From the NCBI GenBank assembly GCA_002780795.1, contig PEUF01000030.1, forward strand, positions 1 through 64,000: a DNA stretch of 64,000 nt. The letters are read 5' to 3'. Position 1 is the first letter of the stretch. The number at the start of each line of letters is the position of its first letter. Both the position numbers and the translations under genes were made by a program. This stretch comes from Candidatus Roizmanbacteria bacterium CG02_land_8_20_14_3_00_36_15 (lineage in GTDB: Bacteria; Patescibacteriota; Microgenomatia; UBA1406; GWC2-37-13). The notes under the pieces are model-generated. The model saw only the letters and a list, made by a program, of their open reading frames with translations, searched no databases and was not told the DNA's origin. This document shows positions 1 through 64,000 of the stretch, in pieces.

Positions 1-69
1 AAAAAACTGTACCACCACCTAGTCTAGATTTTGAACTTCTTCAAGACGATTGTTCGATAGAATAAATAT

Positions 70-351
70 ATGGATAACATAATCAAAAAACCCACGAGGA
101 AGGGGTATCCCTCACGTGTTAAATTTCAGGCGGTAATGGAAGTGATTAAGGGAAAACCGGTTGGAGAAGTCGCCCGTCTTTATGGGTTTCATCCAACGTT
201 GTTTCCGAGGTGGAAAAAACAATTTGAAGAAAAAGGTCCGGGAATATTTGAGGATAGGAAAACTGATGAATCTCAAAAGAAAATTGAGGAACTGACACGG
301 ATGATTGGCAAGAAAGAAATTGAGATAGAATGTAGTGAAGCTAGATTCTAG
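70..351 (+). pseudogene. Truncated IS3-family transposase OrfA remnant
   Basis: A 93-residue product with the HTH layout of IS3-family OrfA: a basic N-terminus, a helix-turn-helix around residues 20-50 (GEVARLYGFHPTLFPRWKKQF) and a helical leucine-zipper-like tail. OrfA binds the element ends and normally frameshifts into OrfB, which carries the DDE catalytic domain. No OrfB follows: the frame stops at 351, exactly where the opposite-strand Fic gene ends. The element is therefore cut off and presumably inactive. A TGTACCACCACC stretch near base 8 could be the left terminal repeat, but no right partner is visible. The family call is from motif similarity only. Confidence 0.65.
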
Positions 352-1325
352 ATTATAGAATAATAACTGCCTCTTGTTTTTCCGATTTTGACTATAAGAT
401 TTGCACCAACAAGTTTTTTTAAATCCCAACGCAATGTCCGGACAGGCACCTGCAGAAATCTTCTTTTAATAAAATCAAAAGAAACGACGTGATGTTCTTT
501 GATAATCTGAAAGATTTCTTCTTGTCTTGGAGGTAAATAAACCTTGTTTTTATTATTCATTTCACTTTTTAACAAACCGATTATTTTCTCTGTTTGACGG
601 TAAAACGCTTTAAGCATGAAAAGTAGGTAATCGTTAGTCTGTTTTAGACCAATATTAAGAAAATAATAATAATCACTCTTATGCTCATCAAGATATTCCT
701 CAAAAGGAACAACCAAGCCATAATCATAATCGTATACTTTAAAAACAGCAGAAATTAACAATCTACCAACTCGACCATTACCGTCAATAAAGGGATGAAT
801 TTTTTCAAAGACAAGATGGGCCAGAAAACCGGCAATTAATGGGAATCTTTCTTTTTTTGAGTTGATAAATTTAATTAATTGATTAATCAAGTTGAAAATA
901 TTAGTTGGTGGAGGCGGCACGTAAATAGCCACTCCCGTTTGATTAAAGATTGCGCTCATTTCTTTCCGAAAATTACCCGGATAAGGAGTTAAATTATTCA
1001 TAACTAGTTGATGAAGGTTTTTGATTAACGAAAGATCAATTGCTTTTAAATCGTGCTCTGATTGCAGATATTTGCTCGCTTCTAAAATATTGGTAATCTC
1101 TTTTTTTTCTTTTTTTTCATCTATGCCATTAAGATTCTCCAAACTTAGTGAATTACCTTCTATGCGGGCAGAAAATAAAGAGCTTTTTAATAAACTAACT
1201 CTTTGAATTTTTTGAATAATTTGTGGTGATGGTGACAAGGAAATAATCAACTGGCGACTGGCGTCGATTTTAGCAATCAATTCAACCACTTCTGCATTAA
1301 TCGAATAAACAGGAGGAATTTTCAT
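348..1325 (-). CDS. Fic-family protein, class II, with C-terminal winged helix
   Basis: Fic domain protein of 325 aa, expected to AMPylate or otherwise nucleotidylate a target hydroxyl. The catalytic motif HPFIDGNGRVGR (residues 177-188) is intact, with the catalytic His and the phosphate-binding loop. An N-terminal inhibitory motif of the S-x-x-x-E-G type (SARIEG, residues 52-57) marks it as a class II, self-inhibited Fic. Residues about 260-325 look like a winged-helix DNA-binding domain. A -10 element lies only 6 nt upstream of the ATG, so the mRNA is probably leaderless. The promoter overlaps the 1331-1390 tandem repeats, which suggests control by a DNA-binding protein, perhaps this one. 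The target is unknown. Confidence 0.93.
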   Translation of the reverse strand: MKIPPVYSINAEVVELIAKIDASRQLIISLSPSPQIIQKIQRVSLLKSSLFSARIEGNSLSLENLNGIDEKKEKKEITNILEASKYLQSEHDLKAIDLSLIKNLHQLVMNNLTPYPGNFRKEMSAIFNQTGVAIYVPPPPTNIFNLINQLIKFINSKKERFPLIAGFLAHLVFEKIHPFIDGNGRVGRLLISAVFKVYDYDYGLVVPFEEYLDEHKSDYYYFLNIGLKQTNDYLLFMLKAFYRQTEKIIGLLKSEMNNKNKVYLPPRQEEIFQIIKEHHVVSFDFIKRRFLQVPVRTLRWDLKKLVGANLIVKIGKTRGSYYSII

Positions 1326-1330
1326 ATTTT

Positions 1331-1390
1331 AATGATACCAAATCTTGCCAAATATTGCCAAATATTACCAGATATTGCCTAATATTTATC
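1331..1390. repeat. Six tandem 10-bp repeats between fic and tpiA
   Basis: Six consecutive 10-bp units with consensus AATATTGCCA fill the divergent intergenic region; the central four are the best conserved. One unit per helical turn puts every site on the same DNA face, as in cooperative operators. The units cover the fic -35 and spacer and end a few bases before the tpiA -35. Confidence 0.8.
1332..1361 (-). promoter_or_regulatory. fic promoter
   Basis: On the minus strand a TTGGCA -35 (1356-1361), an 18-nt spacer and a TATCAT -10 (1332-1337) lie 6 nt before the fic ATG. Transcription would start at or next to the start codon. Both boxes sit in or beside the 10-bp repeats. Confidence 0.5.
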
Positions 1391-1393
1391 TAT

Positions 1394-1422
1394 TTGCTTT
1401 AATGATTGATCCTCGATAAAAT
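1394..1422 (+). promoter_or_regulatory. tpiA promoter
   Basis: TTGCTT (1394-1399), a 17-nt spacer and TAAAAT (1417-1422). The -10 ends 6 nt before the tpiA ATG at 1429, which implies a leaderless transcript. Confidence 0.6.
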
Positions 1423-1428
1423 AAACTC

Positions 1429-2100
1429 ATGAAATATTTTATTGCCAACTGGAAAGCGAATAAAAATTTTGACGAAGCTAAGCAATGGGTCAATCAGTTC
1501 CTTAAAATCTACCGCCCGAAAACCGAAAGAACTGTCATCATCTGTCCTCCCTTCCCTTTCATTCCCCTTCTCCATCAGGCGGTTAACCATCTTAAGAACA
1601 TCAAAATTGGATCACAGGATCTGTCCGCTTTTGAGTCAGGAACCTACACCGGCGAGGTAACCGCTAAAACCCTTAAAGGATTAGTTGACTATGTGATTAT
1701 CGGTCACAGTGAAAGAAGAAAAAATTTCCATGAAAGCCAAGATTTAATCGGCCAAAAGATAAGCCTAGCGAAAAAATATCAGATTGAACCGATTGTCTGT
1801 TTTCAGGATGTTACTGATCGTTTACCCAATAACATTAAATTTATCGCCTACGAACCACCTTGGGCTATAAGCAAAGGTTATGAGGACTCGATGAAAACGG
1901 TCATCGAAGAGACGCCAGAAACGGTGATTAAGGTTAAAAAAAAGTTAAAAATTCAATCAGATAAATGTTTTATCTATGGAGGAAGCGTTAACTCCAACAA
2001 CATCTCACAATATTTGAAATATAAGGAGATTGATGGCTATTTAGTCGGCGGCGCCTCACTCAACCCAGCGACTTTTTACGAGATTGTCTCTCAGGTATGA
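1429..2100 (+). CDS. tpiA: Triosephosphate isomerase
   Basis: TIM-barrel enzyme interconverting dihydroxyacetone phosphate and glyceraldehyde 3-phosphate. Catalytic residues are visible: N7 and K9 in NWKAN, H93 in IIGHSERR and E142 in YEPPWAISKG, the last followed by the mobile loop. The phosphate-binding YGGSVN is near residue 190. At 223 aa it is shorter than the usual 250 or so, as in other compact versions. The start is supported by the promoter placed directly upstream. The LCP gene follows after 7 nt, so the two are probably co-transcribed. Confidence 0.96.
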   Translation: MKYFIANWKANKNFDEAKQWVNQFLKIYRPKTERTVIICPPFPFIPLLHQAVNHLKNIKIGSQDLSAFESGTYTGEVTAKTLKGLVDYVIIGHSERRKNFHESQDLIGQKISLAKKYQIEPIVCFQDVTDRLPNNIKFIAYEPPWAISKGYEDSMKTVIEETPETVIKVKKKLKIQSDKCFIYGGSVNSNNISQYLKYKEIDGYLVGGASLNPATFYEIVSQV

Positions 2101-2107
2101 AACGACT

Positions 2108-3136
2108 ATGAAATCAAAAATTGTTATCATCACCGGATTGATTATTTTAACCGTTTTTTTAATTCTTCGGCCTTATTATTTATTTCTCACTCAGAAATTA
2201 AAGATTTCCCCTCTTAAAGTTCTTATTTCTAAAGACTCGCTCAAAACCTTTGATAACCAGGTCAATATCGCCGCGTTAGGAATCCCCGGTGGTAACCACG
2301 ACGGTCCTAATCTATCCGACTCAATCATTGTTGCCAACTATAATTTTAAATCCAGCCAACTAACGACAATCTCAATCCCAAGAGATATCTGGAGTGATAC
2401 ACTGCGGGATAAAATTAATACCGCCTATGCCTATGGCGAGGGTAAAATGACTGGTGGTGGTTTAAAACTAGCTCGAGCTGAGATCTCAACTATCATTGGT
2501 CAACCGATTCATTATGCGGTCGTAATTGATTTTAGTAAGTTTGAACAGTTAATTGATTTTCTAGGTGGAATTGATATCCAGGTAAACCATTCTTTTACCG
2601 ACAAAAAATTTCCTATTCCGGGTAAAGAAAATGACGATTGCGGTGGTGAAGATCCAGAATATCAATGCCGTTATGAAACGATCAGTTTTAAAAAGGGATT
2701 AATGACTATGGATGGAAAAACTGCCCTAAAGTTTGTCCGCTCACGCAATGCCGAAGGCGTGGAAGGAAATGACTTTGCCCGTGAATCACGCCAGCAAAAA
2801 GTGATTGATGCTTTGGAAAAAAAACTAACGTCATCAATAAAAAAAGCCAACCTGGCAAAAATTGACACTACTTATCAGTATTTAAATCAACTGGTATCGC
2901 GCGACATAACCAATCAACAGCTCGCTATCATTGGAAAAAATATTATTTTTAATCAAATTTTTGGTCATCATCTGTCAAAAAAACAAACGACTTTAAGTGA
3001 GGACTTCTTCGAGGTTCCTCCTTATTATTTGTATGATGGAAAGTATGTTCTCATTCCCAAAGATAAGGATTTTGCCGCAATCCATCAATTTATTAACTGT
3101 CAAATCAACAACGGTACCCACTGTAAAAACGATTGA
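2108..3136 (+). CDS. LytR-CpsA-Psr (LCP) family protein
   Basis: LCP-family protein of 342 aa with one N-terminal membrane helix (about residues 4-25) and an extracytoplasmic LCP domain. Family members transfer lipid-linked glycopolymers to peptidoglycan or other acceptors. Characteristic stretches are DSIIVANYN, TTISIPRDIW, GGIDIQVNHSF, GLMTMDGKTALKFVRSRN and the RESRQQKVIDAL helix, which carry the conserved Arg and Asp residues. I chose the ATG at 2108; an upstream ATG at 2084 overlaps tpiA and adds no family sequence. It could act on glycans made by the clusters at 16-23 and 45-58 kb (inference). Confidence 0.9.
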   Translation: MKSKIVIITGLIILTVFLILRPYYLFLTQKLKISPLKVLISKDSLKTFDNQVNIAALGIPGGNHDGPNLSDSIIVANYNFKSSQLTTISIPRDIWSDTLRDKINTAYAYGEGKMTGGGLKLARAEISTIIGQPIHYAVVIDFSKFEQLIDFLGGIDIQVNHSFTDKKFPIPGKENDDCGGEDPEYQCRYETISFKKGLMTMDGKTALKFVRSRNAEGVEGNDFARESRQQKVIDALEKKLTSSIKKANLAKIDTTYQYLNQLVSRDITNQQLAIIGKNIIFNQIFGHHLSKKQTTLSEDFFEVPPYYLYDGKYVLIPKDKDFAAIHQFINCQINNGTHCKND

Positions 3137-3197
3137 AACTCCTATAAACTTATTTGCCTCGTCGCCAAAAACTTCGCTTAGCGAGAACGGGGGCTGG

Positions 3198-3665
3198 TTA
3201 AAAAAGAAAAGAAAAAAAGACTAGCAGCATAGCCGCGGCAAAAATTACCAAGCCGTTATAGATGAAACCGACGTCGGGCAGATTTTTTACTTTAGTTGGG
3301 ACAACTGTGCTTGTTATCTGTCCCGCTTCCGTCGCTTCTCCTGTAATCGACTGATTTTTATAGGCGAGAATTATTTCCGTTGGTGTTGGCGACTCCATCT
3401 CTGTTGGCGTTGTTTCTGTCGGTACCGGGCTGTTTTCCACTGGCGGCTGTAAATTCTCGTTGTTAGCGACCTCTGTCGGCGATCGGTTAAGAGCAATCAA
3501 CTTAGAATAGGTAATGTTAGCCGCTTTAGTTTGACGAGGAGTAATTGAAGAACTTTCTTTATCGGGTGGATTTAAAAGAAAACTAATATAAATAATTGAC
3601 CCTAGTAGTAAAAAGGTTATTACTAGTAAAAAAATGGTGCTAATTTTTGATTTTCCCTGGAACAT
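3198..3665 (-). CDS. Surface-anchored small protein with LPxxG-like tail
   Basis: A 155-aa protein with an N-terminal membrane helix (residues 7-30), a low-complexity Pro/Thr/Glu-rich linker (about 70-95) and a C-terminal helix directly preceded by NLPDVGF. That tail resembles an LPxTG sorting signal but lacks the Thr and has no clear basic end. It is the last gene of a minus-strand run starting at S20 and faces the LCP gene tail to tail. The function is not recognised; it is probably a cell-envelope protein. Confidence 0.6.
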   Translation of the reverse strand: MFQGKSKISTIFLLVITFLLLGSIIYISFLLNPPDKESSSITPRQTKAANITYSKLIALNRSPTEVANNENLQPPVENSPVPTETTPTEMESPTPTEIILAYKNQSITGEATEAGQITSTVVPTKVKNLPDVGFIYNGLVIFAAAMLLVFFSFLF

Positions 3666-3667
3666 AA

Positions 3668-4312
3668 TTAATCACTCAACCAACCGTCGGCAACGGAATG
3701 AAGTTGGGCTTCAATTTTTAATCTCGATTCGTCAGAGGCCACCTTATATTTAATATAATAAATTTTATCTTTAGGATAAAAGTCAGTTGTGATATCTTTA
3801 TTTTGCCAACTGGTGGTATTAACTCTGATTCTCGCCCGATTAATATCGGTGTTGTTTATCGTCTCAACACCGATAACGATATCTTCCCCTGGTTTAATCT
3901 GATCAATGTCTTTATCGGCAATCGGCTGAAAGTTCTCATTAAAAATCTTTATTCCTTTTGAAGTAATGAAATCAATAACTGGAGTAGGACTTATAACCGT
4001 CTTTAGCTCTTTTTTATTATAGTTAGCAAAACCAAAAAAACTTAAAATACCAAAAATTAATAAAAGTACTAATAAAATAAGGATAATCAAATTATTTGCT
4101 TTGGTTACCTTTATTTCTTTCTCGACTATTAAACTGTTTGACTGGGCTATTGGCGAATTCAATGTCTCCTTGAATTTAGGAATTTTTGGTTTCGTTTTTA
4201 ATACTCTTTCTTTTTTTAAGAGGATAATTTCATAAAGAAGAAAACCTAGGGTGATCAAAAAAGCTATAAGACTCAACTTGTTAACAGAACTAAAAAAATA
4301 AACTATGTTCAT
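3668..4312 (-). CDS. Membrane protein with extracytoplasmic beta domain, unknown
   Basis: A 214-aa protein with two membrane helices (about residues 10-30 and 74-95) separated by a charged cytoplasmic segment. It ends in an outside domain of roughly 110 residues that resembles a conserved-repeat beta sandwich (PGEDIVIGVETINNTDINRARIRV). The end abuts the next gene by 2 nt, so it belongs to the same operon as the pilus-like genes upstream. I do not recognise a family; a structural envelope role is an inference from context. Confidence 0.55.
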   Translation of the reverse strand: MNIVYFFSSVNKLSLIAFLITLGFLLYEIILLKKERVLKTKPKIPKFKETLNSPIAQSNSLIVEKEIKVTKANNLIILILLVLLLIFGILSFFGFANYNKKELKTVISPTPVIDFITSKGIKIFNENFQPIADKDIDQIKPGEDIVIGVETINNTDINRARIRVNTTSWQNKDITTDFYPKDKIYYIKYKVASDESRLKIEAQLHSVADGWLSD

Positions 4313-4337
4313 ATTTTGATTTTATAAGAATAACCGA

Positions 4338-5597
4338 TCAAAATGCAAGAATAATTCCTAGGCCAATAATTACTAAACTACCACTGATTACCGTCACCGG
4401 TATGGGATTAAAACCGGTTTTGTATATGGTAGGCGTTGGAGTCCAGCTTTCCGATATTACTGTTGGTGTTGGTTCTCCCGTCAAAGTCGGCTCCGCCGTT
4501 GCCTCTCCCAACACCTGCTCACCTGATTTGGCAATAATAAACTGTCGAGTTAATTTCATCTCTTGGCCTAACTCATCTTTAGCAATCACTGTCAAACTAT
4601 GCCTACCCGGTGGTAATCTATTCTTTAGAACCACCCGCCAAATACCATCTTTGTCTACCTTTACCCTAGTTGAGTAAACTACTTCGGAATTAATAATGAC
4701 GGTTATCTCGCTACCGGGAATAGCCATGCCTTTAATTAGAGGATTCTCCGCCGGAATCACTGCCTCTTCTTTCGGAAAAATGATGGCAATTGTATTAGGC
4801 TTTAATTGGGTGTCACTGGCCGATAAAATGTCATTGTTGCTGGTAAAACTGTAGTTTTGTCCCATAATCACCGTTTGCGGCAACGGACTGAGATTTTTTG
4901 GAATCGCTTCAACGCTGGTTTTTCCACCATCTTCACTATATATCTCCAGTGAACCAATTTCATTCGTCTCAAGAGTCCTAAGTTTTAAGCTGTTTTGATC
5001 GACTATATTATTTAAAGGAATTAGCCACTCTCCTGAAATTTTCAACAAAGCAAGTAGGGGGAACGAGTCTTTAAAAGAAAGAGTAACCACTCCCGACGAT
5101 AAAGGGATGCCGCTACCGACAACTACCTTACCATAGGCCGGGCTAATATTAACAGAGTTATTAATATTAAACAAAGTACGAAGAACAAAAGCTTTATTAT
5201 TGGTATCGCTGATTGCTTCTTTACCACTAATAATTTTAAAAAAATAACTATGATCTGGCTTTAAGTTTTTTAAGAGAGCATAATGATTTAAATAGGAACT
5301 TTTTTTTTCAGCGATATCTTTTTCATCAAAGGCAATTTGATCAAGAACATTTTGTTTATCCGAATAAACTAACCATCCTGTTTCTTTTTGTTCCGTCTGC
5401 CAGAAAACTCCCGCTTGGTTGTGACTTAAATTAACGACGGCCACCCGTTTGAGAACTTTTTTAGAGGCACGGGAAGCAATCGGCTTCGGCGAAAAAATCC
5501 TTGTCAACAAAAAAACAACAAAAGAAATAACTACTAGAAAAATAACCGTTGGTATCCTAAGGGAATTCCGTCTTAGAAAAATATTGCTGTAACTCAT
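4338..5597 (-). CDS. Exported protein with fibronectin III-like and bacterial Ig-like domains
   Basis: A 419-aa protein anchored by an N-terminal helix (residues 15-33) and a C-terminal helix (about 400-419). Between them is a fibronectin III-like domain (about 48-145, with HNQAGVFWQT and GWLVYSD), a middle beta-rich region and a bacterial Ig-like domain (about 270-355, PLIKGMAIPGSEITVII...SLTVIAKDELGQ). A Pro/Thr/Glu-rich stalk precedes the last helix. The layout suggests an adhesin or a component of a surface filament. Its start overlaps the preceding 62-aa gene by 4 nt, so translation is likely coupled. Confidence 0.7.
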   Translation of the reverse strand: MSYSNIFLRRNSLRIPTVIFLVVISFVVFLLTRIFSPKPIASRASKKVLKRVAVVNLSHNQAGVFWQTEQKETGWLVYSDKQNVLDQIAFDEKDIAEKKSSYLNHYALLKNLKPDHSYFFKIISGKEAISDTNNKAFVLRTLFNINNSVNISPAYGKVVVGSGIPLSSGVVTLSFKDSFPLLALLKISGEWLIPLNNIVDQNSLKLRTLETNEIGSLEIYSEDGGKTSVEAIPKNLSPLPQTVIMGQNYSFTSNNDILSASDTQLKPNTIAIIFPKEEAVIPAENPLIKGMAIPGSEITVIINSEVVYSTRVKVDKDGIWRVVLKNRLPPGRHSLTVIAKDELGQEMKLTRQFIIAKSGEQVLGEATAEPTLTGEPTPTVISESWTPTPTIYKTGFNPIPVTVISGSLVIIGLGIILAF

Positions 5598-5782
5598 GGA
5601 GATTCTTTGTTGTTTAAAACTCTTAATATGTTTATATCCAAAGATATTTTTTTTTCTGGTATTAATAACGCTCCTTGTCCTTCTTTTATCGAAATTTCCA
5701 CTTTATATGCTTCCAACAAAACCCAGGCAACGATCGTCAAGAAAATCGTAATGGAAATATAAAATAACTCATTCCTATTCAT
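5594..5782 (-). CDS. Small single-pass membrane protein
   Basis: A 62-aa protein with one membrane helix (about residues 8-25) and a short extracytoplasmic tail. It is linked by 4-nt overlaps to both the PilO-like gene before it and the Ig-domain gene after it. The overlaps and operon position support a real gene. The position suggests a minor component of the same envelope machine; the family is not recognised. Confidence 0.6.
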   Translation of the reverse strand: MNRNELFYISITIFLTIVAWVLLEAYKVEISIKEGQGALLIPEKKISLDINILRVLNNKESP

Positions 5783-6357
5783 AGGTAATAGCCTTCCAAC
5801 TGAAAATTAATGATTAATTCACCACTGGGCGTCCCAGATTGGGTCACGTTGTTAATGTTGATATTTTGAATTAACTTGAGGCGCCTTTGGTTATATAAAT
5901 TCTTTACAAATTCCAGGTAATTAGTAAAATTACCCCCTAAACCTATCTCAAAAATAACAGTATTTAACTGATCGTTGTGAGGAGCATTCTTTAAATTAAA
6001 ATTAATTAAGCTCATTTTATTGATTGTTAACTTATTCTTAGCCGCCGTATCGGTGATGTTAGCAATGAGTTCGTTTACTTGAGGTTTTTTCGTCACCGCT
6101 TCGTCTAACAAACGCAAATCATTTCTCGCCCCAACTAAAAGAGACTGCGAATGGATTACTTTTTGGATTTGCGTCTCGTAAAGGATGTTGCTTTTTTTAA
6201 GATTGGTTATTTTAAGATTAGCTTCGAACACCGACAAAACATTTGGTCGGATGACAAAAAAAATCAGGAAAGAAAATATCAAAAAAAAGACAACAGTATA
6301 AGTATAATTTTTCCCTTTTTTACTAAGTAATCTGTTTAGTATTTCTTTCTTATCCAT
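5779..6357 (-). CDS. pilO: PilO-like type IV pilus assembly protein
   Basis: A 192-aa bitopic protein: cytoplasmic start, membrane helix near residues 20-38, a coiled coil (about 42-95), then a ferredoxin-like outside domain ending in a beta strand (LIINFQLEGYYL). This is the PilO architecture; PilO pairs with PilN to link the inner-membrane platform of type IV pili. It follows the PilN-like gene after 7 nt in the classical order N then O. Sequence conservation in this family is low, so the call rests on topology and synteny. Confidence 0.72.
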   Translation of the reverse strand: MDKKEILNRLLSKKGKNYTYTVVFFLIFSFLIFFVIRPNVLSVFEANLKITNLKKSNILYETQIQKVIHSQSLLVGARNDLRLLDEAVTKKPQVNELIANITDTAAKNKLTINKMSLINFNLKNAPHNDQLNTVIFEIGLGGNFTNYLEFVKNLYNQRRLKLIQNININNVTQSGTPSGELIINFQLEGYYL

Positions 6358-6364
6358 AATTTAA

Positions 6365-6889
6365 TTAATCGTTATATTGGGAAAGAACGAGGTTAAACTC
6401 GTATTTCAATCCCACTCTTTTAATATTATTTAACGAAGCCTTTTTAAATTTTTTATCATTTTTTAGCTGATAATAAAATTGTTTGATGGCGGACGCATCT
6501 TCACTATAACCATCAAGGAAAAGATTATCTTTATCTAATCTCAGTTTTATTAAAAAAATAGGCTCGGGAAATATAGAAAGTACATAATTAAACTGACTTA
6601 AAAGACTGTTTTGTTCTTTTAATATTGGTTTAATCTGGTTTATTTTAGATTCAACTGCCTCAGCTTCTTTTAAAAGTGGTTGTGAAACCTGAATAATTTC
6701 TTTTCTCTGATCGACGCCTTCCTTTAGATCGATTATTTCCTGATCGACTTTAAATTTATAATAAAAAACAAAAATAACTACAATTTGAGTAATCACAATA
6801 ATATATCTAAGATAATTCAACGAAAAGTAGATAATCTGGTCCAAAAGCGACTCTTTTTTCTCAATCATCAAGTTAATTTTGTATTTCAT
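6365..6889 (-). CDS. pilN: PilN-like type IV pilus assembly protein
   Basis: A 174-aa protein beginning with KINLM, the position where PilN carries its INLLP motif that binds PilM. A membrane helix follows (about 28-50), then a coiled coil and a compact alpha/beta domain (about 100-174). PilN bridges cytoplasmic PilM to PilO. No pilM, pilB or prepilin gene is visible nearby, so the rest of the pilus must be elsewhere. Its ATG overlaps the stop of S20 by 4 nt, an unusual coupling of a ribosomal gene with a pilus operon. Confidence 0.72.
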   Translation of the reverse strand: MKYKINLMIEKKESLLDQIIYFSLNYLRYIIVITQIVVIFVFYYKFKVDQEIIDLKEGVDQRKEIIQVSQPLLKEAEAVESKINQIKPILKEQNSLLSQFNYVLSIFPEPIFLIKLRLDKDNLFLDGYSEDASAIKQFYYQLKNDKKFKKASLNNIKRVGLKYEFNLVLSQYND

Positions 6890-7158
6890 TTTTTAGCTTT
6901 AATCTTTTTTGTCTGTTTAATAAATTTGGCGGCTGACGCCTTTAGTCTGGCCGCTTTGTTTTTGTGAATAATTTTCTTTTTTACAGCTTTATCAATTCGA
7001 GAATGTATCTTTCGTACCATTTGGGTTATCTTTTCGGCTCCTTTAACTGATTTAAGTTTAACTATTAGTCTTTTGTAACCTTTCAGGTATAATAAATTCC
7101 TGTTTTTCCTTTTTTCATCTTGACGCAATTTTTTTTTGGCAGATCTGATAATCGGCAT
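6886..7158 (-). CDS. rpsT: 30S ribosomal protein S20
   Basis: A 90-aa, very basic, all-helical protein matching S20: MPIIRSAKKKLRQDEKRKNRN at the start and a Lys-rich end. S20 binds the 5' domain and helix 44 of 16S rRNA early in 30S assembly. It lies first in the transcription unit leading to the pilN/pilO-like genes, so its transcript probably reads into them. A word-repeat hairpin occupies the region upstream. Confidence 0.92.
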   Translation of the reverse strand: MPIIRSAKKKLRQDEKRKNRNLLYLKGYKRLIVKLKSVKGAEKITQMVRKIHSRIDKAVKKKIIHKNKAARLKASAAKFIKQTKKIKAKK

Positions 7159-7165
7159 AAATTAG

Positions 7166-7289
7166 ACACCTCCATTCACAAATTCAAAAGTTAAAGTTAA
7201 AATTCAAAGGTTCAAGTAAAAAGTCATCCCGATTTAATCGGGATTAATTTTGACTTGTATTTTTGACTTTTGAATTTTGAGTTTTGAAT
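7166..7289. repeat. Word-reiterated inverted repeat
   Basis: Left arm of near-copies of TTCAAAAGTTAAAG, right arm of the complementary words (TGACTTTTGAATTTTGAG). At the centre is the palindrome ATCCCGATT-T-AATCGGGAT (about 7227-7245). It fills the whole spacer between the 153-aa gene and S20. Read on the minus strand the central hairpin is followed by GACTTTTT and may act as a terminator. Confidence 0.7.
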
Positions 7290-7751
7290 TTATAATTCGT
7301 ACTCTTTCTCAAACACTTTTTCTCCATAGCCTCCATTAAATTTAAGGCTTAGCTTTATCTTTCCAACCACCTTATGATAAACACAGGTTCCGGACGAACA
7401 GGTCCCTAAAGTAATCTTTTTTTCAAAAGCTGAGTCTCCTTCGGCTAAATTAATTGTTCCAATTACTCCTTGGAGACCTTGTTGAGCTGTATTGTAGGAA
7501 AGCTCATAATCAACTGTCTGCGTCTGCGAAGGAATGTTCCCCGCGCTTAAAATAACTTCTTTCCCGTTAGCAGCATCTCTAAGATCTATCTTTACTGACG
7601 AACTTACCGTTGGGATAACTTCTTCGGTGGGAAAGGGTTTTGTCGTCTCAACCTTTGTCTGTTTATTTTTCCCAAATAACCAATAACCAGCAATTATTAA
7701 TAAAATAACAACACCAACAATAATTAAATACTTTTTGTGTCCGGGCTTCAT
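7290..7751 (-). CDS. Membrane-anchored secreted protein, unknown
   Basis: A 153-aa protein with an N-terminal membrane helix (about residues 8-26), a short Pro/Thr linker and a beta-rich domain (about 50-153) holding two cysteines close together (TCSSGTC), which could form a disulfide outside the cell. It overlaps the end of glyS by 4 nt and is presumably co-transcribed with it. I do not recognise the family. Confidence 0.6.
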   Translation of the reverse strand: MKPGHKKYLIIVGVVILLIIAGYWLFGKNKQTKVETTKPFPTEEVIPTVSSSVKIDLRDAANGKEVILSAGNIPSQTQTVDYELSYNTAQQGLQGVIGTINLAEGDSAFEKKITLGTCSSGTCVYHKVVGKIKLSLKFNGGYGEKVFEKEYEL

Positions 7752-9109
7752 ACTTTAAATAAATTTCTAATGAACTTAACTAAATCGTTTATATTAACTC
7801 TATCTTGTTTCATGGTATCACGGTCTCTTACCGTCACCGTTTCATCCTCCAGTGTCTGATAATCAATTGTAACACAGAAAGGGGTACTGATTTCATCCTG
7901 CCTGCGATACATCTGACCAATATTGCCGCTATCGTCAAAATCGCAAACAAACACATCATTAATTAATTTGTAGATTAATCTTGCTTTTTCTTTTAGTTTT
8001 TCATCTTTTTGCAAGGGAAATATGGCAACTTTAATCGGCGAAATGCTTGGTTTAAATTTTAAAACTGCTCTTAATTTGTCATTAACCTTTTCTTCGCAAT
8101 AAGCATCTTCCAAAATCGCTAAAGTTAATCTTGATAGTCCAAAGGTTGGTTCAATCACATGGGGGATAAATTTTTCTCCGGTTTTAGGATCAATGTAATT
8201 TAGATCTTTTCCAGACTGTTTCATATGGTTTTTTAAATCGTAGTCTGTCCGATATGCCAAACCCCACATTTCTTTCCAGCCAAAGTCAAACTGATACTCA
8301 AGATCAACGGTTTTTTTTGAATAAAAAGAACGTTCAAAGTCTTCATGTTCGCGCCATCGCAATTTATTCTTATTAAATCCTAAATCCATAGCAAATTGCC
8401 ACATCTGGTCCTGCCAGTATTTAAAAGTTTTTTCCCATTCGCTTTCCTTAATAAAATATTCAAACTCCATTAAATCAAATTCAAGGGTCCTAAAAACCGA
8501 CTGTCCCATCGTAATTTCATTGCGAAAAGCTTTTCCCTGTGAGGCAATACCAAAAGGAATCAAAACTCGCATCGAGTTGAGGATATTTTTAAAATTTATG
8601 AATATTCCTTGAGCAAGTTCTCCTCGTAAATAAGCGGTAGATTTCTCTTCTTCGACAATACCAATGTGTGTTTCAAATAATAGATTAAATTTACGGACGT
8701 CAGTAAGCTCAGCCGATCCGCATTTTGGGCATTTTAAGCTATTTTCTTTAATGATTTTTGTTAATTCTTCGACTGGAAGACCTTCTGCTTTTTTACCTTT
8801 AAGTTTGTTTTCGATTAAATGATCGGCTCGAGTCCGATTATGACAGTTCTTACAATCAACTAAAGCATCATTGAAGCCCGTCACATGACCTGAGGCTTGC
8901 CAGACCTTTGGTGAAAGAATAGTTGAAGCGTCAAGACCAACCATATCGTGACGTTGAAGAACAAATCTTTTCCACCACAAATCTCTTAGATTATTTTTTA
9001 GCAATACTCCATAATGACCAAAGTCCCAAGTGTTTGCCAAACCTCCGTAAAGGTCCGAACTTGGATAAAAAAACCCCCGTCTTTTGGCCAAAGCAACGAT
9101 TTTATCCAT
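7748..9109 (-). CDS. glyQS: Glycyl-tRNA synthetase (alpha2 type)
   Basis: Class II aminoacyl-tRNA synthetase charging tRNA-Gly, 453 aa, of the homodimeric eukaryote/Gram-positive type rather than the alpha/beta tetramer. The start KRRGFFYPSSDLYGGLANTWDFGHYG is diagnostic. A zinc-ribbon-like insertion has CxxC pairs (CKNC near residue 86, CPKC near 133). Motif 2 is around FRNEITMGQSVFRTLEFDLMEFEYF, motif 3 around EPTFGLSRL, and an anticodon-binding domain (about 355-453) follows. The next gene overlaps by 4 nt. Upstream lies a long hairpin of reiterated words. Confidence 0.96.
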   Translation of the reverse strand: MDKIVALAKRRGFFYPSSDLYGGLANTWDFGHYGVLLKNNLRDLWWKRFVLQRHDMVGLDASTILSPKVWQASGHVTGFNDALVDCKNCHNRTRADHLIENKLKGKKAEGLPVEELTKIIKENSLKCPKCGSAELTDVRKFNLLFETHIGIVEEEKSTAYLRGELAQGIFINFKNILNSMRVLIPFGIASQGKAFRNEITMGQSVFRTLEFDLMEFEYFIKESEWEKTFKYWQDQMWQFAMDLGFNKNKLRWREHEDFERSFYSKKTVDLEYQFDFGWKEMWGLAYRTDYDLKNHMKQSGKDLNYIDPKTGEKFIPHVIEPTFGLSRLTLAILEDAYCEEKVNDKLRAVLKFKPSISPIKVAIFPLQKDEKLKEKARLIYKLINDVFVCDFDDSGNIGQMYRRQDEISTPFCVTIDYQTLEDETVTVRDRDTMKQDRVNINDLVKFIRNLFKV

Positions 9110-9112
9110 ACG

Positions 9113-9238
9113 ATTAAAATTCTAAATCCTAATCTCTAAATCACAAATAAATTTTAAATTCTAAATCCTAAACGTTTAGAATTTAAAAAATTAGAATTTT
9201 GAATTTGTTTGGAGCTTAGAATTTAGAATTTATTTTCA
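9113..9238. repeat. Word-reiterated inverted repeat
   Basis: Left arm of repeated words such as AAATTCTAAATCCTAA, right arm of their complements (TTTAGAATTTAGAATTT), separated around CCTAAACGTTTAG. The element fills the 129-nt spacer between recO and glyS and can fold into one long imperfect hairpin. Confidence 0.7.
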
Positions 9239-9763
9239 TTATATAATAAAGAGGGGGAGTTTTTCATTGATCAATTCCTCGATAAATAAACGGAGTTCGT
9301 GGGAAGATTTATCCTCTTTAGAATAACCTAAATCCTGTATCAATTTATTGATATATTTATATAATTTAAGCTCTTTAAAATTTGCATCCTCTGACAACTC
9401 GATCAAAAATTTCTTTAACAAATTATAGGCTGAGGTGTCTCTTTGATTCTCGGCCAACAAACGCTCTAAGATAAAAATAAAATAGTAGAGATACTGGGAT
9501 TTAACTTGGCTGTCCTTAATTTTGGAAAACCCGGAGATGAGTTGCGTTTCCTGTAAGTAATAACGGTCGTCTTTTCTGTAAATTATCGTTTCTATTAAGT
9601 TACCCGTTTGAAGATGGCTAATCCGCCTACTGGTGATTTTCTTCGCTCCCTTGGCAAAAGTTTTTATCTTTCCTTCTTCTTGAGAAAAAATTGTTACCAA
9701 ATAGTCCTTATTTAATAAACTTTTTTTCTTTAATATAACTGCTTCTGTCTTTAGCGTTTTCAT
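9239..9763 (-). CDS. recO: DNA repair protein RecO
   Basis: A 174-aa RecO, the mediator that helps load RecA on SSB-coated DNA and anneals strands in the RecFOR pathway. The N-terminal OB-fold is clear (LKTEAVILKKKSLLNKDYLVTIFSQEEGKIKTFAKGAKK) and is followed by a helical domain. It is well short of the usual 230-250 aa and lacks the zinc-finger cysteines, so the C-terminal part is reduced. Its ATG overlaps the stop of the upstream peptidase gene by one base. Confidence 0.85.
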   Translation of the reverse strand: MKTLKTEAVILKKKSLLNKDYLVTIFSQEEGKIKTFAKGAKKITSRRISHLQTGNLIETIIYRKDDRYYLQETQLISGFSKIKDSQVKSQYLYYFIFILERLLAENQRDTSAYNLLKKFLIELSEDANFKELKLYKYINKLIQDLGYSKEDKSSHELRLFIEELINEKLPLFII

Positions 9764-10833
9764 TATAGAGATAGAAGAAACTGCCTTAAGATTTGATAGT
9801 AATCTTTAAGGCTTTGGGTGTCTATCCATTCGTTGTCAGAGTGTAATCCTTGCCCTTTAGGCCCGAACTCTATGCCGGCGATACCAACCCGCGAATAATG
9901 GCGAGCATCTGAAGCACCATAACCTTTAATTGTGGTTATTTTTTTACCTAAAATTTCTTGACCGACCTCTTGTAATTTCAAAATGTGTTGGTTATTTTTA
10001 GGAGAGAAATGAATCGGTTCATTTTCCAAAAACTCAATCTTTGCTTCGTCACTAATTAAATTTTTAATCTTTTTTTCAATAGTTTCGGTGTCAGCAGAAA
10101 TGTAGCGGACATCAAATAAGGCCTCAGCGGAGTCGGGAACTTTGTTTGCTGTCATATTGGGAGTCGATATTTTGGCTAGGTTGACTGTCGTTTTCCAAAC
10201 CGGCCTTTTAGGAACGGGAAAAGCTTTTTCGATTTTATCCAATATTTTTTTTAATCCCCATAAAGCATTTTTCCCCCGCCAGAGATAGGCACCGTGTGCC
10301 GCTTTGCCTTTGGTAATTATCTTTAACCAGATCACTCCTTTAGCTTCATTTTTTATTTTAAACTCGGTTGTTTCTCCGGTAATAAAGAAGTCAGCTTTCA
10401 CTCCTTTATTAATCTGGTAACGAACACCGTCATAACCGCCTATTTCCTCATCGGTTACTAGTTGTAAAGCTAAGGGGTAATTAACTTTATTAACAATTTC
10501 TTTAAATAAAAGAATAAGAACGGCACTGGCCGCTTTCATATCATCTGCTCCTCGTCCATAAAGTTTTCCGTTAACCTCTCTGGGATTAAACTGTTCCGGC
10601 CTTCCTGGGACCACATCTAAATGACCATTAAGAATTATTTTGAATTTTTTCGGCCGGGTTTTTCCCGCATAGATTAAGGCACTGGGAGACCCATTACTTT
10701 CAAATCTTTCAACGGTAAAACCTTCCAACTCCTCCAAAGCCACATTCAGCGCCTTTTTGATTTCCTTCGGACTGTTTTTGGTTGAAGGAATGGAGATTAG
10801 TTGTTTTGCTAACTTTAATATTTGATCGATCAT
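9763..10833 (-). CDS. M20-family metallopeptidase (ArgE/DapE-like)
   Basis: A 356-aa zinc hydrolase of the M20 family, which cleaves N-acyl amino acids or small peptides. Metal and catalytic sites are visible: GHLDVVPG (residues about 70-77), GRGADDM (about 94-100), the catalytic Glu in TDEEIGG (about 127-133), and a final metal His in GLHSDNEW near the C-terminus. The dimerisation lid lies between. The exact substrate cannot be told from sequence. It directly follows a broken enolase-superfamily gene resembling dipeptide epimerases, so a role in peptide scavenging or recycling is possible. Confidence 0.88.
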   Translation of the reverse strand: MIDQILKLAKQLISIPSTKNSPKEIKKALNVALEELEGFTVERFESNGSPSALIYAGKTRPKKFKIILNGHLDVVPGRPEQFNPREVNGKLYGRGADDMKAASAVLILLFKEIVNKVNYPLALQLVTDEEIGGYDGVRYQINKGVKADFFITGETTEFKIKNEAKGVIWLKIITKGKAAHGAYLWRGKNALWGLKKILDKIEKAFPVPKRPVWKTTVNLAKISTPNMTANKVPDSAEALFDVRYISADTETIEKKIKNLISDEAKIEFLENEPIHFSPKNNQHILKLQEVGQEILGKKITTIKGYGASDARHYSRVGIAGIEFGPKGQGLHSDNEWIDTQSLKDYYQILRQFLLSL

Positions 10834-10842
10834 TTGATTATT

Positions 10843-11331
10843 TTAGCAAAAAATTTTCTCAATCGTATACTTTTTAAATTTTTTAATACTTTCTTTGAGA
10901 TTTTTTCCCAAACCAATACTGACTACCACTGGAATTTTACAGCGAACGCCTCCCCACAATTTTTTTAACGGTTCCCCAGTCAATTGAGATTGGATGTGCC
11001 AAAAGGCCGACTCGATCGCTGTTTTGGCAAAATTATTTCCTCTAATATGACTAAATAATTTTTCTAAATCGTCAACATTGATAATTTTCTTATCTATAAC
11101 TAAGGGAATAAGGTAATTCTTCAATAGAATAATCATTGAGTTGTTAAACTCCGGTTCATAGACAGGTAGTCCTAAATTAGCTGACTCACCAAATCCAATT
11201 AAGCCGCTTTTATCGTAAAGCTTGACAAAAACAATTTCTCGATCCAATAAAGTGCCGAAACTGGTGCGAAATGGTGAAATTAATGGTAGTTTAATTTTAT
11301 ATATTTCTCCTTTTTTAATTTGCATAGTCAT
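10843..11331 (-). pseudogene. Truncated enolase-superfamily gene (MenC / dipeptide epimerase-like)
   Basis: A 162-aa product covering only the capping domain of the muconate-lactonizing subgroup (LPLISPFRTSFGTLLDREIVF, AKTAIESAFWHIQSQLTGEPLKKLWGG) and the first barrel strand (KIPVVVSIG). The catalytic Lys pair, metal-binding Asp/Glu and the rest of the barrel are missing; full-length relatives have about 350 aa. The frame stops 9 nt before the M20 gene, so the 3' part was deleted. An in-frame second ATG at 11325 is also possible. The start codon directly abuts the T-tract of a terminator. Confidence 0.75.
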
Positions 11332-11354
11332 AAAAAAATCCCGCTTGCGCGGGG
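11332..11354 (-). terminator. Intrinsic terminator abutting a start codon
   Basis: On the minus strand a CCCGC/GCGGG stem with a short GC-rich loop is followed by A and seven T. The T-tract ends exactly at the ATG at 11331. A G-run inside the upstream short ORF (11385-11392) can pair with the C-rich arm instead. Confidence 0.75.
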
Positions 11355-11375
11355 TTGATAAAATTTTAATTTACA

Positions 11376-11447
11376 TTAAAATATCCCCCCGCACTCCGAG
11401 GTTATTAAAAAAATAAGGTAACTAGATTCAGTTATTTTTGTTGTCAT
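11376..11447 (-). CDS. Short leader ORF (23 codons) before a terminator
   Basis: A 23-residue hydrophobic product running from MTTKITESSY to SECGGIF, stop at 11376. The Cys-Gly-Gly codons (TGCGGGGGG) form a G-rich arm that can pair with the C-rich arm of the terminator 20-30 nt further on, as in leader-peptide attenuators. A candidate extended -10 (TGTTATATA) lies about 20 nt before the ATG, and no Shine-Dalgarno sequence is seen. The 107 bases up to the NTPase stop hold only this weak promoter. A short ORF in AT-rich DNA can arise by chance; support comes from the same layout at 15829-16037. Confidence 0.4.
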   Translation of the reverse strand: MTTKITESSYLIFLITSECGGIF

Positions 11448-11554
11448 GGACGTTATAGATAGTTAAATATATAACACTAAAAATTTAATAAAACGGTATA
11501 ACAAATTCAAATCTATTTACAAAAGGTACTTTCTTTCAATTATTTTGTCAAAGT

Positions 11555-12535
11555 TTACATTTTACCATTTTTGTACCGTCTTAATTGGGTTAAAATTTTC
11601 CTTTTTTCTTCAAGTTGATAAACCAAATCTACCAATCTAAAAATCGATTGATTGTCATGATCGGTAATGATTTTATTAATTAAAACCGTCACTCTCTCTT
11701 TTTGTTCTCGAGCCAATTCTTTTAGTACTGGATATGTTTTTAAACCGGACAGCACGGCTTTAACAAAACTAATATCTCTTAATTGTTCAAACAGATATTC
11801 TTCGATTGTTTTATCTTGGGGTAATTTTAATAAATAATCAGTGACCGTTTCTGATAATCCATGATCTAGTAAAAACCTTCTTATTGAATCTTCTGACTGA
11901 AGATATAGTGGTATACGATACTTTGGGAATGAGGCTGTTATTTCAGACCATTGATTCACTAATTTAGGAGCTAGAAATTCCTGTTGCCATTCTTCATCGT
12001 GAAAAGTGATGGCTATCGGTATCGTCGTTAATTCCATGGCTCGCATAATCGGATCAATTCTTTCTTGTTGTTTCTCCTGACTAATAGATCTACCAACCGC
12101 TCTTGATTTTAGAAATAAATAGTCAAAACTATCATAAAAAACAGGAACTCCATTGTTTTCTGCTTGCCTTATAGTTTGCGCAACCTCTTCTCCAACAACT
12201 TCTTGATGATGACCGTCAATAAACACATATCCGATACCAGCTAGATCACACATGTCAGATAATCCAAATAAAATTGTTCCTTTACCGCTCTGGGGAGGAC
12301 CAACTACCATAATTCTTCCTTTAGGGAAGAAAGTTCTAGCGGCTTCAAGAGTTTCTTCCGGCCGCCAAACATGTTTCCCCTCTCTTAGCTGTTTAACTGT
12401 TATTTCACAAGATAATCTGCCAAAAACCTCAAGTGCAGGCATAGGATTACCATCAAAAAACTTTATGCCGTTCCAATTACCATTTCTACTATTTCTCGCT
12501 TCACCGTTCAAAGCAGGAACTTCTCCTAAAACCAT
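11555..12535 (-). CDS. P-loop NTPase, unknown role
   Basis: A 326-aa protein with a Walker A motif GPPQSGKGT (residues 79-87) and a Walker B-like strand PVFYDSFD (131-138), followed by SRAVGRSIS and a region about ITFHDEEW that may hold sensor residues. The C-terminal half is helical and charged. It could be an AAA-type or STAND-like ATPase, but the family is not recognised. It is the last gene of a three-gene minus-strand unit, 19 nt after the DUF1177 gene. No membrane segment is present, so it is probably cytosolic. Confidence 0.7.
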   Translation of the reverse strand: MVLGEVPALNGEARNSRNGNWNGIKFFDGNPMPALEVFGRLSCEITVKQLREGKHVWRPEETLEAARTFFPKGRIMVVGPPQSGKGTILFGLSDMCDLAGIGYVFIDGHHQEVVGEEVAQTIRQAENNGVPVFYDSFDYLFLKSRAVGRSISQEKQQERIDPIMRAMELTTIPIAITFHDEEWQQEFLAPKLVNQWSEITASFPKYRIPLYLQSEDSIRRFLLDHGLSETVTDYLLKLPQDKTIEEYLFEQLRDISFVKAVLSGLKTYPVLKELAREQKERVTVLINKIITDHDNQSIFRLVDLVYQLEEKRKILTQLRRYKNGKM

Positions 12536-12554
12536 AAATATTGAATCGTAACTG

Positions 12555-13484
12555 TTAACGAAGTTCCTGCAGTTTGCGCAGGCAGCCGTATTTTTTAATA
12601 ATTATCTGAAACTCTGTTTTGTCGTAGAACTGGCATTGACTCTTACCAAACCGTTGGGCCACTTCGATCAAAAACCTTCCTACCGAGTCTATCTGATTAA
12701 TATTAGTGATTCCAGTAGCACAACCGGCAACTGGCACTTCAGAGGTAATCGCGACACCAACTACTGGGGTTTTTGTCGCTGTCGCCGGTTGAAGAATACT
12801 ATTAAAGTGATAGATGCCGTTACCATATGGAGTAATATCCTGAGTTGTTATCGGAAAAGTAACTGATAGCTTCCCAGTCGTCTGTTCCATAATGGATAAC
12901 AGATCATCACTAATCCGTAAAATATATCCTTCTTTGATTGTAGGTGAAATGGCAAACCCATTATGATTTATAATTTTATTACCCCTAGATGTATCAACTG
13001 ATAAAATTGCTTCCATCTTTTCATCAACTTCATATTTATTCATCGTTGCTAAATCAACCGGTGATCCCATAAAAGGAACCGGATTGTGGGAGGTGGTAGG
13101 CGCGTTAGTACAAACATGAGTGGTTAAAATTATATCCCCCATCAACTGATCGCCTTGCTTTGCCATTTTCACTAACCGAAGAGCCGTTGACAATACGGCT
13201 AATGCCCCATCTCCATCGGAAACAAAGCCAACGATTTCTGGACGAGCTCCAACACCGCCCAGTCTGCCGATGATACCTAAAGTGGGCGCCCTCCCACCTT
13301 TTTGTTTTCCCTTTTTACCAGGGATAATTATCTTCAAAAACTCGGTTTCTCCCGTCTTTTCTCTTACCCTTTTGAGAGAAATTTTTGTCTTAGCATATTT
13401 CTTAAACAATTTAAAAATCAAACCACCTGGTTTACCAGGACGGTCGAGTAAATCATATATAGTTAAAATCTCTGAAACTATCAT
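12555..13484 (-). CDS. DUF1177-family protein
   Basis: A 309-aa protein matching, from memory, the DUF1177 family: IYDLLDRPG at the start, then KIIIPGKKGKQKGG, APTLGIIGRLGGVGARPE, IVGFVSDGDGALA, ILTTHVCTNAPTTSHNPVPFMGSPVD, ITPYGNGIYHFNSILQPATATKTPVVGVAI and VPVAGCATG. The many conserved His, Asp and Gly residues suggest a metal-dependent enzyme fold; the activity is not known to me. It is a cytosolic protein without a signal peptide. It sits 13 nt after the 755-aa gene and 19 nt before the NTPase, so the three are one operon. The family is unexpected in a reduced genome. Confidence 0.7.
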   Translation of the reverse strand: MIVSEILTIYDLLDRPGKPGGLIFKLFKKYAKTKISLKRVREKTGETEFLKIIIPGKKGKQKGGRAPTLGIIGRLGGVGARPEIVGFVSDGDGALAVLSTALRLVKMAKQGDQLMGDIILTTHVCTNAPTTSHNPVPFMGSPVDLATMNKYEVDEKMEAILSVDTSRGNKIINHNGFAISPTIKEGYILRISDDLLSIMEQTTGKLSVTFPITTQDITPYGNGIYHFNSILQPATATKTPVVGVAITSEVPVAGCATGITNINQIDSVGRFLIEVAQRFGKSQCQFYDKTEFQIIIKKYGCLRKLQELR

Positions 13485-13497
13485 ATTTAAAAATTAA

Positions 13498-15765
13498 CTA
13501 ATAACAGTTTAAAATTTGGCTAAAACGAAATTCTGTCGGATAGTCAATTTGTCCGTATAGATATTTTAAATAAGCCTCAAGCTTAGGATATATTTGCCCC
13601 ACTAAATTTTTCATTCGAGCTACCGCCTCATCTTTAGAAACTTCACTGTGTAAACGGCCTTCCTGGATTTTGACTGCTTCCTTTAAAAAAACAACAAAGT
13701 CCGAATCCCAAAGAAATTGCATGGCGTGATGGATAAAAGGATTATCAGTCAACGGAAAAGGATTATATTTTCCCAGTTCGGATAATTGATCTTTAATGTT
13801 TTGTAAACGTAACCACGATTGACTGTTTTCTTGCCAGATACGCTCCGTTTCTACCACTTCCGCTTTTGCCTTACTTTCTTCAAGTTCTTTTTCCTTAATT
13901 ATTTTTTTATTTTCTTCAATAACTTTTTCTGCCGTATCCACTAATTTATTAAGTTGAACTAAACCTTTACTTGAAATAATCGGTTGTTCTCCATGTTCTA
14001 CCGTTTCTAAAGCCTTGATCAAATCTGGTAATCCCTCTAAATCTGTCCTTTCTTCAACTGTTAATCTTGCTGCATTTTCCGCTTGTTTCCTCCGGGCGTT
14101 TTCTAGGGATTTGGATCGCTGATTTTTAATAATCCCAGCAATATCTTGAAGATCTTTTAGACTTACCAAGCCTTTTTCACCGCTAAGATATTTAACCAGT
14201 TCTAAAACGGTCTGTTGTATTTTTATATTGGCCTTGTATTTTTCTATCTTACTCCCTACTTTTCTCAAACTTTCTCTTGCTTGTTTAACTTTTTTTTCAA
14301 GAGGTAATAATTGCTCCTGTAATTGAATCATTTTTTGTGAGAGAACTTTTTTTTGACCGGTCGTATCCAAACTGTATTGCTGTAACGCTTTTAGATGAAT
14401 ATCAAGGTTAAACCGATTAAGTCTTGCCGGATTAGTCAGTTGTTGATTAACAGATTCTATGAATTCAGCCGTGCCCGGAACACCTTTAAATTTAAACCCG
14501 ACACTCCGCTCCTCATGTTGAACCTCGCTGTTAAATGTCGGCAGATCGGTAAAACCGGCAGCCACACTTCTCGTACTTTCATCCACGTTGGCTTGATAAA
14601 CCCATCTCATTATTACTATTCCCATCCGATATGCATAATCGTTATCAAACTTTTCCTTTTCTTCTTTGTCCATCTCCCTCAAACCCATAATTACCTCTTT
14701 TGGTAAATCCATTGATCCCCAACGTAGATGATCAATCTGTTTTCCTCTTACATGAAAATCTGAGGCTATTAACACTTTAATTGCCTTGGTTTCTATTTTG
14801 TTAAGTTTTCCTGATTTCAATCTTCGTGACAGAACTTGTTTCAAAAGCTCTAGTTGGTTTGGTCCTACGTAGGTATAAATTACTTCAAGAACGCGATGGT
14901 TATTTGAATCAAGCCCAAGTTGACTCAACCACTGTTCAACGGCAGAACTTAAAGCAAATTCATCAAAGTTAACAGCGAGAATAGCCGATTCTGGGTTTAT
15001 TAATAACGATCGCCTCTGGACGGCTTCGTGGATACGCTGATAGGCTTCATCAACAAGAGTCACTGCTTCGTCGTGAGGTATACCGTATTCCATCTCAATT
15101 CTTTCTCGCCACATATCAGTCTCCCAATAATGAACTCCATAATTGTATCCTCCAAGCATTGCTCCAGAAATATGCGTGATTGTAGGTGCGGCCAATATCA
15201 CTTTTCTTACAAAATCTTGCATTAAACTTTGGTATCGTTTTATTTCTTGTTCTAATTCGTGCCGATCAATTTCATTGACTCCGGTTTCGATTCTTTGTCT
15301 TAAACCAACAATGTAAGCTTTTATCTCATTAACAGTATGAACGCTGTTTGTCTCTAACGCACATGAACCACCAACAGATGCAACTAATAATCCAGGTATT
15401 AGTAATTGGGGAGGAACTGACCTTAATCTAACATAGTCGAGTGTCCCTAAATTATCAACAAAATTTTGAAACTCTCTTTCTGTAAGGTTCCGCGGATCGC
15501 GTGCTAACGGTGAGAATTGAGTATAGCCACTGACCCAAGCATTCTGGTCAATATCGTTAAAACGCCTATCGTAGCGGGTAGATCGATAAAAATCATCTGT
15601 GAACTCCCCTGGGCCAGCTTCAACCCAAATTTTTCCTAAGACATCAGTTACAAAATTTATATATCTTTTTAACCGACTCTCACCCTCAATTATTCCTTCT
15701 AGGGGGTCAAGAATGTACTTTGGTCTTGGTAAAGATTCACTTGTCATCAATAGTTTATTTTCCAT
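13498..15765 (-). CDS. Large coiled-coil protein, unknown
   Basis: A 755-aa cytosolic protein with no recognised domain. The N-terminal 440 residues look globular, with conserved-looking patches such as AAPTITHISGAMLGGYNYGVHYWETDMW. Residues about 460-690 are rich in Lys, Glu and Gln with heptad periodicity, typical of long coiled coils. The last 60 residues are again globular. It is the first gene of the operon with DUF1177 and the P-loop NTPase, so a complex with the NTPase is possible. Upstream are two short ORFs each followed by a terminator, so expression is probably controlled by read-through. Confidence 0.7.
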   Translation of the reverse strand: MENKLLMTSESLPRPKYILDPLEGIIEGESRLKRYINFVTDVLGKIWVEAGPGEFTDDFYRSTRYDRRFNDIDQNAWVSGYTQFSPLARDPRNLTEREFQNFVDNLGTLDYVRLRSVPPQLLIPGLLVASVGGSCALETNSVHTVNEIKAYIVGLRQRIETGVNEIDRHELEQEIKRYQSLMQDFVRKVILAAPTITHISGAMLGGYNYGVHYWETDMWRERIEMEYGIPHDEAVTLVDEAYQRIHEAVQRRSLLINPESAILAVNFDEFALSSAVEQWLSQLGLDSNNHRVLEVIYTYVGPNQLELLKQVLSRRLKSGKLNKIETKAIKVLIASDFHVRGKQIDHLRWGSMDLPKEVIMGLREMDKEEKEKFDNDYAYRMGIVIMRWVYQANVDESTRSVAAGFTDLPTFNSEVQHEERSVGFKFKGVPGTAEFIESVNQQLTNPARLNRFNLDIHLKALQQYSLDTTGQKKVLSQKMIQLQEQLLPLEKKVKQARESLRKVGSKIEKYKANIKIQQTVLELVKYLSGEKGLVSLKDLQDIAGIIKNQRSKSLENARRKQAENAARLTVEERTDLEGLPDLIKALETVEHGEQPIISSKGLVQLNKLVDTAEKVIEENKKIIKEKELEESKAKAEVVETERIWQENSQSWLRLQNIKDQLSELGKYNPFPLTDNPFIHHAMQFLWDSDFVVFLKEAVKIQEGRLHSEVSKDEAVARMKNLVGQIYPKLEAYLKYLYGQIDYPTEFRFSQILNCY

Positions 15766-15782
15766 GAATTTTTTTTACTATT

Positions 15783-15808
15783 AAAAAACCCCGCGCTTGG
15801 CGGGGTTT
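15783..15808 (-). terminator. Second intrinsic terminator of the operon leader
   Basis: A 9-bp stem AAACCCCGC/GCGGGGTTT (15786-15808) with a 5-nt loop is followed by further T on the minus strand, 17 nt before the ATG of the 755-aa gene. The segment TTGGCGGG inside the preceding short ORF (15836-15843) can pair over 8 bp with the C-rich arm and block it. Confidence 0.8.
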
Positions 15809-15828
15809 AGTTAATTTTTAATAATTAT

Positions 15829-15894
15829 TTAATTACCCGCCAAATACGAGTAAAACATGACAAGAATAAAAATGAATAAAACAGATTGTTCCAT
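15829..15894 (-). CDS. Short hydrophobic leader ORF 2 (21 codons)
   Basis: A 21-residue product starting MEQSVLF, strongly hydrophobic in the middle (FIFILVMFY) and ending YLAGN. Its ATG lies 5 nt after the T-tract of the first terminator and its stop 20 nt before the second. The Ala-Gly codons (GCGGGT) form the competing arm for that terminator. It could be a leader peptide or a small membrane peptide. Confidence is limited by length. Confidence 0.42.
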   Translation of the reverse strand: MEQSVLFIFILVMFYSYLAGN

Positions 15895-15899
15895 ATAAC

Positions 15900-15924
15900 A
15901 AAAAAGCCCGCCTCTTTGGGCGGG
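15900..15924 (-). terminator. First intrinsic terminator of the operon leader
   Basis: A CCCGCC/GGCGGG stem (arms 15919-15924 and 15907-15912) is followed by C and six T on the minus strand. A perfect 7-nt competitor GGGCGGG (15970-15976) lies inside the upstream short ORF. Confidence 0.8.
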
Positions 15925-15947
15925 GTCTTTATTAAATTTTTTAGGTT

Positions 15948-16037
15948 TTATCTTGTTATTAAAAACCTTCCCGCCCTATAAGGCATCATAATAAGGACGA
16001 AAAAGCAAATAATTGACGATAAAACCTTTTTTATCAT
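15948..16037 (-). CDS. Short leader ORF 1 (29 codons)
   Basis: A 29-residue product with a basic start (MIKKVLSS), a hydrophobic core (IICFFVLIMM) and the tail PYRAGRFLITR, so it resembles a signal or membrane peptide. It begins 11 nt after a good -10 box and ends about 24 nt before terminator 1. The Arg-Ala-Gly codons (AGGGCGGGA) hold the arm that can pair with the terminator. RAG-containing tails also occur in ribosome arrest peptides such as SecM, but the comparison is only suggestive. Confidence 0.45.
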   Translation of the reverse strand: MIKKVLSSIICFFVLIMMPYRAGRFLITR

Positions 16038-16048
16038 GTTAATTAAAT

Positions 16049-16076
16049 ATTTTACCAAACAATTTTAATTATGCAA
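16049..16076 (-). promoter_or_regulatory. Promoter of the 755-aa / DUF1177 / NTPase operon
   Basis: On the minus strand TTGCAT (16071-16076), a 16-nt spacer and TAAAAT (16049-16054). A start near 16042 would place short ORF 1 almost at the 5' end of the RNA and give a leader of about 275 nt. Confidence 0.6.
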
Positions 16077-16096
16077 GTGATCTTTTGACTTTACGT

Positions 16097-16124
16097 CGCC
16101 CAAAGGGCGATCGCCCTCTGGGCG
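16097..16124. repeat. 28-bp double-hairpin element, copy 1
   Basis: Two adjacent hairpins, CGCCC-AAA-GGGCG and CGCCC-TCT-GGGCG, joined so that GGGCGATCGCCC is a perfect 12-bp palindrome. It lies 22 bp downstream of the DUF4012 stop. Copies with 25/28 and lower identity lie inside rplE (33788) and rplV (36999). There is no T-tract, so it is not an ordinary terminator. Confidence 0.8.
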
Positions 16125-16145
16125 AGACTTTATGGACTTTATAAA

Positions 16146-17987
16146 CTACCTAATCTCTTTATCAACATCTAATCCCCCACTATATAGTTTCCTCCCATTG
16201 ATCTCCACCACCAACTTGTTCTCGTAAGTTCCCGGTTGTTTTTGGATTAATAATTGGTTCACATCAACTTTCTCGGGTAGTGAATAGCGAATAATTATCT
16301 TGGCCATACCCTGAGGAACAACGGTTAAAAATCCTTCAAAAACAGTCTTTCCCAATGAGTCATATGTCTGCACTTTTTTACTTGAGCCTTCAAACCCGAT
16401 CAACTTTGATCCTTGTGGAACATAGATCCTAAGCCAATCTCGTAAAGTGGCGTTGAGACATAGACCTCCCCGTTCAAGACTACAGTCTGAGTGAGGATAT
16501 GGGTTACGATAGTCTATGGTTATCTCCCTGACTATCTTGCTTCCTTCTTTTTTAGTCACTGAACTGATTGACTCAGAAACAAACATATTTGATTTGGCGC
16601 CGGCAAAATTGACATCATTAACATGAAGATAATCGCCAGAGTAATTTTTTATCTTTCCGCTAAAATTTAACTTTTCGATTGCCTGTTGTAAATCTTGATC
16701 AACTAAATAAATTAGAATGTGTTTTTCCTGAAGATTTTTAAACATTGTTTGACTTAATGTTCCCCAGTATTTTGACGGCGAAAAACCAATGGCTTTATAA
16801 AATAAAGCATACATTAGATCTCCCAGTATCCCCTTCCTATTTTCTTTAACATAGTTTACTGGTCGGTCAACCATGTCAAAAAGCTGGTAAAGAACTTGGG
16901 GGCAATCACAACGACTGTCTTTATTCGCGGAAAAACGAACTCCTGATGCCTCAGTGTCACCAAATATAGTTAACATGTCCACCAAAACCTTCGAATCAAG
17001 AGCAATAATACCGTCATAATCAACTCTGGCGCTACTTTTTTTATAAAGAGAGTTAAAAAGTTCTATTGATTTTGCAAAATCGGGCGAAAGATTACTGTCG
17101 CGGATATAAAATTGGCTTACTCCTAAATGATAGGTAAGAATTTCTGTTGGCGCCTCGGGACGGACGGTAATTGAATTATCTAGTGAGTAGATATCGTCAG
17201 ATTGAGTTATTTTCATCTTACCGTCTTTAATGGTAAACACGGCATAGGCAGTAAGAAAACCCCCGCTAGCTCTCAACTCTTTATCATTCTGAAAAAGGAT
17301 AAGATAGGTTCGTTCCCCGTCTTTACCTAAAATATCGGGCAACCTTTTTAACAAAGGTTTAGCATCAACAAATAAGGATGCCAGACCCTTGAATTGCTCC
17401 TTTAAATTTATTATCCGTTTTCTGATCTCTGTTTTACCTAAATTTTGAGGGTAACGATCTGAGTTAATTTTCCCAATTCTCGTCTCCGCCTGATTTATAT
17501 CTTCAGAGATAGGATCGATTTTTGTCAATACCTTATCCAGGGTTAGCAGTGCGGTCTGTAACCTATCTTCAGCTGACTTTTCCACAAAAGAAACCTCACC
17601 TTTTTTAAAACCGATTAAATCGGCGTAGGGAGTAATTGCCTCGATTGTTTCTTTACCTGCCTTAACGAGATAACTACCCGCTTCAACCCCATTTTTAAAA
17701 TCGGCAAAGTACGGTATAAACGACAGCCAATAGATAGATTTTGCCTGTTTTTGAAAATCTTGATACTGAGAAGAAAAAACATCAAATTGTTTATTTAATA
17801 AATCAATGTCGTTTTGAGAGAAGATCGTTTTCAACTCTTTGGCAGTAGAATAAAGTTGCCGCGCCCTTGTTTCAATCGCCCGCAGCGGTCGGTAAATAAA
17901 CAGGTATAAAAATAGAAAAAAAATAAAAAAGACAATAATTATTTTGCTCAAATTTTTTTTTCTTCGATAAGATTGTCTCAATAGCAT
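16146..17987 (-). CDS. DUF4012-domain membrane protein
   Basis: A 613-aa protein with an N-terminal membrane helix (about 17-36), a helical region (about 40-200) and a large outside domain typical of DUF4012 proteins, seen in YLILFQNDKELRASGGFLTAYAVFTIKDG and the later beta-rich C-terminus (REITIDYRNPYPHSDC). DUF4012 proteins are common in CPR genomes; their function is not established, but they are often found with glycan genes, as here. It is last in the unit with the phosphosugar transferase and ManC. The start MLLRQSYRRKK gives a positive-inside anchor. Confidence 0.88.
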   Translation of the reverse strand: MLLRQSYRRKKNLSKIIIVFFIFFLFLYLFIYRPLRAIETRARQLYSTAKELKTIFSQNDIDLLNKQFDVFSSQYQDFQKQAKSIYWLSFIPYFADFKNGVEAGSYLVKAGKETIEAITPYADLIGFKKGEVSFVEKSAEDRLQTALLTLDKVLTKIDPISEDINQAETRIGKINSDRYPQNLGKTEIRKRIINLKEQFKGLASLFVDAKPLLKRLPDILGKDGERTYLILFQNDKELRASGGFLTAYAVFTIKDGKMKITQSDDIYSLDNSITVRPEAPTEILTYHLGVSQFYIRDSNLSPDFAKSIELFNSLYKKSSARVDYDGIIALDSKVLVDMLTIFGDTEASGVRFSANKDSRCDCPQVLYQLFDMVDRPVNYVKENRKGILGDLMYALFYKAIGFSPSKYWGTLSQTMFKNLQEKHILIYLVDQDLQQAIEKLNFSGKIKNYSGDYLHVNDVNFAGAKSNMFVSESISSVTKKEGSKIVREITIDYRNPYPHSDCSLERGGLCLNATLRDWLRIYVPQGSKLIGFEGSSKKVQTYDSLGKTVFEGFLTVVPQGMAKIIIRYSLPEKVDVNQLLIQKQPGTYENKLVVEINGRKLYSGGLDVDKEIR

Positions 17988-17996
17988 ATTGAACTT

Positions 17997-18050
17997 AATT
18001 TAAAATTTTAAATTTTAAATTTCAAATTTCAAATTTCAAATTTAATTTGT
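17997..18050. repeat. AT-rich word repeat
   Basis: Tandem near-copies of AAATTTCAAATTTTAAA fill the spacer between the DUF4012 and sugar transferase genes. The words are close to self-complementary and can fold back in several registers. Confidence 0.6.
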
Positions 18051-18731
18051 CTATACCGCTCCATCTCCCGTAATCATTATTTTGGGAGTTTTAAGAATAA
18101 TTTTTAAATCTAACCATAAAGATATTCTATCAACATAGGTGGCATCAATGGCGATCCTTTTATCAAAGTTTATTTCAGATCGACCGCTTACCTGCCAGAG
18201 ACCAGTAATCCCCGGCTTCACCGATAGGACTTTATCCATTAACTTCCTTGTTTGAGGAAAGCGTCTCTGCTGGTTTTCTAGTTCATCGGGATAATAGGCC
18301 CTTGGACCAACTAAACTCATCTCTCCTCGCAAAACGTTGATAATCTGAGGCAACTCATCAATAGAATGATGTCTAATAAACTTTCCTACTCTGGTAATTC
18401 GAGGGTCTTCTTTTAACTTATAACTACTTCTTTTATATTCTTCAAATAATTTTTTAAAGCGGGAATCTTGACGAAGAAGATAATGAGCATTGACAATCAT
18501 AGACCGAAATTTATACATTTTAAATGTTCGTCTATCTTTACCTATTCTCTCTGGGACGTCGGCAAAAATTGGTCCTTCGGAATCAAGTTTGATTGCCAAA
18601 GCCGCCAGGGTATAAACAGGTAGAAAAAATATTAATAGCACTAGTGAACCAATAATGTCAATTAAACGTTTAAAATAATTATTATAACTGTTACCGATAA
18701 AAGGGTAACTAAAAAAATTATTAATTCCCAT
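18051..18731 (-). CDS. Undecaprenyl-phosphate sugar phosphotransferase (WcaJ/WbaP C-terminal type)
   Basis: A 226-aa monotopic phosphoglycosyl transferase that moves a sugar phosphate from a nucleotide sugar to undecaprenyl phosphate, starting a glycan repeat unit. The membrane helix is near residues 20-50 (RLIDIIGSLVLLIFFLPVYTL). Family signatures are MYKFRSMIVNAH, the Asp-Glu pair in IRHHSIDELPQIINVLRGEMSLVGPR, and KPGITGLWQVSGRS. The long N-terminal membrane domain of WbaP is absent, as in minimal enzymes. It lies 3 nt downstream of manC. Confidence 0.93.
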   Translation of the reverse strand: MGINNFFSYPFIGNSYNNYFKRLIDIIGSLVLLIFFLPVYTLAALAIKLDSEGPIFADVPERIGKDRRTFKMYKFRSMIVNAHYLLRQDSRFKKLFEEYKRSSYKLKEDPRITRVGKFIRHHSIDELPQIINVLRGEMSLVGPRAYYPDELENQQRRFPQTRKLMDKVLSVKPGITGLWQVSGRSEINFDKRIAIDATYVDRISLWLDLKIILKTPKIMITGDGAV

Positions 18732-18734
18732 AAA

Positions 18735-19820
18735 TTAAATTAATTTTTCGTGCTCGGTTCCTTCTAGGTTTTTAACTAATTTTTGTAATTTGTTTATCGA
18801 TGTTTTTTTGGTAATGAGAATTACATCGTTAGTATTAACAACAATACTTTCATCCAAATCCAATCCGACAACTAATTTATTATCTTCATAATTATATATT
18901 AAGCTGTCACGAACATGCTCTAAGAGAACCTTACCGCGAATAACATTTTCATAAGGATGATTTTCTAACGCCTCTTTCAAAGCCTCCCAAGCGCCAATAT
19001 CACTCCAACCAATGTCTTCAACCACGACTACCGCGTCTTTTTTATCAAGATTTTCTAGAATGGCATTATCAAAATGGATGCTTTCAACTCGACCATAATT
19101 TTTTTTCAGTACTGATTCGAAGTCTTTCCTACCATAATGAGTAACTATTGTTTCAGTATTACGATAAACGATCGGAGCTAGTTGTTTAAATGATCGATAT
19201 AAGAAGTCGGCCGTAGTAACAAAGTAGCCTAAATTCCAAGCATAGTTTCCTGATTTAATGAACTTCATGGCCATTTTTTCATCTGGCTTATATTTAAAAC
19301 CCTCAAAATTGTAGAGACTTAAACCAGGCAAACTGATCTTTTGGCGACTAAAATGAATATAACCTAGGTTGACGCTTGGATAACGGGGTCTGTGACCGAT
19401 AAAAACTATTTTATTTGGATTTTTACTTATAAATTTACCGGCTTTAAACAAAATTTTTTTAAATAAAGCAATCCGCTTTACTAAATGATCGCTCCAGAGA
19501 ATGGCTATAGGTTCCCTCGGCACCTTTCGTGCTAAAATTCCCATTGCTAAAGCAATGGCGGGGCCAACATCTTTTCTCTCTGGCTCAAAGATAAAGTTTG
19601 CTTTAGGTACCAATGGTAGTTGTTTCTCAACTACATTTTTATAAAAGATGTTGGTGGAAATGTAGATATCCCCGAGCTTAAATTCGGGCATCAATCTATT
19701 CACGGCCAATTGTAAAGTTGACTTATTACCAACCAACTCCTCAAATTGTTTAGGAGATTTTTTTCTTGATAGTGGCCATAATCTCGTACCTGTACCACCG
19801 GCGAAAATTACTGCTTTCAT
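18735..19820 (-). CDS. manC: Mannose-1-phosphate guanylyltransferase
   Basis: A 361-aa nucleotidyltransferase making GDP-mannose. The N-terminal signature FAGGTGTRLWPLSRKKSPKQF is complete, and further conserved parts are FEPERKDVGPAIALAMG, WNLGYF and DIGWSDIGAWEAL. It has no C-terminal isomerase domain. I set the start at the ATG at 19820: an upstream ATG at 19871 would only add residues encoded by the word-repeat hairpin. GDP-mannose is the likely donor for the neighbouring glycosyltransferases. Confidence 0.93.
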   Translation of the reverse strand: MKAVIFAGGTGTRLWPLSRKKSPKQFEELVGNKSTLQLAVNRLMPEFKLGDIYISTNIFYKNVVEKQLPLVPKANFIFEPERKDVGPAIALAMGILARKVPREPIAILWSDHLVKRIALFKKILFKAGKFISKNPNKIVFIGHRPRYPSVNLGYIHFSRQKISLPGLSLYNFEGFKYKPDEKMAMKFIKSGNYAWNLGYFVTTADFLYRSFKQLAPIVYRNTETIVTHYGRKDFESVLKKNYGRVESIHFDNAILENLDKKDAVVVVEDIGWSDIGAWEALKEALENHPYENVIRGKVLLEHVRDSLIYNYEDNKLVVGLDLDESIVVNTNDVILITKKTSINKLQKLVKNLEGTEHEKLI

Positions 19821-19824
19821 AATA

Positions 19825-19912
19825 TTAATTTCAAAACTCAAATCCCAAATCTTAAATCTAAAATCTATCAAATAATTTAGTTTTGAGTTTTAGGATTTGA
19901 GTTTTGAGTTGT
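19825..19912. repeat. Word-reiterated inverted repeat across a gene end
   Basis: The 14-bp CAAAACTCAAATCC and its exact complement GGATTTGAGTTTTG lie in arms built from similar words, with AATATT at both outer ends. The right arm encodes the last residues of the upstream glycosyltransferase (NSNPKTQN). Confidence 0.75.
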
Positions 19913-21112
19913 AATATTGGAAATTGTTTCATTGAATTTTTTATTAAATATTCTTTTATCAAACCTCTCTACGTTCTCTGGGCCAAATTTCTTTGTATTG
20001 GTTCTAATATTGTATGATTTTGCTTCAAATCTTTCAAGAGCTTTGATCAATGACTCTTTTGTCTGAGAATCAAAAAATAGCCCCGTTTTCCCGGCAATGA
20101 CGGTTTCAGTCGCCCCTCCCTTTTTATAGGCAATTACCGGACAACCAAAAAACTGAGCTTCAAGTGACACGTAACCAAAATCCTCCTCTTGAGGCATAAT
20201 CAACGCCTGGGCACGACTGTATAAACAACCTAGTTCCTCATCTGTTAATTTGTTATAAAAATATATATTGCCGCCGGCTATTTTTTTTAACTTTTTTTCT
20301 TGGCTCCCTCCACCTACGATAATTAAAGATGTACAATCTTGGTGCGATCGGTTCTTAGATTGTAAAGCTAATTGATTAAAAACATTAATTACTAAATCAA
20401 TTTTTTTATAAGGTTCCAACCTCGATACAACAAGAAAATATCTTTTGTTTTCAACAACTTTGAATTTTGAACTGTAACTTTGCACTTTGCCCTCGCCCTG
20501 AGCTCGGGCCGAAGGGAACTTTGCACTTTGAACTTGCTTCCAATACTCAACATCAAATGGCGGATAAACAACTTTCGATTTTCTTTTATAATATCTTTGG
20601 CAACGATCAGCCACTGTCTGGGAAATTGAGATAATTTTATCTGGTCTTTGAGCGACTACCAAATCCCAGTTTTTAATGCAATTAATATAGGGTTTTATTA
20701 AGCTAAAAATAAAATTGTTTTGAAAATAATTTTCTGGTTGTATCCAAAGATATCTGGTTGGAGTTAACAAATAACAGAGATGTTGGGTGCCTGGTTTAGT
20801 AATCACCGACTTAGCAAAGGAAGAGGTAACCGAAACCACTAAGTCATAAGCGGAAAAGTCAAACGATTCAAAAACATAAGAATAAAATGGGAAGGAAGTA
20901 ATTCTGCCTTTTTTTATAAATCTTGGTAATTTATCAACGAAAGAGGTTTTTATCTTTAAATTTTTTGCCCAAGCAGCGCCTTCTTTATCGTAATATGAGG
21001 TAAAAAAATCTGCTTCGGGGAATATCTCACTGAGCGCTAAAAGCACTCTCTCCACCCCGCCCCACTTATCAATCCAATCATAAACAATAGCGGTTCCTTT
21101 AGCTGAGTTCAT
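19877..21112 (-). CDS. Glycosyltransferase family 4 (WbaZ-like)
   Basis: A 411-aa GT-B retaining glycosyltransferase, probably a mannosyltransferase. The start AIVYDWIDKWGGVERVLLAL and the C-terminal donor site (SRLEPYKKIDLVINVF, LIIVGGGSQEKKLK, MPQEEDFGYVSLEAQFFGCPVIAYKKGGATE) are typical, with the EDFGYVSLE motif as the catalytic E-x7-E. Two segments look foreign: residues about 195-220 (SAKFPSARAQGEGKVQ) come from a palindromic insert flanked by direct repeats, and the last ten residues come from a word repeat. The insert lies at the linker between the two Rossmann domains, so activity may be kept. Confidence 0.9.
   Translation of the reverse strand: MNSAKGTAIVYDWIDKWGGVERVLLALSEIFPEADFFTSYYDKEGAAWAKNLKIKTSFVDKLPRFIKKGRITSFPFYSYVFESFDFSAYDLVVSVTSSFAKSVITKPGTQHLCYLLTPTRYLWIQPENYFQNNFIFSLIKPYINCIKNWDLVVAQRPDKIISISQTVADRCQRYYKRKSKVVYPPFDVEYWKQVQSAKFPSARAQGEGKVQSYSSKFKVVENKRYFLVVSRLEPYKKIDLVINVFNQLALQSKNRSHQDCTSLIIVGGGSQEKKLKKIAGGNIYFYNKLTDEELGCLYSRAQALIMPQEEDFGYVSLEAQFFGCPVIAYKKGGATETVIAGKTGLFFDSQTKESLIKALERFEAKSYNIRTNTKKFGPENVERFDKRIFNKKFNETISNITTQNSNPKTQN
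20476..20530. repeat. In-frame palindromic insert with 14-bp flanking direct repeats
   Basis: A 27-bp imperfect palindrome (20490-20516, centre GAGCTC, ends CCCT/AGGG) is bordered exactly on both sides by the identical 14-mer AACTTTGCACTTTG (20476-20489 and 20517-20530). The reading frame of the glycosyltransferase stays open through all of it. Confidence 0.8.
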
Positions 21113-21263
21113 TAATTTATTCTAACCTATTTTTTTCTTTTAAATAACCAATACGTATACCTATCTTACTCCGGTTTGTAGCCCGACAGGGCGAGAAAGC
21201 GGATTAGATGGGTGGATACTGAAAAAACAAATAACAAACCTGAGTTTTTTTAGTATAAATAAA

Positions 21264-22361
21264 TTAATTGTTCAAACAAGCAGAATAAATTTCAAGAGTT
21301 TTTTCTGTCATTTTCTTAAAACTATATTTTTTTAAGATGGCTTTATAATCAAATTTTAGTGGACACTGCAGAAAATAATTGATTTTATCAACCATATCGT
21401 CTTCACTAAGTGGATTAAAAGATAGATAGGTATCGCCCAAAAGCTCCTGGAAAATAGGAATGTCTGAAGCGATAATCGGACAGTTAAAATAAGCCGCTTC
21501 AATCAAAGGCAAACCAAACCCTTCGGACATTGACGGATGAATTAATGCTAAGGAATTTTTATAGAAAAACGTTAATTCAGCGTAAGTAGGATTACAATAG
21601 AAGACAATCTTGTTCTCCATGTACAGTTGATTAATCAACTGTACAATCTTAGATTGAAAATAATCATTTGGGCCAAGAAGAATTAATTGAACCTCTTCTT
21701 TAATTTTAGAGAACGATTTGATTAATTTCTCAACATTCTTATGCGGGTAGAAATTTCCAACATAGATAAAAAAAGGTTTGGAAAATTTCTTTTTTAACTC
21801 TTGATCTTCTTTTGCTCTAAATAACTGATTATTAACTCCTTCATAAACGGGAAAAGTCTTTTTTCCATACTCATTGCCGTAGTAATTAACTATCTGCCTT
21901 TTTACCGTCTCAGAAGGAGTAATGATGGCCGATGAACGACTAACGGCTGATTTTAAAACTGTCTTAAAAACTAAATATTTAAATTGATAGAGTAACTTAT
22001 TCTTGGTTGAGGTGCGACCAGTTTTAAAAAGGAGAGGAGTCAAGTCATGAAGGGTAATCACAAATCTTTTTTTATAAAAAATTGGGTAACTGAAATAAGT
22101 AAAATGCATCAAGTCGAGGTTATTGTGATAAAGAAGGTTCAAAAAATCAACTTGTTCACTCAAACTATGCCATAAATAATCGGCTTCTATTTTAACTAAA
22201 TTTTTATTCTTAAAATTGATTTTTCGAAAGTCTCTCTTTAAAAGATAGATAAAGAAGGTGTCGTTTTCTTGTTGGACTTGATCGAAATAATAAAGTAAGT
22301 TATTGATATAAACACCCACTCCTGTTTGAGAATAAAGCCTTGCATCAATACCTATTTTCAT
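21264..22361 (-). CDS. Glycosyltransferase family 1/4
   Basis: A 365-aa GT-B glycosyltransferase starting GIDARLYSQTGVGVYINNLL, the glycine-rich acceptor-side loop. Donor-site motifs are FFIYVGNFYPHKNVEKLIKSF and PSMSEGFGLPLIEAAYFNCPIIASD, with the catalytic E-x7-E. It is probably a mannosyl- or related hexosyltransferase in the same surface-glycan pathway. It overlaps the preceding GT2 gene by 17 nt. The 151-bp gap after it holds a small GCCC/GGGC hairpin near 21180 but no gene that I can support. Confidence 0.9.
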   Translation of the reverse strand: MKIGIDARLYSQTGVGVYINNLLYYFDQVQQENDTFFIYLLKRDFRKINFKNKNLVKIEADYLWHSLSEQVDFLNLLYHNNLDLMHFTYFSYPIFYKKRFVITLHDLTPLLFKTGRTSTKNKLLYQFKYLVFKTVLKSAVSRSSAIITPSETVKRQIVNYYGNEYGKKTFPVYEGVNNQLFRAKEDQELKKKFSKPFFIYVGNFYPHKNVEKLIKSFSKIKEEVQLILLGPNDYFQSKIVQLINQLYMENKIVFYCNPTYAELTFFYKNSLALIHPSMSEGFGLPLIEAAYFNCPIIASDIPIFQELLGDTYLSFNPLSEDDMVDKINYFLQCPLKFDYKAILKKYSFKKMTEKTLEIYSACLNN

Positions 22362-23229
22362 GGATTTTTTTCTTAAGATCGATAAAAAAGAAAACTAACT
22401 TTTTGATAAACCAAGGATATTTTCTAAGGTAATATTTGTTATAAAAAATTTTCATTGAATCATAAAAATATCCTCGGGTTTTGCTTTTAACCTTAAAGGT
22501 TTTTTTCTTTAAACCACTAACTGATTTAAGATGTATCACTTCATATAAGGGATAATAAATGATCTTGTAAGCGAGTTTCTTAATCCTAAATGCAAGATCA
22601 ACATCTTCACCATAAAGGAAATAGTTTTCGTCGAAACCATTGATTTTTTTTAGAATCTTCGACCGAACAAGAAAAAAAGCGGCAGTCGGACAGTCTATTT
22701 CATGAACTGAATTTAAATCCAGGTAAGTAAGATGATAACCGCCAAAATATTTTCCAATCCAAGGTAAACAACCTAAATATTTCTCTAATTCAAAATAGTA
22801 ACAAAAAGCATTCCACGGGGTGGGAAAACCTCGATGGGAAGCGGGATCAATCCCACCACTAGAAAGAACGACTCGAACTGTTAATCCAGCAACTTGAGGA
22901 TTTGCATCAAGATAAGTAAGTAACTTTTCGAAATTAACACGTTTCAGTATGACATCGGAATTAAGGTAAAGAATATTTTTACCGTGAGAAATCCGCAGTC
23001 CTTGATTATTCGGTCGTCCAAAACCGGTGTTTTTTTTATTAAGAATTAGTCTTATCTTTTGGTAGCTTTTTAGTAACTTAACCGAGCCGTCAGAAGAACC
23101 GTTATCGACGACGATTATCTCCCAAGATATCCCCTTATTTTTTTTAAAACTAGAGAAAACGGAGTCTAAACATTTTTTCGTAACATCTCTTGTGTTAAAG
23201 GAGACGATGATGATTGAAAGGTCAACCAT
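22345..23229 (-). CDS. Glycosyltransferase family 2 (rhamnosyltransferase-like)
   Basis: A 294-aa GT-A inverting glycosyltransferase. VDLSIIIVSFNTRDVTKKCLDSV opens the nucleotide-binding fold, NTGFGRPNNQGLRISHGKNILYLNSDVIL holds the metal-binding DxD-like site (NSD), and FDENYFLYGEDVDLAFRIKKLAYKI the catalytic region. The tail is basic and amphipathic, which may attach it to the membrane. It follows S9 by 17 nt, so the glycosyltransferase unit is probably the distal part of the ribosomal transcription unit. Confidence 0.9.
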   Translation of the reverse strand: MVDLSIIIVSFNTRDVTKKCLDSVFSSFKKNKGISWEIIVVDNGSSDGSVKLLKSYQKIRLILNKKNTGFGRPNNQGLRISHGKNILYLNSDVILKRVNFEKLLTYLDANPQVAGLTVRVVLSSGGIDPASHRGFPTPWNAFCYYFELEKYLGCLPWIGKYFGGYHLTYLDLNSVHEIDCPTAAFFLVRSKILKKINGFDENYFLYGEDVDLAFRIKKLAYKIIYYPLYEVIHLKSVSGLKKKTFKVKSKTRGYFYDSMKIFYNKYYLRKYPWFIKKLVFFFIDLKKKIHENRY

Positions 23230-23246
23230 AAAATAGGCGTATAAAT

Positions 23247-23720
23247 TTAACGTTTGGGCGATTGTTTTTTTCTCCTTGCCTTACCACCCATACCCACCTT
23301 TCTTCTTTCCCGTACCCGAGGATCACGAGTCAATAAACCGTGTTTTTTTAAAGTAGGCCGATATTGATCATGGTCAACTTTTTCGATCGCCCTTGCTAGA
23401 CCATGAATGATTGCTTCAAGTTGGCCATTTTTTCCTCCTCCTTGAACTAAAATAGAGATAGCAAACCGATCTTCATTATTAGTTATTTTTAAAGGAACAA
23501 GGTATCTGGCTTTATCAATCTGTCTGGGAAATAATTGGCTGATTAATTTGCCGTTTACGTATATCTCTCCCTGGGAAATCTTAAGAGAACTTCCAGTCAT
23601 CGGGTTTTTAATAGAAGCCGTCTTGTTACTTCCAACCAAATAGAGTCTTACTCTAGCTACCGCTTCCTTTCTTCTTCCTATCGCCTGATAATATTTTAAA
23701 TTTTTTATTCCCTTAACCAT
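23247..23720 (-). CDS. rpsI: 30S ribosomal protein S9
   Basis: A 157-aa S9, longer than the common 130 aa because of an N-terminal and a loop extension. YYQAIGRRKEAVARVRLY, VQGGGKNGQLEAIIHGLARAI and the C-terminal DPRVRERRKVGMGGKARRKKQSPKR are diagnostic; the final Lys-Arg reaches the P-site tRNA in other ribosomes. It follows L13 in the usual order, 44 nt downstream. It is the last ribosomal gene before the glycosyltransferase run. Confidence 0.95.
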   Translation of the reverse strand: MVKGIKNLKYYQAIGRRKEAVARVRLYLVGSNKTASIKNPMTGSSLKISQGEIYVNGKLISQLFPRQIDKARYLVPLKITNNEDRFAISILVQGGGKNGQLEAIIHGLARAIEKVDHDQYRPTLKKHGLLTRDPRVRERRKVGMGGKARRKKQSPKR

Positions 23721-23764
23721 AATATTTAAAAAATCCTAATACCAGAATCCTATTTAAAAACCGT

Positions 23765-24217
23765 TTAGGCTTTGAGTTTAGGATTTTGGATTTTGAACTT
23801 ATCCCTATATGGATGCTCATCATTCGCATAAACAAACAACCTCGTCATTCTTCTATCTCTTAATTTATTCTTGGGTAACATTCCGGAAACTGCATGGCTA
23901 ATAATCATCTCCGGTTTCTCACTTAATAGTTTACTAAAGCTAATTTTTTTTAATCCTCCTGGATAACCTGAGTAACGATTATAATTTTTATTTAAACCTT
24001 TTTTTCCGGTAACCTTTATTTTTCGAGCGTTAATAACAACAATATAATCACCACAGTCAAGATAAGGAACATAGTTCAGTTTATGTTTGCCTTGAAGTAA
24101 ACTAGCAATTTTACTTGATATCCGTCCCAATACCTGACCAGAAACATCGATTAGATGCCAAGATCTAATAATTTCTTTTTCTTTTAGTGGCTTAGTAACC
24201 TTAGTGATATTAACCAT
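23765..24217 (-). CDS. rplM: 50S ribosomal protein L13
   Basis: A 150-aa L13 with the family core WHLIDVSGQVLGRISSKIASLLQGKHK, CGDYIVVINARKIKVTGKK and SHAVSGMLPKNKLRDRRMTRLFVYANDEHPY. L13 binds 23S rRNA early in 50S assembly. The last ten residues (KFKIQNPKLKA) are encoded by a word-repeat element that continues into the spacer before S9 (about 23725-23800), so the C-terminus has been replaced or extended by repeat DNA. Confidence 0.95.
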   Translation of the reverse strand: MVNITKVTKPLKEKEIIRSWHLIDVSGQVLGRISSKIASLLQGKHKLNYVPYLDCGDYIVVINARKIKVTGKKGLNKNYNRYSGYPGGLKKISFSKLLSEKPEMIISHAVSGMLPKNKLRDRRMTRLFVYANDEHPYRDKFKIQNPKLKA

Positions 24218-24225
24218 AAATACTT

Positions 24226-24651
24226 TTATTTTTTACTAATTTTCCTACCCGGTAAAACTAAAGGTTTCTTTTTGTTCTCCAAAACAACTGGGATTGACCA
24301 CTCGATTTTTACCATCTCTGAACCGTCGGAGAGCCTTTTCCCTAAATTATTTAATTTAAGGTAACCGCTGGTCTTTTTTTTAATTGCCGGACCAATCTCT
24401 TTAAATAATAGCCGGATAATTTTTTTATCACCAATTCTTTTCCAGATAAAGTTTTTATTGGCCTCTGTCTCTTCTTTGGCCTTATTTAAAACGATTTCTA
24501 AAAAACTCTTTAAAGATTTTATTTTAGCTTTGGTTGTTGTTAATTTACCTTTAGTTAAAAAATTAACGGACAATTTCCTTAATAACATTCGATTAGCGTC
24601 TCTACCGTAATTAAATTTTATTTTTTTTACTCGGTGTCTCATTTGTCTCAA
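24226..24651 (-). CDS. rplQ: 50S ribosomal protein L17
   Basis: A 141-aa L17: MRHRVKKIKFNYGRDANRMLLRKLSVNFLTKGKLTTTKAKIKSL matches the N-terminal core. L17 contacts 23S rRNA near the exit tunnel. It directly follows rpoA (18-nt spacer) in the conserved S13-S11-S4-rpoA-L17 order. The C-terminal region is more divergent and basic. A second ATG at residue 4 could also serve as start. Confidence 0.95.
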   Translation of the reverse strand: MRQMRHRVKKIKFNYGRDANRMLLRKLSVNFLTKGKLTTTKAKIKSLKSFLEIVLNKAKEETEANKNFIWKRIGDKKIIRLLFKEIGPAIKKKTSGYLKLNNLGKRLSDGSEMVKIEWSIPVVLENKKKPLVLPGRKISKK

Positions 24652-24669
24652 AAATCTTAAATTTAAAAC

Positions 24670-25596
24670 TTATTTCATCTCTATTTCCATCTTTTTTAAC
24701 TCTTCTTCTATCAACTCAATTGATTTTTTCCCGACTCCTTTCATTGTTGATAATCTTCCTTTTCCTGCCTTGATTAAATCAGCCACTGTTTCAATCTTTT
24801 CTCTAAGCAAAGCGTTAATAATCCTTGATGGTAGATTTAGTTCGTCAATAATAATCTCGTTGAATTTGTTATTCAATGCTTCTTTTTGTTTCTCTTCCAC
24901 CGTCTTCTCTGTTTTAGTAAGAGGAGTGTCTTTTCCCGACAAAAAATGATCAAAGTACTTCGAAAGAAGAAGGGTCGCTTTCCGCAAAACTTTTTCTGGG
25001 CTGATACTCCCGTCTGTCGAAAGTTCTATAATCAAACGATCGTAGTCCGTCTTTCCGCCGACGCGTGACTCTTCAACTTTAAAATTGACTTTTTTAATTG
25101 GCGAAAAAAAAGCGTCGATGGGAATAAAACCAAACTCTTTTTCTTTCTGTTCCTTAGCCTGTAAGTATCCTAATCCCCGTTCCACTTTCGCCTCTATCAT
25201 TAGTTTTCCTTTAGTATCGGTAATTTCTCCGATATAAAGATCTTTATTTACAATTTCTACTTCACTTTCAATATCTTTTCCAAATAACTTTTTTTTGCCT
25301 TTAGCCTCAAGTTTTATTTTAAACGGTCCTTCCCCCTCAAATATAAATCTTAATTGTTTTAGGTTAAGGATAACTTCCAAAACTGATTCTTTTATCCCTT
25401 TTATTGTGGTAAAAAGATGGGGGGCTCCTTCTACTTTAACCTGCGTTATCGCTGCCCCTTCTAATGATGAAAGGAGTGTTCGGCGAAGAGCGTTGCCTAA
25501 ACTGTGACCAAAACCTAAAGGTAGAGGTTCGATAATGAACTTTCCTTCAATATTACTCAAATCAATTTTTTGAGTATAAAAATTTGGATTGAGCAT
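24670..25596 (-). CDS. rpoA: DNA-directed RNA polymerase alpha subunit
   Basis: A 308-aa alpha subunit: an N-terminal dimerisation domain (IIEPLPLGFGHSLGNALRRTLLSSLEGAAITQVKVEG) and a C-terminal domain (about 245-308, LNLPSRIINALLREKIETVADLIKAG then KSIELIEEELKKM) that contacts UP elements and activators. I set the start at the ATG at 25596; the one at 25665 overlaps S4 and adds 23 residues unlike other alpha subunits. The complete C-terminal domain shows that activator or UP-element contact remains possible in this organism. Confidence 0.96.
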   Translation of the reverse strand: MLNPNFYTQKIDLSNIEGKFIIEPLPLGFGHSLGNALRRTLLSSLEGAAITQVKVEGAPHLFTTIKGIKESVLEVILNLKQLRFIFEGEGPFKIKLEAKGKKKLFGKDIESEVEIVNKDLYIGEITDTKGKLMIEAKVERGLGYLQAKEQKEKEFGFIPIDAFFSPIKKVNFKVEESRVGGKTDYDRLIIELSTDGSISPEKVLRKATLLLSKYFDHFLSGKDTPLTKTEKTVEEKQKEALNNKFNEIIIDELNLPSRIINALLREKIETVADLIKAGKGRLSTMKGVGKKSIELIEEELKKMEIEMK

Positions 25597-25645
25597 AATA
25601 ATAAATAAAATTGACCAAGGGTCAATCGCCTTCTGAGCGAAATTT

Positions 25646-26266
25646 CTAACGCGAATAGTATTCAATTACTAATCTTAAGTTTATTTGTTTACTGATCTGT
25701 TCTTCGGTCGGCTCTGCCATCAACTTACCCACCACTGCCTGTCTTTTTAACCAAATTGGTAGAAATATATCTTTGTTAGTTAGTTGCTTTTCAATGTATG
25801 GGATTTTCATGGTTTTTTCCTTGGAAAAACCGATCTTTTCTCCAACGCTTACTTGATAAGAGGGGATATTAACCACTTTATCATTAATTTTTATATGACG
25901 ATGTGTGATCAGTTGTCGAGCTGACGCCCTGGTGGGGGCTAATCCTAATCGGTAAACTATATTATCTAACCTTTTTTCTAAAGACTGGGCTAAATAAAAT
26001 TTAGTGTTGCCCGGCTTCTCCTTGGCGGTTTTGAAATATTTTTTTAACTGTTTTTCAGTTAATCCAAATAAATATCTTAGTTTTTGCTTTTCTCTCAATT
26101 GAACCGCCCATTCCGATGATTTTCTTTTTCTTTTCGTCCCATGTTGACCTGGAGAAATATTGATTTTTCTCAACAGTCGTCCATGTGCCTTCGTCCCAAC
26201 CGTCTTTAAACCCAGATCAATTCCTTCACGCCTGGCAATCCTGTTTCTCGGACCTGTATACCTCAT
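25646..26266 (-). CDS. rpsD: 30S ribosomal protein S4
   Basis: A 206-aa S4, primary binder of the 16S 5' domain. MRYTGPRNRIARREGIDLGLKT, ARQLITHRHIKINDKVVNIPSYQVSVGEKI (the S4 RNA-binding fold) and the tail INLRLVIEYYSR are diagnostic. The N-terminus has no zinc-binding cysteines, so it is the zinc-free form. In other bacteria S4 represses the alpha operon; no matching pseudoknot was recognised here. Confidence 0.95.
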   Translation of the reverse strand: MRYTGPRNRIARREGIDLGLKTVGTKAHGRLLRKINISPGQHGTKRKRKSSEWAVQLREKQKLRYLFGLTEKQLKKYFKTAKEKPGNTKFYLAQSLEKRLDNIVYRLGLAPTRASARQLITHRHIKINDKVVNIPSYQVSVGEKIGFSKEKTMKIPYIEKQLTNKDIFLPIWLKRQAVVGKLMAEPTEEQISKQINLRLVIEYYSR

Positions 26267-26269
26267 ATA

Positions 26270-26362
26270 AGTTAAAAGTGAAAAGTTAAAAGTTCAAAGT
26301 TTAAGTTAAAAATTTCAAATTTTGAATTGCAATTTTCCATTTTAAATTTTAAGTTTTTAATT
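26270..26362. repeat. Word-reiterated AT-rich spacer
   Basis: Left part of AGTTAAAAGTGAAAAGTTAAA-type words, then AATTTCAAATTTTGAATT, then complements such as TTAAATTTTAAG. It fills the S11-S4 spacer. The AAGTTAAAAGTTCAAAG word also occurs, on the opposite strand, at 35241-35291 and 36194-36244. Confidence 0.65.
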
Positions 26363-26365
26363 TTT

Positions 26366-26740
26366 TTAAACTCTTCTAATTTTTGGCGGCCTGACACCAT
26401 TGTGTGGAATTGGGGTAATATCAATAATCTGATCCACTTCTAAATCGGATTCTTTTATCGCCCGCAAAGCCGCCTCTCTTCCCGGGCCGATTCCTTTAAC
26501 AAAAATGTCCGCCATCCTAAACCCGTGGTTATTAATGGCTTTCTTTATTGTTGTACTGGTACTAACAGTCGCCGCATAAGGTGTTGATTTCCGTGTCCCA
26601 GAAAATCCGAACATCCCTGACGAACCGCTTACCAGTGGACTACCTTTTTCGTCGGTCACTGTCACCATTGTGTTGTTGAAAGTGGCCACTATATAAATTC
26701 TGCCCCTTTCCACTATTTTTTTTTGATTTCTTTTAACCAT
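26366..26740 (-). CDS. rpsK: 30S ribosomal protein S11
   Basis: A 124-aa S11 of the 30S platform, binding 16S rRNA near the E site. GRIYIVATFNNTMVTVTDEKG, FSGTRKSTPYAA, FVKGIGPGREAALRAI and the end DITPIPHNGVRPPKIRRV are typical. It lies 10 nt after S13. Length is normal. Confidence 0.96.
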   Translation of the reverse strand: MVKRNQKKIVERGRIYIVATFNNTMVTVTDEKGSPLVSGSSGMFGFSGTRKSTPYAATVSTSTTIKKAINNHGFRMADIFVKGIGPGREAALRAIKESDLEVDQIIDITPIPHNGVRPPKIRRV

Positions 26741-26750
26741 ATTTAAAAAC

Positions 26751-27176
26751 TTAAGGCTTTTTCTGATCCGCTGTTTTCTGACCAGCCCGTTTTAACTTAC
26801 TCCACATCTCTTTTTTTAAAGCACCAACCGTCTTCCGTTTACCACGCTTGGTACGGGCATTCGAACGTGTCCTTTGGCCCTTAACCGGAAGATTTCTAAT
26901 ATGGCGGATTCCCCGATAGCAAGCAATATCTTTCAAAACTTTTATATTAGCGTTAATTTCTTCTTTTAAATCTCCTTCAATTCGATATTCTTTATCAATC
27001 AAATTAACGATTTTTTTGATTTCATCTTCACTAATTTGGCTGACTTTTTTATTTTTTTCGACTTTGACCTCATCTAGAATCCTATCGGCCCTGGAAAAAC
27101 CAATTCCATATAAAAGCGTTAAAGCATATCTTATTTCTTTATTATCCGGTAATATTATTCCATGAACTCTAATCAT
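26751..27176 (-). CDS. rpsM: 30S ribosomal protein S13
   Basis: A 141-aa S13 of the 30S head, forming bridge B1 and touching P-site tRNA. IRVHGIILPDNKEIRYALTLLYGIGFSRADRIL and RGIRHIRNLPVKGQRTRSNARTKRGKRKTV are diagnostic. The C-terminus is about 20 residues longer than usual and basic. It follows the L36 gene after 9 nt, the common L36-S13 order. Confidence 0.96.
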   Translation of the reverse strand: MIRVHGIILPDNKEIRYALTLLYGIGFSRADRILDEVKVEKNKKVSQISEDEIKKIVNLIDKEYRIEGDLKEEINANIKVLKDIACYRGIRHIRNLPVKGQRTRSNARTKRGKRKTVGALKKEMWSKLKRAGQKTADQKKP

Positions 27177-27185
27177 AAAAAACCA

Positions 27186-27299
27186 TTATCCTTGCCTTTG
27201 TTTATGCTTAGGAATAGAACAAATAATATATAACTTCCCTTTCCTTTTTACCAATTTACATTTAGAACAAATTTTTTTGATTGACGACCTGATATGCAT
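27186..27299 (-). CDS. rpmJ: 50S ribosomal protein L36
   Basis: A 37-aa zinc-ribbon protein read on the minus strand from the ATG at 27297-27299: it begins [14 protein letters not shown], continues [15 protein letters not shown] and ends PKHKQRQG. The Cys-x-x-Cys, Cys and His ligands of zinc-type L36 are all present. It starts 1 nt after the stop of infA, the usual infA-rpmJ-rpsM order, so it is certainly translated. Confidence 0.95.
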
Positions 27300-27300
27300 A

Positions 27301-27516
27301 TTATCTTCTATAAATAATTCGACCACGATCCAAATCGTACTTTGTTAGCTCGATGTTAACTTTATCACCGGGAAGAATTTTAATATAGTTTTTTCTCATT
27401 TTCCCGGATAGATAACATAAAATTACTTTTTCCGAGCCAACAATCTTTACTTTAAACAAAGTATTAGGTAAACTTTCCATAACTTCTCCGTCAACAACAA
27501 TAGTATTCTCTTTCAT
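27301..27516 (-). CDS. infA: Translation initiation factor IF-1
   Basis: A 71-aa OB-fold protein ([51 protein letters not shown]) that binds the 30S A site during initiation. Length and sequence are standard. It lies between map and rpmJ, the common bacterial order. Confidence 0.96.
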
Positions 27517-27546
27517 AAAGTTTTAAGCTTATATTCTATCATAAAA

Positions 27547-28296
27547 TCAGGTTAAAATGAGCGTATTTTTGCCGGTAACCGCCACTGTGTGTTCAAAACA
27601 GGCGGCCAAACTACCATCTTTTGTGACTAAAGACCAACCACCATTCTCACTTACGACCTCTTCGCTCCCTAAGGAATAGATTACTTCAATCGCCACCACC
27701 AATCCTTTTTTAATCAAAGGCGTTTTTTCAACCGGACAGTCAAGATAACCAAAAACGTAAGGATCTTCATGTAACCGCCTGCCAATGCCATGGCCAGTTA
27801 ACTGTTTGATGACAAAATACCCGTGACCATAAATTTCTTGTTCAATTGTTGCAGAAATATCGCCGATATAATTATTTTCTTTACATTGATTAATTGCCTT
27901 CATCAGTGTCGTCTTCCCCACTCGTAAAAACTCTTTCTGTTTAGGTGTCGGGGTATCACCGATGACAAATGTATCGGAAAAATCACTATGAAATCCTCGA
28001 TAACAAACACCAATGTCAATCGTAAATACATCTCCCTTTTTCAACACCCTGTCTGATGGCGGAGTATGAACTACCTGTTCGTTAATCGATAAACAGGTAG
28101 CCCATCGATAACCTTTCACTTTTTTAAACGACGTTTCACAACCCAACTTTCTTATCAGACTGTCGGCAATGCTGTCAATCTCTTTGGTGCTAATTTTTTC
28201 TTTGATGTAAGGTTTTAATTGAGTTACTACCTGTTTTAGTCGTCTTCCGGCTTCCGTCATCGTCTTAATCTCGGCGGCACTTTTCAGATGATTCAT
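27547..28296 (-). CDS. map: Methionine aminopeptidase, type I
   Basis: A 249-aa dinuclear metalloenzyme removing the N-terminal Met from nascent proteins. The metal ligands are visible: Asp in FTIDIGVCYRGFHSDFSDTF (two Asp), His in TGHGIGRRLHEDP, Glu in VAIEVIYSLG and Glu in AACFEHTVAVT. No extra N-terminal domain is present. It overlaps the end of the adenylate kinase fusion gene by 4 nt. Confidence 0.95.
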   Translation of the reverse strand: MNHLKSAAEIKTMTEAGRRLKQVVTQLKPYIKEKISTKEIDSIADSLIRKLGCETSFKKVKGYRWATCLSINEQVVHTPPSDRVLKKGDVFTIDIGVCYRGFHSDFSDTFVIGDTPTPKQKEFLRVGKTTLMKAINQCKENNYIGDISATIEQEIYGHGYFVIKQLTGHGIGRRLHEDPYVFGYLDCPVEKTPLIKKGLVVAIEVIYSLGSEEVVSENGGWSLVTKDGSLAACFEHTVAVTGKNTLILT

Positions 28297-29423
28297 AAAG
28301 AAAAATAAATAGATCGATAAACATCTTCTAACTTATCAAAAAACTCTTCTTCGGAAAAATTATTTTTTATCAGATAATCTGAAAAGGTAAAGGTCGGCCC
28401 CATATTGGTGGTAAACAACTCGTTGATATCTCTCTCTTTACCATAAAGCTCTGATCGTTCCCTTCTTTGGGAAACCCGCCGATATCGAACGTCTTTATCG
28501 GCATATAAACCAACAAGAAAGATATTTATCTTTGGTAGTTCTTTTTTTAAAAACTCGTACTCTTCCCATGATCTCATCCCGTCGATCACCAGAATTAAAT
28601 TGTCCTTTAACAAAGCTTTGATTTTATCTAAATTAAGGATGGCTAAAGCAGCCATACCATGATCTTTTCTGAACTTTGATCTTATTTTTTGGTGATTTTT
28701 TTCATTGTGCGACAGGTGGTTTTTAGTAATATATTCGTTGATCACTTTTCCAAAGGAGATGACTGGTAGCCCTTTATTTTTGAAATATTGAGCGGCAGCG
28801 GTTTTACCTACTCCGGGCAAACCAACAATGGCAATAATCGTCTTTATTTTTCTCTTCCAGCTGGCGATATGATTTTTTATTAACTGTTTACCTAAATTAC
28901 GGAGAATTTCTTTATTAACTTCTTTGATTGATTGTTCGCCGTCAATAACAACCAACTTTTTTTGATTTCCGTAATAATCAATCACGGGTATGGTGTATTT
29001 TTTAAACATCTCTATTCTTTTTTTTAAAGCTGGTAGTGTTTCATCGGCCCGACTGCTTTCGTTACGGTACAACAAACGCCAAAGGGCCTCTTTATCGGAT
29101 ATTTTGATGAAAATTACCTTATCGACATTGTTCATAAAACGTTTTGCCTGGGTGACCGTCCTGGGAAAACCATCTAATATATATCCATTTCTATACTCTG
29201 ATCTTGACAGATATTGATTAACAATTTCAATTGTTTTTTCATCCGGCACCAATATTCCCGTATTAATGGTTTCTTTTATGTACCTACCTAGTTTGGTTTT
29301 TTCTTTCGCAATCTGTCTAAAGATATGGCCGGTGGAAAGATAGGGAATGTTTAATTGTCTTGACAGTATGTTACCTTGAGTGGATTTTCCCGAACCCTGA
29401 ATCCCTAAAAGAACAAGTTTCAT
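28293..29423 (-). CDS. adk: Adenylate kinase fused to a second P-loop kinase
   Basis: A 376-aa fusion. Residues 1-185 are an adenylate kinase with P-loop GIQGSGKST (7-15), AMP-site segment STGHIFRQI and GYILDGFPRT, but a short LID without zinc cysteines. Residues about 195-376 hold a second P-loop GLPGVGKT (201-208) and resemble dephospho-CoA-kinase/UPF0200-type NMP kinases (LVIDGMRSWEEYEFLKK, RRVSQRRERSE). I placed the start at the ATG at 29423, which begins directly at the kinase fold. The second substrate is unknown. The position between secY and map is the normal place for adk. Confidence 0.85.
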   Translation of the reverse strand: MKLVLLGIQGSGKSTQGNILSRQLNIPYLSTGHIFRQIAKEKTKLGRYIKETINTGILVPDEKTIEIVNQYLSRSEYRNGYILDGFPRTVTQAKRFMNNVDKVIFIKISDKEALWRLLYRNESSRADETLPALKKRIEMFKKYTIPVIDYYGNQKKLVVIDGEQSIKEVNKEILRNLGKQLIKNHIASWKRKIKTIIAIVGLPGVGKTAAAQYFKNKGLPVISFGKVINEYITKNHLSHNEKNHQKIRSKFRKDHGMAALAILNLDKIKALLKDNLILVIDGMRSWEEYEFLKKELPKINIFLVGLYADKDVRYRRVSQRRERSELYGKERDINELFTTNMGPTFTFSDYLIKNNFSEEEFFDKLEDVYRSIYFSL

Positions 29424-29471
29424 GAGTTTTATGACAATTATAACCGTACTATGGTTATAGAAATTCATAAA

Positions 29472-29645
29472 TTAGCCGAGTTTTTTCTTTTCTTTATGGA
29501 CTGTCCGCTTACGGCAAACGGGACAATATTTTTTTAGTTTTAGACTACTACTGGTGTTAATTTTGTTTTTCTCGGTCACATAATTTTGTCGGTGACAAGT
29601 CTCACAAGTTAAACCAGCCAAAACGCGCGAACCTTTTTTAGCCAT
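29472..29645 (-). CDS. rpmG: 50S ribosomal protein L33
   Basis: A 57-aa protein on the minus strand starting MAKKGSRVLAGLTCETCHRQ and ending KRTVHKEKKKLG. Two Cys-x-x-Cys pairs (CETC and CPVC) give the zinc-binding form of L33; NYVTEKNKINTSSSLKLKKYCP is the family core. It sits between secY and the adk fusion, 44 nt after secY. Confidence 0.93.
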   Translation of the reverse strand: MAKKGSRVLAGLTCETCHRQNYVTEKNKINTSSSLKLKKYCPVCRKRTVHKEKKKLG

Positions 29646-29689
29646 ATCTTAAAATATAATTTTTATAACGGTTATAGTTCTTATAATAA

Positions 29690-30976
29690 TTACCTACCAA
29701 ATTTATCATAACTCTTCATTACTAACTGGGCCTCAACCATCTTAAACGTCTCTAATATTACTGAAACAACGATTAATATCCCTGTTCCACCAATCACCAA
29801 ATTTTTCATACCGGTTATTTTGGAAATGATTGCCGGTAAAATAGCGATAACGCCCAAAAATATCGCCCCCACGCTGGTAATACGATAAAGTATTTTTTCT
29901 AGATATTCTTTAGTAGCCCGTCCAGGTCTAATTCCTGGGATGAAACCACCATATTTTTGAATCTCCTCAGCAATTTTTTGCGGATTAAAGACAACCACCG
30001 TATAAAAGAAAGTAAAACCAATCACCAAAATAAAATAAAAAAAGTTGTAAAAAAATCCTGCTGGCGTAAAAAAACTCACTAAAAACGAGGCTAAACTTGC
30101 CAATATTTTATTTTTTGAATACTGTAGAAAGTTACCTATCAGTTGGGGAAAAAGAACAAATGAAACGGCAAAGATGATTGGGATTACGCCAGCCTGATTT
30201 AACTTTAACGGTAAAAAATTAGTCGCCCCCTGATAAACGCGATTACCCTTAATCCGCTTAGCATAATAAACCGGAATTTTCCTTACCGCCTCGTTAATAT
30301 AAACAATGGCGGCAATAACAACTAGAGCTAAAACAAGAAATATTAAAATATTAAAGACTACCTCTGGGCTAAAAACAGCCAATGTTTGTCCAGCTAAAAC
30401 CGGTAGTCTGCCAATAATACCGGCAAAAATCAGCAAAGAAATCCCGTTGCCCAGTCCGAATTCGGAGATTAACTCACCAAACCAGATAAGAATAAATGTT
30501 CCGGCCACCATGGTAACAATAAAAGAAATAAACTCTATCGGTGTTAAAACCCCCATTATTTTTTGATTTTTTAACAAGATATAGATTCCCACTGTTTGCA
30601 TAAAAGTCAAAGGAACGGTGATAAAACGAGTATATTGATTAATTTTGAACCGGCCATACTCGCCTTCTTTTGACAACTCTTCCAATTGAGGAATAACCAT
30701 AGTCAACATCTGAAGAATAATCGAAGCATTAATATAAGGATTAAGTCCTAGAGCCATGACAGAAAAATTAATTAATGTGCCGCCAGAAAATATGTCTAAC
30801 AACGAAAGGAACTGGTTTTGTGAAAAAAGAACTCTCAGTTTTGTTAAATTAATTGCCGGCACTGGTAAAAAAGCAAAAAGACGGAAGGTAAAAAAGACCG
30901 CCAAAGTAAAAATAGTTTTTTGTTTTAACTTAGGGTCGCTAAAAAGCAACTTGATTTTTTCCCTAATCGCTTCCAT
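29690..30976 (-). CDS. secY: Preprotein translocase subunit SecY
   Basis: A 428-aa integral membrane protein with about ten helices, forming the SecYEG channel. FFTFRLFAFLPVPAINL, FSVMALGLNPYINASIILQML, GEYGRFKINQYTRFITVPL, GNGISLLIFAGI and the cytoplasmic loop PGIRPGRATKEYLEKIL are typical. It follows L15 by 2 nt. Between its stop and L33 are TATAACGGTTATAG-type repeat words. Confidence 0.96.
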   Translation of the reverse strand: MEAIREKIKLLFSDPKLKQKTIFTLAVFFTFRLFAFLPVPAINLTKLRVLFSQNQFLSLLDIFSGGTLINFSVMALGLNPYINASIILQMLTMVIPQLEELSKEGEYGRFKINQYTRFITVPLTFMQTVGIYILLKNQKIMGVLTPIEFISFIVTMVAGTFILIWFGELISEFGLGNGISLLIFAGIIGRLPVLAGQTLAVFSPEVVFNILIFLVLALVVIAAIVYINEAVRKIPVYYAKRIKGNRVYQGATNFLPLKLNQAGVIPIIFAVSFVLFPQLIGNFLQYSKNKILASLASFLVSFFTPAGFFYNFFYFILVIGFTFFYTVVVFNPQKIAEEIQKYGGFIPGIRPGRATKEYLEKILYRITSVGAIFLGVIAILPAIISKITGMKNLVIGGTGILIVVSVILETFKMVEAQLVMKSYDKFGR

Positions 30977-30978
30977 AG

Positions 30979-31428
30979 TTATTTTTCTGAAAGGCTAACC
31001 TGACCGCCTAATTTCTCAATCGCTTTCTTAACTCTGGCGGAAACAGGTAATCTAATAATTAATTTTTTCTCCAACTGCCCGCGATTGAGAACTTTAACTT
31101 TTTTTATTTTGTCACCGATAATATTTTTTTTAACCAAAGATTCTATTGTTACAACGGCATTATCGTCAAACCGGTTTAAATGATTAAGACTTAAAATCAC
31201 CGGGCTCTGTTGAAAAGATTTATTGTGACCCTTACCCCGTAGAAGAGGAAATTTCTTTACCATTCTTGCCTGACCACCTTCAAAATGGAGAGGAATACTT
31301 TCTCGGGCTTTTTGATGCCGTGTCGTTCCCCGGCCGGATTTCGCTCCTTTACCGCTCCCCAATCCTCTACCTAGTCTTTTTTTCTTTCTAACAACAATTT
31401 TCGGCAATTCTGACAAAAAATTAGTCAT
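30979..31428 (-). CDS. rplO: 50S ribosomal protein L15
   Basis: A 149-aa L15 with KRLGRGLGSGKGAKSGRGTTRHQKARES and FPLLRGKGHNKSF, which thread into 23S rRNA domain II. I prefer the ATG at 31428; the one at 31443 lies deeper inside S5 and adds five residues. It follows S5 with no L30 gene between them, as in CPR genomes in general. secY follows after 2 nt. Confidence 0.95.
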   Translation of the reverse strand: MTNFLSELPKIVVRKKKRLGRGLGSGKGAKSGRGTTRHQKARESIPLHFEGGQARMVKKFPLLRGKGHNKSFQQSPVILSLNHLNRFDDNAVVTIESLVKKNIIGDKIKKVKVLNRGQLEKKLIIRLPVSARVKKAIEKLGGQVSLSEK

Positions 31429-31909
31429 TTTTTCTTTCAACAACTTTTAACTTTTTAATCGCCTCCATAACCGCATAGCTGTTGACAACCTGATTTTTTG
31501 AACCAATGATTTTACCCGAAGCGTTTTCAATACCTGCTAAATCAAGAATTGTTCTAACAACACTGCCAACCTTAAGCCCTGTACCCGGAGGAGCTGGTTT
31601 TAAAAGAATCTTGGCCGCCTTATATTTAAGCAATATCGGGTGAGGCAAGCTTTTCTTTTCAATAGGAAAACTAATCATGTGTTTTTTGGCATAATTGATG
31701 GCTTTTTTTATTGCTGGCGGCACCTCCGCTCCCCTCCCTAAACCTAAGCCGACTTTTCCCTTTCGATTTCCCACCGCCACTAAGGCGGAAAAAGTAACAT
31801 AGTTTCCACCGGACGTCTTTTTAGTCACTCGTCTTATTAAAAGCACTTTTTCCTCTATCTTTTCTTCTGGCTGAATTAAATTATTAGCTGGTTTTTTTTC
31901 TTCTGTCAT
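31421..31909 (-). CDS. rpsE: 30S ribosomal protein S5
   Basis: A 162-aa S5 with the double-stranded RNA-binding fold (KVLLIRRVTKKTSGGNYVTFSALVAVGNRKGKVGLGLG) and the C-terminal domain (LKPAPPGTGLKVGSVVRTILDLAGIENASGKIIGSKN). It takes part in decoding accuracy and mRNA unwinding at the entry site. Its end overlaps the L15 start. Confidence 0.96.
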   Translation of the reverse strand: MTEEKKPANNLIQPEEKIEEKVLLIRRVTKKTSGGNYVTFSALVAVGNRKGKVGLGLGRGAEVPPAIKKAINYAKKHMISFPIEKKSLPHPILLKYKAAKILLKPAPPGTGLKVGSVVRTILDLAGIENASGKIIGSKNQVVNSYAVMEAIKKLKVVERKND

Positions 31910-31926
31910 AAACTTTAAATTTTAAA

Positions 31927-32295
31927 TTATATTTTTATCCCTCCTTCTCTTAATCCATCGGCTACCGCCGCCACGCGGCCATGGTAACTGTAGCTACCTC
32001 GATCAAAAATAGCCTGATTAATATTAATTTTTTTCATTTTCTCGGCCAATTTGATACCAATCAATCTGCTTTGTTCGCGTCGTGTACTTTTCTTTGTCGC
32101 TGCCTTATCTGGTTTAAAATTTAAGCTTGAAACGGCACAGAGAGTGATTCTTTTTTCGTCATTTATCGCTTGAGCATAAATATATCGATTCGAACGAAAA
32201 ACAGAGATTCTTGGGCGATCATTGTTTCCAAAAATTCGGCTTCTAATTTTTATTTTCCTTCTTAGTTTTTTATCAAACGTCCTAACAGCTATCAT
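31927..32295 (-). CDS. rplR: 50S ribosomal protein L18
   Basis: A 122-aa L18, which binds 5S rRNA with L5. RPRISVFRSNRYIYAQAINDE, GIKLAEKMKKININQAIFDRGSYSYHGRVAAVADGLREGGI are typical. I set the start at the ATG at 32295 (MIAVRTFDKKLRRK); four extra residues are possible from 32307. Confidence 0.95.
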   Translation of the reverse strand: MIAVRTFDKKLRRKIKIRSRIFGNNDRPRISVFRSNRYIYAQAINDEKRITLCAVSSLNFKPDKAATKKSTRREQSRLIGIKLAEKMKKININQAIFDRGSYSYHGRVAAVADGLREGGIKI

Positions 32296-32303
32296 ATAAT
32301 TTA

Positions 32304-32864
32304 TCAAGAGGCGGCCACGCTACCGACGGCCTTAACTTTTTTGCTTGGTTTTAATTTAATTCTTTCACCTAGATATCTGATACCTTTACCTTTATAAGAG
32401 TCTGGTTTTTTAATTATCTTTATTTGATACGCTATCTCACCAACTAACTGTTTATCAACTCCCCGAACGGTTAATTTATTATTACCATCTACCTGATAAT
32501 CTACTCCTGCTTTTTTTTTAAAGATCACCGGGTGAGAATAACCAAGTTTAAAAACCAAATCCTCACCCTGCAGCTTGACGTTATATCCTGTTCCCACAAT
32601 CTCTAATTTCTTCATCCAGGGCGTCTCTACTCCCATAACTGCGTTGGCAATCAACTGTCGAAACAACCCATGCCAACTATGGGCTTGCTTGTTGTTTTTT
32701 AAAGGTTTTAAAATAAGTCTCTTTTCCTGCTGATCGATTTTTATTACCTGCGGCAGTATTATTTTCAATTCACCGGCTTTGCCTTTGATGATGACCGTTT
32801 GCTTATCGACGCTGACTGTCACCGTATCAGGAATTATAATTTGTTTACTACCAATTTTAGACAT
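32304..32864 (-). CDS. rplF: 50S ribosomal protein L6
   Basis: A 186-aa L6 near the factor-binding site of the 50S subunit. MSKIGSKQIIIPDTVTVSV starts the first of two similar domains; GTGYNVKLQGEDLVFKLGYSHPV and KPDSYKGKGIRYLGERIKLKPSKKV mark the second. I chose the ATG at 32864, 2 nt after S8; one at 32873 overlaps S8. Confidence 0.95.
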   Translation of the reverse strand: MSKIGSKQIIIPDTVTVSVDKQTVIIKGKAGELKIILPQVIKIDQQEKRLILKPLKNNKQAHSWHGLFRQLIANAVMGVETPWMKKLEIVGTGYNVKLQGEDLVFKLGYSHPVIFKKKAGVDYQVDGNNKLTVRGVDKQLVGEIAYQIKIIKKPDSYKGKGIRYLGERIKLKPSKKVKAVGSVAAS

Positions 32865-32866
32865 AT

Positions 32867-33253
32867 TTACCAAATCTCAAATAATAACTCTCCGCCAAGC
32901 TTTGCCCTATGCGCTTCTCGATTGGTCATTATCCCTTTTGACGTCGATAAAATCGAATGTCCCAAACCATTCAAAACCGGTTTTAAATCCTTATAAGAAA
33001 CATAGATCCTTTGGCCTAATTTAGAAATAATCTTAACTCCAGTCAGAGCTGGCTGACCATCTCGATAGACTAAATCGATGGAAATCTTTTTCTTCTGATC
33101 ATTCTCCAGTTTATAGTTTTTAATAAAAGAAAGTCTTTTTAGGACTTTTAAAATTTCTTCGCGAAATCGAGAAAAAGGTGATTCGATTGTTTCTTTCCCA
33201 GCTAAATAACCGTTTTTTATCCTAATAATTAAATCAATAAAAGAGTTTTCCAT
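32867..33253 (-). CDS. rpsH: 30S ribosomal protein S8
   Basis: A 128-aa S8, central-domain 16S binder. LIIRIKNGYLAGKETIESPFSRFREEILKVL and the conserved C-terminal STSKGIMTNREAHRAKLGGELLFEIW are diagnostic. It lies 5 nt after the displaced S19 gene rather than directly after S14. Confidence 0.95.
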   Translation of the reverse strand: MENSFIDLIIRIKNGYLAGKETIESPFSRFREEILKVLKRLSFIKNYKLENDQKKKISIDLVYRDGQPALTGVKIISKLGQRIYVSYKDLKPVLNGLGHSILSTSKGIMTNREAHRAKLGGELLFEIW

Positions 33254-33258
33254 ATTTT

Positions 33259-33543
33259 TTAGGTTGCTTCAATAACTTTCTTTGTTACTTTCCCATGACT
33301 TCTAAAGGTACGCGTCAATGCAAACTCGCCGAGACGATGACCAACCATTGTCTCGGTAATAAACACCTCAATAAACTTTTTACCATTATGAATCGCTAAT
33401 CTGGAGCCAACGAACTCCGGCGCCACCTGAGAATTACGGGCCCACGTCTTGATCGGGGTCCTATTACTAGTATCTTTCTGTTTAAGAACTTTATTTAATA
33501 GATTTTTGTCAATATAAGGTCCTTTTTTCACTGATCGACTCAT
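33259..33543 (-). CDS. rpsS: 30S ribosomal protein S19 (displaced)
   Basis: A 94-aa S19: [20 protein letters not shown], then [32 protein letters not shown] and [16 protein letters not shown]19 sits in the 30S head beside S13. In most bacteria it lies between L2 and L22, but here only 2 nt separate those genes and S19 lies instead between S14 (9 nt away) and S8 (5 nt away). The gene is complete and tightly packed, so it is functional and co-transcribed. Confidence 0.96.
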
Positions 33544-33552
33544 ATTAAGAAA

Positions 33553-33738
33553 TTACCATGAATGTTTTTTAACTCCGGGTATCTCGCCTTGAAGCGCTTT
33601 CTCCCGAAAACAAATACGACAGATTCCAAACCGCCGCATGTATGCTCTGGCTCGGCCACAGATCGGACAACGGTTATGGTTCCTAACCTGATATTTTTGT
33701 TTTTTTTGAAATTTCACCCGGTTCGATTTTTTCGCCAT
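33553..33738 (-). CDS. rpsN: 30S ribosomal protein S14, zinc type
   Basis: A 61-aa S14 of the short zinc-binding type. [39 protein letters not shown] contains the two Cys-x-x-Cys pairs. It contacts S10 and S3 in the 30S head. S19 follows after 9 nt. Confidence 0.96.
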
Positions 33739-33773
33739 TTTTTTTCAAACTTTTTATAATTTATATTTAGGAT

Positions 33774-34367
33774 TTATTTGGGATTTTCGTCCAAAGGACG
33801 ATCGCCCTTTGGGCGAGAGATTTGTGATTTGGAATTTTTAAATGGTATACCTAACGCTTCAAACAACTTTTTTCCCCTAATTTTATTTCTCGCGTTGGTG
33901 ACAATCGTTACCTGCAATCCTCTGGTTTTATCAATTTTGTCAAAATCTATCTCTGGAAATATTGTTTGTTCAGGAAACCCTATATTTAGATTGCCACCTG
34001 AATCAATACTTGTTTCCGCAATCCCCCGAAAATCTTTCAACCTAGGAATGATAATTTTAACTAATTTTTCTAGAAAGATAAGCATCTTTTTTCCCCTCAA
34101 TGTCGCTTTAACTCCGATAGGTAGTCCTTTCCTTATTTTAAAAGCAGAAACCGATCGGTGAGCCTTCGTAATGACCGATTTTTGGCCAGTTATTGTCGTC
34201 ACTTGTTCTTGAATTTTTTCCAAAACATTCTTATTAACTACCGCTTCTCCGGCTCCGACGTTGACGGCTATTTTAATAACGTTCGGAACCGCCATCAAAC
34301 TCTTGATTTTTAGTTCGGTCATCAATTTTTTGCGGATCTCCTGATTGTAATAATCTTTAAAAGACAT
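33774..34367 (-). CDS. rplE: 50S ribosomal protein L5 with repeat-derived tail
   Basis: A 197-aa L5, 5S rRNA binder of the central protuberance. IKSLMAVPNVIKIAVNVGAGEAV, GQKSVITKAHRSVSAFKIRKGLPIG and FPEIDFDKIDKTRGLQVTIVTNARN are typical. L5 normally ends at about GIPFK; here about 20 further residues (NSKSQISRPKGDRPLDENPK) are encoded by the 28-bp double-hairpin element and its flanks. I prefer the ATG at 34367; the ATG at 34382 begins inside another repeat. Confidence 0.94.
   Translation of the reverse strand: MSFKDYYNQEIRKKLMTELKIKSLMAVPNVIKIAVNVGAGEAVVNKNVLEKIQEQVTTITGQKSVITKAHRSVSAFKIRKGLPIGVKATLRGKKMLIFLEKLVKIIIPRLKDFRGIAETSIDSGGNLNIGFPEQTIFPEIDFDKIDKTRGLQVTIVTNARNKIRGKKLFEALGIPFKNSKSQISRPKGDRPLDENPK
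33788..33815. repeat. 28-bp double-hairpin element, copy 2 (inside rplE)
   Basis: CGTCC-AAA-GGACG and CGCCC-TTT-GGGCG, joined by AT; 25 of 28 positions match copy 1 (16097-16124). It lies in the 3' end of rplE, is translated in frame, and is preceded by GGGATTTT as in copy 3. Confidence 0.85.
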
Positions 34368-34379
34368 TGATATATAATT

Positions 34380-34452
34380 CAAATGGTTAAATGGTTAAAT
34401 AGCTATATAGCCATCTAGCCATTTAACCATCTAGCTATATTACCATATAATT
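34380..34452. repeat. Word-reiterated inverted repeat
   Basis: AAATGGTTAAATGGTTAAAT on the left and the complementary CATTTAACCAT on the right, with AGCTATATAGC words in the middle. It fills the L24-L5 spacer and can form a long hairpin. Confidence 0.75.
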
Positions 34453-34463
34453 ATTTACAACTC

Positions 34464-34769
34464 CTATATTTTGCTTTTACATTTCTTACAAAATCTAAAT
34501 TTTTTTTTCTTTTCAACTAAATAACTGACTCTTATTGACTTAGCGCATTTGGGACAAATTAACATTACTTTTGAAACATCGAGCGGGCGAGGCAGTTCAA
34601 CTGTCCCTCCTTGGGGCATTTTTTCGCTTTTTTTAATATGTTTTTTGTAAATATTCATCCCCAAAATTAATACCCGGTTAGTCTTACGATATATTTTCTC
34701 TACCTTACCTTCTCTTCCTTTATCCTTGCCATAAATTATTCTCACTTTATCTTTCTTTTTAATTTTCAT
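34464..34769 (-). CDS. rplX: 50S ribosomal protein L24
   Basis: A 101-aa L24 with the KOW domain (MKIKKKDKVRIIYGKDKGREGKVEKIY) and MPQGGTVELPRPLDVSKVMLICPKC. The tail has two Cys-x-x-Cys pairs (CPKC and CKKC), a zinc-ribbon ending. L24 helps begin 50S assembly. I chose the ATG at 34769; an earlier ATG at 34835 runs into L14 and adds a non-family segment. Confidence 0.94.
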   Translation of the reverse strand: MKIKKKDKVRIIYGKDKGREGKVEKIYRKTNRVLILGMNIYKKHIKKSEKMPQGGTVELPRPLDVSKVMLICPKCAKSIRVSYLVEKKKKFRFCKKCKSKI

Positions 34770-34806
34770 AGCTTTTTGCTTTATAAACTTAAAAAACCTT
34801 ATAAAC

Positions 34807-35181
34807 TTAATATATTTCTTCAGCCAAACTAACAATTTTATTAAAGCCCTTATCTTTTACTTCTTTAGCAATCGGCCCAAAAATTCTTGTTCCTCGAGGG
34901 TCATAACTGTCTTTTGCCGTTAAGATAACACAGGCGTTATCGTCAAACCTAATATAACTACCGTCTTTCCGCCTAACTTCTTTTTTAGTCCTTATGATGA
35001 CGGCCGGTAAAACCTCTCCTTTTTTAACCTGACCGTGAGGAACAGCGTCTTTAATAACTATGGTAATCACCTCGGCTAAATATGCTCGTAAACAGTTACC
35101 CTTACCGGGAATTCCAATCAAACTTACCTTTTTGGCGCCGGTATTATCAGCGACATTTAAAATCGATCTTAGTTGTAACAT
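34807..35181 (-). CDS. rplN: 50S ribosomal protein L14
   Basis: A 124-aa L14 of the subunit interface, partner of L19 and of silencing factor RsfS in other bacteria. MLQLRSILNVADNTGAKKVSLIGIPG, AVIIRTKKEVRRKDGSYIRFDDNACVIL and RGTRIFGPIAKEV are typical. It follows S17 after a 90-nt spacer made of repeat words. Confidence 0.96.
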   Translation of the reverse strand: MLQLRSILNVADNTGAKKVSLIGIPGKGNCLRAYLAEVITIVIKDAVPHGQVKKGEVLPAVIIRTKKEVRRKDGSYIRFDDNACVILTAKDSYDPRGTRIFGPIAKEVKDKGFNKIVSLAEEIY

Positions 35182-35189
35182 AATAAATT

Positions 35190-35291
35190 AATTCAAAATT
35201 CAAAATGCAAAATTCAAAATTTCAATTCAAAATTAAAAATTTTAAACTTTAAACTATAACTTTTAACTTTTCACTTTGAACTTTTAACTTT
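35190..35291. repeat. Word-reiterated repeat, copy A of a 51-bp exact duplicate
   Basis: TTCAAAATTCAAAATGCAAA-type words on the left and AACTTTTAACTTTTCACTTTG-type words on the right. Bases 35241-35291 are identical to 36194-36244. The right end encodes the last residues of S17 (VKSSK). Confidence 0.8.
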
Positions 35292-35513
35292 ATTAACTAC
35301 TATAAAATGTTTTTCTCTTGATATTGGCCTTGTCTCTATTATCCTAACCATATCTCCCTCTTTAAGATCTAGTTTCTCGTTATGGACTTTATATCGTTTG
35401 CTTCGCTTGATGACTTTTTTATATAAAGGATGGCGGTATTTTCTCTCCACTAAAACAGTAACGGTTTTTGTCATTTTATTGGAAACGACTCGACCAATAA
35501 ATATTTTTGTCAT
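35271..35513 (-). CDS. rpsQ: 30S ribosomal protein S17
   Basis: An 80-aa S17, OB-fold 16S binder. IGRVVSNKMTKTVTVLVERKYRHPLYKKVIKRSKRYKVHNE and GDMVRIIETRPISREKHFIVV are diagnostic. The last residues come from the repeat element that overlaps its 3' end. It lies 7 nt after L29. Confidence 0.95.
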   Translation of the reverse strand: MTKIFIGRVVSNKMTKTVTVLVERKYRHPLYKKVIKRSKRYKVHNEKLDLKEGDMVRIIETRPISREKHFIVVNKVKSSK

Positions 35514-35520
35514 ATTTTAT

Positions 35521-35748
35521 TTATATATTTTTAATTTTTTCTTGATTAGTATTTTCTTCTTCTTTTTCCGTCAAAACCGTCAAGTTTCTAGCTAATAATT
35601 TCTTCTTTTTTGTCAAAAAATTACTATCCTTTTGAGGATTAGCCTTGGCTCCAAGCTCTAACTTGGCAATCTCGACTCTTAAACTCTGAATTTCTTTTCT
35701 CAACTCTAACGCCGTTTTTCTTTTTAATTCTTTGGTAATTTTTTTCAT
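35521..35748 (-). CDS. rpmC: 50S ribosomal protein L29
   Basis: A 75-aa helical protein at the tunnel exit, where it helps bind trigger factor and SRP in other bacteria. LKRKTALELRKEIQSLRVEIAKLELGAKANPQKDSNFLTKKKKLLARNLTVL matches the two-helix L29 fold. It lies 4 nt after L16 in the standard L16-L29-S17 order. Confidence 0.93.
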   Translation of the reverse strand: MKKITKELKRKTALELRKEIQSLRVEIAKLELGAKANPQKDSNFLTKKKKLLARNLTVLTEKEEENTNQEKIKNI

Positions 35749-35752
35749 AAAT

Positions 35753-36157
35753 TTATTTTTTTACAATTTTAGTTTTAACCGATATTTTATAAGAAATGCT
35801 TTTTAAAACATTTTCAGCTTCATAGTCAGGTAAGCCATCGACTTCAAACAATACTCTACCAGGTGTAACCGAAGCAACAAAATAAGCTACGTCTCCTTTA
35901 CCTGCTCCCATTGTCACTTCTGGCGGTTTCTTAGTGTATGGCTTATCAGAAAAAATCCTAATCCAGTACTTACCTGTTTTTCTTGTTGCCCTAGCTAGAA
36001 TAACTCGACAGGCCTCAATTTCTTTATCCTTAATCCAACCCGCTTCAACCGCTTTTAATCCAAAACCACCAAAGTTCAGTTTGTCGCCCTTAACGGCAAT
36101 CCTTCGAAAGACTCCACGAAACTGTTTGCGGTATTTTTGTCTTTTTGGCGCTAACAT
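35753..36157 (-). CDS. rplP: 50S ribosomal protein L16
   Basis: A 134-aa L16, A-site finger neighbour. MLAPKRQKYRKQFRG at the start and GFGLKAVEAGWIKDKEIEACRVILARATRKTGKYWIRIFSDKPYTKKPPEVTMGAGKG are diagnostic. I chose the ATG at 36157; the ATG at 36178 falls in repeat sequence and adds MNFELIF, which is foreign to L16. Confidence 0.96.
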   Translation of the reverse strand: MLAPKRQKYRKQFRGVFRRIAVKGDKLNFGGFGLKAVEAGWIKDKEIEACRVILARATRKTGKYWIRIFSDKPYTKKPPEVTMGAGKGDVAYFVASVTPGRVLFEVDGLPDYEAENVLKSISYKISVKTKIVKK

Positions 36158-36159
36158 AA

Positions 36160-36245
36160 AAATTAATTCAAAATTCAAAATTCAAAATTACAATTTAAAC
36201 TTTAAACTATAACTTTTAACTTTTCACTTTGAACTTTTAACTTTT
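36160..36245. repeat. Word-reiterated repeat, copy B of a 51-bp exact duplicate
   Basis: TTCAAAATTCAAAATTC words followed by 51 bases (36194-36244) identical to 35241-35291. It fills the L16-S3 spacer, and its end reaches the S3 stop codon. Confidence 0.8.
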
Positions 36246-36882
36246 ATTTGCATATCCACACTTTAATACCAATATAGCCCGATTTTGTCAGAGCCGGATA
36301 TCTGGCAAAGTCAATATCCTCACGGATGGTTGATAAAGGAACTTTTCCTTGAAAATATTTTTCCCGCCGAGAAATCTCGGCGCCGGCGATTCTTCCCCCT
36401 AGCTGGATTTTTATCCCCTTAGCTCCCGCTTCAATCACGCGATTAATGGCATTGTGAACTACCGCCCGATGGGAGAAATTCCTTATCAATTTTTCGGCAA
36501 TCGTCTGGGCAACATAATAACTGTTAAGATATGGTTTCTTCACCGGTTCTATCTTTAAATCAATCTTCACTTCTTTATTTTTTTCCTTAATTTCCAATGT
36601 TTGGGTAATAATTTTTTTTAACTCTTCTAAACCCTTACCGCCACGACCAATAATCATTCCCGGTTTGACTGAATAAATAATTAAGGTAATTTTATTAATG
36701 GCTCGTTCAATATCAATCTGAGTTACTGAAGAATAAGCTAATTTTTTCATCAATAGATTTCTCAACTTAATGTCAGAAATCAAAGTTAAACGGTATTTTT
36801 TCTTATCAGAAAAAAACCAGCGTGAACTCCAATTATATAAAATGCCTAACCTTAAACCTTTAGCGTTTGCTTTTTGACCCAT
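36244..36882 (-). CDS. rpsC: 30S ribosomal protein S3
   Basis: A 212-aa S3 at the mRNA entry pore. MGQKANAKGLRLGILYNWSSRWF, the KH-domain motif GMIIGRGGKGLEELKKII and GAKGIKIQLGGRIAGAEISRREKYFQGKVPLSTIREDIDFARYPALTKSGYIGIKVWI are all present. The usual C-terminal tail is short. It lies 31 nt after L22. Confidence 0.96.
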   Translation of the reverse strand: MGQKANAKGLRLGILYNWSSRWFFSDKKKYRLTLISDIKLRNLLMKKLAYSSVTQIDIERAINKITLIIYSVKPGMIIGRGGKGLEELKKIITQTLEIKEKNKEVKIDLKIEPVKKPYLNSYYVAQTIAEKLIRNFSHRAVVHNAINRVIEAGAKGIKIQLGGRIAGAEISRREKYFQGKVPLSTIREDIDFARYPALTKSGYIGIKVWICK

Positions 36883-36913
36883 AAGTTAAATCTTAAATTT
36901 AAAATCCTAAATC

Positions 36914-37426
36914 TCAAAGCTTTTTATCTTTCCCTGACTCCCTAGATTTAAATTTTGGTTTCGAGGACGTTAGACGTCCTTTCGAGATTTGGGATTTTCG
37001 TTCAAAGGATGATTGTCCTTTGGGCAAAAACTTTGAACTTTCTTTTTTTTCCTTATTAATAACTGCTAATTTTTTCTCAGTAACGGATTCTGCTGTACCA
37101 ACGGTCAAAATAACCTTGATGTGTGCATATCTTTTTTTAATCGGTTTGACTGTCCCTTTTCCACCAGGCTGTGATCGTTTCAACTTCCGTCCTTCTTCAA
37201 CCGTCAGAACCTTAAATTTTAACAGATCTTCACTCGTTTTTAAAACTGCTTTAGCGTTAGTTATTGCCGACTTAATTGCTTTATAAAAGATCTTTGCTCC
37301 CTTCTTTGGGGTATAAAAAAGATAGTCTAATGATTCAACCGGACTCATCTTTTTAATAGCCGGCAACAAAAATCTTAATTTTTTAGGTGAAATTTTCAGA
37401 TTTTTGATATATGCTCCTGCTTCCAT
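36914..37426 (-). CDS. rplV: 50S ribosomal protein L22 with long repeat-derived tail
   Basis: A 170-aa L22; usual length is about 110. The core (YIKNLKISPKKLRFLLPAIKKMSPVESLDYLFYTPKKGAKIFYKAIKSAITNAKAVL, then KRSQPGGKGTVKPIKKRYAHIKVIL with the tunnel-lining loop) is complete. The last 55 or so residues (about 116-170) are low complexity and basic. They are partly encoded by the 28-bp double-hairpin element (36999-37026) and a second hairpin at 36964-36980. It follows L2 by 2 nt, with S19 missing between them. Confidence 0.94.
   Translation of the reverse strand: MEAGAYIKNLKISPKKLRFLLPAIKKMSPVESLDYLFYTPKKGAKIFYKAIKSAITNAKAVLKTSEDLLKFKVLTVEEGRKLKRSQPGGKGTVKPIKKRYAHIKVILTVGTAESVTEKKLAVINKEKKESSKFLPKGQSSFERKSQISKGRLTSSKPKFKSRESGKDKKL
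36964..37026. repeat. 28-bp double-hairpin element, copy 3, plus a second hairpin (inside rplV)
   Basis: Bases 36999-37026 match copy 2 at 23 of 28 positions, all differences being C/T or G/A transitions. Just beside it AGGACGT-TAG-ACGTCCT (36964-36980) is a perfect 7-bp hairpin. Both are translated as part of the L22 tail. Confidence 0.8.
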
Positions 37427-37428
37427 AA

Positions 37429-38208
37429 TTATTTTTTTCTTTTAACTATTAATTGATTGCTTGATTTATTTTTTTTTCTAGTCTTTCCACCCCTAGCTGG
37501 CTTCCCCCAGGGAGTCTTCGGATGCATCCCCTCACCAACTTTACCTTCACCACCTCCGTGAGAATGGCTTCTCGGATCCTGAGCCGTTCCTCTCACCGTC
37601 GGTCGAATTCCCATCAGAATTTTTCTTCCTGCCCGACCAATAATTTCTTCTTTATGACCAAGGTTGCCTAGTTGACCAATGGTCGCAAAACAATCATTTA
37701 AAAATTTACGTGTTTCCCCTGAAGGCAGTTTTAAATGAACAAAGCGTTCTTCTTTAGCAACCACGACACCATAGGTGCCCGCTCCTCTAACTATCTGTCC
37801 CCCATTACCAGGATAAAGCTCAACATTATGAACCATGACACCTAAGGGAATATTTTTTAGTTTCAAAGCATTTCCTGTCTTAATCTCGGCTTGATCAGTT
37901 GCAATAATTCGATCGTCTACCTTTAACTCTTTTGGTAATAATATATATCGCTTCTCCCCATCTTTATATTTAACCAGAGCAATTTTATTGTTACGATTAG
38001 GATCGTATTCAAAACAAACAACTGTCGCCTCCATGTCTCGTTTATCTCTTTTAAAATCGATCAAACGGTAATATCTTTTTTGTCTCTTGCCCTGATGACG
38101 AACGGTAATCTTACCGGTGTTATCTCTCCCCGAATGTTTCTTTAAAATCTTAATTAGATTTTTTTCTGGTCTATCTTTTCTTAAAGTTATAGTTTCTTGT
38201 TTTTTCAT
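37429..38208 (-). CDS. rplB: 50S ribosomal protein L2
   Basis: A 259-aa L2, needed for subunit joining and peptidyl transfer. GRDNTGKITVRHQGKRQKRYYRLIDFKRDK, GNALKLKNIPLGVMVHNVELYPGNGGQIVRGAGTYG, and the conserved His region RGTAQDPRSHSHGGGEGKVGEG are diagnostic. The N-terminal part is slightly shorter than the usual 275 aa protein. Confidence 0.97.
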   Translation of the reverse strand: MKKQETITLRKDRPEKNLIKILKKHSGRDNTGKITVRHQGKRQKRYYRLIDFKRDKRDMEATVVCFEYDPNRNNKIALVKYKDGEKRYILLPKELKVDDRIIATDQAEIKTGNALKLKNIPLGVMVHNVELYPGNGGQIVRGAGTYGVVVAKEERFVHLKLPSGETRKFLNDCFATIGQLGNLGHKEEIIGRAGRKILMGIRPTVRGTAQDPRSHSHGGGEGKVGEGMHPKTPWGKPARGGKTRKKNKSSNQLIVKRKK

Positions 38209-38234
38209 AGCTTATGATTAAATACTAAATTAAA

Positions 38235-38522
38235 CTATGCCTGCGGAAATAACTCTATCTTTCCTTCTTTTAACTTAATAAAAGCAATCTTCTTCGTTGA
38301 CAGCTGTTTTTTTACTTGTTTTCTGCCAACTTTTCTAACTTTCCCTTGCCGATTGACCACCTTTACCTCGGCGACCTTAACAGGATAAAGTTTTTCTAGA
38401 GCGGCTTTTATCTGATACTTGTTTGCGTTTTTATCTACTTTAAACATATAAAAGTTATTTTTCAAAAGACTGGTCGATTTTTCGGTAAGTATTGGTCTGT
38501 TAATGACTTGATTAATTTTCAT
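38235..38522 (-). CDS. rplW: 50S ribosomal protein L23
   Basis: A 95-aa L23 at the tunnel exit, docking site for trigger factor. INRPILTEKSTSLLKNNFYMFKVDKNANKYQIKAALEKLYPVKVAEVKVVN is the family core. It overlaps the end of L4 by 11 nt. Confidence 0.95.
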   Translation of the reverse strand: MKINQVINRPILTEKSTSLLKNNFYMFKVDKNANKYQIKAALEKLYPVKVAEVKVVNRQGKVRKVGRKQVKKQLSTKKIAFIKLKEGKIELFPQA

Positions 38523-39219
38523 CTTTATTAATATTTTTTATAACTTCTATCGTTTTAGCAATAAATAAAATTTTTTTGTGATTTAGGAGCTGATAACAAT
38601 TGAGTGCCGTTGCCGATACCACTGTCACTGTAGGAATATTTCTTACTGCCAGCAATAATTGATTTTTTTCTAACAGAGGAATAACTAGTAATTTTTTTTC
38701 TTTTTCTAAATTTAATTTTTGAAAAAATTCAATTAACAATTTGGTTTTTGGTTTTACTGACAAAAATTTATCGCTAAGCCCAATTAATTCTTTTGATTCC
38801 TGTTTTAGAGTCAAAGCTCCTAACAAGGCTTTTTTCTTCTGTTTTCTGCCTATTTTTAGGCGAAAATCTTTCGGACGTGGTCCGCCGACGATACCACCTC
38901 CAACAAAAATTGGCGCTTTAATATCGCCGTGGCGCGCTCGACCAGTCCCCTTCTGTCGATAGATCTTCCTAGTTGACCCGCTTACCTCGCCTCTGGTTTT
39001 GGTCGAAGCAGTCCCCTGTCTTTGGTTGGCTAAATAAACGCGAACATATTGCGTTAACAATCTTGGACTGACTTTTACCGAAAATATTTCTTTCGGCAAC
39101 TCAATTTCTTTTTCTATTTTCCCATCTAAATCATAAATTGAAATTGTTAGCGCGTTTTCTTTTTTTTTAGCTTTTTTTACCACCTTACCAACTTTTTTTC
39201 TATCCAACTCTTTGGCCAT
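38512..39219 (-). CDS. rplD: 50S ribosomal protein L4
   Basis: A 235-aa L4 with the extended tunnel loop ([47 protein letters not shown]) and C-terminal globular part. An N-terminal stretch of about 20 Lys-rich residues precedes the usual start. In E. coli L4 controls its own operon through the S10 leader; here a different leader lies before L3. It follows L3 after 14 nt. Confidence 0.95.
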
Positions 39220-39233
39220 AATTAAATATTTAA

Positions 39234-39935
39234 TTAACTGGTAAAAAATTTGTTTCTAATTTCTAAAAGAGCGCCTTTGGCGCCCGGAACCAAGCCCTTA
39301 ACTAATAAACCATCCTCTCTTACCTCAACTACTTTTAAGTTTTTAACCGTCACTCGGTCACCACCCATACGACCGGCCATCCTTTTTCCTTTATAAACTC
39401 TACCCGGAGTTGTAGTCTGACCAATTGAACCAGGGCCTCTTTCGCGGTCGGACTGACCATGGGTCCTTGGCCCACCTTTAAAATGGTGACGTTTAACCAC
39501 TCCTTGAAATCCTTTGCCCTTTGATATACCACTAATGTTTACTTTGTCTCCTTTTTTAAATAAAGTTGCTGGTTTTATTTCGTCTCCGATGAAAATTTTT
39601 ATTTCGTCGATGGTTAAGCCTTTTTTTCCACCATCATTAATCGGTTTAATGAGATTTAATTGTCCTTTTGGGATTAACTTATCTATTCTGAACTCCCTTA
39701 AAAAACGGAGCGGGGTTTTTATCCCCGCTCTTAGTAAATTTCCTTTGACTGGTTTTTTAATATTTTTGGTTTGGCCAAAACCAAGCTGAACCGCCAAATA
39801 ATTATTTTGGTCCGGCCATTTAATTTCAACTAAATAGCACGGGCCGGTTTTAATGAAAGTTGTCGGCCACCTTTCTCCTACCTCGTTAAATGTCTGTGAT
39901 TGAGTAGACTTTTCACCTAAAAGAAAACCTAACAT
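39234..39935 (-). CDS. rplC: 50S ribosomal protein L3
   Basis: A 233-aa L3. MLGFLLGEKSTQSQTFNE at the start, then ISGISKGKGFQGVVKRHHFKGGPRTHGQSDRERGPGSIGQTTTPGRVYKGKRMAGRMGGDRVTVKNL with the loop that approaches the peptidyl transferase centre. The coding sequence holds a terminator-like hairpin (39700-39730). The ATG lies 10 nt after the T-tract of an upstream terminator, so expression of the L3-to-S9 block probably depends on read-through or coupling. Confidence 0.96.
   Translation of the reverse strand: MLGFLLGEKSTQSQTFNEVGERWPTTFIKTGPCYLVEIKWPDQNNYLAVQLGFGQTKNIKKPVKGNLLRAGIKTPLRFLREFRIDKLIPKGQLNLIKPINDGGKKGLTIDEIKIFIGDEIKPATLFKKGDKVNISGISKGKGFQGVVKRHHFKGGPRTHGQSDRERGPGSIGQTTTPGRVYKGKRMAGRMGGDRVTVKNLKVVEVREDGLLVKGLVPGAKGALLEIRNKFFTS
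39700..39730 (-). terminator. Terminator-like hairpin inside rplC
   Basis: On the minus strand a perfect 8-bp stem GAGCGGGG/CCCCGCTC with a 7-nt loop is followed by CG and six T. It lies in the coding sequence for RAGIKTPLRF. It has all parts of an intrinsic terminator; translating ribosomes would be needed to prevent premature stopping. Confidence 0.6.
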
Positions 39936-39945
39936 ATTTTACAAC

Positions 39946-39988
39946 AAAAAAACGCCCCAGATTGAGGCGGTTTTTAAATTCAATCTGG
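39946..39988 (-). promoter_or_regulatory. L3 leader: terminator interleaved with a 9-bp alternative stem
   Basis: In the minus-strand RNA the order is CCAGATTGA (39980-39988), CGCC (39966-39969), TCAATCTGG (39957-39965), GGCG (39953-39956), then seven T. CGCC/GGCG makes a terminator; CCAGATTGA/TCAATCTGG makes a perfect 9-bp stem interleaved with it. The two can exclude each other or form a pseudoknot. An 11-codon frame starting at 40034 precedes it. Confidence 0.65.
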
Positions 39989-40043
39989 TCTAAACTTTTT
40001 AACCAACTTTTTCCTTTTGGGAAAAAATAAACATGTGGATAAT

Positions 40044-40072
40044 ATTATATACGATTGTTAACTAAGGGTCAA
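40044..40072 (-). promoter_or_regulatory. Promoter between S10 and L3
   Basis: TTGACC (40067-40072), exactly 17 nt, TATAAT (40044-40049) on the minus strand: the best consensus promoter in the window. It would start an RNA near 40037 and lead into the L3 leader. An ATG at 40034 opens an 11-codon frame (MFIFSQKEKVG). Confidence 0.75.
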
Positions 40073-40084
40073 ATGAATTTAAAA

Positions 40085-40393
40085 TTACATCTTTACTTCT
40101 ACTTCAACACCGGCAGGCAATTCTAAATGTATGAGAGAATCTATCGTCTGGTTAGTAGGATTTATAATATCAATCAATCTTTTGTGGATTTTTAAACCGA
40201 AGTGGTCACGTGCATCTTTATGCTTAAAGGGTGATCGATCGACAACAAAAATTTCATTTTTTGTCGGTAAAGGTATTGGTCCGGTGATCAAGGCGCCGGT
40301 CCGAATAGCAGTATCAACTATCTTTTGGCAAGTATCATCTATTAAATGATGGTCATAAGATTTTAACTTGATCCGAATTCTTCCTTTAGGCAT
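40085..40393 (-). CDS. rpsJ: 30S ribosomal protein S10
   Basis: A 102-aa S10, also the NusE transcription factor partner of NusB and NusG in other bacteria. IRIKLKSYDHHLIDDTCQKIVDTAIRTGALITGPIPLPTKNEIFVV and SPFKHKDARDHFGLKIHKRLIDI are diagnostic. It follows tuf after 54 nt of TATAACTATTATAACCG-type repeats and is separated from L3 by a strong promoter and leader. Confidence 0.97.
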   Translation of the reverse strand: MPKGRIRIKLKSYDHHLIDDTCQKIVDTAIRTGALITGPIPLPTKNEIFVVDRSPFKHKDARDHFGLKIHKRLIDIINPTNQTIDSLIHLELPAGVEVEVKM

Positions 40394-40404
40394 AATTTAA
40401 AAGA

Positions 40405-40447
40405 GCAAAGAATATAACTGTTATAACTATTATAACCGTTATAATTA
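40405..40447. repeat. TATAAC-word repeat between tuf and S10
   Basis: Near-copies of TATAACTRTTATAAC stand in tandem (ATAACTGTTATAACTATTAT, then AACCGTTATAATTATTA). The words are self-complementary. The same type occurs in the spacer 29652-29685 and as TATAACC...GGTTATA near 29435-29460. Confidence 0.65.
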
Positions 40448-41632
40448 TTATTTTAATATTTTCGTCACCACCCCAGCTCCTACGGTGTGACCACCTTCAC
40501 GAACGGCAAATTTCAATCCTTCTTCCATGGCCACCGGGTAAATCAACTTGGTTGATACTTTTACATTGTCGCCTGGCATGACCATTTCGACACCGGCCGG
40601 TAGTTTTATCTCACCGGTAATATCAGTTGTTTTAATATAGAATTGAGGACGATAACCATTAAAGAATGGAGTGTGACGACCGCCTTCTTCTTTGGTTAAA
40701 ATGTAAATTTCTGCCTCAAACTCGGTATGAGGAGTAATCGATCCCGGTTTGGCAATTACCTGTCCTCGTTGAACATCGTCTTTCTCTATTCCCCGAAGCA
40801 ATAAACCAACATTGTCACCAGCTCTTGCCTCATCCAAGCTTTTTCTAAACATCTCTACGCCGGTTACCACCGTCTTTTTCGTCTCGCTGATACCAACAAT
40901 CTCCACTTCTTCGTTAACTTTAAGCACGCCTCTTTCCACCCTGCCGGTAACTACTGTTCCCCTTCCCTGTATTGTAAATACGTCTTCAATCGGCATTAAA
41001 AATGGTTTATCTATGGGTCTTTTTGGTTCCGGGACATATTCGTCAACCGTCTTCATTAATTCCTCAATTGATTTAATGGCTTCCGGATCATCTTGAAGGG
41101 CTTTAAGAGCCGACCCTTTGATCACCGGAATTTTATCGCCAGGGAATTTATATTTTTTCAAAAGATCTCTTATCTCCATTTCAACTAAATCCAACATTTC
41201 TTTGTCAGAAACCAGGTCCACTTTGTTTAAAAAAACAACAATCGCTGGTACGTTGACCTGTCCGGCAAGAAGGATATGTTCTCTAGTTTGTGGCATTGGT
41301 CCGTCCGGAGCCGACACCACTAAAATTGCCCCATCCATCTGAGCAGCACCGGTAATCATATTTTTAATATAATCAGCATGCCCTGGAGCATCAATATGGG
41401 CATAATGTCTTTTATTAGTTTCGTACTCGGAATGGTGAAGATTAATAGTAACGCCACGAGCTTTTTCTTCGGGAGCCTTATCAATTTCTTCGTACTTTAA
41501 AAACTTAGCTAATCCTTTTTTTGATAAAACATAATGGATGGCTGAAGTTAAGGTAGTTTTTCCGTGGTCTACATGCCCGATAGTACCAATGTTTAAGTGG
41601 GGTTTAGTTCTTTTAAATACTCCTTGTGCCAT
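40448..41632 (-). CDS. tuf: Elongation factor Tu
   Basis: A 394-aa GTPase bringing aminoacyl-tRNA to the ribosome. [14 protein letters not shown] (P-loop), [28 protein letters not shown] (G3), NKVDLV (G4) and GSALKAL (G5) are intact; domains 2 and 3 follow ([28 protein letters not shown]). A TATAAA box ends 6 nt before the ATG, so the mRNA may be leaderless. S12, S7 and fusA, which often precede tuf, are not here; a gene on the opposite strand starts instead. Confidence 0.97.
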
Positions 41633-41667
41633 ATTACTTTTATAAAAATTAATTAATAAAAAATAAC

Positions 41668-41696
41668 TTGATTTTTAAAAATCATTAAACTATGAT
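41668..41696 (+). promoter_or_regulatory. Promoter that decides the start of the DUF1189-like gene
   Basis: TTGATT (41668-41673), 17 nt, TATGAT (41691-41696). The ATG at 41692 lies inside the -10 box, so it cannot be the start; the ATG at 41704, 7 nt after the box, is then the start of a leaderless mRNA. Confidence 0.6.
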
Positions 41697-41703
41697 AATT
41701 GTT

Positions 41704-42639
41704 ATGCGGCAAAAAGTCAAGACCTTTTTTTACGTTTTTAAACACAGTCTTTTCCCTCAACCAGATTATTATTCAAAAATTCCCAAAACTTCTTTCCGTT
41801 TCTCATTAAAATACCTTATTAGTTTAGTAATTGTTCTTAACCTTCTTCTAGTTGTTTTCGTAACCATTAAAAACAATCCGACAAGAATTGGTCGTTTTAT
41901 CGACAGTATGAGAAGCGGCTTCCAAACCTACCCAGCGGATCTAGTTATAAATATCGACAAAGGCCGTCTATTTACCTCCTATAACCGCCCCTATTTTTTT
42001 TGGCTAAATATAGAAGGTAAACAAAAACTAATATTAGCTATCGACGAAGGAGCGACAGTTGACAAAATTAACACCTACCATTCTTATTTTTTATTAACTA
42101 ATAAAGAAATGGTTGTTAAAAACGATCGGTTAATAAATCAAGCTTTTGACACTCTTCCTTTAACTTTTTTCGGTAACCAGAGTTTTGATAAAAGGACTAG
42201 TCAACAGATTACCCAGGTTTTCTCTTCGCTCAAAAAAAATCTTTTATTATACTATTTAACTATCGTCGCCCTCATGATTATTTTTCTACCGATTTTTTCT
42301 TTTTTAACTACATTTTTCTATTTGTTGATAATCGGTCTGTTCATATATCTTATCTTTAAAATTTTCTTTCACAAAAAAATTCATTATAAAAAAATCCTGC
42401 AGCTGGCTTTTCATGCCGTCACCCTACCACTATTAATAGACTATTTTTTAATCATTTTGAAACCGTCAATCCAAACCAACCTGGAGTTAAAAACAAACCT
42501 ACCTTCACCACTGGCATTTTTAATTCTGCTGCTAATTTTTGTCTTTGCTGCAGTATATGAAGCTTATCAAAATCATCAACACAAACTCGGATCCATCTCC
42601 CACCATCGGTCAAATCGCAAACACATCTCTCATCGCTAA
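41704..42639 (+). CDS. DUF1189-like membrane protein
   Basis: A 311-aa protein with a helix near residues 33-55, an extracytoplasmic region (about 60-170) and four or five further helices to residue 295. The layout and the N-terminus (FYVFKHSLFPQPDYYSKIPKTSFRFSLKYL) resemble DUF1189 proteins, whose function is unknown. It is divergent from tuf and is followed by the helicase-nuclease gene, which has its own -10 box in the 22-nt spacer. The tail is His-rich and hydrophilic. Confidence 0.6.
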   Translation: MRQKVKTFFYVFKHSLFPQPDYYSKIPKTSFRFSLKYLISLVIVLNLLLVVFVTIKNNPTRIGRFIDSMRSGFQTYPADLVINIDKGRLFTSYNRPYFFWLNIEGKQKLILAIDEGATVDKINTYHSYFLLTNKEMVVKNDRLINQAFDTLPLTFFGNQSFDKRTSQQITQVFSSLKKNLLLYYLTIVALMIIFLPIFSFLTTFFYLLIIGLFIYLIFKIFFHKKIHYKKILQLAFHAVTLPLLIDYFLIILKPSIQTNLELKTNLPSPLAFLILLLIFVFAAVYEAYQNHQHKLGSISHHRSNRKHISHR

Positions 42640-42661
42640 AGGTTTTTGATAGAATAACTTC

Positions 42662-45601
42662 ATGAAAAATGAGTCAGTATTTATTCTTGACCACGAACAA
42701 AAAAAAGCAGTTGAATATAATCAAGGACCACTTTTAATTGTCGCCGGTGCCGGTACTGGAAAAACTTTTGTCATCGTCGAAAAAATCAAGTATCTAATCC
42801 AAAAAAAACTGGCTAAGCCTGAAGAGATTCTAGCTCTTACTTTTACTGAAAAAGCCGCTTTTGAGATGGAAGAAAGAGTTGATAAAAGCTTACCGTACGG
42901 TTATTTTCAGATGTGGATTTCCACCTTTCATGCTTTTGCTGATCAAATCTTGAAGGAAGACCTTGCTCAGATAGGATTCAATCCAAACTTTCGTTTAATG
43001 ACCGAGGCGGAATCGATTATTTTTCTCAAGAAAAATCTTTTTCTTTTCAATTTAAAATATTTTCGACCTTTGGGTAATCCTGACAAATTTCTTTCGGCAT
43101 TATTACAACATTTTTCTCGTTTACAAGATGAGGACGTCGAACCCAACCAATATCTCAGTTGGGTTCGAACTCAAAACTCAGAGGAAAAAATGGAGAAAGA
43201 AAAGTATTTTGAACTGGCAGAAGCGTATAAAAAATATCTTGATATTAAGTTAAAAGAGGGAGTGATGGATTTTTCTGATTTAGTATTTTATTTACTCCAA
43301 CTATTTCGTCAACGACCAAATATTTTAAAAAAATATCAACAACAATTTAAATATTTTTTGGTTGATGAGTTTCAAGACACAAACATCGGTCAATATCAAC
43401 TAATAAAGTTTCTTTGTCCTCCGAAAACAAAACCAAAACTAACCGTCGTCGGTGATGACTCTCAATCTATTTATAAATTCAGGGGCGCCTCTGTCTCCAA
43501 CATTATTTACTTTATGAAAGACTATCCTCAGACTAAACAAATTACTCTGAAAAATAATTATCGTTCTAATCAAACCATTCTCGATGCCGCTTATCGCCTC
43601 ATTAAACAAAACGACCCTGACACTTTAGAAGCTAAATTGGGCATCTCGAAAAATCTGATTGCTCAAAAACAGACTAAGAAAGACGATGCCCATACAATCA
43701 GTTTTTACTTAGCTGATAGACTGGAAAATGAGGCTGAATTCGTGGCAAAGAAAATTTTTGAGCTAAGATCTAATTACAAACTCTCTGATTTTGCCATTTT
43801 GGTTCGTGCTAACAATCATAGCGAAGCGATCATAAGAGCTTTAACTAGGGCCGGTATTCCTTTCCAGTTTTTAGGGCCGGGAATGCTTTTTAAACAGCCA
43901 GAGGTTAAAGATCTGATTGCCTATCTTAAGCTTCTTTATAATCTTGATGATTCTGCTTCTTTTTATCGCGTTCTAACGATGGAAATATTTAATATCGATA
44001 ATAGAGATCTTTATTTTCTACTGGCTTTTACTAAAAAAATCAACCGTTCGATTTTCCAGGTATTAGAAATATTACTATCGTTTTACTATCCTGAAATTGA
44101 ACAAAAGGAGTTCATGGTTTACAAACAGTATCTTCCTCTAATAAAAAGTGAGACGCGAGAAAAACTTTTCCACCTATACCAAATAATTAATAAACACCTA
44201 GGGAAAATCAAGACACACAGCGCTGGTCAGATACTATATTGGTTTTTAGAAGATAGTGGTTACCTGGCAAAATTGATCGATTTTAAAACAGAGAAAGAAG
44301 AAAAAATCGCTCTTAATGTTTCAAAATTTTTTGACAGAATTAAAACTTACGAAACTAATTATCAAGAAACCTCTATTTTTTCCGTAGTAGATTATATAGA
44401 AATGAGCATGGCTCTTGGTGAATCACCGTTGGCAAGCCAAAATGATCTATCTAGTTACGATGCCGTTAATATCTTAACGGTCCACTCGGCTAAAGGACTA
44501 GAGTTTAACGTTGTTTTTTTAGTGAATCTGAGTCAAGGACGATTTCCTAGTTATGAAAAAAGTGAGATGATACCTATCCCTCAATCGCTGATTAAAGAGA
44601 TTCTTCCTCAAGGTGACTTTCATCAGCAAGAAGAAAGAAGACTGTTCTATGTCGGCTTAACTCGGGCTATTGATAGAGTGTTTCTATCGGCCTCTCAATA
44701 CTACGGTGAGGGTAGGAGAAAAAGGCGGCTTTCTCCTTTTATTATTGAAACTATTGGTGATAAAGCTGTTAATAAAATAGTTTCTTTGAAAAAAGAGGAA
44801 AAGATACAACTTTCCATCTTTGACTTCAAACCAGTAGAAGAAAAGATTACCCGTCAGAAAATTGATTTAAGTCGACTGTCGTTTTCTCAGTTAGAGACTT
44901 TTAAAACCTGTCCTCTACAATATAAATATCGGTATATATTAAGAATTCCAACGATTCCCGGAGCCGCCCAATCATATGGCAGCAGTATTCATAAAACTCT
45001 GGAATTGTTTTATAAAGAGTTTCTCACCAATAAGCAGATAGATTTCAATTACCTCCTCTCCGTTTTTAGACAAAACTGGATTCCCATTGGTTATTCTTCG
45101 GCCGCCCATGAAATAAGAATGAAAGCCGAAGGAGAAAAAATGCTCCGCGCCTACTTTGATAAATTTCATTCCAGTAGATTAAAAATATTCAGTTTGGAAA
45201 AATTTTTTAAAATAAAAATTAACTCGGAACTATCGCTCACCGGTAAAATTGACCGGGTCGATCAGTTACCAAATAATAAAATTGAGATTATTGATTATAA
45301 AACTGGTAAAAAACCTAACGATAAACAATTAAAAAAAAATCTCCAGTTATCAGTTTATGCTTTAGCTGCCAATGACCCAGGTCTTTTTAGAAAACGCCTT
45401 AGTGACATCCGCTGCACTTTTTACTTCTTTCAAGATATGGAAAAGGTCAGTTCAGAAAAAAATCAGGAAGATTTAGAAAAAGTTAAAGAAGAGGTTTTGA
45501 AGATTGCTGCCGAAATAAAAAAAAATAAATTTTTACCTAATGTTGGTCCTTGGTGTGATTTTTGCCCCTTTAGAATCAACTGTGAAGCTTGGAACACTTA
45601 A
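42662..45601 (+). CDS. UvrD/PcrA-type helicase fused to a RecB-like Fe-S nuclease
   Basis: A 979-aa superfamily 1A helicase: Walker A GAGTGKT (29-35), LTFTEKAAFEM, VDEFQDTN, GDDSQSIYKFRGA, NNYRSNQTILDA, HSAKGLEFNVVFLV and FYVGLTRA. Residues about 735-979 form a PD-(D/E)XK nuclease (GSSIHKTLE, LTGKIDRVDQL, IEIIDYKTGK, LQLSVYALA) with four cysteines (TCPLQ, then CDFCPFRINC) placed like the Fe-S cluster of AddB/Cas4-type nucleases. It probably processes DNA ends for recombination. TG-A-TAGAAT (-10) ends 6 nt before the ATG, so the mRNA is probably leaderless. Confidence 0.92.
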   Translation: MKNESVFILDHEQKKAVEYNQGPLLIVAGAGTGKTFVIVEKIKYLIQKKLAKPEEILALTFTEKAAFEMEERVDKSLPYGYFQMWISTFHAFADQILKEDLAQIGFNPNFRLMTEAESIIFLKKNLFLFNLKYFRPLGNPDKFLSALLQHFSRLQDEDVEPNQYLSWVRTQNSEEKMEKEKYFELAEAYKKYLDIKLKEGVMDFSDLVFYLLQLFRQRPNILKKYQQQFKYFLVDEFQDTNIGQYQLIKFLCPPKTKPKLTVVGDDSQSIYKFRGASVSNIIYFMKDYPQTKQITLKNNYRSNQTILDAAYRLIKQNDPDTLEAKLGISKNLIAQKQTKKDDAHTISFYLADRLENEAEFVAKKIFELRSNYKLSDFAILVRANNHSEAIIRALTRAGIPFQFLGPGMLFKQPEVKDLIAYLKLLYNLDDSASFYRVLTMEIFNIDNRDLYFLLAFTKKINRSIFQVLEILLSFYYPEIEQKEFMVYKQYLPLIKSETREKLFHLYQIINKHLGKIKTHSAGQILYWFLEDSGYLAKLIDFKTEKEEKIALNVSKFFDRIKTYETNYQETSIFSVVDYIEMSMALGESPLASQNDLSSYDAVNILTVHSAKGLEFNVVFLVNLSQGRFPSYEKSEMIPIPQSLIKEILPQGDFHQQEERRLFYVGLTRAIDRVFLSASQYYGEGRRKRRLSPFIIETIGDKAVNKIVSLKKEEKIQLSIFDFKPVEEKITRQKIDLSRLSFSQLETFKTCPLQYKYRYILRIPTIPGAAQSYGSSIHKTLELFYKEFLTNKQIDFNYLLSVFRQNWIPIGYSSAAHEIRMKAEGEKMLRAYFDKFHSSRLKIFSLEKFFKIKINSELSLTGKIDRVDQLPNNKIEIIDYKTGKKPNDKQLKKNLQLSVYALAANDPGLFRKRLSDIRCTFYFFQDMEKVSSEKNQEDLEKVKEEVLKIAAEIKKNKFLPNVGPWCDFCPFRINCEAWNT

Positions 45602-45636
45602 GCCATAATTATTTTGTATAATTGAAAACAATAGTT

Positions 45637-47139
45637 ATGGCAAAAAGACTAGCTAAATCAGTCCGTCCGGCTTCGTTCGTATCAAAAATTTTTGATCGCT
45701 TATTGGAAACGATTATTCCTATCTGTGCCTGGGCAACTATTACTTTACCTTTATGGATGTCGCCATTTCACCCGGCTGTCGTCGCTTATTTCATCATCGC
45801 CTTCGATCTTTATTTTTTTTATAAATCGGCACAAACCGCTTTCTTCGCCACCATTTCTTATAAAAAAATCTTGGAGACGGCGAAAATAAATTTTTTTAAA
45901 AAGATGCTGTCTTTAAAAAAAATGTCGATTATCAAACATTTCATCATTATTCCAAGTTATCAGGAACCTCTTTATAAACTAGAAGTTACTTTAAAGATGA
46001 TTACCCAAAACGATTACCCCAGCAAAAAAATTTTTCTCGTCTTAGCCCTTGAAGAAAGAGAAAATAATATCCATCAAAAAGCCCAGGTTTTATATAAGAA
46101 ATTTCACCGCTACTTTGCCGATATTATTATCTCTTATCACAAATTACAGCCAAATGAACTGGCCGGGAAAGCGAGTAACCAAACTGTTGCCGCTCTCTTA
46201 CTCGACCAATATGTTAAAAAAAAACACTGGCAGAGAAAGAACGTTCTCATTACCATCTGCGACGCAGATAGTCACTTACCCTCAAATTATTTTTCTTATC
46301 TAACCTATCAGTATTTAAAAGATAAAAATAAAATTTATCATTTCTATTGGGCACCAGTTCTTTTATATAATAACTTTTGGCAACTACCTCTCTTCGTCCG
46401 TATCCAAGCCACTCTTTCTTCGATTGTCCGATTAGCTTTCCTTTCTTATAGAGAGAAACTGATTCAGATCTCGACCTACAGCACTAATCTTTGGCTTTTA
46501 AAAAAGATTAATTTTTGGGATGTCGATATTATCCCGGAGGATTGGCATATTTACTTACAGGCCTTTTTTACTTTTGGAGAAAAAATCCGCACCATTCCTT
46601 TATTTACCATTATTAATGGGGATGCGGTTTTCTCCGGCCACATAATGAAGACCTTAGTCAACCGTTACGAACAGGAAAAACGTTGGGCCTGGGGAGTAAC
46701 TGATGTTGCCTACTCTCTAAAAAAATTTTTTATCACCCCACACATTAGATCATTAACTAAAATTAAAAAAATTTTATTCGTGGTAGAAACCCATCTACTA
46801 TGGCCTGTTTCTTTTTTCATCCTTACTATTAGTGCATCTATTCCTCCGCTGATTAATCCCGTTTTCAAAAGAACCGTCTTGGGCTTTTTATTGCCAAAAC
46901 TTTCTGCTTTAATCTTAACTCTCTCAACAGTAATGCTATTTTTATATGTTTTCTTTGATATTAAGCTCAGACAAAAGGTTAAACAAAATACCAGTTTTTT
47001 TTCACTACCAATACTTATCATCCAATGGTATTTTTTACCATTGGTTTCCTTTCTTTTATCGTCACTGCCCGCTCTTGAAGCTCATACTCGAATTTTGCTG
47101 GGAAAAAAACTAAAATATAAAGTGACTGAAAAAGTTTAA
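45637..47139 (+). CDS. Membrane-bound GT2-family glycosyltransferase
   Basis: A 500-aa processive-type GT2: two helices near the N-terminus (about 35-75), a cytosolic catalytic domain with HFIIIPSYQEP, the metal site ICDADSHL, the acceptor-base region IIPEDWHIY and QEKRWAWG (the Q-x-x-R-W position), then three or four C-terminal helices. Enzymes of this layout make or flip extracellular polysaccharides or glycolipids. A TATAAT box at 45617-45622 lies 14 nt before the ATG I chose; a TTG at 45622 overlaps that box and is unlikely. Confidence 0.85.
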   Translation: MAKRLAKSVRPASFVSKIFDRLLETIIPICAWATITLPLWMSPFHPAVVAYFIIAFDLYFFYKSAQTAFFATISYKKILETAKINFFKKMLSLKKMSIIKHFIIIPSYQEPLYKLEVTLKMITQNDYPSKKIFLVLALEERENNIHQKAQVLYKKFHRYFADIIISYHKLQPNELAGKASNQTVAALLLDQYVKKKHWQRKNVLITICDADSHLPSNYFSYLTYQYLKDKNKIYHFYWAPVLLYNNFWQLPLFVRIQATLSSIVRLAFLSYREKLIQISTYSTNLWLLKKINFWDVDIIPEDWHIYLQAFFTFGEKIRTIPLFTIINGDAVFSGHIMKTLVNRYEQEKRWAWGVTDVAYSLKKFFITPHIRSLTKIKKILFVVETHLLWPVSFFILTISASIPPLINPVFKRTVLGFLLPKLSALILTLSTVMLFLYVFFDIKLRQKVKQNTSFFSLPILIIQWYFLPLVSFLLSSLPALEAHTRILLGKKLKYKVTEKV

Positions 47140-47144
47140 AATTA

Positions 47145-47330
47145 ATCTAATTGATCTAATTATTCTAATTTCTAATCAAGCACTAAATTTCAAATTCCAA
47201 ATAAATTCTAATGTCAAAACTCTAAATTCTAAACAGTATTTGTTTAGGATTTTAAACATTCGAATTTTGATATTATTTGGAACTTGGAATTTAGAGTTTA
47301 GAAATTAGGATTTTATTAGGTTAATTAGAA
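47145..47330. repeat. Long word-reiterated inverted repeat
   Basis: Left arm of words such as AATCTAATTGATCTAATTATTC and AAATTCTAAACAG, right arm of complements (TTTGGAACTTGGAATTTAGAG, TTAGGTTAATTAGAAATT). At about 186 bp it is the longest of these elements and is the whole spacer between two glycosyltransferase genes. Confidence 0.75.
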
Positions 47331-47333
47331 ATT

Positions 47334-48656
47334 ATGTTATTATTCCTTTTTACCAAAACACCCCTTCTTTACTTCGTCCAGTCACTTTGGCGGGATGAGG
47401 CTTTTTCTTATCTTCTGTCTAAGAAAAATCTTCTTTCGATAGTTGTCTTAACCGCCAAAGATTTTAATCCACCTTTTTACTACCTGATTCTTCATTTTTG
47501 GATTAGACTGTTCGGCGGTTCAGAAATTGCTCTTAGAAGTTTGTCGTTAATTTTTTATTGGGCGACTATATACGTAATCTTCCTTTTTTTTCAAAATATT
47601 TGTAAGTTTAGTTTCAAGAAAAGCTTAACATATCTTCCCCTGGTGATTATTAACCCTATCCTCGTCTATTACGCTTTCGAGACCCGAATGTACACGGCTT
47701 TAACCTTTTTTGCCAGTCTTTCTTTCTACGCTTTCTATAAAAAAAAATCTCGCCTTTATCTTTATTCTTCTATCCTTGGACTTTATACCCATTATTTCAT
47801 GATCTTTGTCTTAATGGTGCAACTGATTTTTATTTTGCTAGCTGAGAAAAGAAAGAAACTTAGTCATCTCAAAAATATCTTTATTAGTTTTGCCGTCTTT
47901 CTACCTTGGTTAATATATTTTTTACAACAAAAGTTTCTTTCTTCATTAAATTTCTGGGTTGAAAAACCTAAACTGTTTACCATCGCCAATCTTCTTGGTC
48001 TAATCTACCTTGGACATGAAGCACCCGGATACACTACCAACATTAATTTACTTGAAAAAATTGTTTTTTGGACCAATCTTGTTTTGATTAGTATTTTTAT
48101 CCTGGGTTTCCTATCCATCAAAAAAAAAGTTAACAAAAACAACAAACGACTTTTCCCTTACTTGCTACTTTGGTCAATTTTTATTCCCGTCTCTATACTG
48201 TTGCTTTCTTTCATAAAACCTCTTTTCCTTCCCCGTTATCTAATTTTTGTCACCGTCGGCTTCTTGATCCTTATTATTTACAATCTCGACAAGATAAATC
48301 TAATACTACGCATTCCCCTTATAGTGGTTCTTCTTATTCTAACCCTTGTTTACCAAAAACAGCAAATATCCTATCGGCAAAAAACCGATACCAGAAAAAT
48401 AGTGATGGAGATTAGATCGTTGGCTAAGAAAAATGATCGACTGTATGTCACGAACGAACTCGACTTCTTAAAAGTTCAATATTATTTTCCCGAGAATCAA
48501 GTCTATATTTTTGGTAAGAGTTATCAAGAAATCCCCGACTTCGTCGGTAAGATTTTGATTCCCTCTGAAAGGATAATTAATAATTTACCTATTTATCCCA
48601 ATAAAGCTTTTATCTTAAATTCTGACGGTTCCTATGAAATAAAAGCAGTATATTAA
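47334..48656 (+). CDS. GT39/ArnT-like polytopic glycosyltransferase
   Basis: A 440-aa membrane protein with about ten helices. The first outside loop SLWRDEAFSYLLS carries the Asp-Glu pair typical of dolichol/polyprenyl-phosphate-dependent transferases (PMT/ArnT group), followed by DFNPPFYYLILHFWIRLFGGSEIALR. Such enzymes move a sugar from a lipid phosphate to an extracytoplasmic acceptor. A soluble C-terminal domain (about 355-440) follows. Its donor could be made by the GT2-GtrA protein at 57.3 kb (inference). Confidence 0.85.
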   Translation: MLLFLFTKTPLLYFVQSLWRDEAFSYLLSKKNLLSIVVLTAKDFNPPFYYLILHFWIRLFGGSEIALRSLSLIFYWATIYVIFLFFQNICKFSFKKSLTYLPLVIINPILVYYAFETRMYTALTFFASLSFYAFYKKKSRLYLYSSILGLYTHYFMIFVLMVQLIFILLAEKRKKLSHLKNIFISFAVFLPWLIYFLQQKFLSSLNFWVEKPKLFTIANLLGLIYLGHEAPGYTTNINLLEKIVFWTNLVLISIFILGFLSIKKKVNKNNKRLFPYLLLWSIFIPVSILLLSFIKPLFLPRYLIFVTVGFLILIIYNLDKINLILRIPLIVVLLILTLVYQKQQISYRQKTDTRKIVMEIRSLAKKNDRLYVTNELDFLKVQYYFPENQVYIFGKSYQEIPDFVGKILIPSERIINNLPIYPNKAFILNSDGSYEIKAVY

Positions 48657-48674
48657 TATACTAATTATATAATC

Positions 48675-48980
48675 ATGAAGAAATTATTAATCAGCTCCGA
48701 TTTATTAATGTTGGCTGTCTTCTTAATTCGCATTAGTTCTTTGCCACCACAGATTCCTCTTTTTTACTCAAAATCCTGGGGAGAAGATCAATTGGTCGAT
48801 AGCTGGATGATTTTTATTCTACTTATTATCATGAACGGCTCCATTTTTGTAAACAAAATCGTTTACCAAAAGTATTTTGGCGGAAATCATTTTGCCAAAA
48901 AAATTATTGACAAGCTTAATCTTTTTCTTATTATTTCTACTACCTTAATTTTTTTAAAAATTATTTTTTTAGTCAGTTAA
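48675..48980 (+). CDS. Small polytopic membrane protein
   Basis: A 101-aa protein with three predicted helices (about 5-20, 36-54, 78-100) and the segment LPPQIPLFYSKSWGEDQL between the first two. This LPLFYSxPWGE-like segment recurs, from memory, in CPR proteins of unknown function. It lies 18 nt after the GT39-like gene and 2 nt before the WecA-like gene, so it is in that operon. Confidence 0.65.
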   Translation: MKKLLISSDLLMLAVFLIRISSLPPQIPLFYSKSWGEDQLVDSWMIFILLIIMNGSIFVNKIVYQKYFGGNHFAKKIIDKLNLFLIISTTLIFLKIIFLVS

Positions 48981-48982
48981 AT

Positions 48983-50065
48983 ATGTTATCAATCATTGTT
49001 TTGCTGACTTCTTTTATAATCGCCTATTGTTTAACTATTCCAACAATTTCTCTCGCTAAAAAATTACGCTTAGTCACCGACAAAAAGATTCGTTTTCATC
49101 CGGCACACACCCATGAAGGCATCATTCCTCGCGGTGGCGGTTTGCCAATTTACTTTTCCATTTTGATTACCTCGTTTATTTTTCTACCAATTAATAAAAT
49201 TATTTTCGGTATTCTGCTCTCAAGCGGCCTTTTGATCATCGTTGGTCTATTAGACGATTATTATGATTTATCTCCTTACTTAAGATTTATTACTAATCTA
49301 TTAATCTCAGCCTTAGTAATTGGCTTTGGTTTAGGTATTCCTTACCTATCTAATCCCTTTGGCGGAATAATTAAACTCGACCAGTGGCAAATTGTCATTA
49401 ACTTTTTCGGAAAGCATTCGATTCTTGTCGTAGCTGATATTTTGGCAATCGTTTGGCTTAGTTGGATTATGAATATGGTTAACTGGAGTAAGGGTGTCGA
49501 TGGCCAGTTACCCGGTTTTGTTGCTATAACTGCTTTCTTCTTAGGTATCTTGGCTCAACGATTTACGGCTCATGATATTAGTGTCCAATCGGTGGCCCTT
49601 CTTAGTTTTATTGTCAGTGGTGCTTTTTTAGGCTTCCTTCCTTTTAACTTTTATCCACAAAAAATTATGCCTGGTTATGGTGGCGGTGCTCTGGCTGGTT
49701 TTTTACTCGGTATTTTGTCAATCCTCTCTTTTGGCAAACTTGGTACTGCCGTCTTGATCCTTTCAATACCGATGATCGATGCTTTTTATACTATCCTCCG
49801 TCGTTTAAAAAACAAAAAGTCGCCTTTTCGGGCTGACTGGGGTCATTTTCACCATCGCCTTCTGGAAATTGGTTGGGGAAGGAGACGGATCGCTGTCTTC
49901 TATTGGTTAGTGGCTTTAATTTTGGGCATTTCTAGTTTGTTTTTAAAAGGAAATGAAAAATTAATCGCGTTCATCACCGTTGCCGTATTGCTTTTAGTCT
50001 TCATTATTATTATTGAAAAGATGAAAAAGCAAAAGTTAAATACGACAATAGAAAGTAGAATATAG
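48983..50065 (+). CDS. MraY/WecA-family glycosyl-1-phosphate transferase
   Basis: A 360-aa polytopic enzyme transferring a HexNAc-1-phosphate from a UDP-sugar to undecaprenyl phosphate. About ten helices with the family motifs: IIPRGGGLPIYFS, LLDDYYDLSPYLRF (catalytic Asp pair), NMVNWSKGVDGQLPGF and the cytosolic His-rich loop ADWGHFHHRLLEIGWGRRR. It resembles WecA/TagO more than MraY. It starts a second lipid-linked glycan pathway besides the WcaJ-type enzyme at 18 kb. Confidence 0.9.
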   Translation: MLSIIVLLTSFIIAYCLTIPTISLAKKLRLVTDKKIRFHPAHTHEGIIPRGGGLPIYFSILITSFIFLPINKIIFGILLSSGLLIIVGLLDDYYDLSPYLRFITNLLISALVIGFGLGIPYLSNPFGGIIKLDQWQIVINFFGKHSILVVADILAIVWLSWIMNMVNWSKGVDGQLPGFVAITAFFLGILAQRFTAHDISVQSVALLSFIVSGAFLGFLPFNFYPQKIMPGYGGGALAGFLLGILSILSFGKLGTAVLILSIPMIDAFYTILRRLKNKKSPFRADWGHFHHRLLEIGWGRRRIAVFYWLVALILGISSLFLKGNEKLIAFITVAVLLLVFIIIIEKMKKQKLNTTIESRI

Positions 50066-50110
50066 AAGGTAGGAGTTGATGATAGAAGATTGAAGATGGA
50101 TTTTATTGTT

Positions 50111-51346
50111 ATGAAGTATTTTATTAAAACCTTTGGTTGCCAACAAAATGTCGCCGACTCAGAAAGGATTGAGATGGCCCTGCTGGCTCGAGGCATGAGT
50201 AAAGCTCGATCTTACAAATCAGCTGATTATATTGTTGTCAACACCTGTATGGTTCGTCAATCAGCAGAAAATAGAATTTACGGTCTGGTGAATAATCTGT
50301 CTAAATTAAAAGTTAAAAATTTAAAATTAAAAATTATCTTGACGGGTTGCCTGGTCGGCCTAACTATCAGAGATAGAACTGGTAAATATTTAAAACGATT
50401 AAGGAAAATTATGCCGGGCGTCGATGAGTTTATGTCGATCGAAAAGATAGGTTTTGATTACCCACCATTACGACAAGATAGAATTTCCGCCTGGGTACCT
50501 ATCTCCAACGGCTGTAATAATTTTTGTACCTTTTGTGTCGTTCCCTTTACCCGGGGACGGGAAATCAGCCGACCGTTTGATGAGATTATTAATGAATGTA
50601 AAAAATTGAAATCAAACGGGTATCGAACGGTAACTCTCCTCGGGCAAAACGTGAACTCATATGGAGCCAATCTAATTAAAAAACAAAAATCATTAATAAA
50701 TCAAAAAGAAAGTGAAGACACCCATTTTGAACGACTTGGGAGGTGCACAGAAACGAGCACGCCCACGGAGATGAAAAATGGGACGTCGAACTTTCTTAAT
50801 AAACCCATTTATGTTAAACATCTCGGCCGTTACCGCATCCCTACTCTATTCCCCTATCTTCTTGAACAAGTCGCTCATATGGGCTTTAAAAGAGTTGATT
50901 TCATTTCCTCAAATCCCTGGGACTTTTCTGATGAATTAATCAATGTCATTGCCAGAAACAAAAAAATAACTCGAACAATTCACTTACCAGTACAATCAGG
51001 AGACGATAACGTTTTAAAACGGATGAACCGATGGTACTCCCGCAACGAGTACCTTAAACTCGTCGCGAATTTAAAATTAAAAATTAGAAATTTAAAATTA
51101 ACTACGGATATCATTGTGGGCTTTCCTGGAGAAACCGAGGAAGAATTTCAAAATACCGTTAAGCTTTGTAAAAAAGTCGGTTTTGAAAAAGCTTATATAT
51201 CAGAGTATTCCTCTCGACCCTTCACCGCCGCTACTAAGCTAATGAAAGACGATGTTCCTCACAGCGTCAAAAAGAAACGCTGGCGAATATTGGAAAATCT
51301 CATTAATCAACCGCGTTTAAAAAGAAGTTTTAATAAAATTAATTAG
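50111..51346 (+). CDS. miaB: tRNA-2-methylthio-N6-dimethylallyladenosine synthase MiaB, with insert
   Basis: A 411-aa radical SAM methylthiotransferase acting on A37 of tRNAs. The N-terminal UPF0004 domain has its three Cys (FGCQQN, NTCMV, LTGCLVG); the radical SAM motif is CNNFCTFCVVPF. HLPVQSGDDNVLKRMNR and DIIVGFPGETEEEF follow, and TRAM is degenerate or missing at the C-terminus. Between NVNSYG and the FPYLLEQV helix is an extra stretch of about 60 residues that includes an in-frame 90-bp palindrome. Two more short stretches (KLKVKNLKLK, NLKLKIRNLKL) look repeat-derived. I chose the ATG at 50111. Confidence 0.93.
   Translation: MKYFIKTFGCQQNVADSERIEMALLARGMSKARSYKSADYIVVNTCMVRQSAENRIYGLVNNLSKLKVKNLKLKIILTGCLVGLTIRDRTGKYLKRLRKIMPGVDEFMSIEKIGFDYPPLRQDRISAWVPISNGCNNFCTFCVVPFTRGREISRPFDEIINECKKLKSNGYRTVTLLGQNVNSYGANLIKKQKSLINQKESEDTHFERLGRCTETSTPTEMKNGTSNFLNKPIYVKHLGRYRIPTLFPYLLEQVAHMGFKRVDFISSNPWDFSDELINVIARNKKITRTIHLPVQSGDDNVLKRMNRWYSRNEYLKLVANLKLKIRNLKLTTDIIVGFPGETEEEFQNTVKLCKKVGFEKAYISEYSSRPFTAATKLMKDDVPHSVKKKRWRILENLINQPRLKRSFNKIN
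50707..50796. repeat. 90-bp palindromic element inside miaB
   Basis: Arms of 40 bases (50707-50746 and 50757-50796) are imperfect reverse complements, about three quarters identical, around a 10-nt loop. The best parts are AGAAAGT, CCCATTTT and GTGC. The 8-mer TTAATAAA lies on both sides (50693-50700 and 50796-50803). The frame stays open. Confidence 0.75.
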
Positions 51347-52585
51347 TTTGTCAATAAATGTTTTTGGCCTCATGGCGATGTTTCTTAATTCCAGCCGGCC
51401 TTCTGTTTTAATTTCTTCACCGTGGTAGATGTTTGGGTATTTATTGGTCCTAAAATTCTTATCAATAACATGGGTTGCACTTGTTACCGTAAGCCTATAA
51501 ATGCCATTTGGCACCAAAAAAGCAAATTGACCATCATCCTTAGTTTGTTGAGGGTTAACCACTCCTCCAATAACATCGGATTCAGTTACTGGAATAAATA
51601 ATCCACGAGAGTCTTTTTTGAAGATCTCCACTAAAACATCTCTAAGTGGTTTAAGATCTTTGCTGTCAAAAACTACACCATGAGGATCCCACTGGATTTT
51701 AACACAGGTGGTTTCAGCCGTAAGAGAAACCATCTCGAAAGTCCCTTGTTTTAAACCGCTACCTCCACCACTAGCTTGGTCGATTGAACTTAAAGGCGTC
51801 ATCGCATAAAAAACGTGTTTCATTTGTCCTTTAGTACGACTCTCCCACTCAAAAGGACCCAGATTACCATAGTCGTCGCTAAATCTTACTTGATTCGGAT
51901 CACGTTGATCAATCGGTTGATTCTGCGAATCGACCAATGTCAGAAACTGATAATCTGCTCCAGCCAAATCATTGGTAAGATACTCAATCCCAAGAAGACT
52001 TTTATCAAGATTGGCATAACCGGTAGTACAGCGATAGTCAGAGGCAAATTCAAGACAATCAAAAATATAAGTTTTTTTTCTTAGTTTAAGTAAAGGGTGT
52101 TCTGTCGCTGAAATTCTCACCCGATGACCGCTTTGTTCTAAGCATTGGGCATTGTTTAAACAGGGCGTCGATTTGAGACAAACCCACTGTTGACCCGTTA
52201 CTCCGGTTAAGAAAGGAGCCGTGGTAGGTGTTACCATCGGAGTAATAATCATGGCTGGTTGTTGCACTGGTGTTGGGGTAGCGGTTGGGATAGCGGTTGG
52301 TATTGGTGTACCATTAGGAGGTGGAGGTGGGGGCGGTGACACGGGACAACATGTAGTGCTAGTTACATTACCACAACTACATTGTAGCTTAACGCAGCCC
52401 GCTCCCCATGGCTTGGCTTCGTATCCAGAACCACAGCTAGGTTCACAAGACGCGGGAGGCCCAACAACTTCTTCACACGTACCTACGCTACAACCTGATG
52501 TGCAGCTACAAGAAGCTTGAACATTTTTGTTTTTAATTCCAAAAATGGTCAAAAGAAGAAAGAAAACTACTAATAGTCTTTTCAT
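51317..52585 (-). CDS. Secreted Cys-rich protein with carboxypeptidase-regulatory-like domain
   Basis: A 422-aa protein with a signal peptide (MKRLLVVFFLLLTIFGI, cut near QASC), a Cys-rich module (about 25-82, SCSCTSGCSVGTC and CCPVSPP), a Pro/Thr-rich linker (about 83-125) and a beta-rich domain with further Cys. The end (VLVEIFKKDSRGLFIPV...DDGQFAFLVPNGIYRLTVTS) resembles a carboxypeptidase-regulatory or Cna-B-like fold. It overlaps the 372-aa gene before it by 4 nt and runs 30 nt tail to tail into miaB. It is probably a surface protein; the function is unknown. Confidence 0.65.
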   Translation of the reverse strand: MKRLLVVFFLLLTIFGIKNKNVQASCSCTSGCSVGTCEEVVGPPASCEPSCGSGYEAKPWGAGCVKLQCSCGNVTSTTCCPVSPPPPPPPNGTPIPTAIPTATPTPVQQPAMIITPMVTPTTAPFLTGVTGQQWVCLKSTPCLNNAQCLEQSGHRVRISATEHPLLKLRKKTYIFDCLEFASDYRCTTGYANLDKSLLGIEYLTNDLAGADYQFLTLVDSQNQPIDQRDPNQVRFSDDYGNLGPFEWESRTKGQMKHVFYAMTPLSSIDQASGGGSGLKQGTFEMVSLTAETTCVKIQWDPHGVVFDSKDLKPLRDVLVEIFKKDSRGLFIPVTESDVIGGVVNPQQTKDDGQFAFLVPNGIYRLTVTSATHVIDKNFRTNKYPNIYHGEEIKTEGRLELRNIAMRPKTFIDKLINFIKTSF

Positions 52586-53700
52586 TTTTGGTCAATCAAA
52601 CATTTCATTAGTAAAGCATTATTTCTTGTTTCATAAGAATAACTATTAAGATTAAAGCTGTGAAAAGCTCCTTTGTTATCATCAAAACCTTTATTGATAA
52701 TTCTTGAAAGACTATCGTTTTTAATAACAAAATACTTTCGGTTTTTTGAAATATTGTCATAATAGATCTGACTGGTAAGACAAAGTTCTGTTAGTTGATT
52801 AATATCAAGGGCGTTGCGATCAGTATCGGTAAACCGATTATATAGATCATTGGCAAAACCAAGATATGTCTTGTCCTTTGTCGCCAAATAAAGATCAAGT
52901 GAGGCTGTTGTTAGATAAGCAGAGTCAGAAGGTAAAAGATTGTTTCTTAAATAATATTCTTTTGCATTAATAAAATACGTCTCGGCGATTTTTAGGAATT
53001 CATTATTGTCAAACCAATGGTACATACTGACAAAGTCAGAAATCATTGTATTATAAATAGCAAATCGTCTCGGATCTTTGGGGAAAATTTTATCTAGACT
53101 GTTGCTGTTAAGGATGTTTAGAAGATCAATCCGAGCCAGAAAATAATTATTGTTTTGACAGATGTTTTTTAAATGATTTTTATATTCATCATTAAAAACG
53201 CTGTCTTTTGCCATCTCATAAAGGAATCGACAGTGCCAAAAATCTGGTTGGTAGACCCTGAGCCAATCGTCCTCTATCTCTGACCTTTTAGAATATTTAA
53301 CAATATCTTGCTTTATCTGGTTAAGTTCTGTTTCGTCTCCCGATTCTTTATAGTGTTCGTATTGACTCCATAAAACTGCAATGCTTACTTGCTTGTCGGT
53401 AGGCGCTAGCTGACAATTTTTTTTATTACTACAAAGTAAGGCGTAGTAATATTGATCATCGGCGGAATTCTTCATGCTTTTTAACCAATTGTTTACCTTG
53501 TCAACTATTTCTTTTTTTGCCGGTTGAGTCTTGTCGTTTGGTAAAATTGACTCATTAAAGTAAGTCGTTGGCTGTATTGTGGAATTTATAAGTTTGTCTT
53601 TTCGCTGCTTCTCTTTTTTTTGAATCAACACGATTAAAACTATAATAAACAAAAGAATTAAAAACGCAATAATTATCAAAAGTTTTCTACTATTTGTCAT
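52582..53700 (-). CDS. Membrane-anchored helical protein, unknown
   Basis: A 372-aa protein with one N-terminal membrane helix (about 7-27) and a large, mainly helical outside part (about 60-372) with repeated Tyr/Trp-rich helices (DDQYYYALLCSNKKNCQ, WLRVYQPDFWHCRFLYEMAKD, MYHWFDNNEFLKIAETYF). The pattern resembles an alpha/alpha-barrel glycan-processing fold, but no motif proves it. It is the first gene of the pair with the Cys-rich protein and is divergent from the nucleotide-sugar operon. Confidence 0.6.
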   Translation of the reverse strand: MTNSRKLLIIIAFLILLFIIVLIVLIQKKEKQRKDKLINSTIQPTTYFNESILPNDKTQPAKKEIVDKVNNWLKSMKNSADDQYYYALLCSNKKNCQLAPTDKQVSIAVLWSQYEHYKESGDETELNQIKQDIVKYSKRSEIEDDWLRVYQPDFWHCRFLYEMAKDSVFNDEYKNHLKNICQNNNYFLARIDLLNILNSNSLDKIFPKDPRRFAIYNTMISDFVSMYHWFDNNEFLKIAETYFINAKEYYLRNNLLPSDSAYLTTASLDLYLATKDKTYLGFANDLYNRFTDTDRNALDINQLTELCLTSQIYYDNISKNRKYFVIKNDSLSRIINKGFDDNKGAFHSFNLNSYSYETRNNALLMKCLIDQK

Positions 53701-53825
53701 TAATATAGTTAACTCTAAAAATTATTAATCATACATTAATAAATATATATTATATTATTTAGACTATCCAGTCATCTGAATTTCCTTACATAAAAAGTAA
53801 TTTTATCTTTAGCTTATTATTAAAG

Positions 53826-53884
53826 CTTCGAGGGTTGATAACTTATTGGGTTATCGCGAAGGCGGGTTAAAAAAATGATAAAAT
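53826..53884 (+). promoter_or_regulatory. Hairpin and -10 box upstream of rmlB
   Basis: GATAAC-GTTATC (53837-53842 with 53850-53855) inside an outer CTTCG/CGAAG pairing makes a REP-like hairpin; its GGTTATCGNGAAGG end resembles the element at 54944. TAAAAT (53879-53884) ends 7 nt before the rmlB ATG, so that mRNA may be leaderless. The rest of the 191-bp divergent gap is plain AT-rich DNA. Confidence 0.5.
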
Positions 53885-53891
53885 ATTAGGT

Positions 53892-54908
53892 ATGAAAGTT
53901 TTAGTGACAGGCGGGGCGGGTTTCATCGGCTCGAATTTTATTCTTTACTGGTTAAAAAACCACCCTAAAGATAAAATCATCAATCTAGATAAACTAACCT
54001 ATGCAGGCAATCTTGATAATCTCAAATCTGTAGAAAATAACCCTAACTATAAATTTATTAAAGGAGATATTTGTGATCCAAAATTTGTTAACTTTTTAAT
54101 CTATAATGAGCAGATTGAAATAATTGTTCACTTCGCTGCTGAATCACACGTTGACCGATCCATCTTAAATCCGGCCCCATTTATTAAAACCAATATTGAA
54201 GGCACCTATATTCTTCTTGAAGCCGCTTTAAAAAATAAAATTAAAAGGTTCCATCATATCTCTACTGATGAGGTTTTTGGCGCTTTGAAACTTGGTAGTA
54301 AGACAAAATTTAATCTCAATACTCCATATAATCCAAGGAGTCCGTATTCCGCCTCAAAAGCCGCCGCCGACCATTTAGTACACGCCTATTACATTACTTA
54401 TAATTTACCAATAACTATTTCTAACTGTTCTAACAACTTCGGCCCTTATCAATTTCCTGAAAAGCTTATTCCTTTGATTATCACCAATATTTTGGAAGGA
54501 AAAAAAGTACCGGTCTACGGTGACGGTCTTTATGTCCGTGACTGGCTTTATGTCGAGGATCACTGCCGGGCGATTGACTTGATACTGCAAAAAGGAAAGC
54601 TCGGAGAAACCTATCTTGTCGGCGGCTTGACTGATGACATTTCTAATCTTGAGGTGGTGAAAAAAATTATCAAAATTATGGGTAGGTCCGAGAAGATTGT
54701 CGAATTTGTTAAAGACCGTCCCGGCCATGACCGCCGCTATGCCATCGACTGGACTAAAATTAAAGCCGAACTTGGTTGGCAACCAGAATTTGACTTTGAT
54801 ACCTATTTAAAATACACCGTTGATTGGTATACTAGAAATTTAGATTGGTGGAAAAGGGTGAAAACGGGAGAGTACCAAGAATATTACAAAAAGCAATACT
54901 GTAAATAA
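53892..54908 (+). CDS. rmlB: dTDP-glucose 4,6-dehydratase
   Basis: A 338-aa extended SDR. The NAD site GGAGFIGSNFILYWL, NLDKLTYAGNLDNL, FAAESHVDRSI, the catalytic STDEVFGALK and YSASKAAADHLVHAY (Tyr-x-x-x-Lys) and NCSNNFGPYQFPEKLIPL are diagnostic for RmlB/RfbB. It makes dTDP-4-keto-6-deoxyglucose, precursor of rhamnose and other deoxysugars. rmlA, rmlC and rmlD are not in this window. It heads the operon with ugd, UXS and GT2-GtrA. Confidence 0.95.
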   Translation: MKVLVTGGAGFIGSNFILYWLKNHPKDKIINLDKLTYAGNLDNLKSVENNPNYKFIKGDICDPKFVNFLIYNEQIEIIVHFAAESHVDRSILNPAPFIKTNIEGTYILLEAALKNKIKRFHHISTDEVFGALKLGSKTKFNLNTPYNPRSPYSASKAAADHLVHAYYITYNLPITISNCSNNFGPYQFPEKLIPLIITNILEGKKVPVYGDGLYVRDWLYVEDHCRAIDLILQKGKLGETYLVGGLTDDISNLEVVKKIIKIMGRSEKIVEFVKDRPGHDRRYAIDWTKIKAELGWQPEFDFDTYLKYTVDWYTRNLDWWKRVKTGEYQEYYKKQYCK

Positions 54909-55038
54909 TTTAAAGTTCAAAAATCAAAATGCAAAATTATCTATTCGACAAGCTCAAGATCCTGAGGTTATCGAAGGACAATTCAAAATTAAAAATTTTA
55001 AACTGCAATTTTTAACTTTGCACTTTAAACTTTTAACT
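54909..55038. repeat. Word repeat interrupted by a 32-bp REP-like palindrome
   Basis: Words such as AAAATCAAAATGCAAAATT (left) and AACTTTGCACTTTAAAC (right) surround a palindrome at 54944-54975 that starts TTCGACAAGCTCA and ends TTATCGAA; 13 of 16 positions pair. It fills the rmlB-ugd spacer. AACTTTGCACTTT is also the word that flanks the glycosyltransferase insert at 20476. Confidence 0.7.
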
Positions 55039-55039
55039 T

Positions 55040-56338
55040 ATGACTATAACATTCATCGGTCACGGTTATGTAGGACTGGTTACTGCCTGTATTTTTGCTG
55101 ACTTTGGCAATGAGGTTTTCGTCGTTGGCCATACTAAAGAGAAGGTTGCCCGGCTTAGAAAAGGCGATCCAATTATATATGAGCCAACCCTGAAAGAACT
55201 TCTTAAAAAAAATCTCCAAGCCAAAAGACTTCATTTTACCCTTGATTTCCAAGAGGCTATTCCTCGATCGGAAATCGTCTTTATCGCTGTCGGCACGCCC
55301 CCAAAAGATAATGGCGAAGCTGATCTTTCGGCCATTTTTGATGTCTCGCGAAAACTAGCCAAATACTTAAAGAGGGGTTTGACCGTGGTAGCCTGTAAAA
55401 GCACCGTTCCTGTTGGTACCAACAAAAAGATTGAGGCTATCCTTCTCAAGCATAAACCAAAAGGAGCCGAGATCGCCGTTGCCTCCTGTCCAGAATTTCT
55501 ACGTGAAGGAACGGCAATCTATGACACGCTCAATCCCGACAGAGTGGTCATCGGTACATCCTCAAAAAAAGCAGCGGAAAAACTGATTGAGCTTCATAAA
55601 TCTTTGAATGGTAAACGAGTCATGACTGATCTGGCTTCCGCGGAACTGATCAAATACACCGCCAACAGTATGCTGGCAACAAAAATATCTTTTGCTAACT
55701 TAATTTCTTTCTACTGCGAGAAAACCGGAGCTGATGTTGAAACTGTCTTAGATGCGGTTGGTCTAGACGAGCGTATTGGTCGGGTATTTATGAACCCAGG
55801 AGTCGGCTATGGTGGATCTTGCTTGCCAAAAGATGTCAAAGCCATCACTCAAACCGGAAGCAACTTGAACATTAATGTCGATTTTTTAAAGGCGATAGAA
55901 AATATTAATCAAACCGCCCAAAAAAACCTAATTCAAAAAATTAAAAGATACTCCCCTGGTAAGAAAATAGCTATTTGGGGACTAAGTTTCAAACCTGACA
56001 CCGACGACATCAGAGAAGCACCATCCATTAACATCATAAATCAGCTGCTTGAATTGGGTTTTAAAATCTTCGCCTATGATCCGGTGGCCAACACTAACAT
56101 CAAAAAAATATTTGTTAATAAAATTAATTTACTAACCGATCAGAATAAACCGCTAGAAAATGCCGATGCTCTAGTCATTCTTACCGAATGGAATGAGTTT
56201 AAACAGACAGATCTTAAGAATATTAAAAAATTATTAAAGTATCCGGTAATCTTTGATGGCCGTAACCTTTATAACCCTCAACTGATGAAAAAGTTGGGTT
56301 TTAAATATTTTTCTGTGGGAAGAAAATCTGTTTTGTAA
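55040..56338 (+). CDS. ugd: UDP-glucose 6-dehydrogenase
   Basis: A 432-aa NAD-dependent enzyme oxidising UDP-glucose to UDP-glucuronate. ITFIGHGYVGLVTACIFADFG is the dinucleotide site, VGTPPKDNGEADLSAIFDV and CKSTVPVGT follow, and the catalytic Cys is in NPGVGYGGSCLPKDV. WGLSFKPDTDDIREAPS begins the C-terminal UDP-binding domain. Its product is the substrate of the next gene's enzyme, so the two form a short pathway. Confidence 0.96.
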   Translation: MTITFIGHGYVGLVTACIFADFGNEVFVVGHTKEKVARLRKGDPIIYEPTLKELLKKNLQAKRLHFTLDFQEAIPRSEIVFIAVGTPPKDNGEADLSAIFDVSRKLAKYLKRGLTVVACKSTVPVGTNKKIEAILLKHKPKGAEIAVASCPEFLREGTAIYDTLNPDRVVIGTSSKKAAEKLIELHKSLNGKRVMTDLASAELIKYTANSMLATKISFANLISFYCEKTGADVETVLDAVGLDERIGRVFMNPGVGYGGSCLPKDVKAITQTGSNLNINVDFLKAIENINQTAQKNLIQKIKRYSPGKKIAIWGLSFKPDTDDIREAPSINIINQLLELGFKIFAYDPVANTNIKKIFVNKINLLTDQNKPLENADALVILTEWNEFKQTDLKNIKKLLKYPVIFDGRNLYNPQLMKKLGFKYFSVGRKSVL

Positions 56339-56348
56339 AAGTTATTTT

Positions 56349-57302
56349 ATGAAAATTCTTATTGCTGGTGGAGCCGGTTTTATTGGTTCACATCTTTGTG
56401 AAAAATTACTAAAAGATGATCATCAAATTGTTTGCGTTGATAATCTATTAACCGGATCAGAAAAAAACATCGCTGATTTGAAAACAAATAGTAACTTTTC
56501 TTTTATTAGTCATAATATTATAAAACCATTAAACTTTGATCAAAAAATTGATGCGGTTTTTCATTTAGCTTCTCCTGCTTCTCCAAATCATCATAGTAAG
56601 TTAAGTTACCATGCCTTGCCTATAGAAACAATGCTCGCCAATACCAGCGGAACCTTAGAGCTCTTAAAATTCGCCAAAAAAAATCAGGCCAAGTTTTTAT
56701 TTGCTTCAACTTCGGAAGTTTATGGTGACCCGGAAAAACATCCTCAAAGCGAAGACTACCGAGGTAATACCTCAACCACCGGTCCCCGCTCAGTTTATGA
56801 TGAGTCAAAAAGATTCGGCGAAACTCTGACTGCCTACTTTTGGAGAAAAGAAGGGGTTGACGGCCGGGTTGCTCGTATTTTCAACACTTATGGACCACGA
56901 ATGCTTAAAGACGATATGAGAATGTTGGTTAATTTTATTCACCAAGCGGTGACCGGGAAGCCGATCACTATCTATGGAAATGGTAAACAAACACGTTCGC
57001 TTTGTTATATTGACGATATGGTCAAAGGACTAACAAGGTTAATGTTCTATCCCAAAACAAAAGCAAAAATAGTTAATCTTGGTTCAACACAAGAACATAC
57101 TGTCTTAGAATATGCCCAGTTGGTAAAAAAAATTACAAGCTCAACCAGCAAAATTGTTTTTACTGAAGGACTTCCTCCAGATGATCCAAAACGAAGACAA
57201 CCGGATATTTCTAAAGCAAAAAAAATTTTGAACTGGCGACCAAAAATATCGCTCGAAGAGGGAATAAAAAAAATGGTTATTTATTTTAAAAATAATTTTT
57301 AG
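56349..57302 (+). CDS. UDP-glucuronate decarboxylase-type SDR (UDP-xylose synthase)
   Basis: A 317-aa extended SDR with NAD site GGAGFIGSHLCEKLL, HLASPASPNHH, STSEVYGDP, TGPRSVYDESKRFGETL (Tyr-x-x-x-Lys) and RIFNTYGPRMLKDDMRMLVNF. HLASPASP and the SVYDESKR context are typical of UXS, which decarboxylates UDP-glucuronate to UDP-xylose. Its position directly after ugd supports this. A related epimerase activity is the main alternative. Confidence 0.88.
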   Translation: MKILIAGGAGFIGSHLCEKLLKDDHQIVCVDNLLTGSEKNIADLKTNSNFSFISHNIIKPLNFDQKIDAVFHLASPASPNHHSKLSYHALPIETMLANTSGTLELLKFAKKNQAKFLFASTSEVYGDPEKHPQSEDYRGNTSTTGPRSVYDESKRFGETLTAYFWRKEGVDGRVARIFNTYGPRMLKDDMRMLVNFIHQAVTGKPITIYGNGKQTRSLCYIDDMVKGLTRLMFYPKTKAKIVNLGSTQEHTVLEYAQLVKKITSSTSKIVFTEGLPPDDPKRRQPDISKAKKILNWRPKISLEEGIKKMVIYFKNNF

Positions 57303-58408
57303 TGAAAAAAGCAGTTATAGTTCTACCAACATATAATGAGGCGAAAAATGTTGAGGAACTAATTCCTAAAATATTTCAGATAGCGGCCACCGTCGCCAAC
57401 TGGGAAATTCACGTCATTATCGTCGACAGTTACTCACCTGATCGAACAGAAGATGCAGTAATTAAGCTAATCAAGCGCTATCCTCGCCTTCACTTGTTAC
57501 GACTGAAAGAAAGAGGTCTTGGTCTTGCTTACCTATCAGGCTTTAAAACGGCTATTGAAAAGTTACAACCATATTTATTGTTTGAAATGGATGCCGACCT
57601 TTCCCACGATCCAAAAAATATTCCCGAATTTTTAAAAGCAATCGAGGCCGGATCGGATTTTGTCATCGGATCGCGTTATATGAAGGGTGGATCAATCCCT
57701 AATGATTGGGGGGTTCATCGCAAAATATTCTCTTTTTTTGGAAATTTGATTATTCGATTAGGCTTTATGAAACCGAAAATTACGGAATGGACGAATGGTT
57801 ACCGGGCGATTAAGGTCTGGGTAATTAAGTCGACAAGCGACCAACTAAAGAATTATTCCGGCTACGTTTTCCAAATCGCTGCGATCGACAGAGCATTAAA
57901 ACAGGGAGCGAGAATATCTGAAATCCCCATCAAGTTTGTAGATAGAAAGCATGGCCAATCAAAAATTAGCTTTCCCCAATATATATTTGATATTTTCCTT
58001 TATATTTTCACTAACTCCTCGTTCGTTAAATATGTCATCGTCGGCATGACCGGTTTTGTGATTGACTTTGGCCTTTCCTTTATTTTTATTGAAAAACTAA
58101 AAGCTTTAGTTTGGTTCTCAACAATTATCAGTGCTGAAACAGCTATTATCTCCAACTTCCTCCTCAATAACTCTTGGAGTTTTTCCCATAAAAAACTTGA
58201 GGGTGGTTTATTAACCTATATTCCTCAGTTTTTAAAATTTAATCTTGTTTCGGCTGGATCTTTAATTATTCAAGCTGGCGGTATTCAACTATTCGTTAAT
58301 ATTTTTGGCCGGGAGCTTTGGTATCTCTATAAAACAATTATCATTATCTTCATCATCATCCCTTATTCATATATCCTTTATAATAAAGTGATTTGGAAAG
58401 AAAGATAA
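57302..58408 (+). CDS. Polyprenyl-phosphate glycosyltransferase (GT2) fused to GtrA domain
   Basis: A 368-aa fusion with a GTG start overlapping the TAG of the previous gene by one base. Residues 1-235 are a DPM1-like GT2 (VIVLPTYNEAKNVEELIPKIF, DSYSPDRT, FEMDADLSHDPKNIPEF, GSRYMKGGSIPNDWG). Residues about 240-368 are a four-helix GtrA/DPMS-type domain (FVKYVIVGMTGFVIDFGLSFIFIEKL, ISNFLLNNSWSFSHKK). It makes polyprenyl-phosphate sugars for enzymes such as the GT39-like protein at 47.3 kb. Confidence 0.92.
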   Translation: MKKAVIVLPTYNEAKNVEELIPKIFQIAATVANWEIHVIIVDSYSPDRTEDAVIKLIKRYPRLHLLRLKERGLGLAYLSGFKTAIEKLQPYLLFEMDADLSHDPKNIPEFLKAIEAGSDFVIGSRYMKGGSIPNDWGVHRKIFSFFGNLIIRLGFMKPKITEWTNGYRAIKVWVIKSTSDQLKNYSGYVFQIAAIDRALKQGARISEIPIKFVDRKHGQSKISFPQYIFDIFLYIFTNSSFVKYVIVGMTGFVIDFGLSFIFIEKLKALVWFSTIISAETAIISNFLLNNSWSFSHKKLEGGLLTYIPQFLKFNLVSAGSLIIQAGGIQLFVNIFGRELWYLYKTIIIIFIIIPYSYILYNKVIWKER

Positions 58409-58413
58409 GTTTT

Positions 58414-59268
58414 TTATTCTTTGGAGGCGTATTCTGCTGATATCCAACCGGTCTTTCCCTTTTCATATTCAATTTTATACCAGTTATTTTGTTCATCGAG
58501 TAAGTTATATTTTTCACCTGGATTGACCTTAGCCGATTCCGAAGCATCAATCGACGGTTCTTCTCGTACCCGCAACCAACCCGTCGGTGTATCTTTAATA
58601 GTTACCGTGTTTTTTTCTGTTGTGGTCGCACTTGCAGTAGCTTGTTTTACCTCCTTGTTTTGTTGTGGCGATGACTGTGTTTGGTCAATAGCAAGTTTAA
58701 AACTGGCATTAATCTGATAACCGCCGTCGACGTTGATTTTTTGTGTCCGTCTAAAAAATCCGGGTATAAATACTGACAATTCGTGTTCTCCCTGAGTAAC
58801 ATCTTCAAGAAGTAAAGGAGCGATTCCTTTTTCATCGTTGTCTAAATCAATGATTGCTCCCTGCGGTTCTGTATCAGCATAAATGGCTCCATAATTTGAG
58901 TTTTTTGGTGGTTTACTCATTTTGGTAACCGTCAGAATTTCGCCGGCCGAGCTGATATCAGAGGATCCTAGTTCACGATTAACATAGGTAAGAGAGTTTT
59001 TGTAGATATTGATTTTGCCTTGCCAAGAAGCTGACTCGGTTGCTGTCCCTTCGGGGATTAGTTTAAAAAGATACTCGCCCGTTTTATGTTTATCGTAAAA
59101 AGGTGTTTTACCCACGGCGACGTTATTAACAAAAATACTGGTGACCGGAGAAGAAATAATTTTTAGCTGGCCAGTTTCATTAGTTTTATCAAGCAAAAAA
59201 AATTTTACGGCCACAAAACCGATAAATAAAACTATAAAAATAAACAATAGTGTCAGTTTTGCTTTCAT
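58414..59268 (-). CDS. Membrane-anchored PEGA and SH3-domain protein
   Basis: A 284-aa protein with an N-terminal helix (about 5-26) and two PEGA repeats (about 33-75, LKIISSPVTSIFVNNVAVGKTPF; about 125-190, AIYADTEPQGAIIDLDNDEKGIAPLLLEDVTQGEHELSVFIPGF). A Gln/Thr-rich linker leads to a bacterial SH3 domain (about 225-284, GWLRVREEPSIDASESAKVNPGEKYNLLDEQNNWYKIEY). Such proteins usually bind the cell wall. It stands tail to tail with the GT2-GtrA gene, 5 nt away. Confidence 0.85.
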   Translation of the reverse strand: MKAKLTLLFIFIVLFIGFVAVKFFLLDKTNETGQLKIISSPVTSIFVNNVAVGKTPFYDKHKTGEYLFKLIPEGTATESASWQGKINIYKNSLTYVNRELGSSDISSAGEILTVTKMSKPPKNSNYGAIYADTEPQGAIIDLDNDEKGIAPLLLEDVTQGEHELSVFIPGFFRRTQKINVDGGYQINASFKLAIDQTQSSPQQNKEVKQATASATTTEKNTVTIKDTPTGWLRVREEPSIDASESAKVNPGEKYNLLDEQNNWYKIEYEKGKTGWISAEYASKE

Positions 59269-59314
59269 AAGAGGAATATTTTTATTGTATTAAACTCCGT
59301 CCAAATTTACAAGA

Positions 59315-59817
59315 TCAAGCGCGCAATTTAAAATTAAAGCTATCTGCTCTATTAAACGGAGGCGTCATCACAACTTTCGTTTTAATAAACGATGTTAGAA
59401 GCTCTATACTTTGTGGAGTTTCTGGTGGAATTATTACCAGAGTTCTTGGCTCCATTATAACCGTTTGCTCAAAATCACCATCCAAAATTAAACCCGCTTC
59501 TGTTTCAATAATTTTTCCTCCTAGTCTCAATTTTGCCTTACCTTCGTCTAATAGAATAACCTCCCATGTTTTTTTCCATGTAGATGATTCGAAAAGGGCG
59601 TTAAGTGTTCAATATCATGGCGGCTATATTGTGGTTCATCTTTTTCCCCAAATATTTTTTCTTGTATCCAACCCCTACCACCCATATCTTTTTTTTGTTC
59701 ATCGCTTACATCTTGATTTAAAAATTCCATTAAACCACCATAAGTGGGATCTTTTTGCAACTGATCTAAGGTTAGAACGGCAATTTTTTTAGGAAGTATC
59801 AAATAAAGGTAAGCCAT
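59315..59817 (-). pseudogene. Frameshifted cupin-domain protein
   Basis: Two frames together give one protein. The first (59817 to 59548) ends properly as far as DEPQYSRHDIEHLTPF and then runs into an unrelated tail. The frame that continues gives ESSTWKKTWEVILLDEGKAKLRLGG, then TEAGLILDGDFEQTVIMEPRTLVIIPPETPQSIE, a cupin beta-barrel. Restoring one base in the TTTT run near 59590 joins them to about 168 aa. It is either an inactivating mutation or a homopolymer sequencing error. Confidence 0.65.
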
Positions 59818-59963
59818 GAATTGTTTCTTGTGCTGCCATTGCTTTGCATTTTAAAATACCTTAAACAATAAGTCAAGAACAGGTTAACTCGCATGCTATT
59901 TGATTAACGCATACCAAAACTACATATAGCTTTTTATTTTACTACTTTACTTTTGAAAAAATA

Positions 59964-59972
59964 TGTTATAAT
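59964..59972 (+). promoter_or_regulatory. Extended -10 promoter of the ATP-grasp cluster
   Basis: TG-T-TATAAT (TATAAT at 59967-59972), a perfect extended -10; no clear -35 lies 17 nt upstream. It ends 8 nt before the ATG of the short leader ORF at 59981, so that ORF would be at the very 5' end of the RNA. Confidence 0.7.
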
Positions 59973-59980
59973 AGAAAGAT

Positions 59981-60052
59981 ATGAAAATACTGCTTTCAGC
60001 CAATTTGGTCTCAAGGAGAACCTTTGGGGAAGGTAGTATTTTCTTGGCCTAA
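59981..60052 (+). CDS. Leader ORF of the ATP-grasp cluster (23 codons)
   Basis: A 23-residue product starting MKILLSANLVSRRTF and ending GSIFLA. It begins at the predicted RNA start and ends 23 nt before the first of two terminators. Its codons 1-4 (GAAAATACT, 59983-59991) and 19-21 (AGTATTTTC, 60035-60043) are exact 9-nt complements, so the reading frame folds into a closed stem-loop that a ribosome would open. It may be a regulatory leader peptide or, less likely, a substrate peptide for the ligase. Confidence 0.5.
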   Translation: MKILLSANLVSRRTFGEGSIFLA

Positions 60053-60155
60053 ACTAAAGAGTTTATAATACCCAACCCCGGACAAAGAATTCCGGGGATT
60101 TTTTTTGGCCAAAATTATTATTGCCAGCCCCGCCAAATTTGAGGCGGGTTTTTTT
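60050..60155 (+). terminator. Hairpin plus two tandem intrinsic terminators
   Basis: In order: hairpin TAAACT-AAAG-AGTTTA (60050-60065); terminator 1 CCCCGG/CCGGGG (60076-60081, 60092-60097) with eight T; terminator 2 CCCGCC/GGCGGG (60129-60134, 60143-60148) with seven T ending at 60155, directly before the ATG of the ATP-grasp gene. TTGGCC (60044-60049) and GGCCAA (60107-60112) can close around terminator 1. Confidence 0.85.
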
Positions 60156-61568
60156 ATGGTTATAAATTTTATTGAAAATATGGAAGAAAAATTTGAGCTT
60201 GCACAGAATCTTGAACAACTAAAGTGGGGTTTTCCCAAGCCTACTATTGTGGTCGAATCGGCTTCTGCAGCGGCATTTAAAGGAATTGAGGAAGAGCAAT
60301 ATTACCGAAGAATGTATCTTATGTGCGGAAAAGATGATATATATGTGGTTAATAAAAAGTACCCTATTGATTCAGATTATTCAGCTTATCTCAAAAACGT
60401 TCTCGGTGTAGAACTACCAACATTTCTTGAGTTAGAATTCCCAAGTCCGCAGTCTAGCCTGACAACTTCAATGATAGCAGACCATTATCATAATGGTAAT
60501 GGTAAGGAGAACACCTATGATTTAATTGATTTATTTATAGCTTCTGGATGCAAACTTCAATTTTTCGAAGTGACGCAGGATGAGGTTGAGTTCGCTAATC
60601 ATTTTGGCAATCCAACTTACAGTAAAAATTTATCTAATTATTTTAATATAGGAACAAAGCCGGGATTTAAGTCTTTCTGTTTTGAAAATAATATTCCTAC
60701 TCCTTCTGGTAGTGTATGTCATGATATTGACGAATTATTGACAGTTGCATCTGAAATCGGTCCGGAACTAATCATAAAGGCCTCCGAAGGAACAGGTGGT
60801 GAAGATTTTGGTAGTAATGTTTCCATACATGTTCCTGAAGATTTAAATGGAAAAAACCTTAAAACTATAATCGAAAAAAAACTTCTTTTACTTAAACCAA
60901 ATACTTTTCCTATAATCGTTGAAAAAAAATTACAGCTTCCAGAAGGTTCATTACACTTTTTTATTAATGAAAGCGGCCAAATTATCTTTGAACCAACCGT
61001 TTTTAACCAGATAGCAAAAAATTATTCTTATGTTGGTGGTTTTTATCCAAATCACCTACCTCAAGAAGTAGTTACTCTAGCAAATATTATTGCTCAAGAA
61101 AATATTATCCCAGCCCTTATAGAAATAGGGGCTACAGGATTTCACTGTCTTGATTTTCTTTATGATGAGAAAACGAATTTGATTTTTTTTATCGAAGATA
61201 ATACTCGACCAGGAGCTTTAGATATAGTTGATCACTTTGTGAAAAACGTTATTAGCGCCAATAACCTTGGTTATCAATATTCCTGGTTTCATCTGTTAGT
61301 TCCTCTTTCAGAGCTAGGAATAACCGGTGGCGTAAGTTTCGGTGAGTTAGAAAAAATTATTAAAGACCCAATGATACCAGGACAAAATTTTGTCTTAATT
61401 AGTTCTCCCGATATTTTACCGTTTGGTTTTTCTCTTCTTTTAACCGGAATTAGTTGCGGAAAGGATGCTTCAATACAGCAAGCTAAAACAATTCATCAAT
61501 TAGCTGTTAATAAATTAAAAAACTACTATGGAAAAAAGTTGGAAGGAGGTGATAGTTATGATTATTGA
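60156..61568 (+). CDS. ATP-grasp ligase
   Basis: A 470-aa ATP-grasp enzyme, expected to join a carboxylate to an amine through an acyl phosphate. Residues 1-160 form a pre-ATP-grasp region (EEEQYYRRMYLMCGKDD...LPTFLELEFPSPQSSL). The nucleotide-binding part has ELIIKASEGTGGEDFG and FPIIVEKKL, and the metal site is GFHCLDFLYDEKTNLIFFIEDNTRPGALD (Asp, Glu, Asn). It resembles peptide-ligase types more than purine or lysine enzymes. No Shine-Dalgarno sequence is present; the ATG at 60156 follows the T-tract and the ATG at 60180 is an alternative. The next gene overlaps its end by 11 nt. Confidence 0.82.
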   Translation: MVINFIENMEEKFELAQNLEQLKWGFPKPTIVVESASAAAFKGIEEEQYYRRMYLMCGKDDIYVVNKKYPIDSDYSAYLKNVLGVELPTFLELEFPSPQSSLTTSMIADHYHNGNGKENTYDLIDLFIASGCKLQFFEVTQDEVEFANHFGNPTYSKNLSNYFNIGTKPGFKSFCFENNIPTPSGSVCHDIDELLTVASEIGPELIIKASEGTGGEDFGSNVSIHVPEDLNGKNLKTIIEKKLLLLKPNTFPIIVEKKLQLPEGSLHFFINESGQIIFEPTVFNQIAKNYSYVGGFYPNHLPQEVVTLANIIAQENIIPALIEIGATGFHCLDFLYDEKTNLIFFIEDNTRPGALDIVDHFVKNVISANNLGYQYSWFHLLVPLSELGITGGVSFGELEKIIKDPMIPGQNFVLISSPDILPFGFSLLLTGISCGKDASIQQAKTIHQLAVNKLKNYYGKKLEGGDSYDY

Positions 61569-62382
61569 GAGTCATACACAATCAATTACAACACGCATTG
61601 GTTCTGTTGATGCTCCAATACCATTAATTGGTATTCAACAAGACATTTGGAAACCAGAGGACGCTCATCCGATATTTGAAATTTTAGAAAAACCTAATTG
61701 GGCTCCTTGGTTGGCTGCTTCAGAAGATTCTATAAAAGGAAGATCAATAATATTTCCACAAGGGCAATTAATGTTGAAATCTAAAGAAGGGTTACCGATA
61801 GCTAGTCTATCAACAAATCGAGTGGAGTGGAATGGGGACATGGTAACGCTACAATCTTGGGATGATTATGCTGGTGATCCAACAACTTTTGAAAATACTT
61901 TTTGTACGAAAGGAAATACCCAAATATTAATGTCAATGAACGTTCATCCAGAATATCAAGGTCTAGGTCTGGCAAGAATCTTAATGGATGCGGTTAAAAC
62001 AAGAGCCAAAGAGCTGGGTATATTATTTTTAATAGGATCCTTCCGGCCAAACCAATTCGGTGAATTTAAATCAATAAACGATAATTGGAAAGTTGATTTT
62101 GAGACTTACAGCAAAATGTTACGACCTGATGGATTGCCCATTGATAGCTGGTTACGAAACCTTATTAGAAATGGGATGAAAGCATTGATTGTTGATAAAA
62201 AAGCGATGACGGTAGAAACATCCATTGAAGAATTTACCAAATATCAATCAGTTTATAACATAGGTAAGTGGAAGGAAGTGACACCTAATACTTGGGAGTG
62301 TAGAGAAGTTGGGCAATGGACGATAAAAGGCAATACAGCTATTTACCAAGAATGTAATTTGTGGGGAGAAATTCCCTTTTAA
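61558..62382 (+). CDS. GNAT-family acetyltransferase
   Basis: A 274-aa GNAT protein. The acetyl-CoA-binding motif A is MSMNVHPEYQGLGLARILMDAVKTRAKELGILFLIGSFRP (about 125-165), with Q-x-L-G-L-A for the pyrophosphate loop. The part after it (FETYSKMLRPDGLPIDSWLRNLIRNGMKALIVDKKAMTVETSIEEF) resembles GNATs that occur fused to or beside nitrilase-type enzymes. A near-perfect Shine-Dalgarno AAGGAGGTGAT (61543-61553) fixes the start. The product probably acts on the ligase's substrate or product. Confidence 0.85.
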   Translation: MIIESHTQSITTRIGSVDAPIPLIGIQQDIWKPEDAHPIFEILEKPNWAPWLAASEDSIKGRSIIFPQGQLMLKSKEGLPIASLSTNRVEWNGDMVTLQSWDDYAGDPTTFENTFCTKGNTQILMSMNVHPEYQGLGLARILMDAVKTRAKELGILFLIGSFRPNQFGEFKSINDNWKVDFETYSKMLRPDGLPIDSWLRNLIRNGMKALIVDKKAMTVETSIEEFTKYQSVYNIGKWKEVTPNTWECREVGQWTIKGNTAIYQECNLWGEIPF

Positions 62383-62434
62383 TAATTATTTAGTTACAAA
62401 TTAAATTAAAAATTTATGAATGGAGGTGATAATT

Positions 62435-63451
62435 ATGTTTTATGAAGTAAATCCACAATTTGAAGGTAGATCATTAATGAGAGATCCTCATGTAGTAGAA
62501 AATGAAATGTTCGCCTTTAGAGAAATTGTAATGGCAAAAGAAAAAGATGCTGAGGGAATGCAGGAGATAGCACTTTCTACTGCACCAGCTTGGCTAGCTA
62601 TCCCTAAAAAAACAATTATTAAACGGATAAAAACATTTCCCCAAGGCCAGGTGGTTTTTAAAGCACATGACCCTTGGTTAAAACATAAAGACAATTATTA
62701 TTGTTACTATTCTTTAAATAGAATTAATTGGGATGGGGATTTAGAAAGTTTACCAACCAGAGATAACACGTCCAAATTAGAAAGTTATGTTGAAACAGGA
62801 AATACTTTAGTTTTAATAGATGCAACGTCCCAATATTATTATGAAAAGTATGGAAGTGGGTCCCAAACAAATATACAATTGAATAAACAGATGTTTGATT
62901 ACGTGAAGCTTTTAGCGTGTAATTTAGGAGTGAAGTATTTTATTGGCTCTTTTAGACCTAATTTATTTGGAGCCTTTAGAGCTCTTAAAAAAAATCGTCA
63001 CGCAGATTTTGATTCTTATTGTCGAATGTTAAAAGCTGATGGAAGCTTATTTGATCATCGGCTTCAATTTTTCACACAACAGGGAGTGAAATTTTTAAAA
63101 GCTGATCAGCGTGCAAGAACTGTAGTTATGTCTCTTGTCGACTTCTTACAAAAGTATCTTAATGGCCGGGTCCCTCTTTATAAACCTGGAGACCTTGATG
63201 ATGTTGTAGAACAAATATTAGAGATAGGAGAATCCTCACCTTACTACCGAAATGCAATGCTGTTAAAATATACAAACGGAGACTTAGCTCAAGGTTTCAA
63301 TCCATATAGCTGGGCTTATGATAATCCTTGGAGTCAAATTAACCCAATAGTGTTTGATTGTTTAGAAGTTGGACAATGGACGGTTAACCAGGCAAAGCTA
63401 TTAGCTATATATCAAGAAAGCGCTCTTTGGGGAATGATTTCATTTAAATAA
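62435..63451 (+). CDS. GNAT-like paralog with degenerate acetyl-CoA loop
   Basis: A 338-aa protein clearly related to the previous one: FPQGQ, LNRINWDGD, YFIGSFRPNLFGAFRAL, DFDSYCRMLKADGSLFDHRLQFFTQQGVKFLKADQRARTVVMSLVDF and EVGQWTVNQAKLLAIYQESALWG all have counterparts. In place of the HPEYQGLGLARIL loop it has ATSQYYYEKYGSGSQTNIQL, so acetyl-CoA binding is doubtful. A 50-residue insertion (about 255-305) precedes the end. A GGAGGTGAT site (62422-62430) with 8-nt... spacing selects the ATG at 62435. It may pair with the active paralog as a non-catalytic partner. Confidence 0.75.
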   Translation: MFYEVNPQFEGRSLMRDPHVVENEMFAFREIVMAKEKDAEGMQEIALSTAPAWLAIPKKTIIKRIKTFPQGQVVFKAHDPWLKHKDNYYCYYSLNRINWDGDLESLPTRDNTSKLESYVETGNTLVLIDATSQYYYEKYGSGSQTNIQLNKQMFDYVKLLACNLGVKYFIGSFRPNLFGAFRALKKNRHADFDSYCRMLKADGSLFDHRLQFFTQQGVKFLKADQRARTVVMSLVDFLQKYLNGRVPLYKPGDLDDVVEQILEIGESSPYYRNAMLLKYTNGDLAQGFNPYSWAYDNPWSQINPIVFDCLEVGQWTVNQAKLLAIYQESALWGMISFK

Positions 63452-63472
63452 ATTAATATTTTATCTAAAAAA

Positions 63473-64000
63473 ATGAAAAGTCAATGGTTTACAAAAAAAC
63501 AAATTAAGCCCAATATTTGGGCAATTGCTGAATTTGAGCATTCTGAAGAAGTTATTTCCTATTTAATTTTAGGAAATAACAAAGCTTTACTATTTGATAC
63601 TGGATTGGGTATAAAGAATATTAAAGAAGTAATTTTAAACATCACTAGTCTACCAATAGTTGTTTTAAATTCACACAGCCACTTTGATCATGTTGGTGGA
63701 AATAAACTTTTTGAAAAAATACTAAATCATAAAATAATAAAAACATTAATTATTAAGCCTTTTAGTTTTCAAATAATTAAAACACCAGGGCACACGCCGG
63801 ATTCTATATGTTTATATGAAAAAAACAAACATTGGCTTTTTTCTGGAGATACTCTCTATCCTGGCCCGATTTATTTACATCTTAAAGAATCAAATTTAAA
63901 TGATTATAAAAAAAGTTTGCTAAAGTTAACTAAGATAAAAATATCGAAAATATTCCCAGCTCATAATAATTTTTTCTTTCCTAAAAATAATGTAAAAAAA
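63473..64000 (+). CDS. Metallo-beta-lactamase-fold hydrolase (partial)
   Basis: An open frame of 176 codons running off the window edge. The metal-binding motif NSHSHFDHVGG (His-x-His-x-Asp-His), TPGHTPDS, FSGDTLYPG and FPAHN are all present, so the fold and dinuclear metal site are complete. The region between the first motif and TPGH is unusually short. Members include glyoxalases, lactonases and other esterases; the substrate is not predictable. It starts 21 nt after the GNAT-like gene and probably belongs to the same operon. The true end lies beyond base 64000. Confidence 0.85.
   Translation, partial: MKSQWFTKKQIKPNIWAIAEFEHSEEVISYLILGNNKALLFDTGLGIKNIKEVILNITSLPIVVLNSHSHFDHVGGNKLFEKILNHKIIKTLIIKPFSFQIIKTPGHTPDSICLYEKNKHWLFSGDTLYPGPIYLHLKESNLNDYKKSLLKLTKIKISKIFPAHNNFFFPKNNVKK

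Follow-up and report, generated by a model that had tools for sequence, protein, structure and literature searches.

Two serial short-ORF and terminator units ahead of an orphan-protein operon are probably transcription attenuators of the branched-chain amino-acid type

In the window (the whole stretch of 64,000 nucleotides analysed here, from a Candidatus Roizmanbacteria genome), an operon that begins with the gene of an orphan protein is preceded by two short ORFs, each followed by a terminator. What do these two units do, and to which signal would they respond? Our analysis indicates that the region very probably holds two ribosome-mediated transcription attenuators in tandem, both of the branched-chain type (Leu/Ile/Val, perhaps Phe). 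The first-pass annotation had listed a promoter, a 29-codon ORF1, a terminator, a 21-codon ORF2, a second terminator and then the operon, and all of these were present on the minus strand. The features of the leader region are as follows.

16049..16076, minus strand: promoter TTGCAT-16-TAAAAT (TTGCAT at 16076-16071, spacer of 16 nt, TAAAAT at 16054-16049)
15948..16037, minus strand: leader ORF1, MIKKVLSSIICFFVLIMMPYRAGRFLITR, 29 codons, a member of the KVLS-type leader family
16018..16027, minus strand: 5′ arm of the P1 hairpin base, AGGTTTTATC, within ORF1; covarying helix
15943..15952, minus strand: 3′ arm of the P1 hairpin base, GATAAAACCT, pairing with AGGTTTTATC; covarying helix
15970..15976, minus strand: antiterminator strand of unit 1, GGGCGGG, in the G-rich end of ORF1
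15900..15924, minus strand: terminator 1 (CCCGCC-CAAAGA-GGCGGG, C, TTTTTT), with the stem at 15924-15907 and then the T-run
15829..15894, minus strand: leader ORF2, MEQSVLFIFILVMFYSYLAGN, 21 codons
15836..15843, minus strand: antiterminator strand of unit 2, TTGGCGGG, in the G-rich end of ORF2
15783..15808, minus strand: terminator 2 (AAACCCCGC-CAAGC-GCGGGGTTT and a T-run), with the stem at 15808-15786

The exact complementarity annotated earlier between the G-rich end of each ORF and the arm of the terminator that follows was confirmed: GGGCGGG of ORF1 can pair over 7 nt with CCCGCCC in terminator 1, and TTGGCGGG of ORF2 over 8 nt with CCCGCCAA in terminator 2. The ATG of the first gene of the operon lies at 15765, downstream of terminator 2. 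Only 11 nt separate the end of the −10 box from the ATG of ORF1, which predicts a 5′ UTR of a few nucleotides and a near-leaderless start; this distance is 8–15 nt in most promoter-assigned units of the leader family. ORF2 is similar to a leader of genome G029, MSQSVLFIIILLFIRILSGGRMI. The expected number of terminators preceded by a complementary arm of at least 7 nt is about 0.1 per strand of the window, and a search for this arrangement recovered unit 1; with a short ORF required in addition, both units were recovered. About 7 units of this ORF, arm and terminator layout were found among the 228 terminators of the roughly 977 kb scanned in the 1,065-kb genome.

Between the DUF4012 gene and the promoter (16096-16125) there is also a palindromic, REP-like repeat, CGCCCAGAGGGCGATCGCCCTTTGGGCGAC, which includes GCGATCGC and has at least 8 other near-identical copies elsewhere in the genome.

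Our analysis revealed a second helix that was absent from the first-pass annotation. This long hairpin, P1 (base AGGTTTTATC/GATAAAACCT), is formed by a segment near the ORF start and a segment just past the ORF, and it encloses most of the ORF together with the G-rich strand. P1, the antiterminator and the terminator are the 1:2, 2:3 and 3:4 arrangement of a classical attenuator. A short ORF lies between promoter and terminator, its frame open in all 34 units; an intrinsic terminator stands ahead of the first structural gene, and a complementary antiterminator strand lies at the ORF end. A pause hairpin sequestering that strand is found in the family and in window unit 1, and weakly in unit 2.

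A covariance model of P1 (R1) was built from an alignment of four units, used solely for this purpose, in which one nucleotide was removed from the unit of genome G053 to keep register; MAFFT alignments had put the 3′ arm of P1 at least one column off. R1 matched 30 of the 72 genomes of the taxonomic family and, in a sample of 374 genomes from across the class, only 2 outside the family. It recovered window unit 1 (G000u1, E=0.001) and units of G032 and G011, none of which was used to build it. Among 27 aligned units, 17 of the 20 P1 pairs had changes on both sides and 89.6% of the cells were paired; double-change cells numbered 86, against 27.4 in shuffles (reached in 0 of 500) and 10–21 on sliding. 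These counts are inflated and overstate independence, because related sequences were aligned so as to fit the structure, but the contrast is still very large. Relative to dinucleotide shuffles, P1 was stable at z<−2 in 32 of 34 units (median −4.6), including −3.9 for window unit 1 and a weaker −2.1 for unit 2. The match between G-arm and C-arm averaged 7.1 nt within a unit and 6.2 nt with swapped partners (0/5000 permutations). A DNA search with the G032 leader gave mostly terminators, with two true units among the matches. The first-pass annotation had proposed comparing the leader across relatives, looking there for compensatory changes and searching with a covariance model. In this comparison the ORF and stem proved to be conserved, the compensatory changes were found in P1, and the model search is that of R1.

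The codons of the leaders point to the signal. Leu, Ile and Val make up 51% of leader codons from the fifth on, compared with 26% in the long ORFs of the window genome, while Lys, Asn, Asp and Glu together account for 5% against a background of 25%. Within the stall windows (codons 5–14), Leu occurs in 34, Ile in 33, Val in 31 and Phe in 27 of the 34 units. T at codon position 2 of the leader ORFs reaches 63%, versus 27% and 43%. Judged from the sequences, this concentration at position 2 is a coding signal; the T-rich codons partly serve the hairpin, so that the hydrophobicity of the leaders has a structural component. The same element precedes ilvE-ilvB (IlvE, then acetolactate synthase) in G003, G004, G030, G034, G045 and G055, ilvB (acetolactate synthase) in G017 and leuA (2-isopropylmalate synthase) in G103. 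A cognate ilv/leu operon therefore lies downstream in eight relatives; the window's own operon is not ilv/leu. Since the leader codons are rich in Leu, Ile and Val and homologs precede ilv/leu genes, the most likely signal for the window leader is the supply of Leu, Ile and Val, which would make it a branched-chain amino-acid attenuator. Phe is perhaps sensed too, and with Phe this common the exact amino acid is not pinned down.

A leader of the same type was also observed ahead of pyruvate kinase in G046 (L120), with an acetolactate-synthase-like ORF two genes on (L210).

Elsewhere in the window genome, other attenuator-like leaders have codons that fit their downstream genes. Two FYFYFY leaders look like textbook Phe/Tyr attenuators: MGIKSKSISFYFYFYPE (L088:1023-1136) ahead of ADTH synthase and then of ORFs that resemble DHQ synthase II and aspartokinase, and MKRILVLNFYFYFYPI (L152:9067-9177) ahead of DAHP synthase. 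An SSS leader, MNPRVKILNNYSPQSSSGLYLAGRLTRW (L153:4986-5110), stands ahead of a SerB-like gene, a phosphoserine phosphatase by motif that has no NCBIfam match at 1e-20. An HH leader, MDFIDFTNFLTTSFHHSPPRAG (L091:4711-4826), stands ahead of hutH, so that here an attenuator-like leader precedes a catabolic gene, that of histidine ammonia-lyase.

Could the peptides rather than the codons be the sensor? They might be arrest peptides, whose nascent chain stalls the ribosome on an antibiotic, a metabolite or a membrane-insertion state, with the RNA switch reading the stall. The leader peptides are short and hydrophobic like Erm-type leaders, and their N-terminal KVLS/QSVLF motif recurs. However, the conserved KVLS codons are the base of P1, which covaries, and the element also stands ahead of ilv/leu biosynthesis genes, where a sensor of Leu/Ile/Val codons would be expected. 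The RAG tail of ORF1 had been taken earlier as a hint of arrest peptides, and this did not hold, as the RAG/GGR tails are the antiterminator arm read in frame, and in many units this arm lies beyond the stop codon. The Tyr-x-Ala-Gly ending noted as common to both ORFs is indeed present, but its source is likewise the G-rich arm read in frame (AGG GCG GGA etc.), and homolog leaders end in RAGE, GGRM, GGRR or AGS for the same reason. A conserved C-terminal arrest motif was rejected, because the C-termini vary. In Erm- and ABC-F-type antibiotic-responsive leaders a hydrophobic leader peptide, ribosome stalling and RNA refolding act together, a combination also predicted here; unlike them, the present leaders follow a logic of Leu/Ile/Val codons, homologs have ilv genes as targets, and no resistance gene was seen downstream. 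We regard arrest peptides as quite unlikely.

As branched-chain attenuators, the two units would work in the following way. Transcription would begin a few nucleotides ahead of the short hydrophobic ORF. Without translation, the ORF would fold with downstream sequence into P1, the G-rich strand would be locked in it, and the terminator would form. When charged Leu-, Ile- and Val-tRNAs are plentiful, the ribosome at the ORF end would cover the G-rich strand, and again the terminator would form. A ribosome stalled on the Leu/Ile/Val-rich codons would break P1 and free the G-rich strand, which would then pair with the C-rich arm, so that no terminator forms and the polymerase reads on. The two serial units would control the genes of the 755-aa protein, the DUF1177 protein and the putative NTPase, and then those of the MR_MLE and M20 proteins, all switched on by branched-chain shortage.

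Transcripts up to the C-rich arm were folded with a ribosome footprint set at each codon, assumed to span −18 to +15 nt relative to the first nucleotide of the A-site codon. The attenuator signature, in which the antiterminator is absent without a ribosome and at the stop and present at stall codons 8–12, was found in 27 of 34 units; among the controls it appeared in 2 of 510 shuffles and in 2 of 202 other genomic terminators. Window unit 1 showed the expected states without a ribosome and with a stalled one; its stop codon is 18 nt beyond the arm, which a ribosome at the stop therefore leaves uncovered. Unit 2, which has no strong P1, was predicted to antiterminate without a ribosome (P 0.83) and to terminate only when ORF2 is translated to its end. 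Because the units behave differently in folding, the pair may consist of two gates of different kinds, or unit 2 may be in decay. The absence of a strong P1 in unit 2 and the distance of the ORF1 stop from the arm make the window units less canonical than most family members. Footprint-constrained folding, ORF and stem conservation in relatives, compensatory changes and covarying arms together support the attenuator logic of the first-pass annotation.

These results also bear on two simpler readings. The first takes the hairpins as ordinary terminators of an upstream transcript beside spurious short ORFs, with no regulation, since terminators are abundant in this genome and their GC-rich arms are alike. 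But the footprint signature separates the family units from the other terminators, P1 covaries, the frames are open in every unit and biased in their codons, and the element is restricted phyletically. For the family, the comparative sequence data already contradict this reading, and we consider it very improbable. The second, that the terminated leader acts in trans as a small regulatory RNA, is given just as little weight. A stable hairpin with a terminator would yield an RNA of about 130 nt; the open frame, the cognate codons and the arm complementarity, however, are all accounted for in cis.

The genes that the branched-chain attenuators would control, and a third attenuator-like unit among them, are the following.

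13498..15765, minus strand: 755-aa orphan protein, first operon gene, restricted to the taxonomic family
12555..13484, minus strand: DUF1177 protein (PF06675, E 4e-129)
11555..12535, minus strand: 326-aa putative NTPase with a GPPQSGKGT P-loop-like motif and weak family matches only
11340..11447, minus strand: third attenuator-like unit, MTTKITESSYLIFLITSECGGIF, arm GCGGGG, terminator CCCGCGCAAGCGGG and T
10843..11331, minus strand: MR_MLE N-terminal domain protein, 162 aa, best NCBIfam match menC_lowGC_arch
9763..10833, minus strand: M20 (ArgE/DapE-type) deacylase/peptidase, a recurrent partner of the leader in relatives

The 755-aa protein has no Pfam or NCBIfam family. Its relatives occur in 15 of the 72 family genomes, distant members included, and in none outside the family in the 374-genome class sample. 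Structure prediction gave low confidence (pLDDT 46.9), and PDB sequence searches returned nothing meaningful. The third unit stands ahead of the MR_MLE gene within the same gene string, and its hairpin is not significant (z −0.8). The MR_MLE gene probably belongs to the same operon as the three genes before it. MR_MLE relatives in the same operon type are full-length at about 370 aa; the window version has the N-terminal domain alone and, judging by its sequence, may be truncated.

DUF1177 was found in exactly seven of the 72 family genomes, each with a close 755-aa ortholog, and all seven DUF1177-linked 755-aa operons, the window's included, carry the leader. It precedes the ortholog with the same layout in G011, G026, G032, G043, G053 and G016, lying 594 nt further upstream in G016. 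Acetolactate synthase had no match at E 1e-60 in the window genome (G000) and in four of the six others. Because of this, the leader in these five genomes would not serve that pathway; as the drafts are incomplete, this suggests auxotrophy but does not prove it.

The missing acetolactate synthase match, the lack of a strong P1 in unit 2 and the extension of the unit 1 ORF past the arm could also mean that the window units are relics, decaying and non-regulating copies of the family attenuator, or that unit 1 alone regulates. Against this, the arms and terminators of both units are intact, and the leader is kept in 7/7 DUF1177-linked 755-aa operons, including the five whose genomes gave no acetolactate synthase match. 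We judge the relic reading unlikely, and a functional tandem attenuator remains the preferred one.

At the non-ilv loci of the leader, the first gene mostly encodes a large protein (about 450–1160 aa) without a Pfam match, and by blastp these orphan proteins are mostly unrelated between loci. An M20 deacylase follows on the same strand within 10 kb at 17 of the 25 non-ilv loci, versus about 0.012 expected per locus, the loci being not all independent. Other partners are MR_MLE enzymes, ligases (GCS2-like, ATP-grasp and AMP-binding), an M15 peptidase and class-III aminotransferases. A locus in G018 (L199) reads DUF4012, leader, orphan, M20, RecO and GlyRS, the same frame as window positions 7748-17987 with different cargo; sequence resemblance gave the names of all G018 neighbours but M20. 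From the neighbouring genes, amino-acid salvage is a guess at the cargo function. Doubled leaders were seen, besides the window (G000), in G026 (L012) and G050 (L122) by inspection. In the G050 tandem, MKQKNNFILVIVTLL comes after MKNQVLSIIVLIAPFRRTSCNN.

Branched-chain amino acids are already known to act on genes through leader-peptide attenuation. In E. coli, ilvL and leuL are the ilv and leu leader-peptide attenuators. Tandem riboswitches and tandem T-boxes place two serial terminator units over one operon, as is the case here; unlike them, the proposed sensor of the present units is a ribosome translating a short ORF. Rfam gave no leader family at threshold on the leaders. Phe_leader (RF01859) scored 29.7 and 29.3 bits on the two window units, and Leu_leader (RF00512) was also below threshold; membership in either was rejected, the scores being far under the gathering values of 55 and 50. 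The window leaders also differ from Phe_leader in having no Phe run. Further branched-chain examples are the ilv leader attenuator of Listeria (PMC5864092), the leucine-rich attenuator peptide of S. aureus (PMC5794164) and the ilvB uORF of Corynebacterium (PMC10272879). The present leaders share with ilv/leu attenuators the Leu/Ile/Val-rich short ORF, the pause hairpin, the antiterminator/terminator alternatives and, in several relatives, the ilv/leu targets. They differ in their own sequence and structure, their near-leaderless start, their occasional doubling, and their position, which is mostly over orphan operons and often in genomes where acetolactate synthase had no match. In the open-access papers searched, no title or abstract described attenuation in Patescibacteria, CPR or Microgenomates. 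What is new is the element family, its use over orphan operons of genomes with no acetolactate synthase detected, the near-leaderless start and the doubling.

Gene regulation in such small-genome bacteria is almost unknown, and here a full testable circuit is legible from sequence, its signal named by the homologs in front of ilv and leu genes. We tentatively suggest, as a possibility with somewhat less than even chances, that the leader marks a branched-chain-starvation regulon of a small-genome family, many of whose members lack acetolactate synthase matches. The attenuator class would have moved from ilv/leu genes onto exchangeable cassettes of orphan protein and M20 (17/25 non-ilv loci), for salvage or supply of hydrophobic amino acids, for example from N-acyl or D-amino acids (MR_MLE and M20) or by ligase/aminotransferase routes. 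If this is true, the cassettes would make up a pathway of hydrophobic amino-acid salvage or supply that has so far gone unrecognised. The comparison also shows the attenuator retained or reused in genomes where the biosynthetic pathway was not found. The response to branched-chain shortage would give a first functional handle on DUF1177 and the 755-aa family as well as on about fifteen further orphan proteins, and the leader itself can be used to search for members of an uncharacterised amino-acid regulon.
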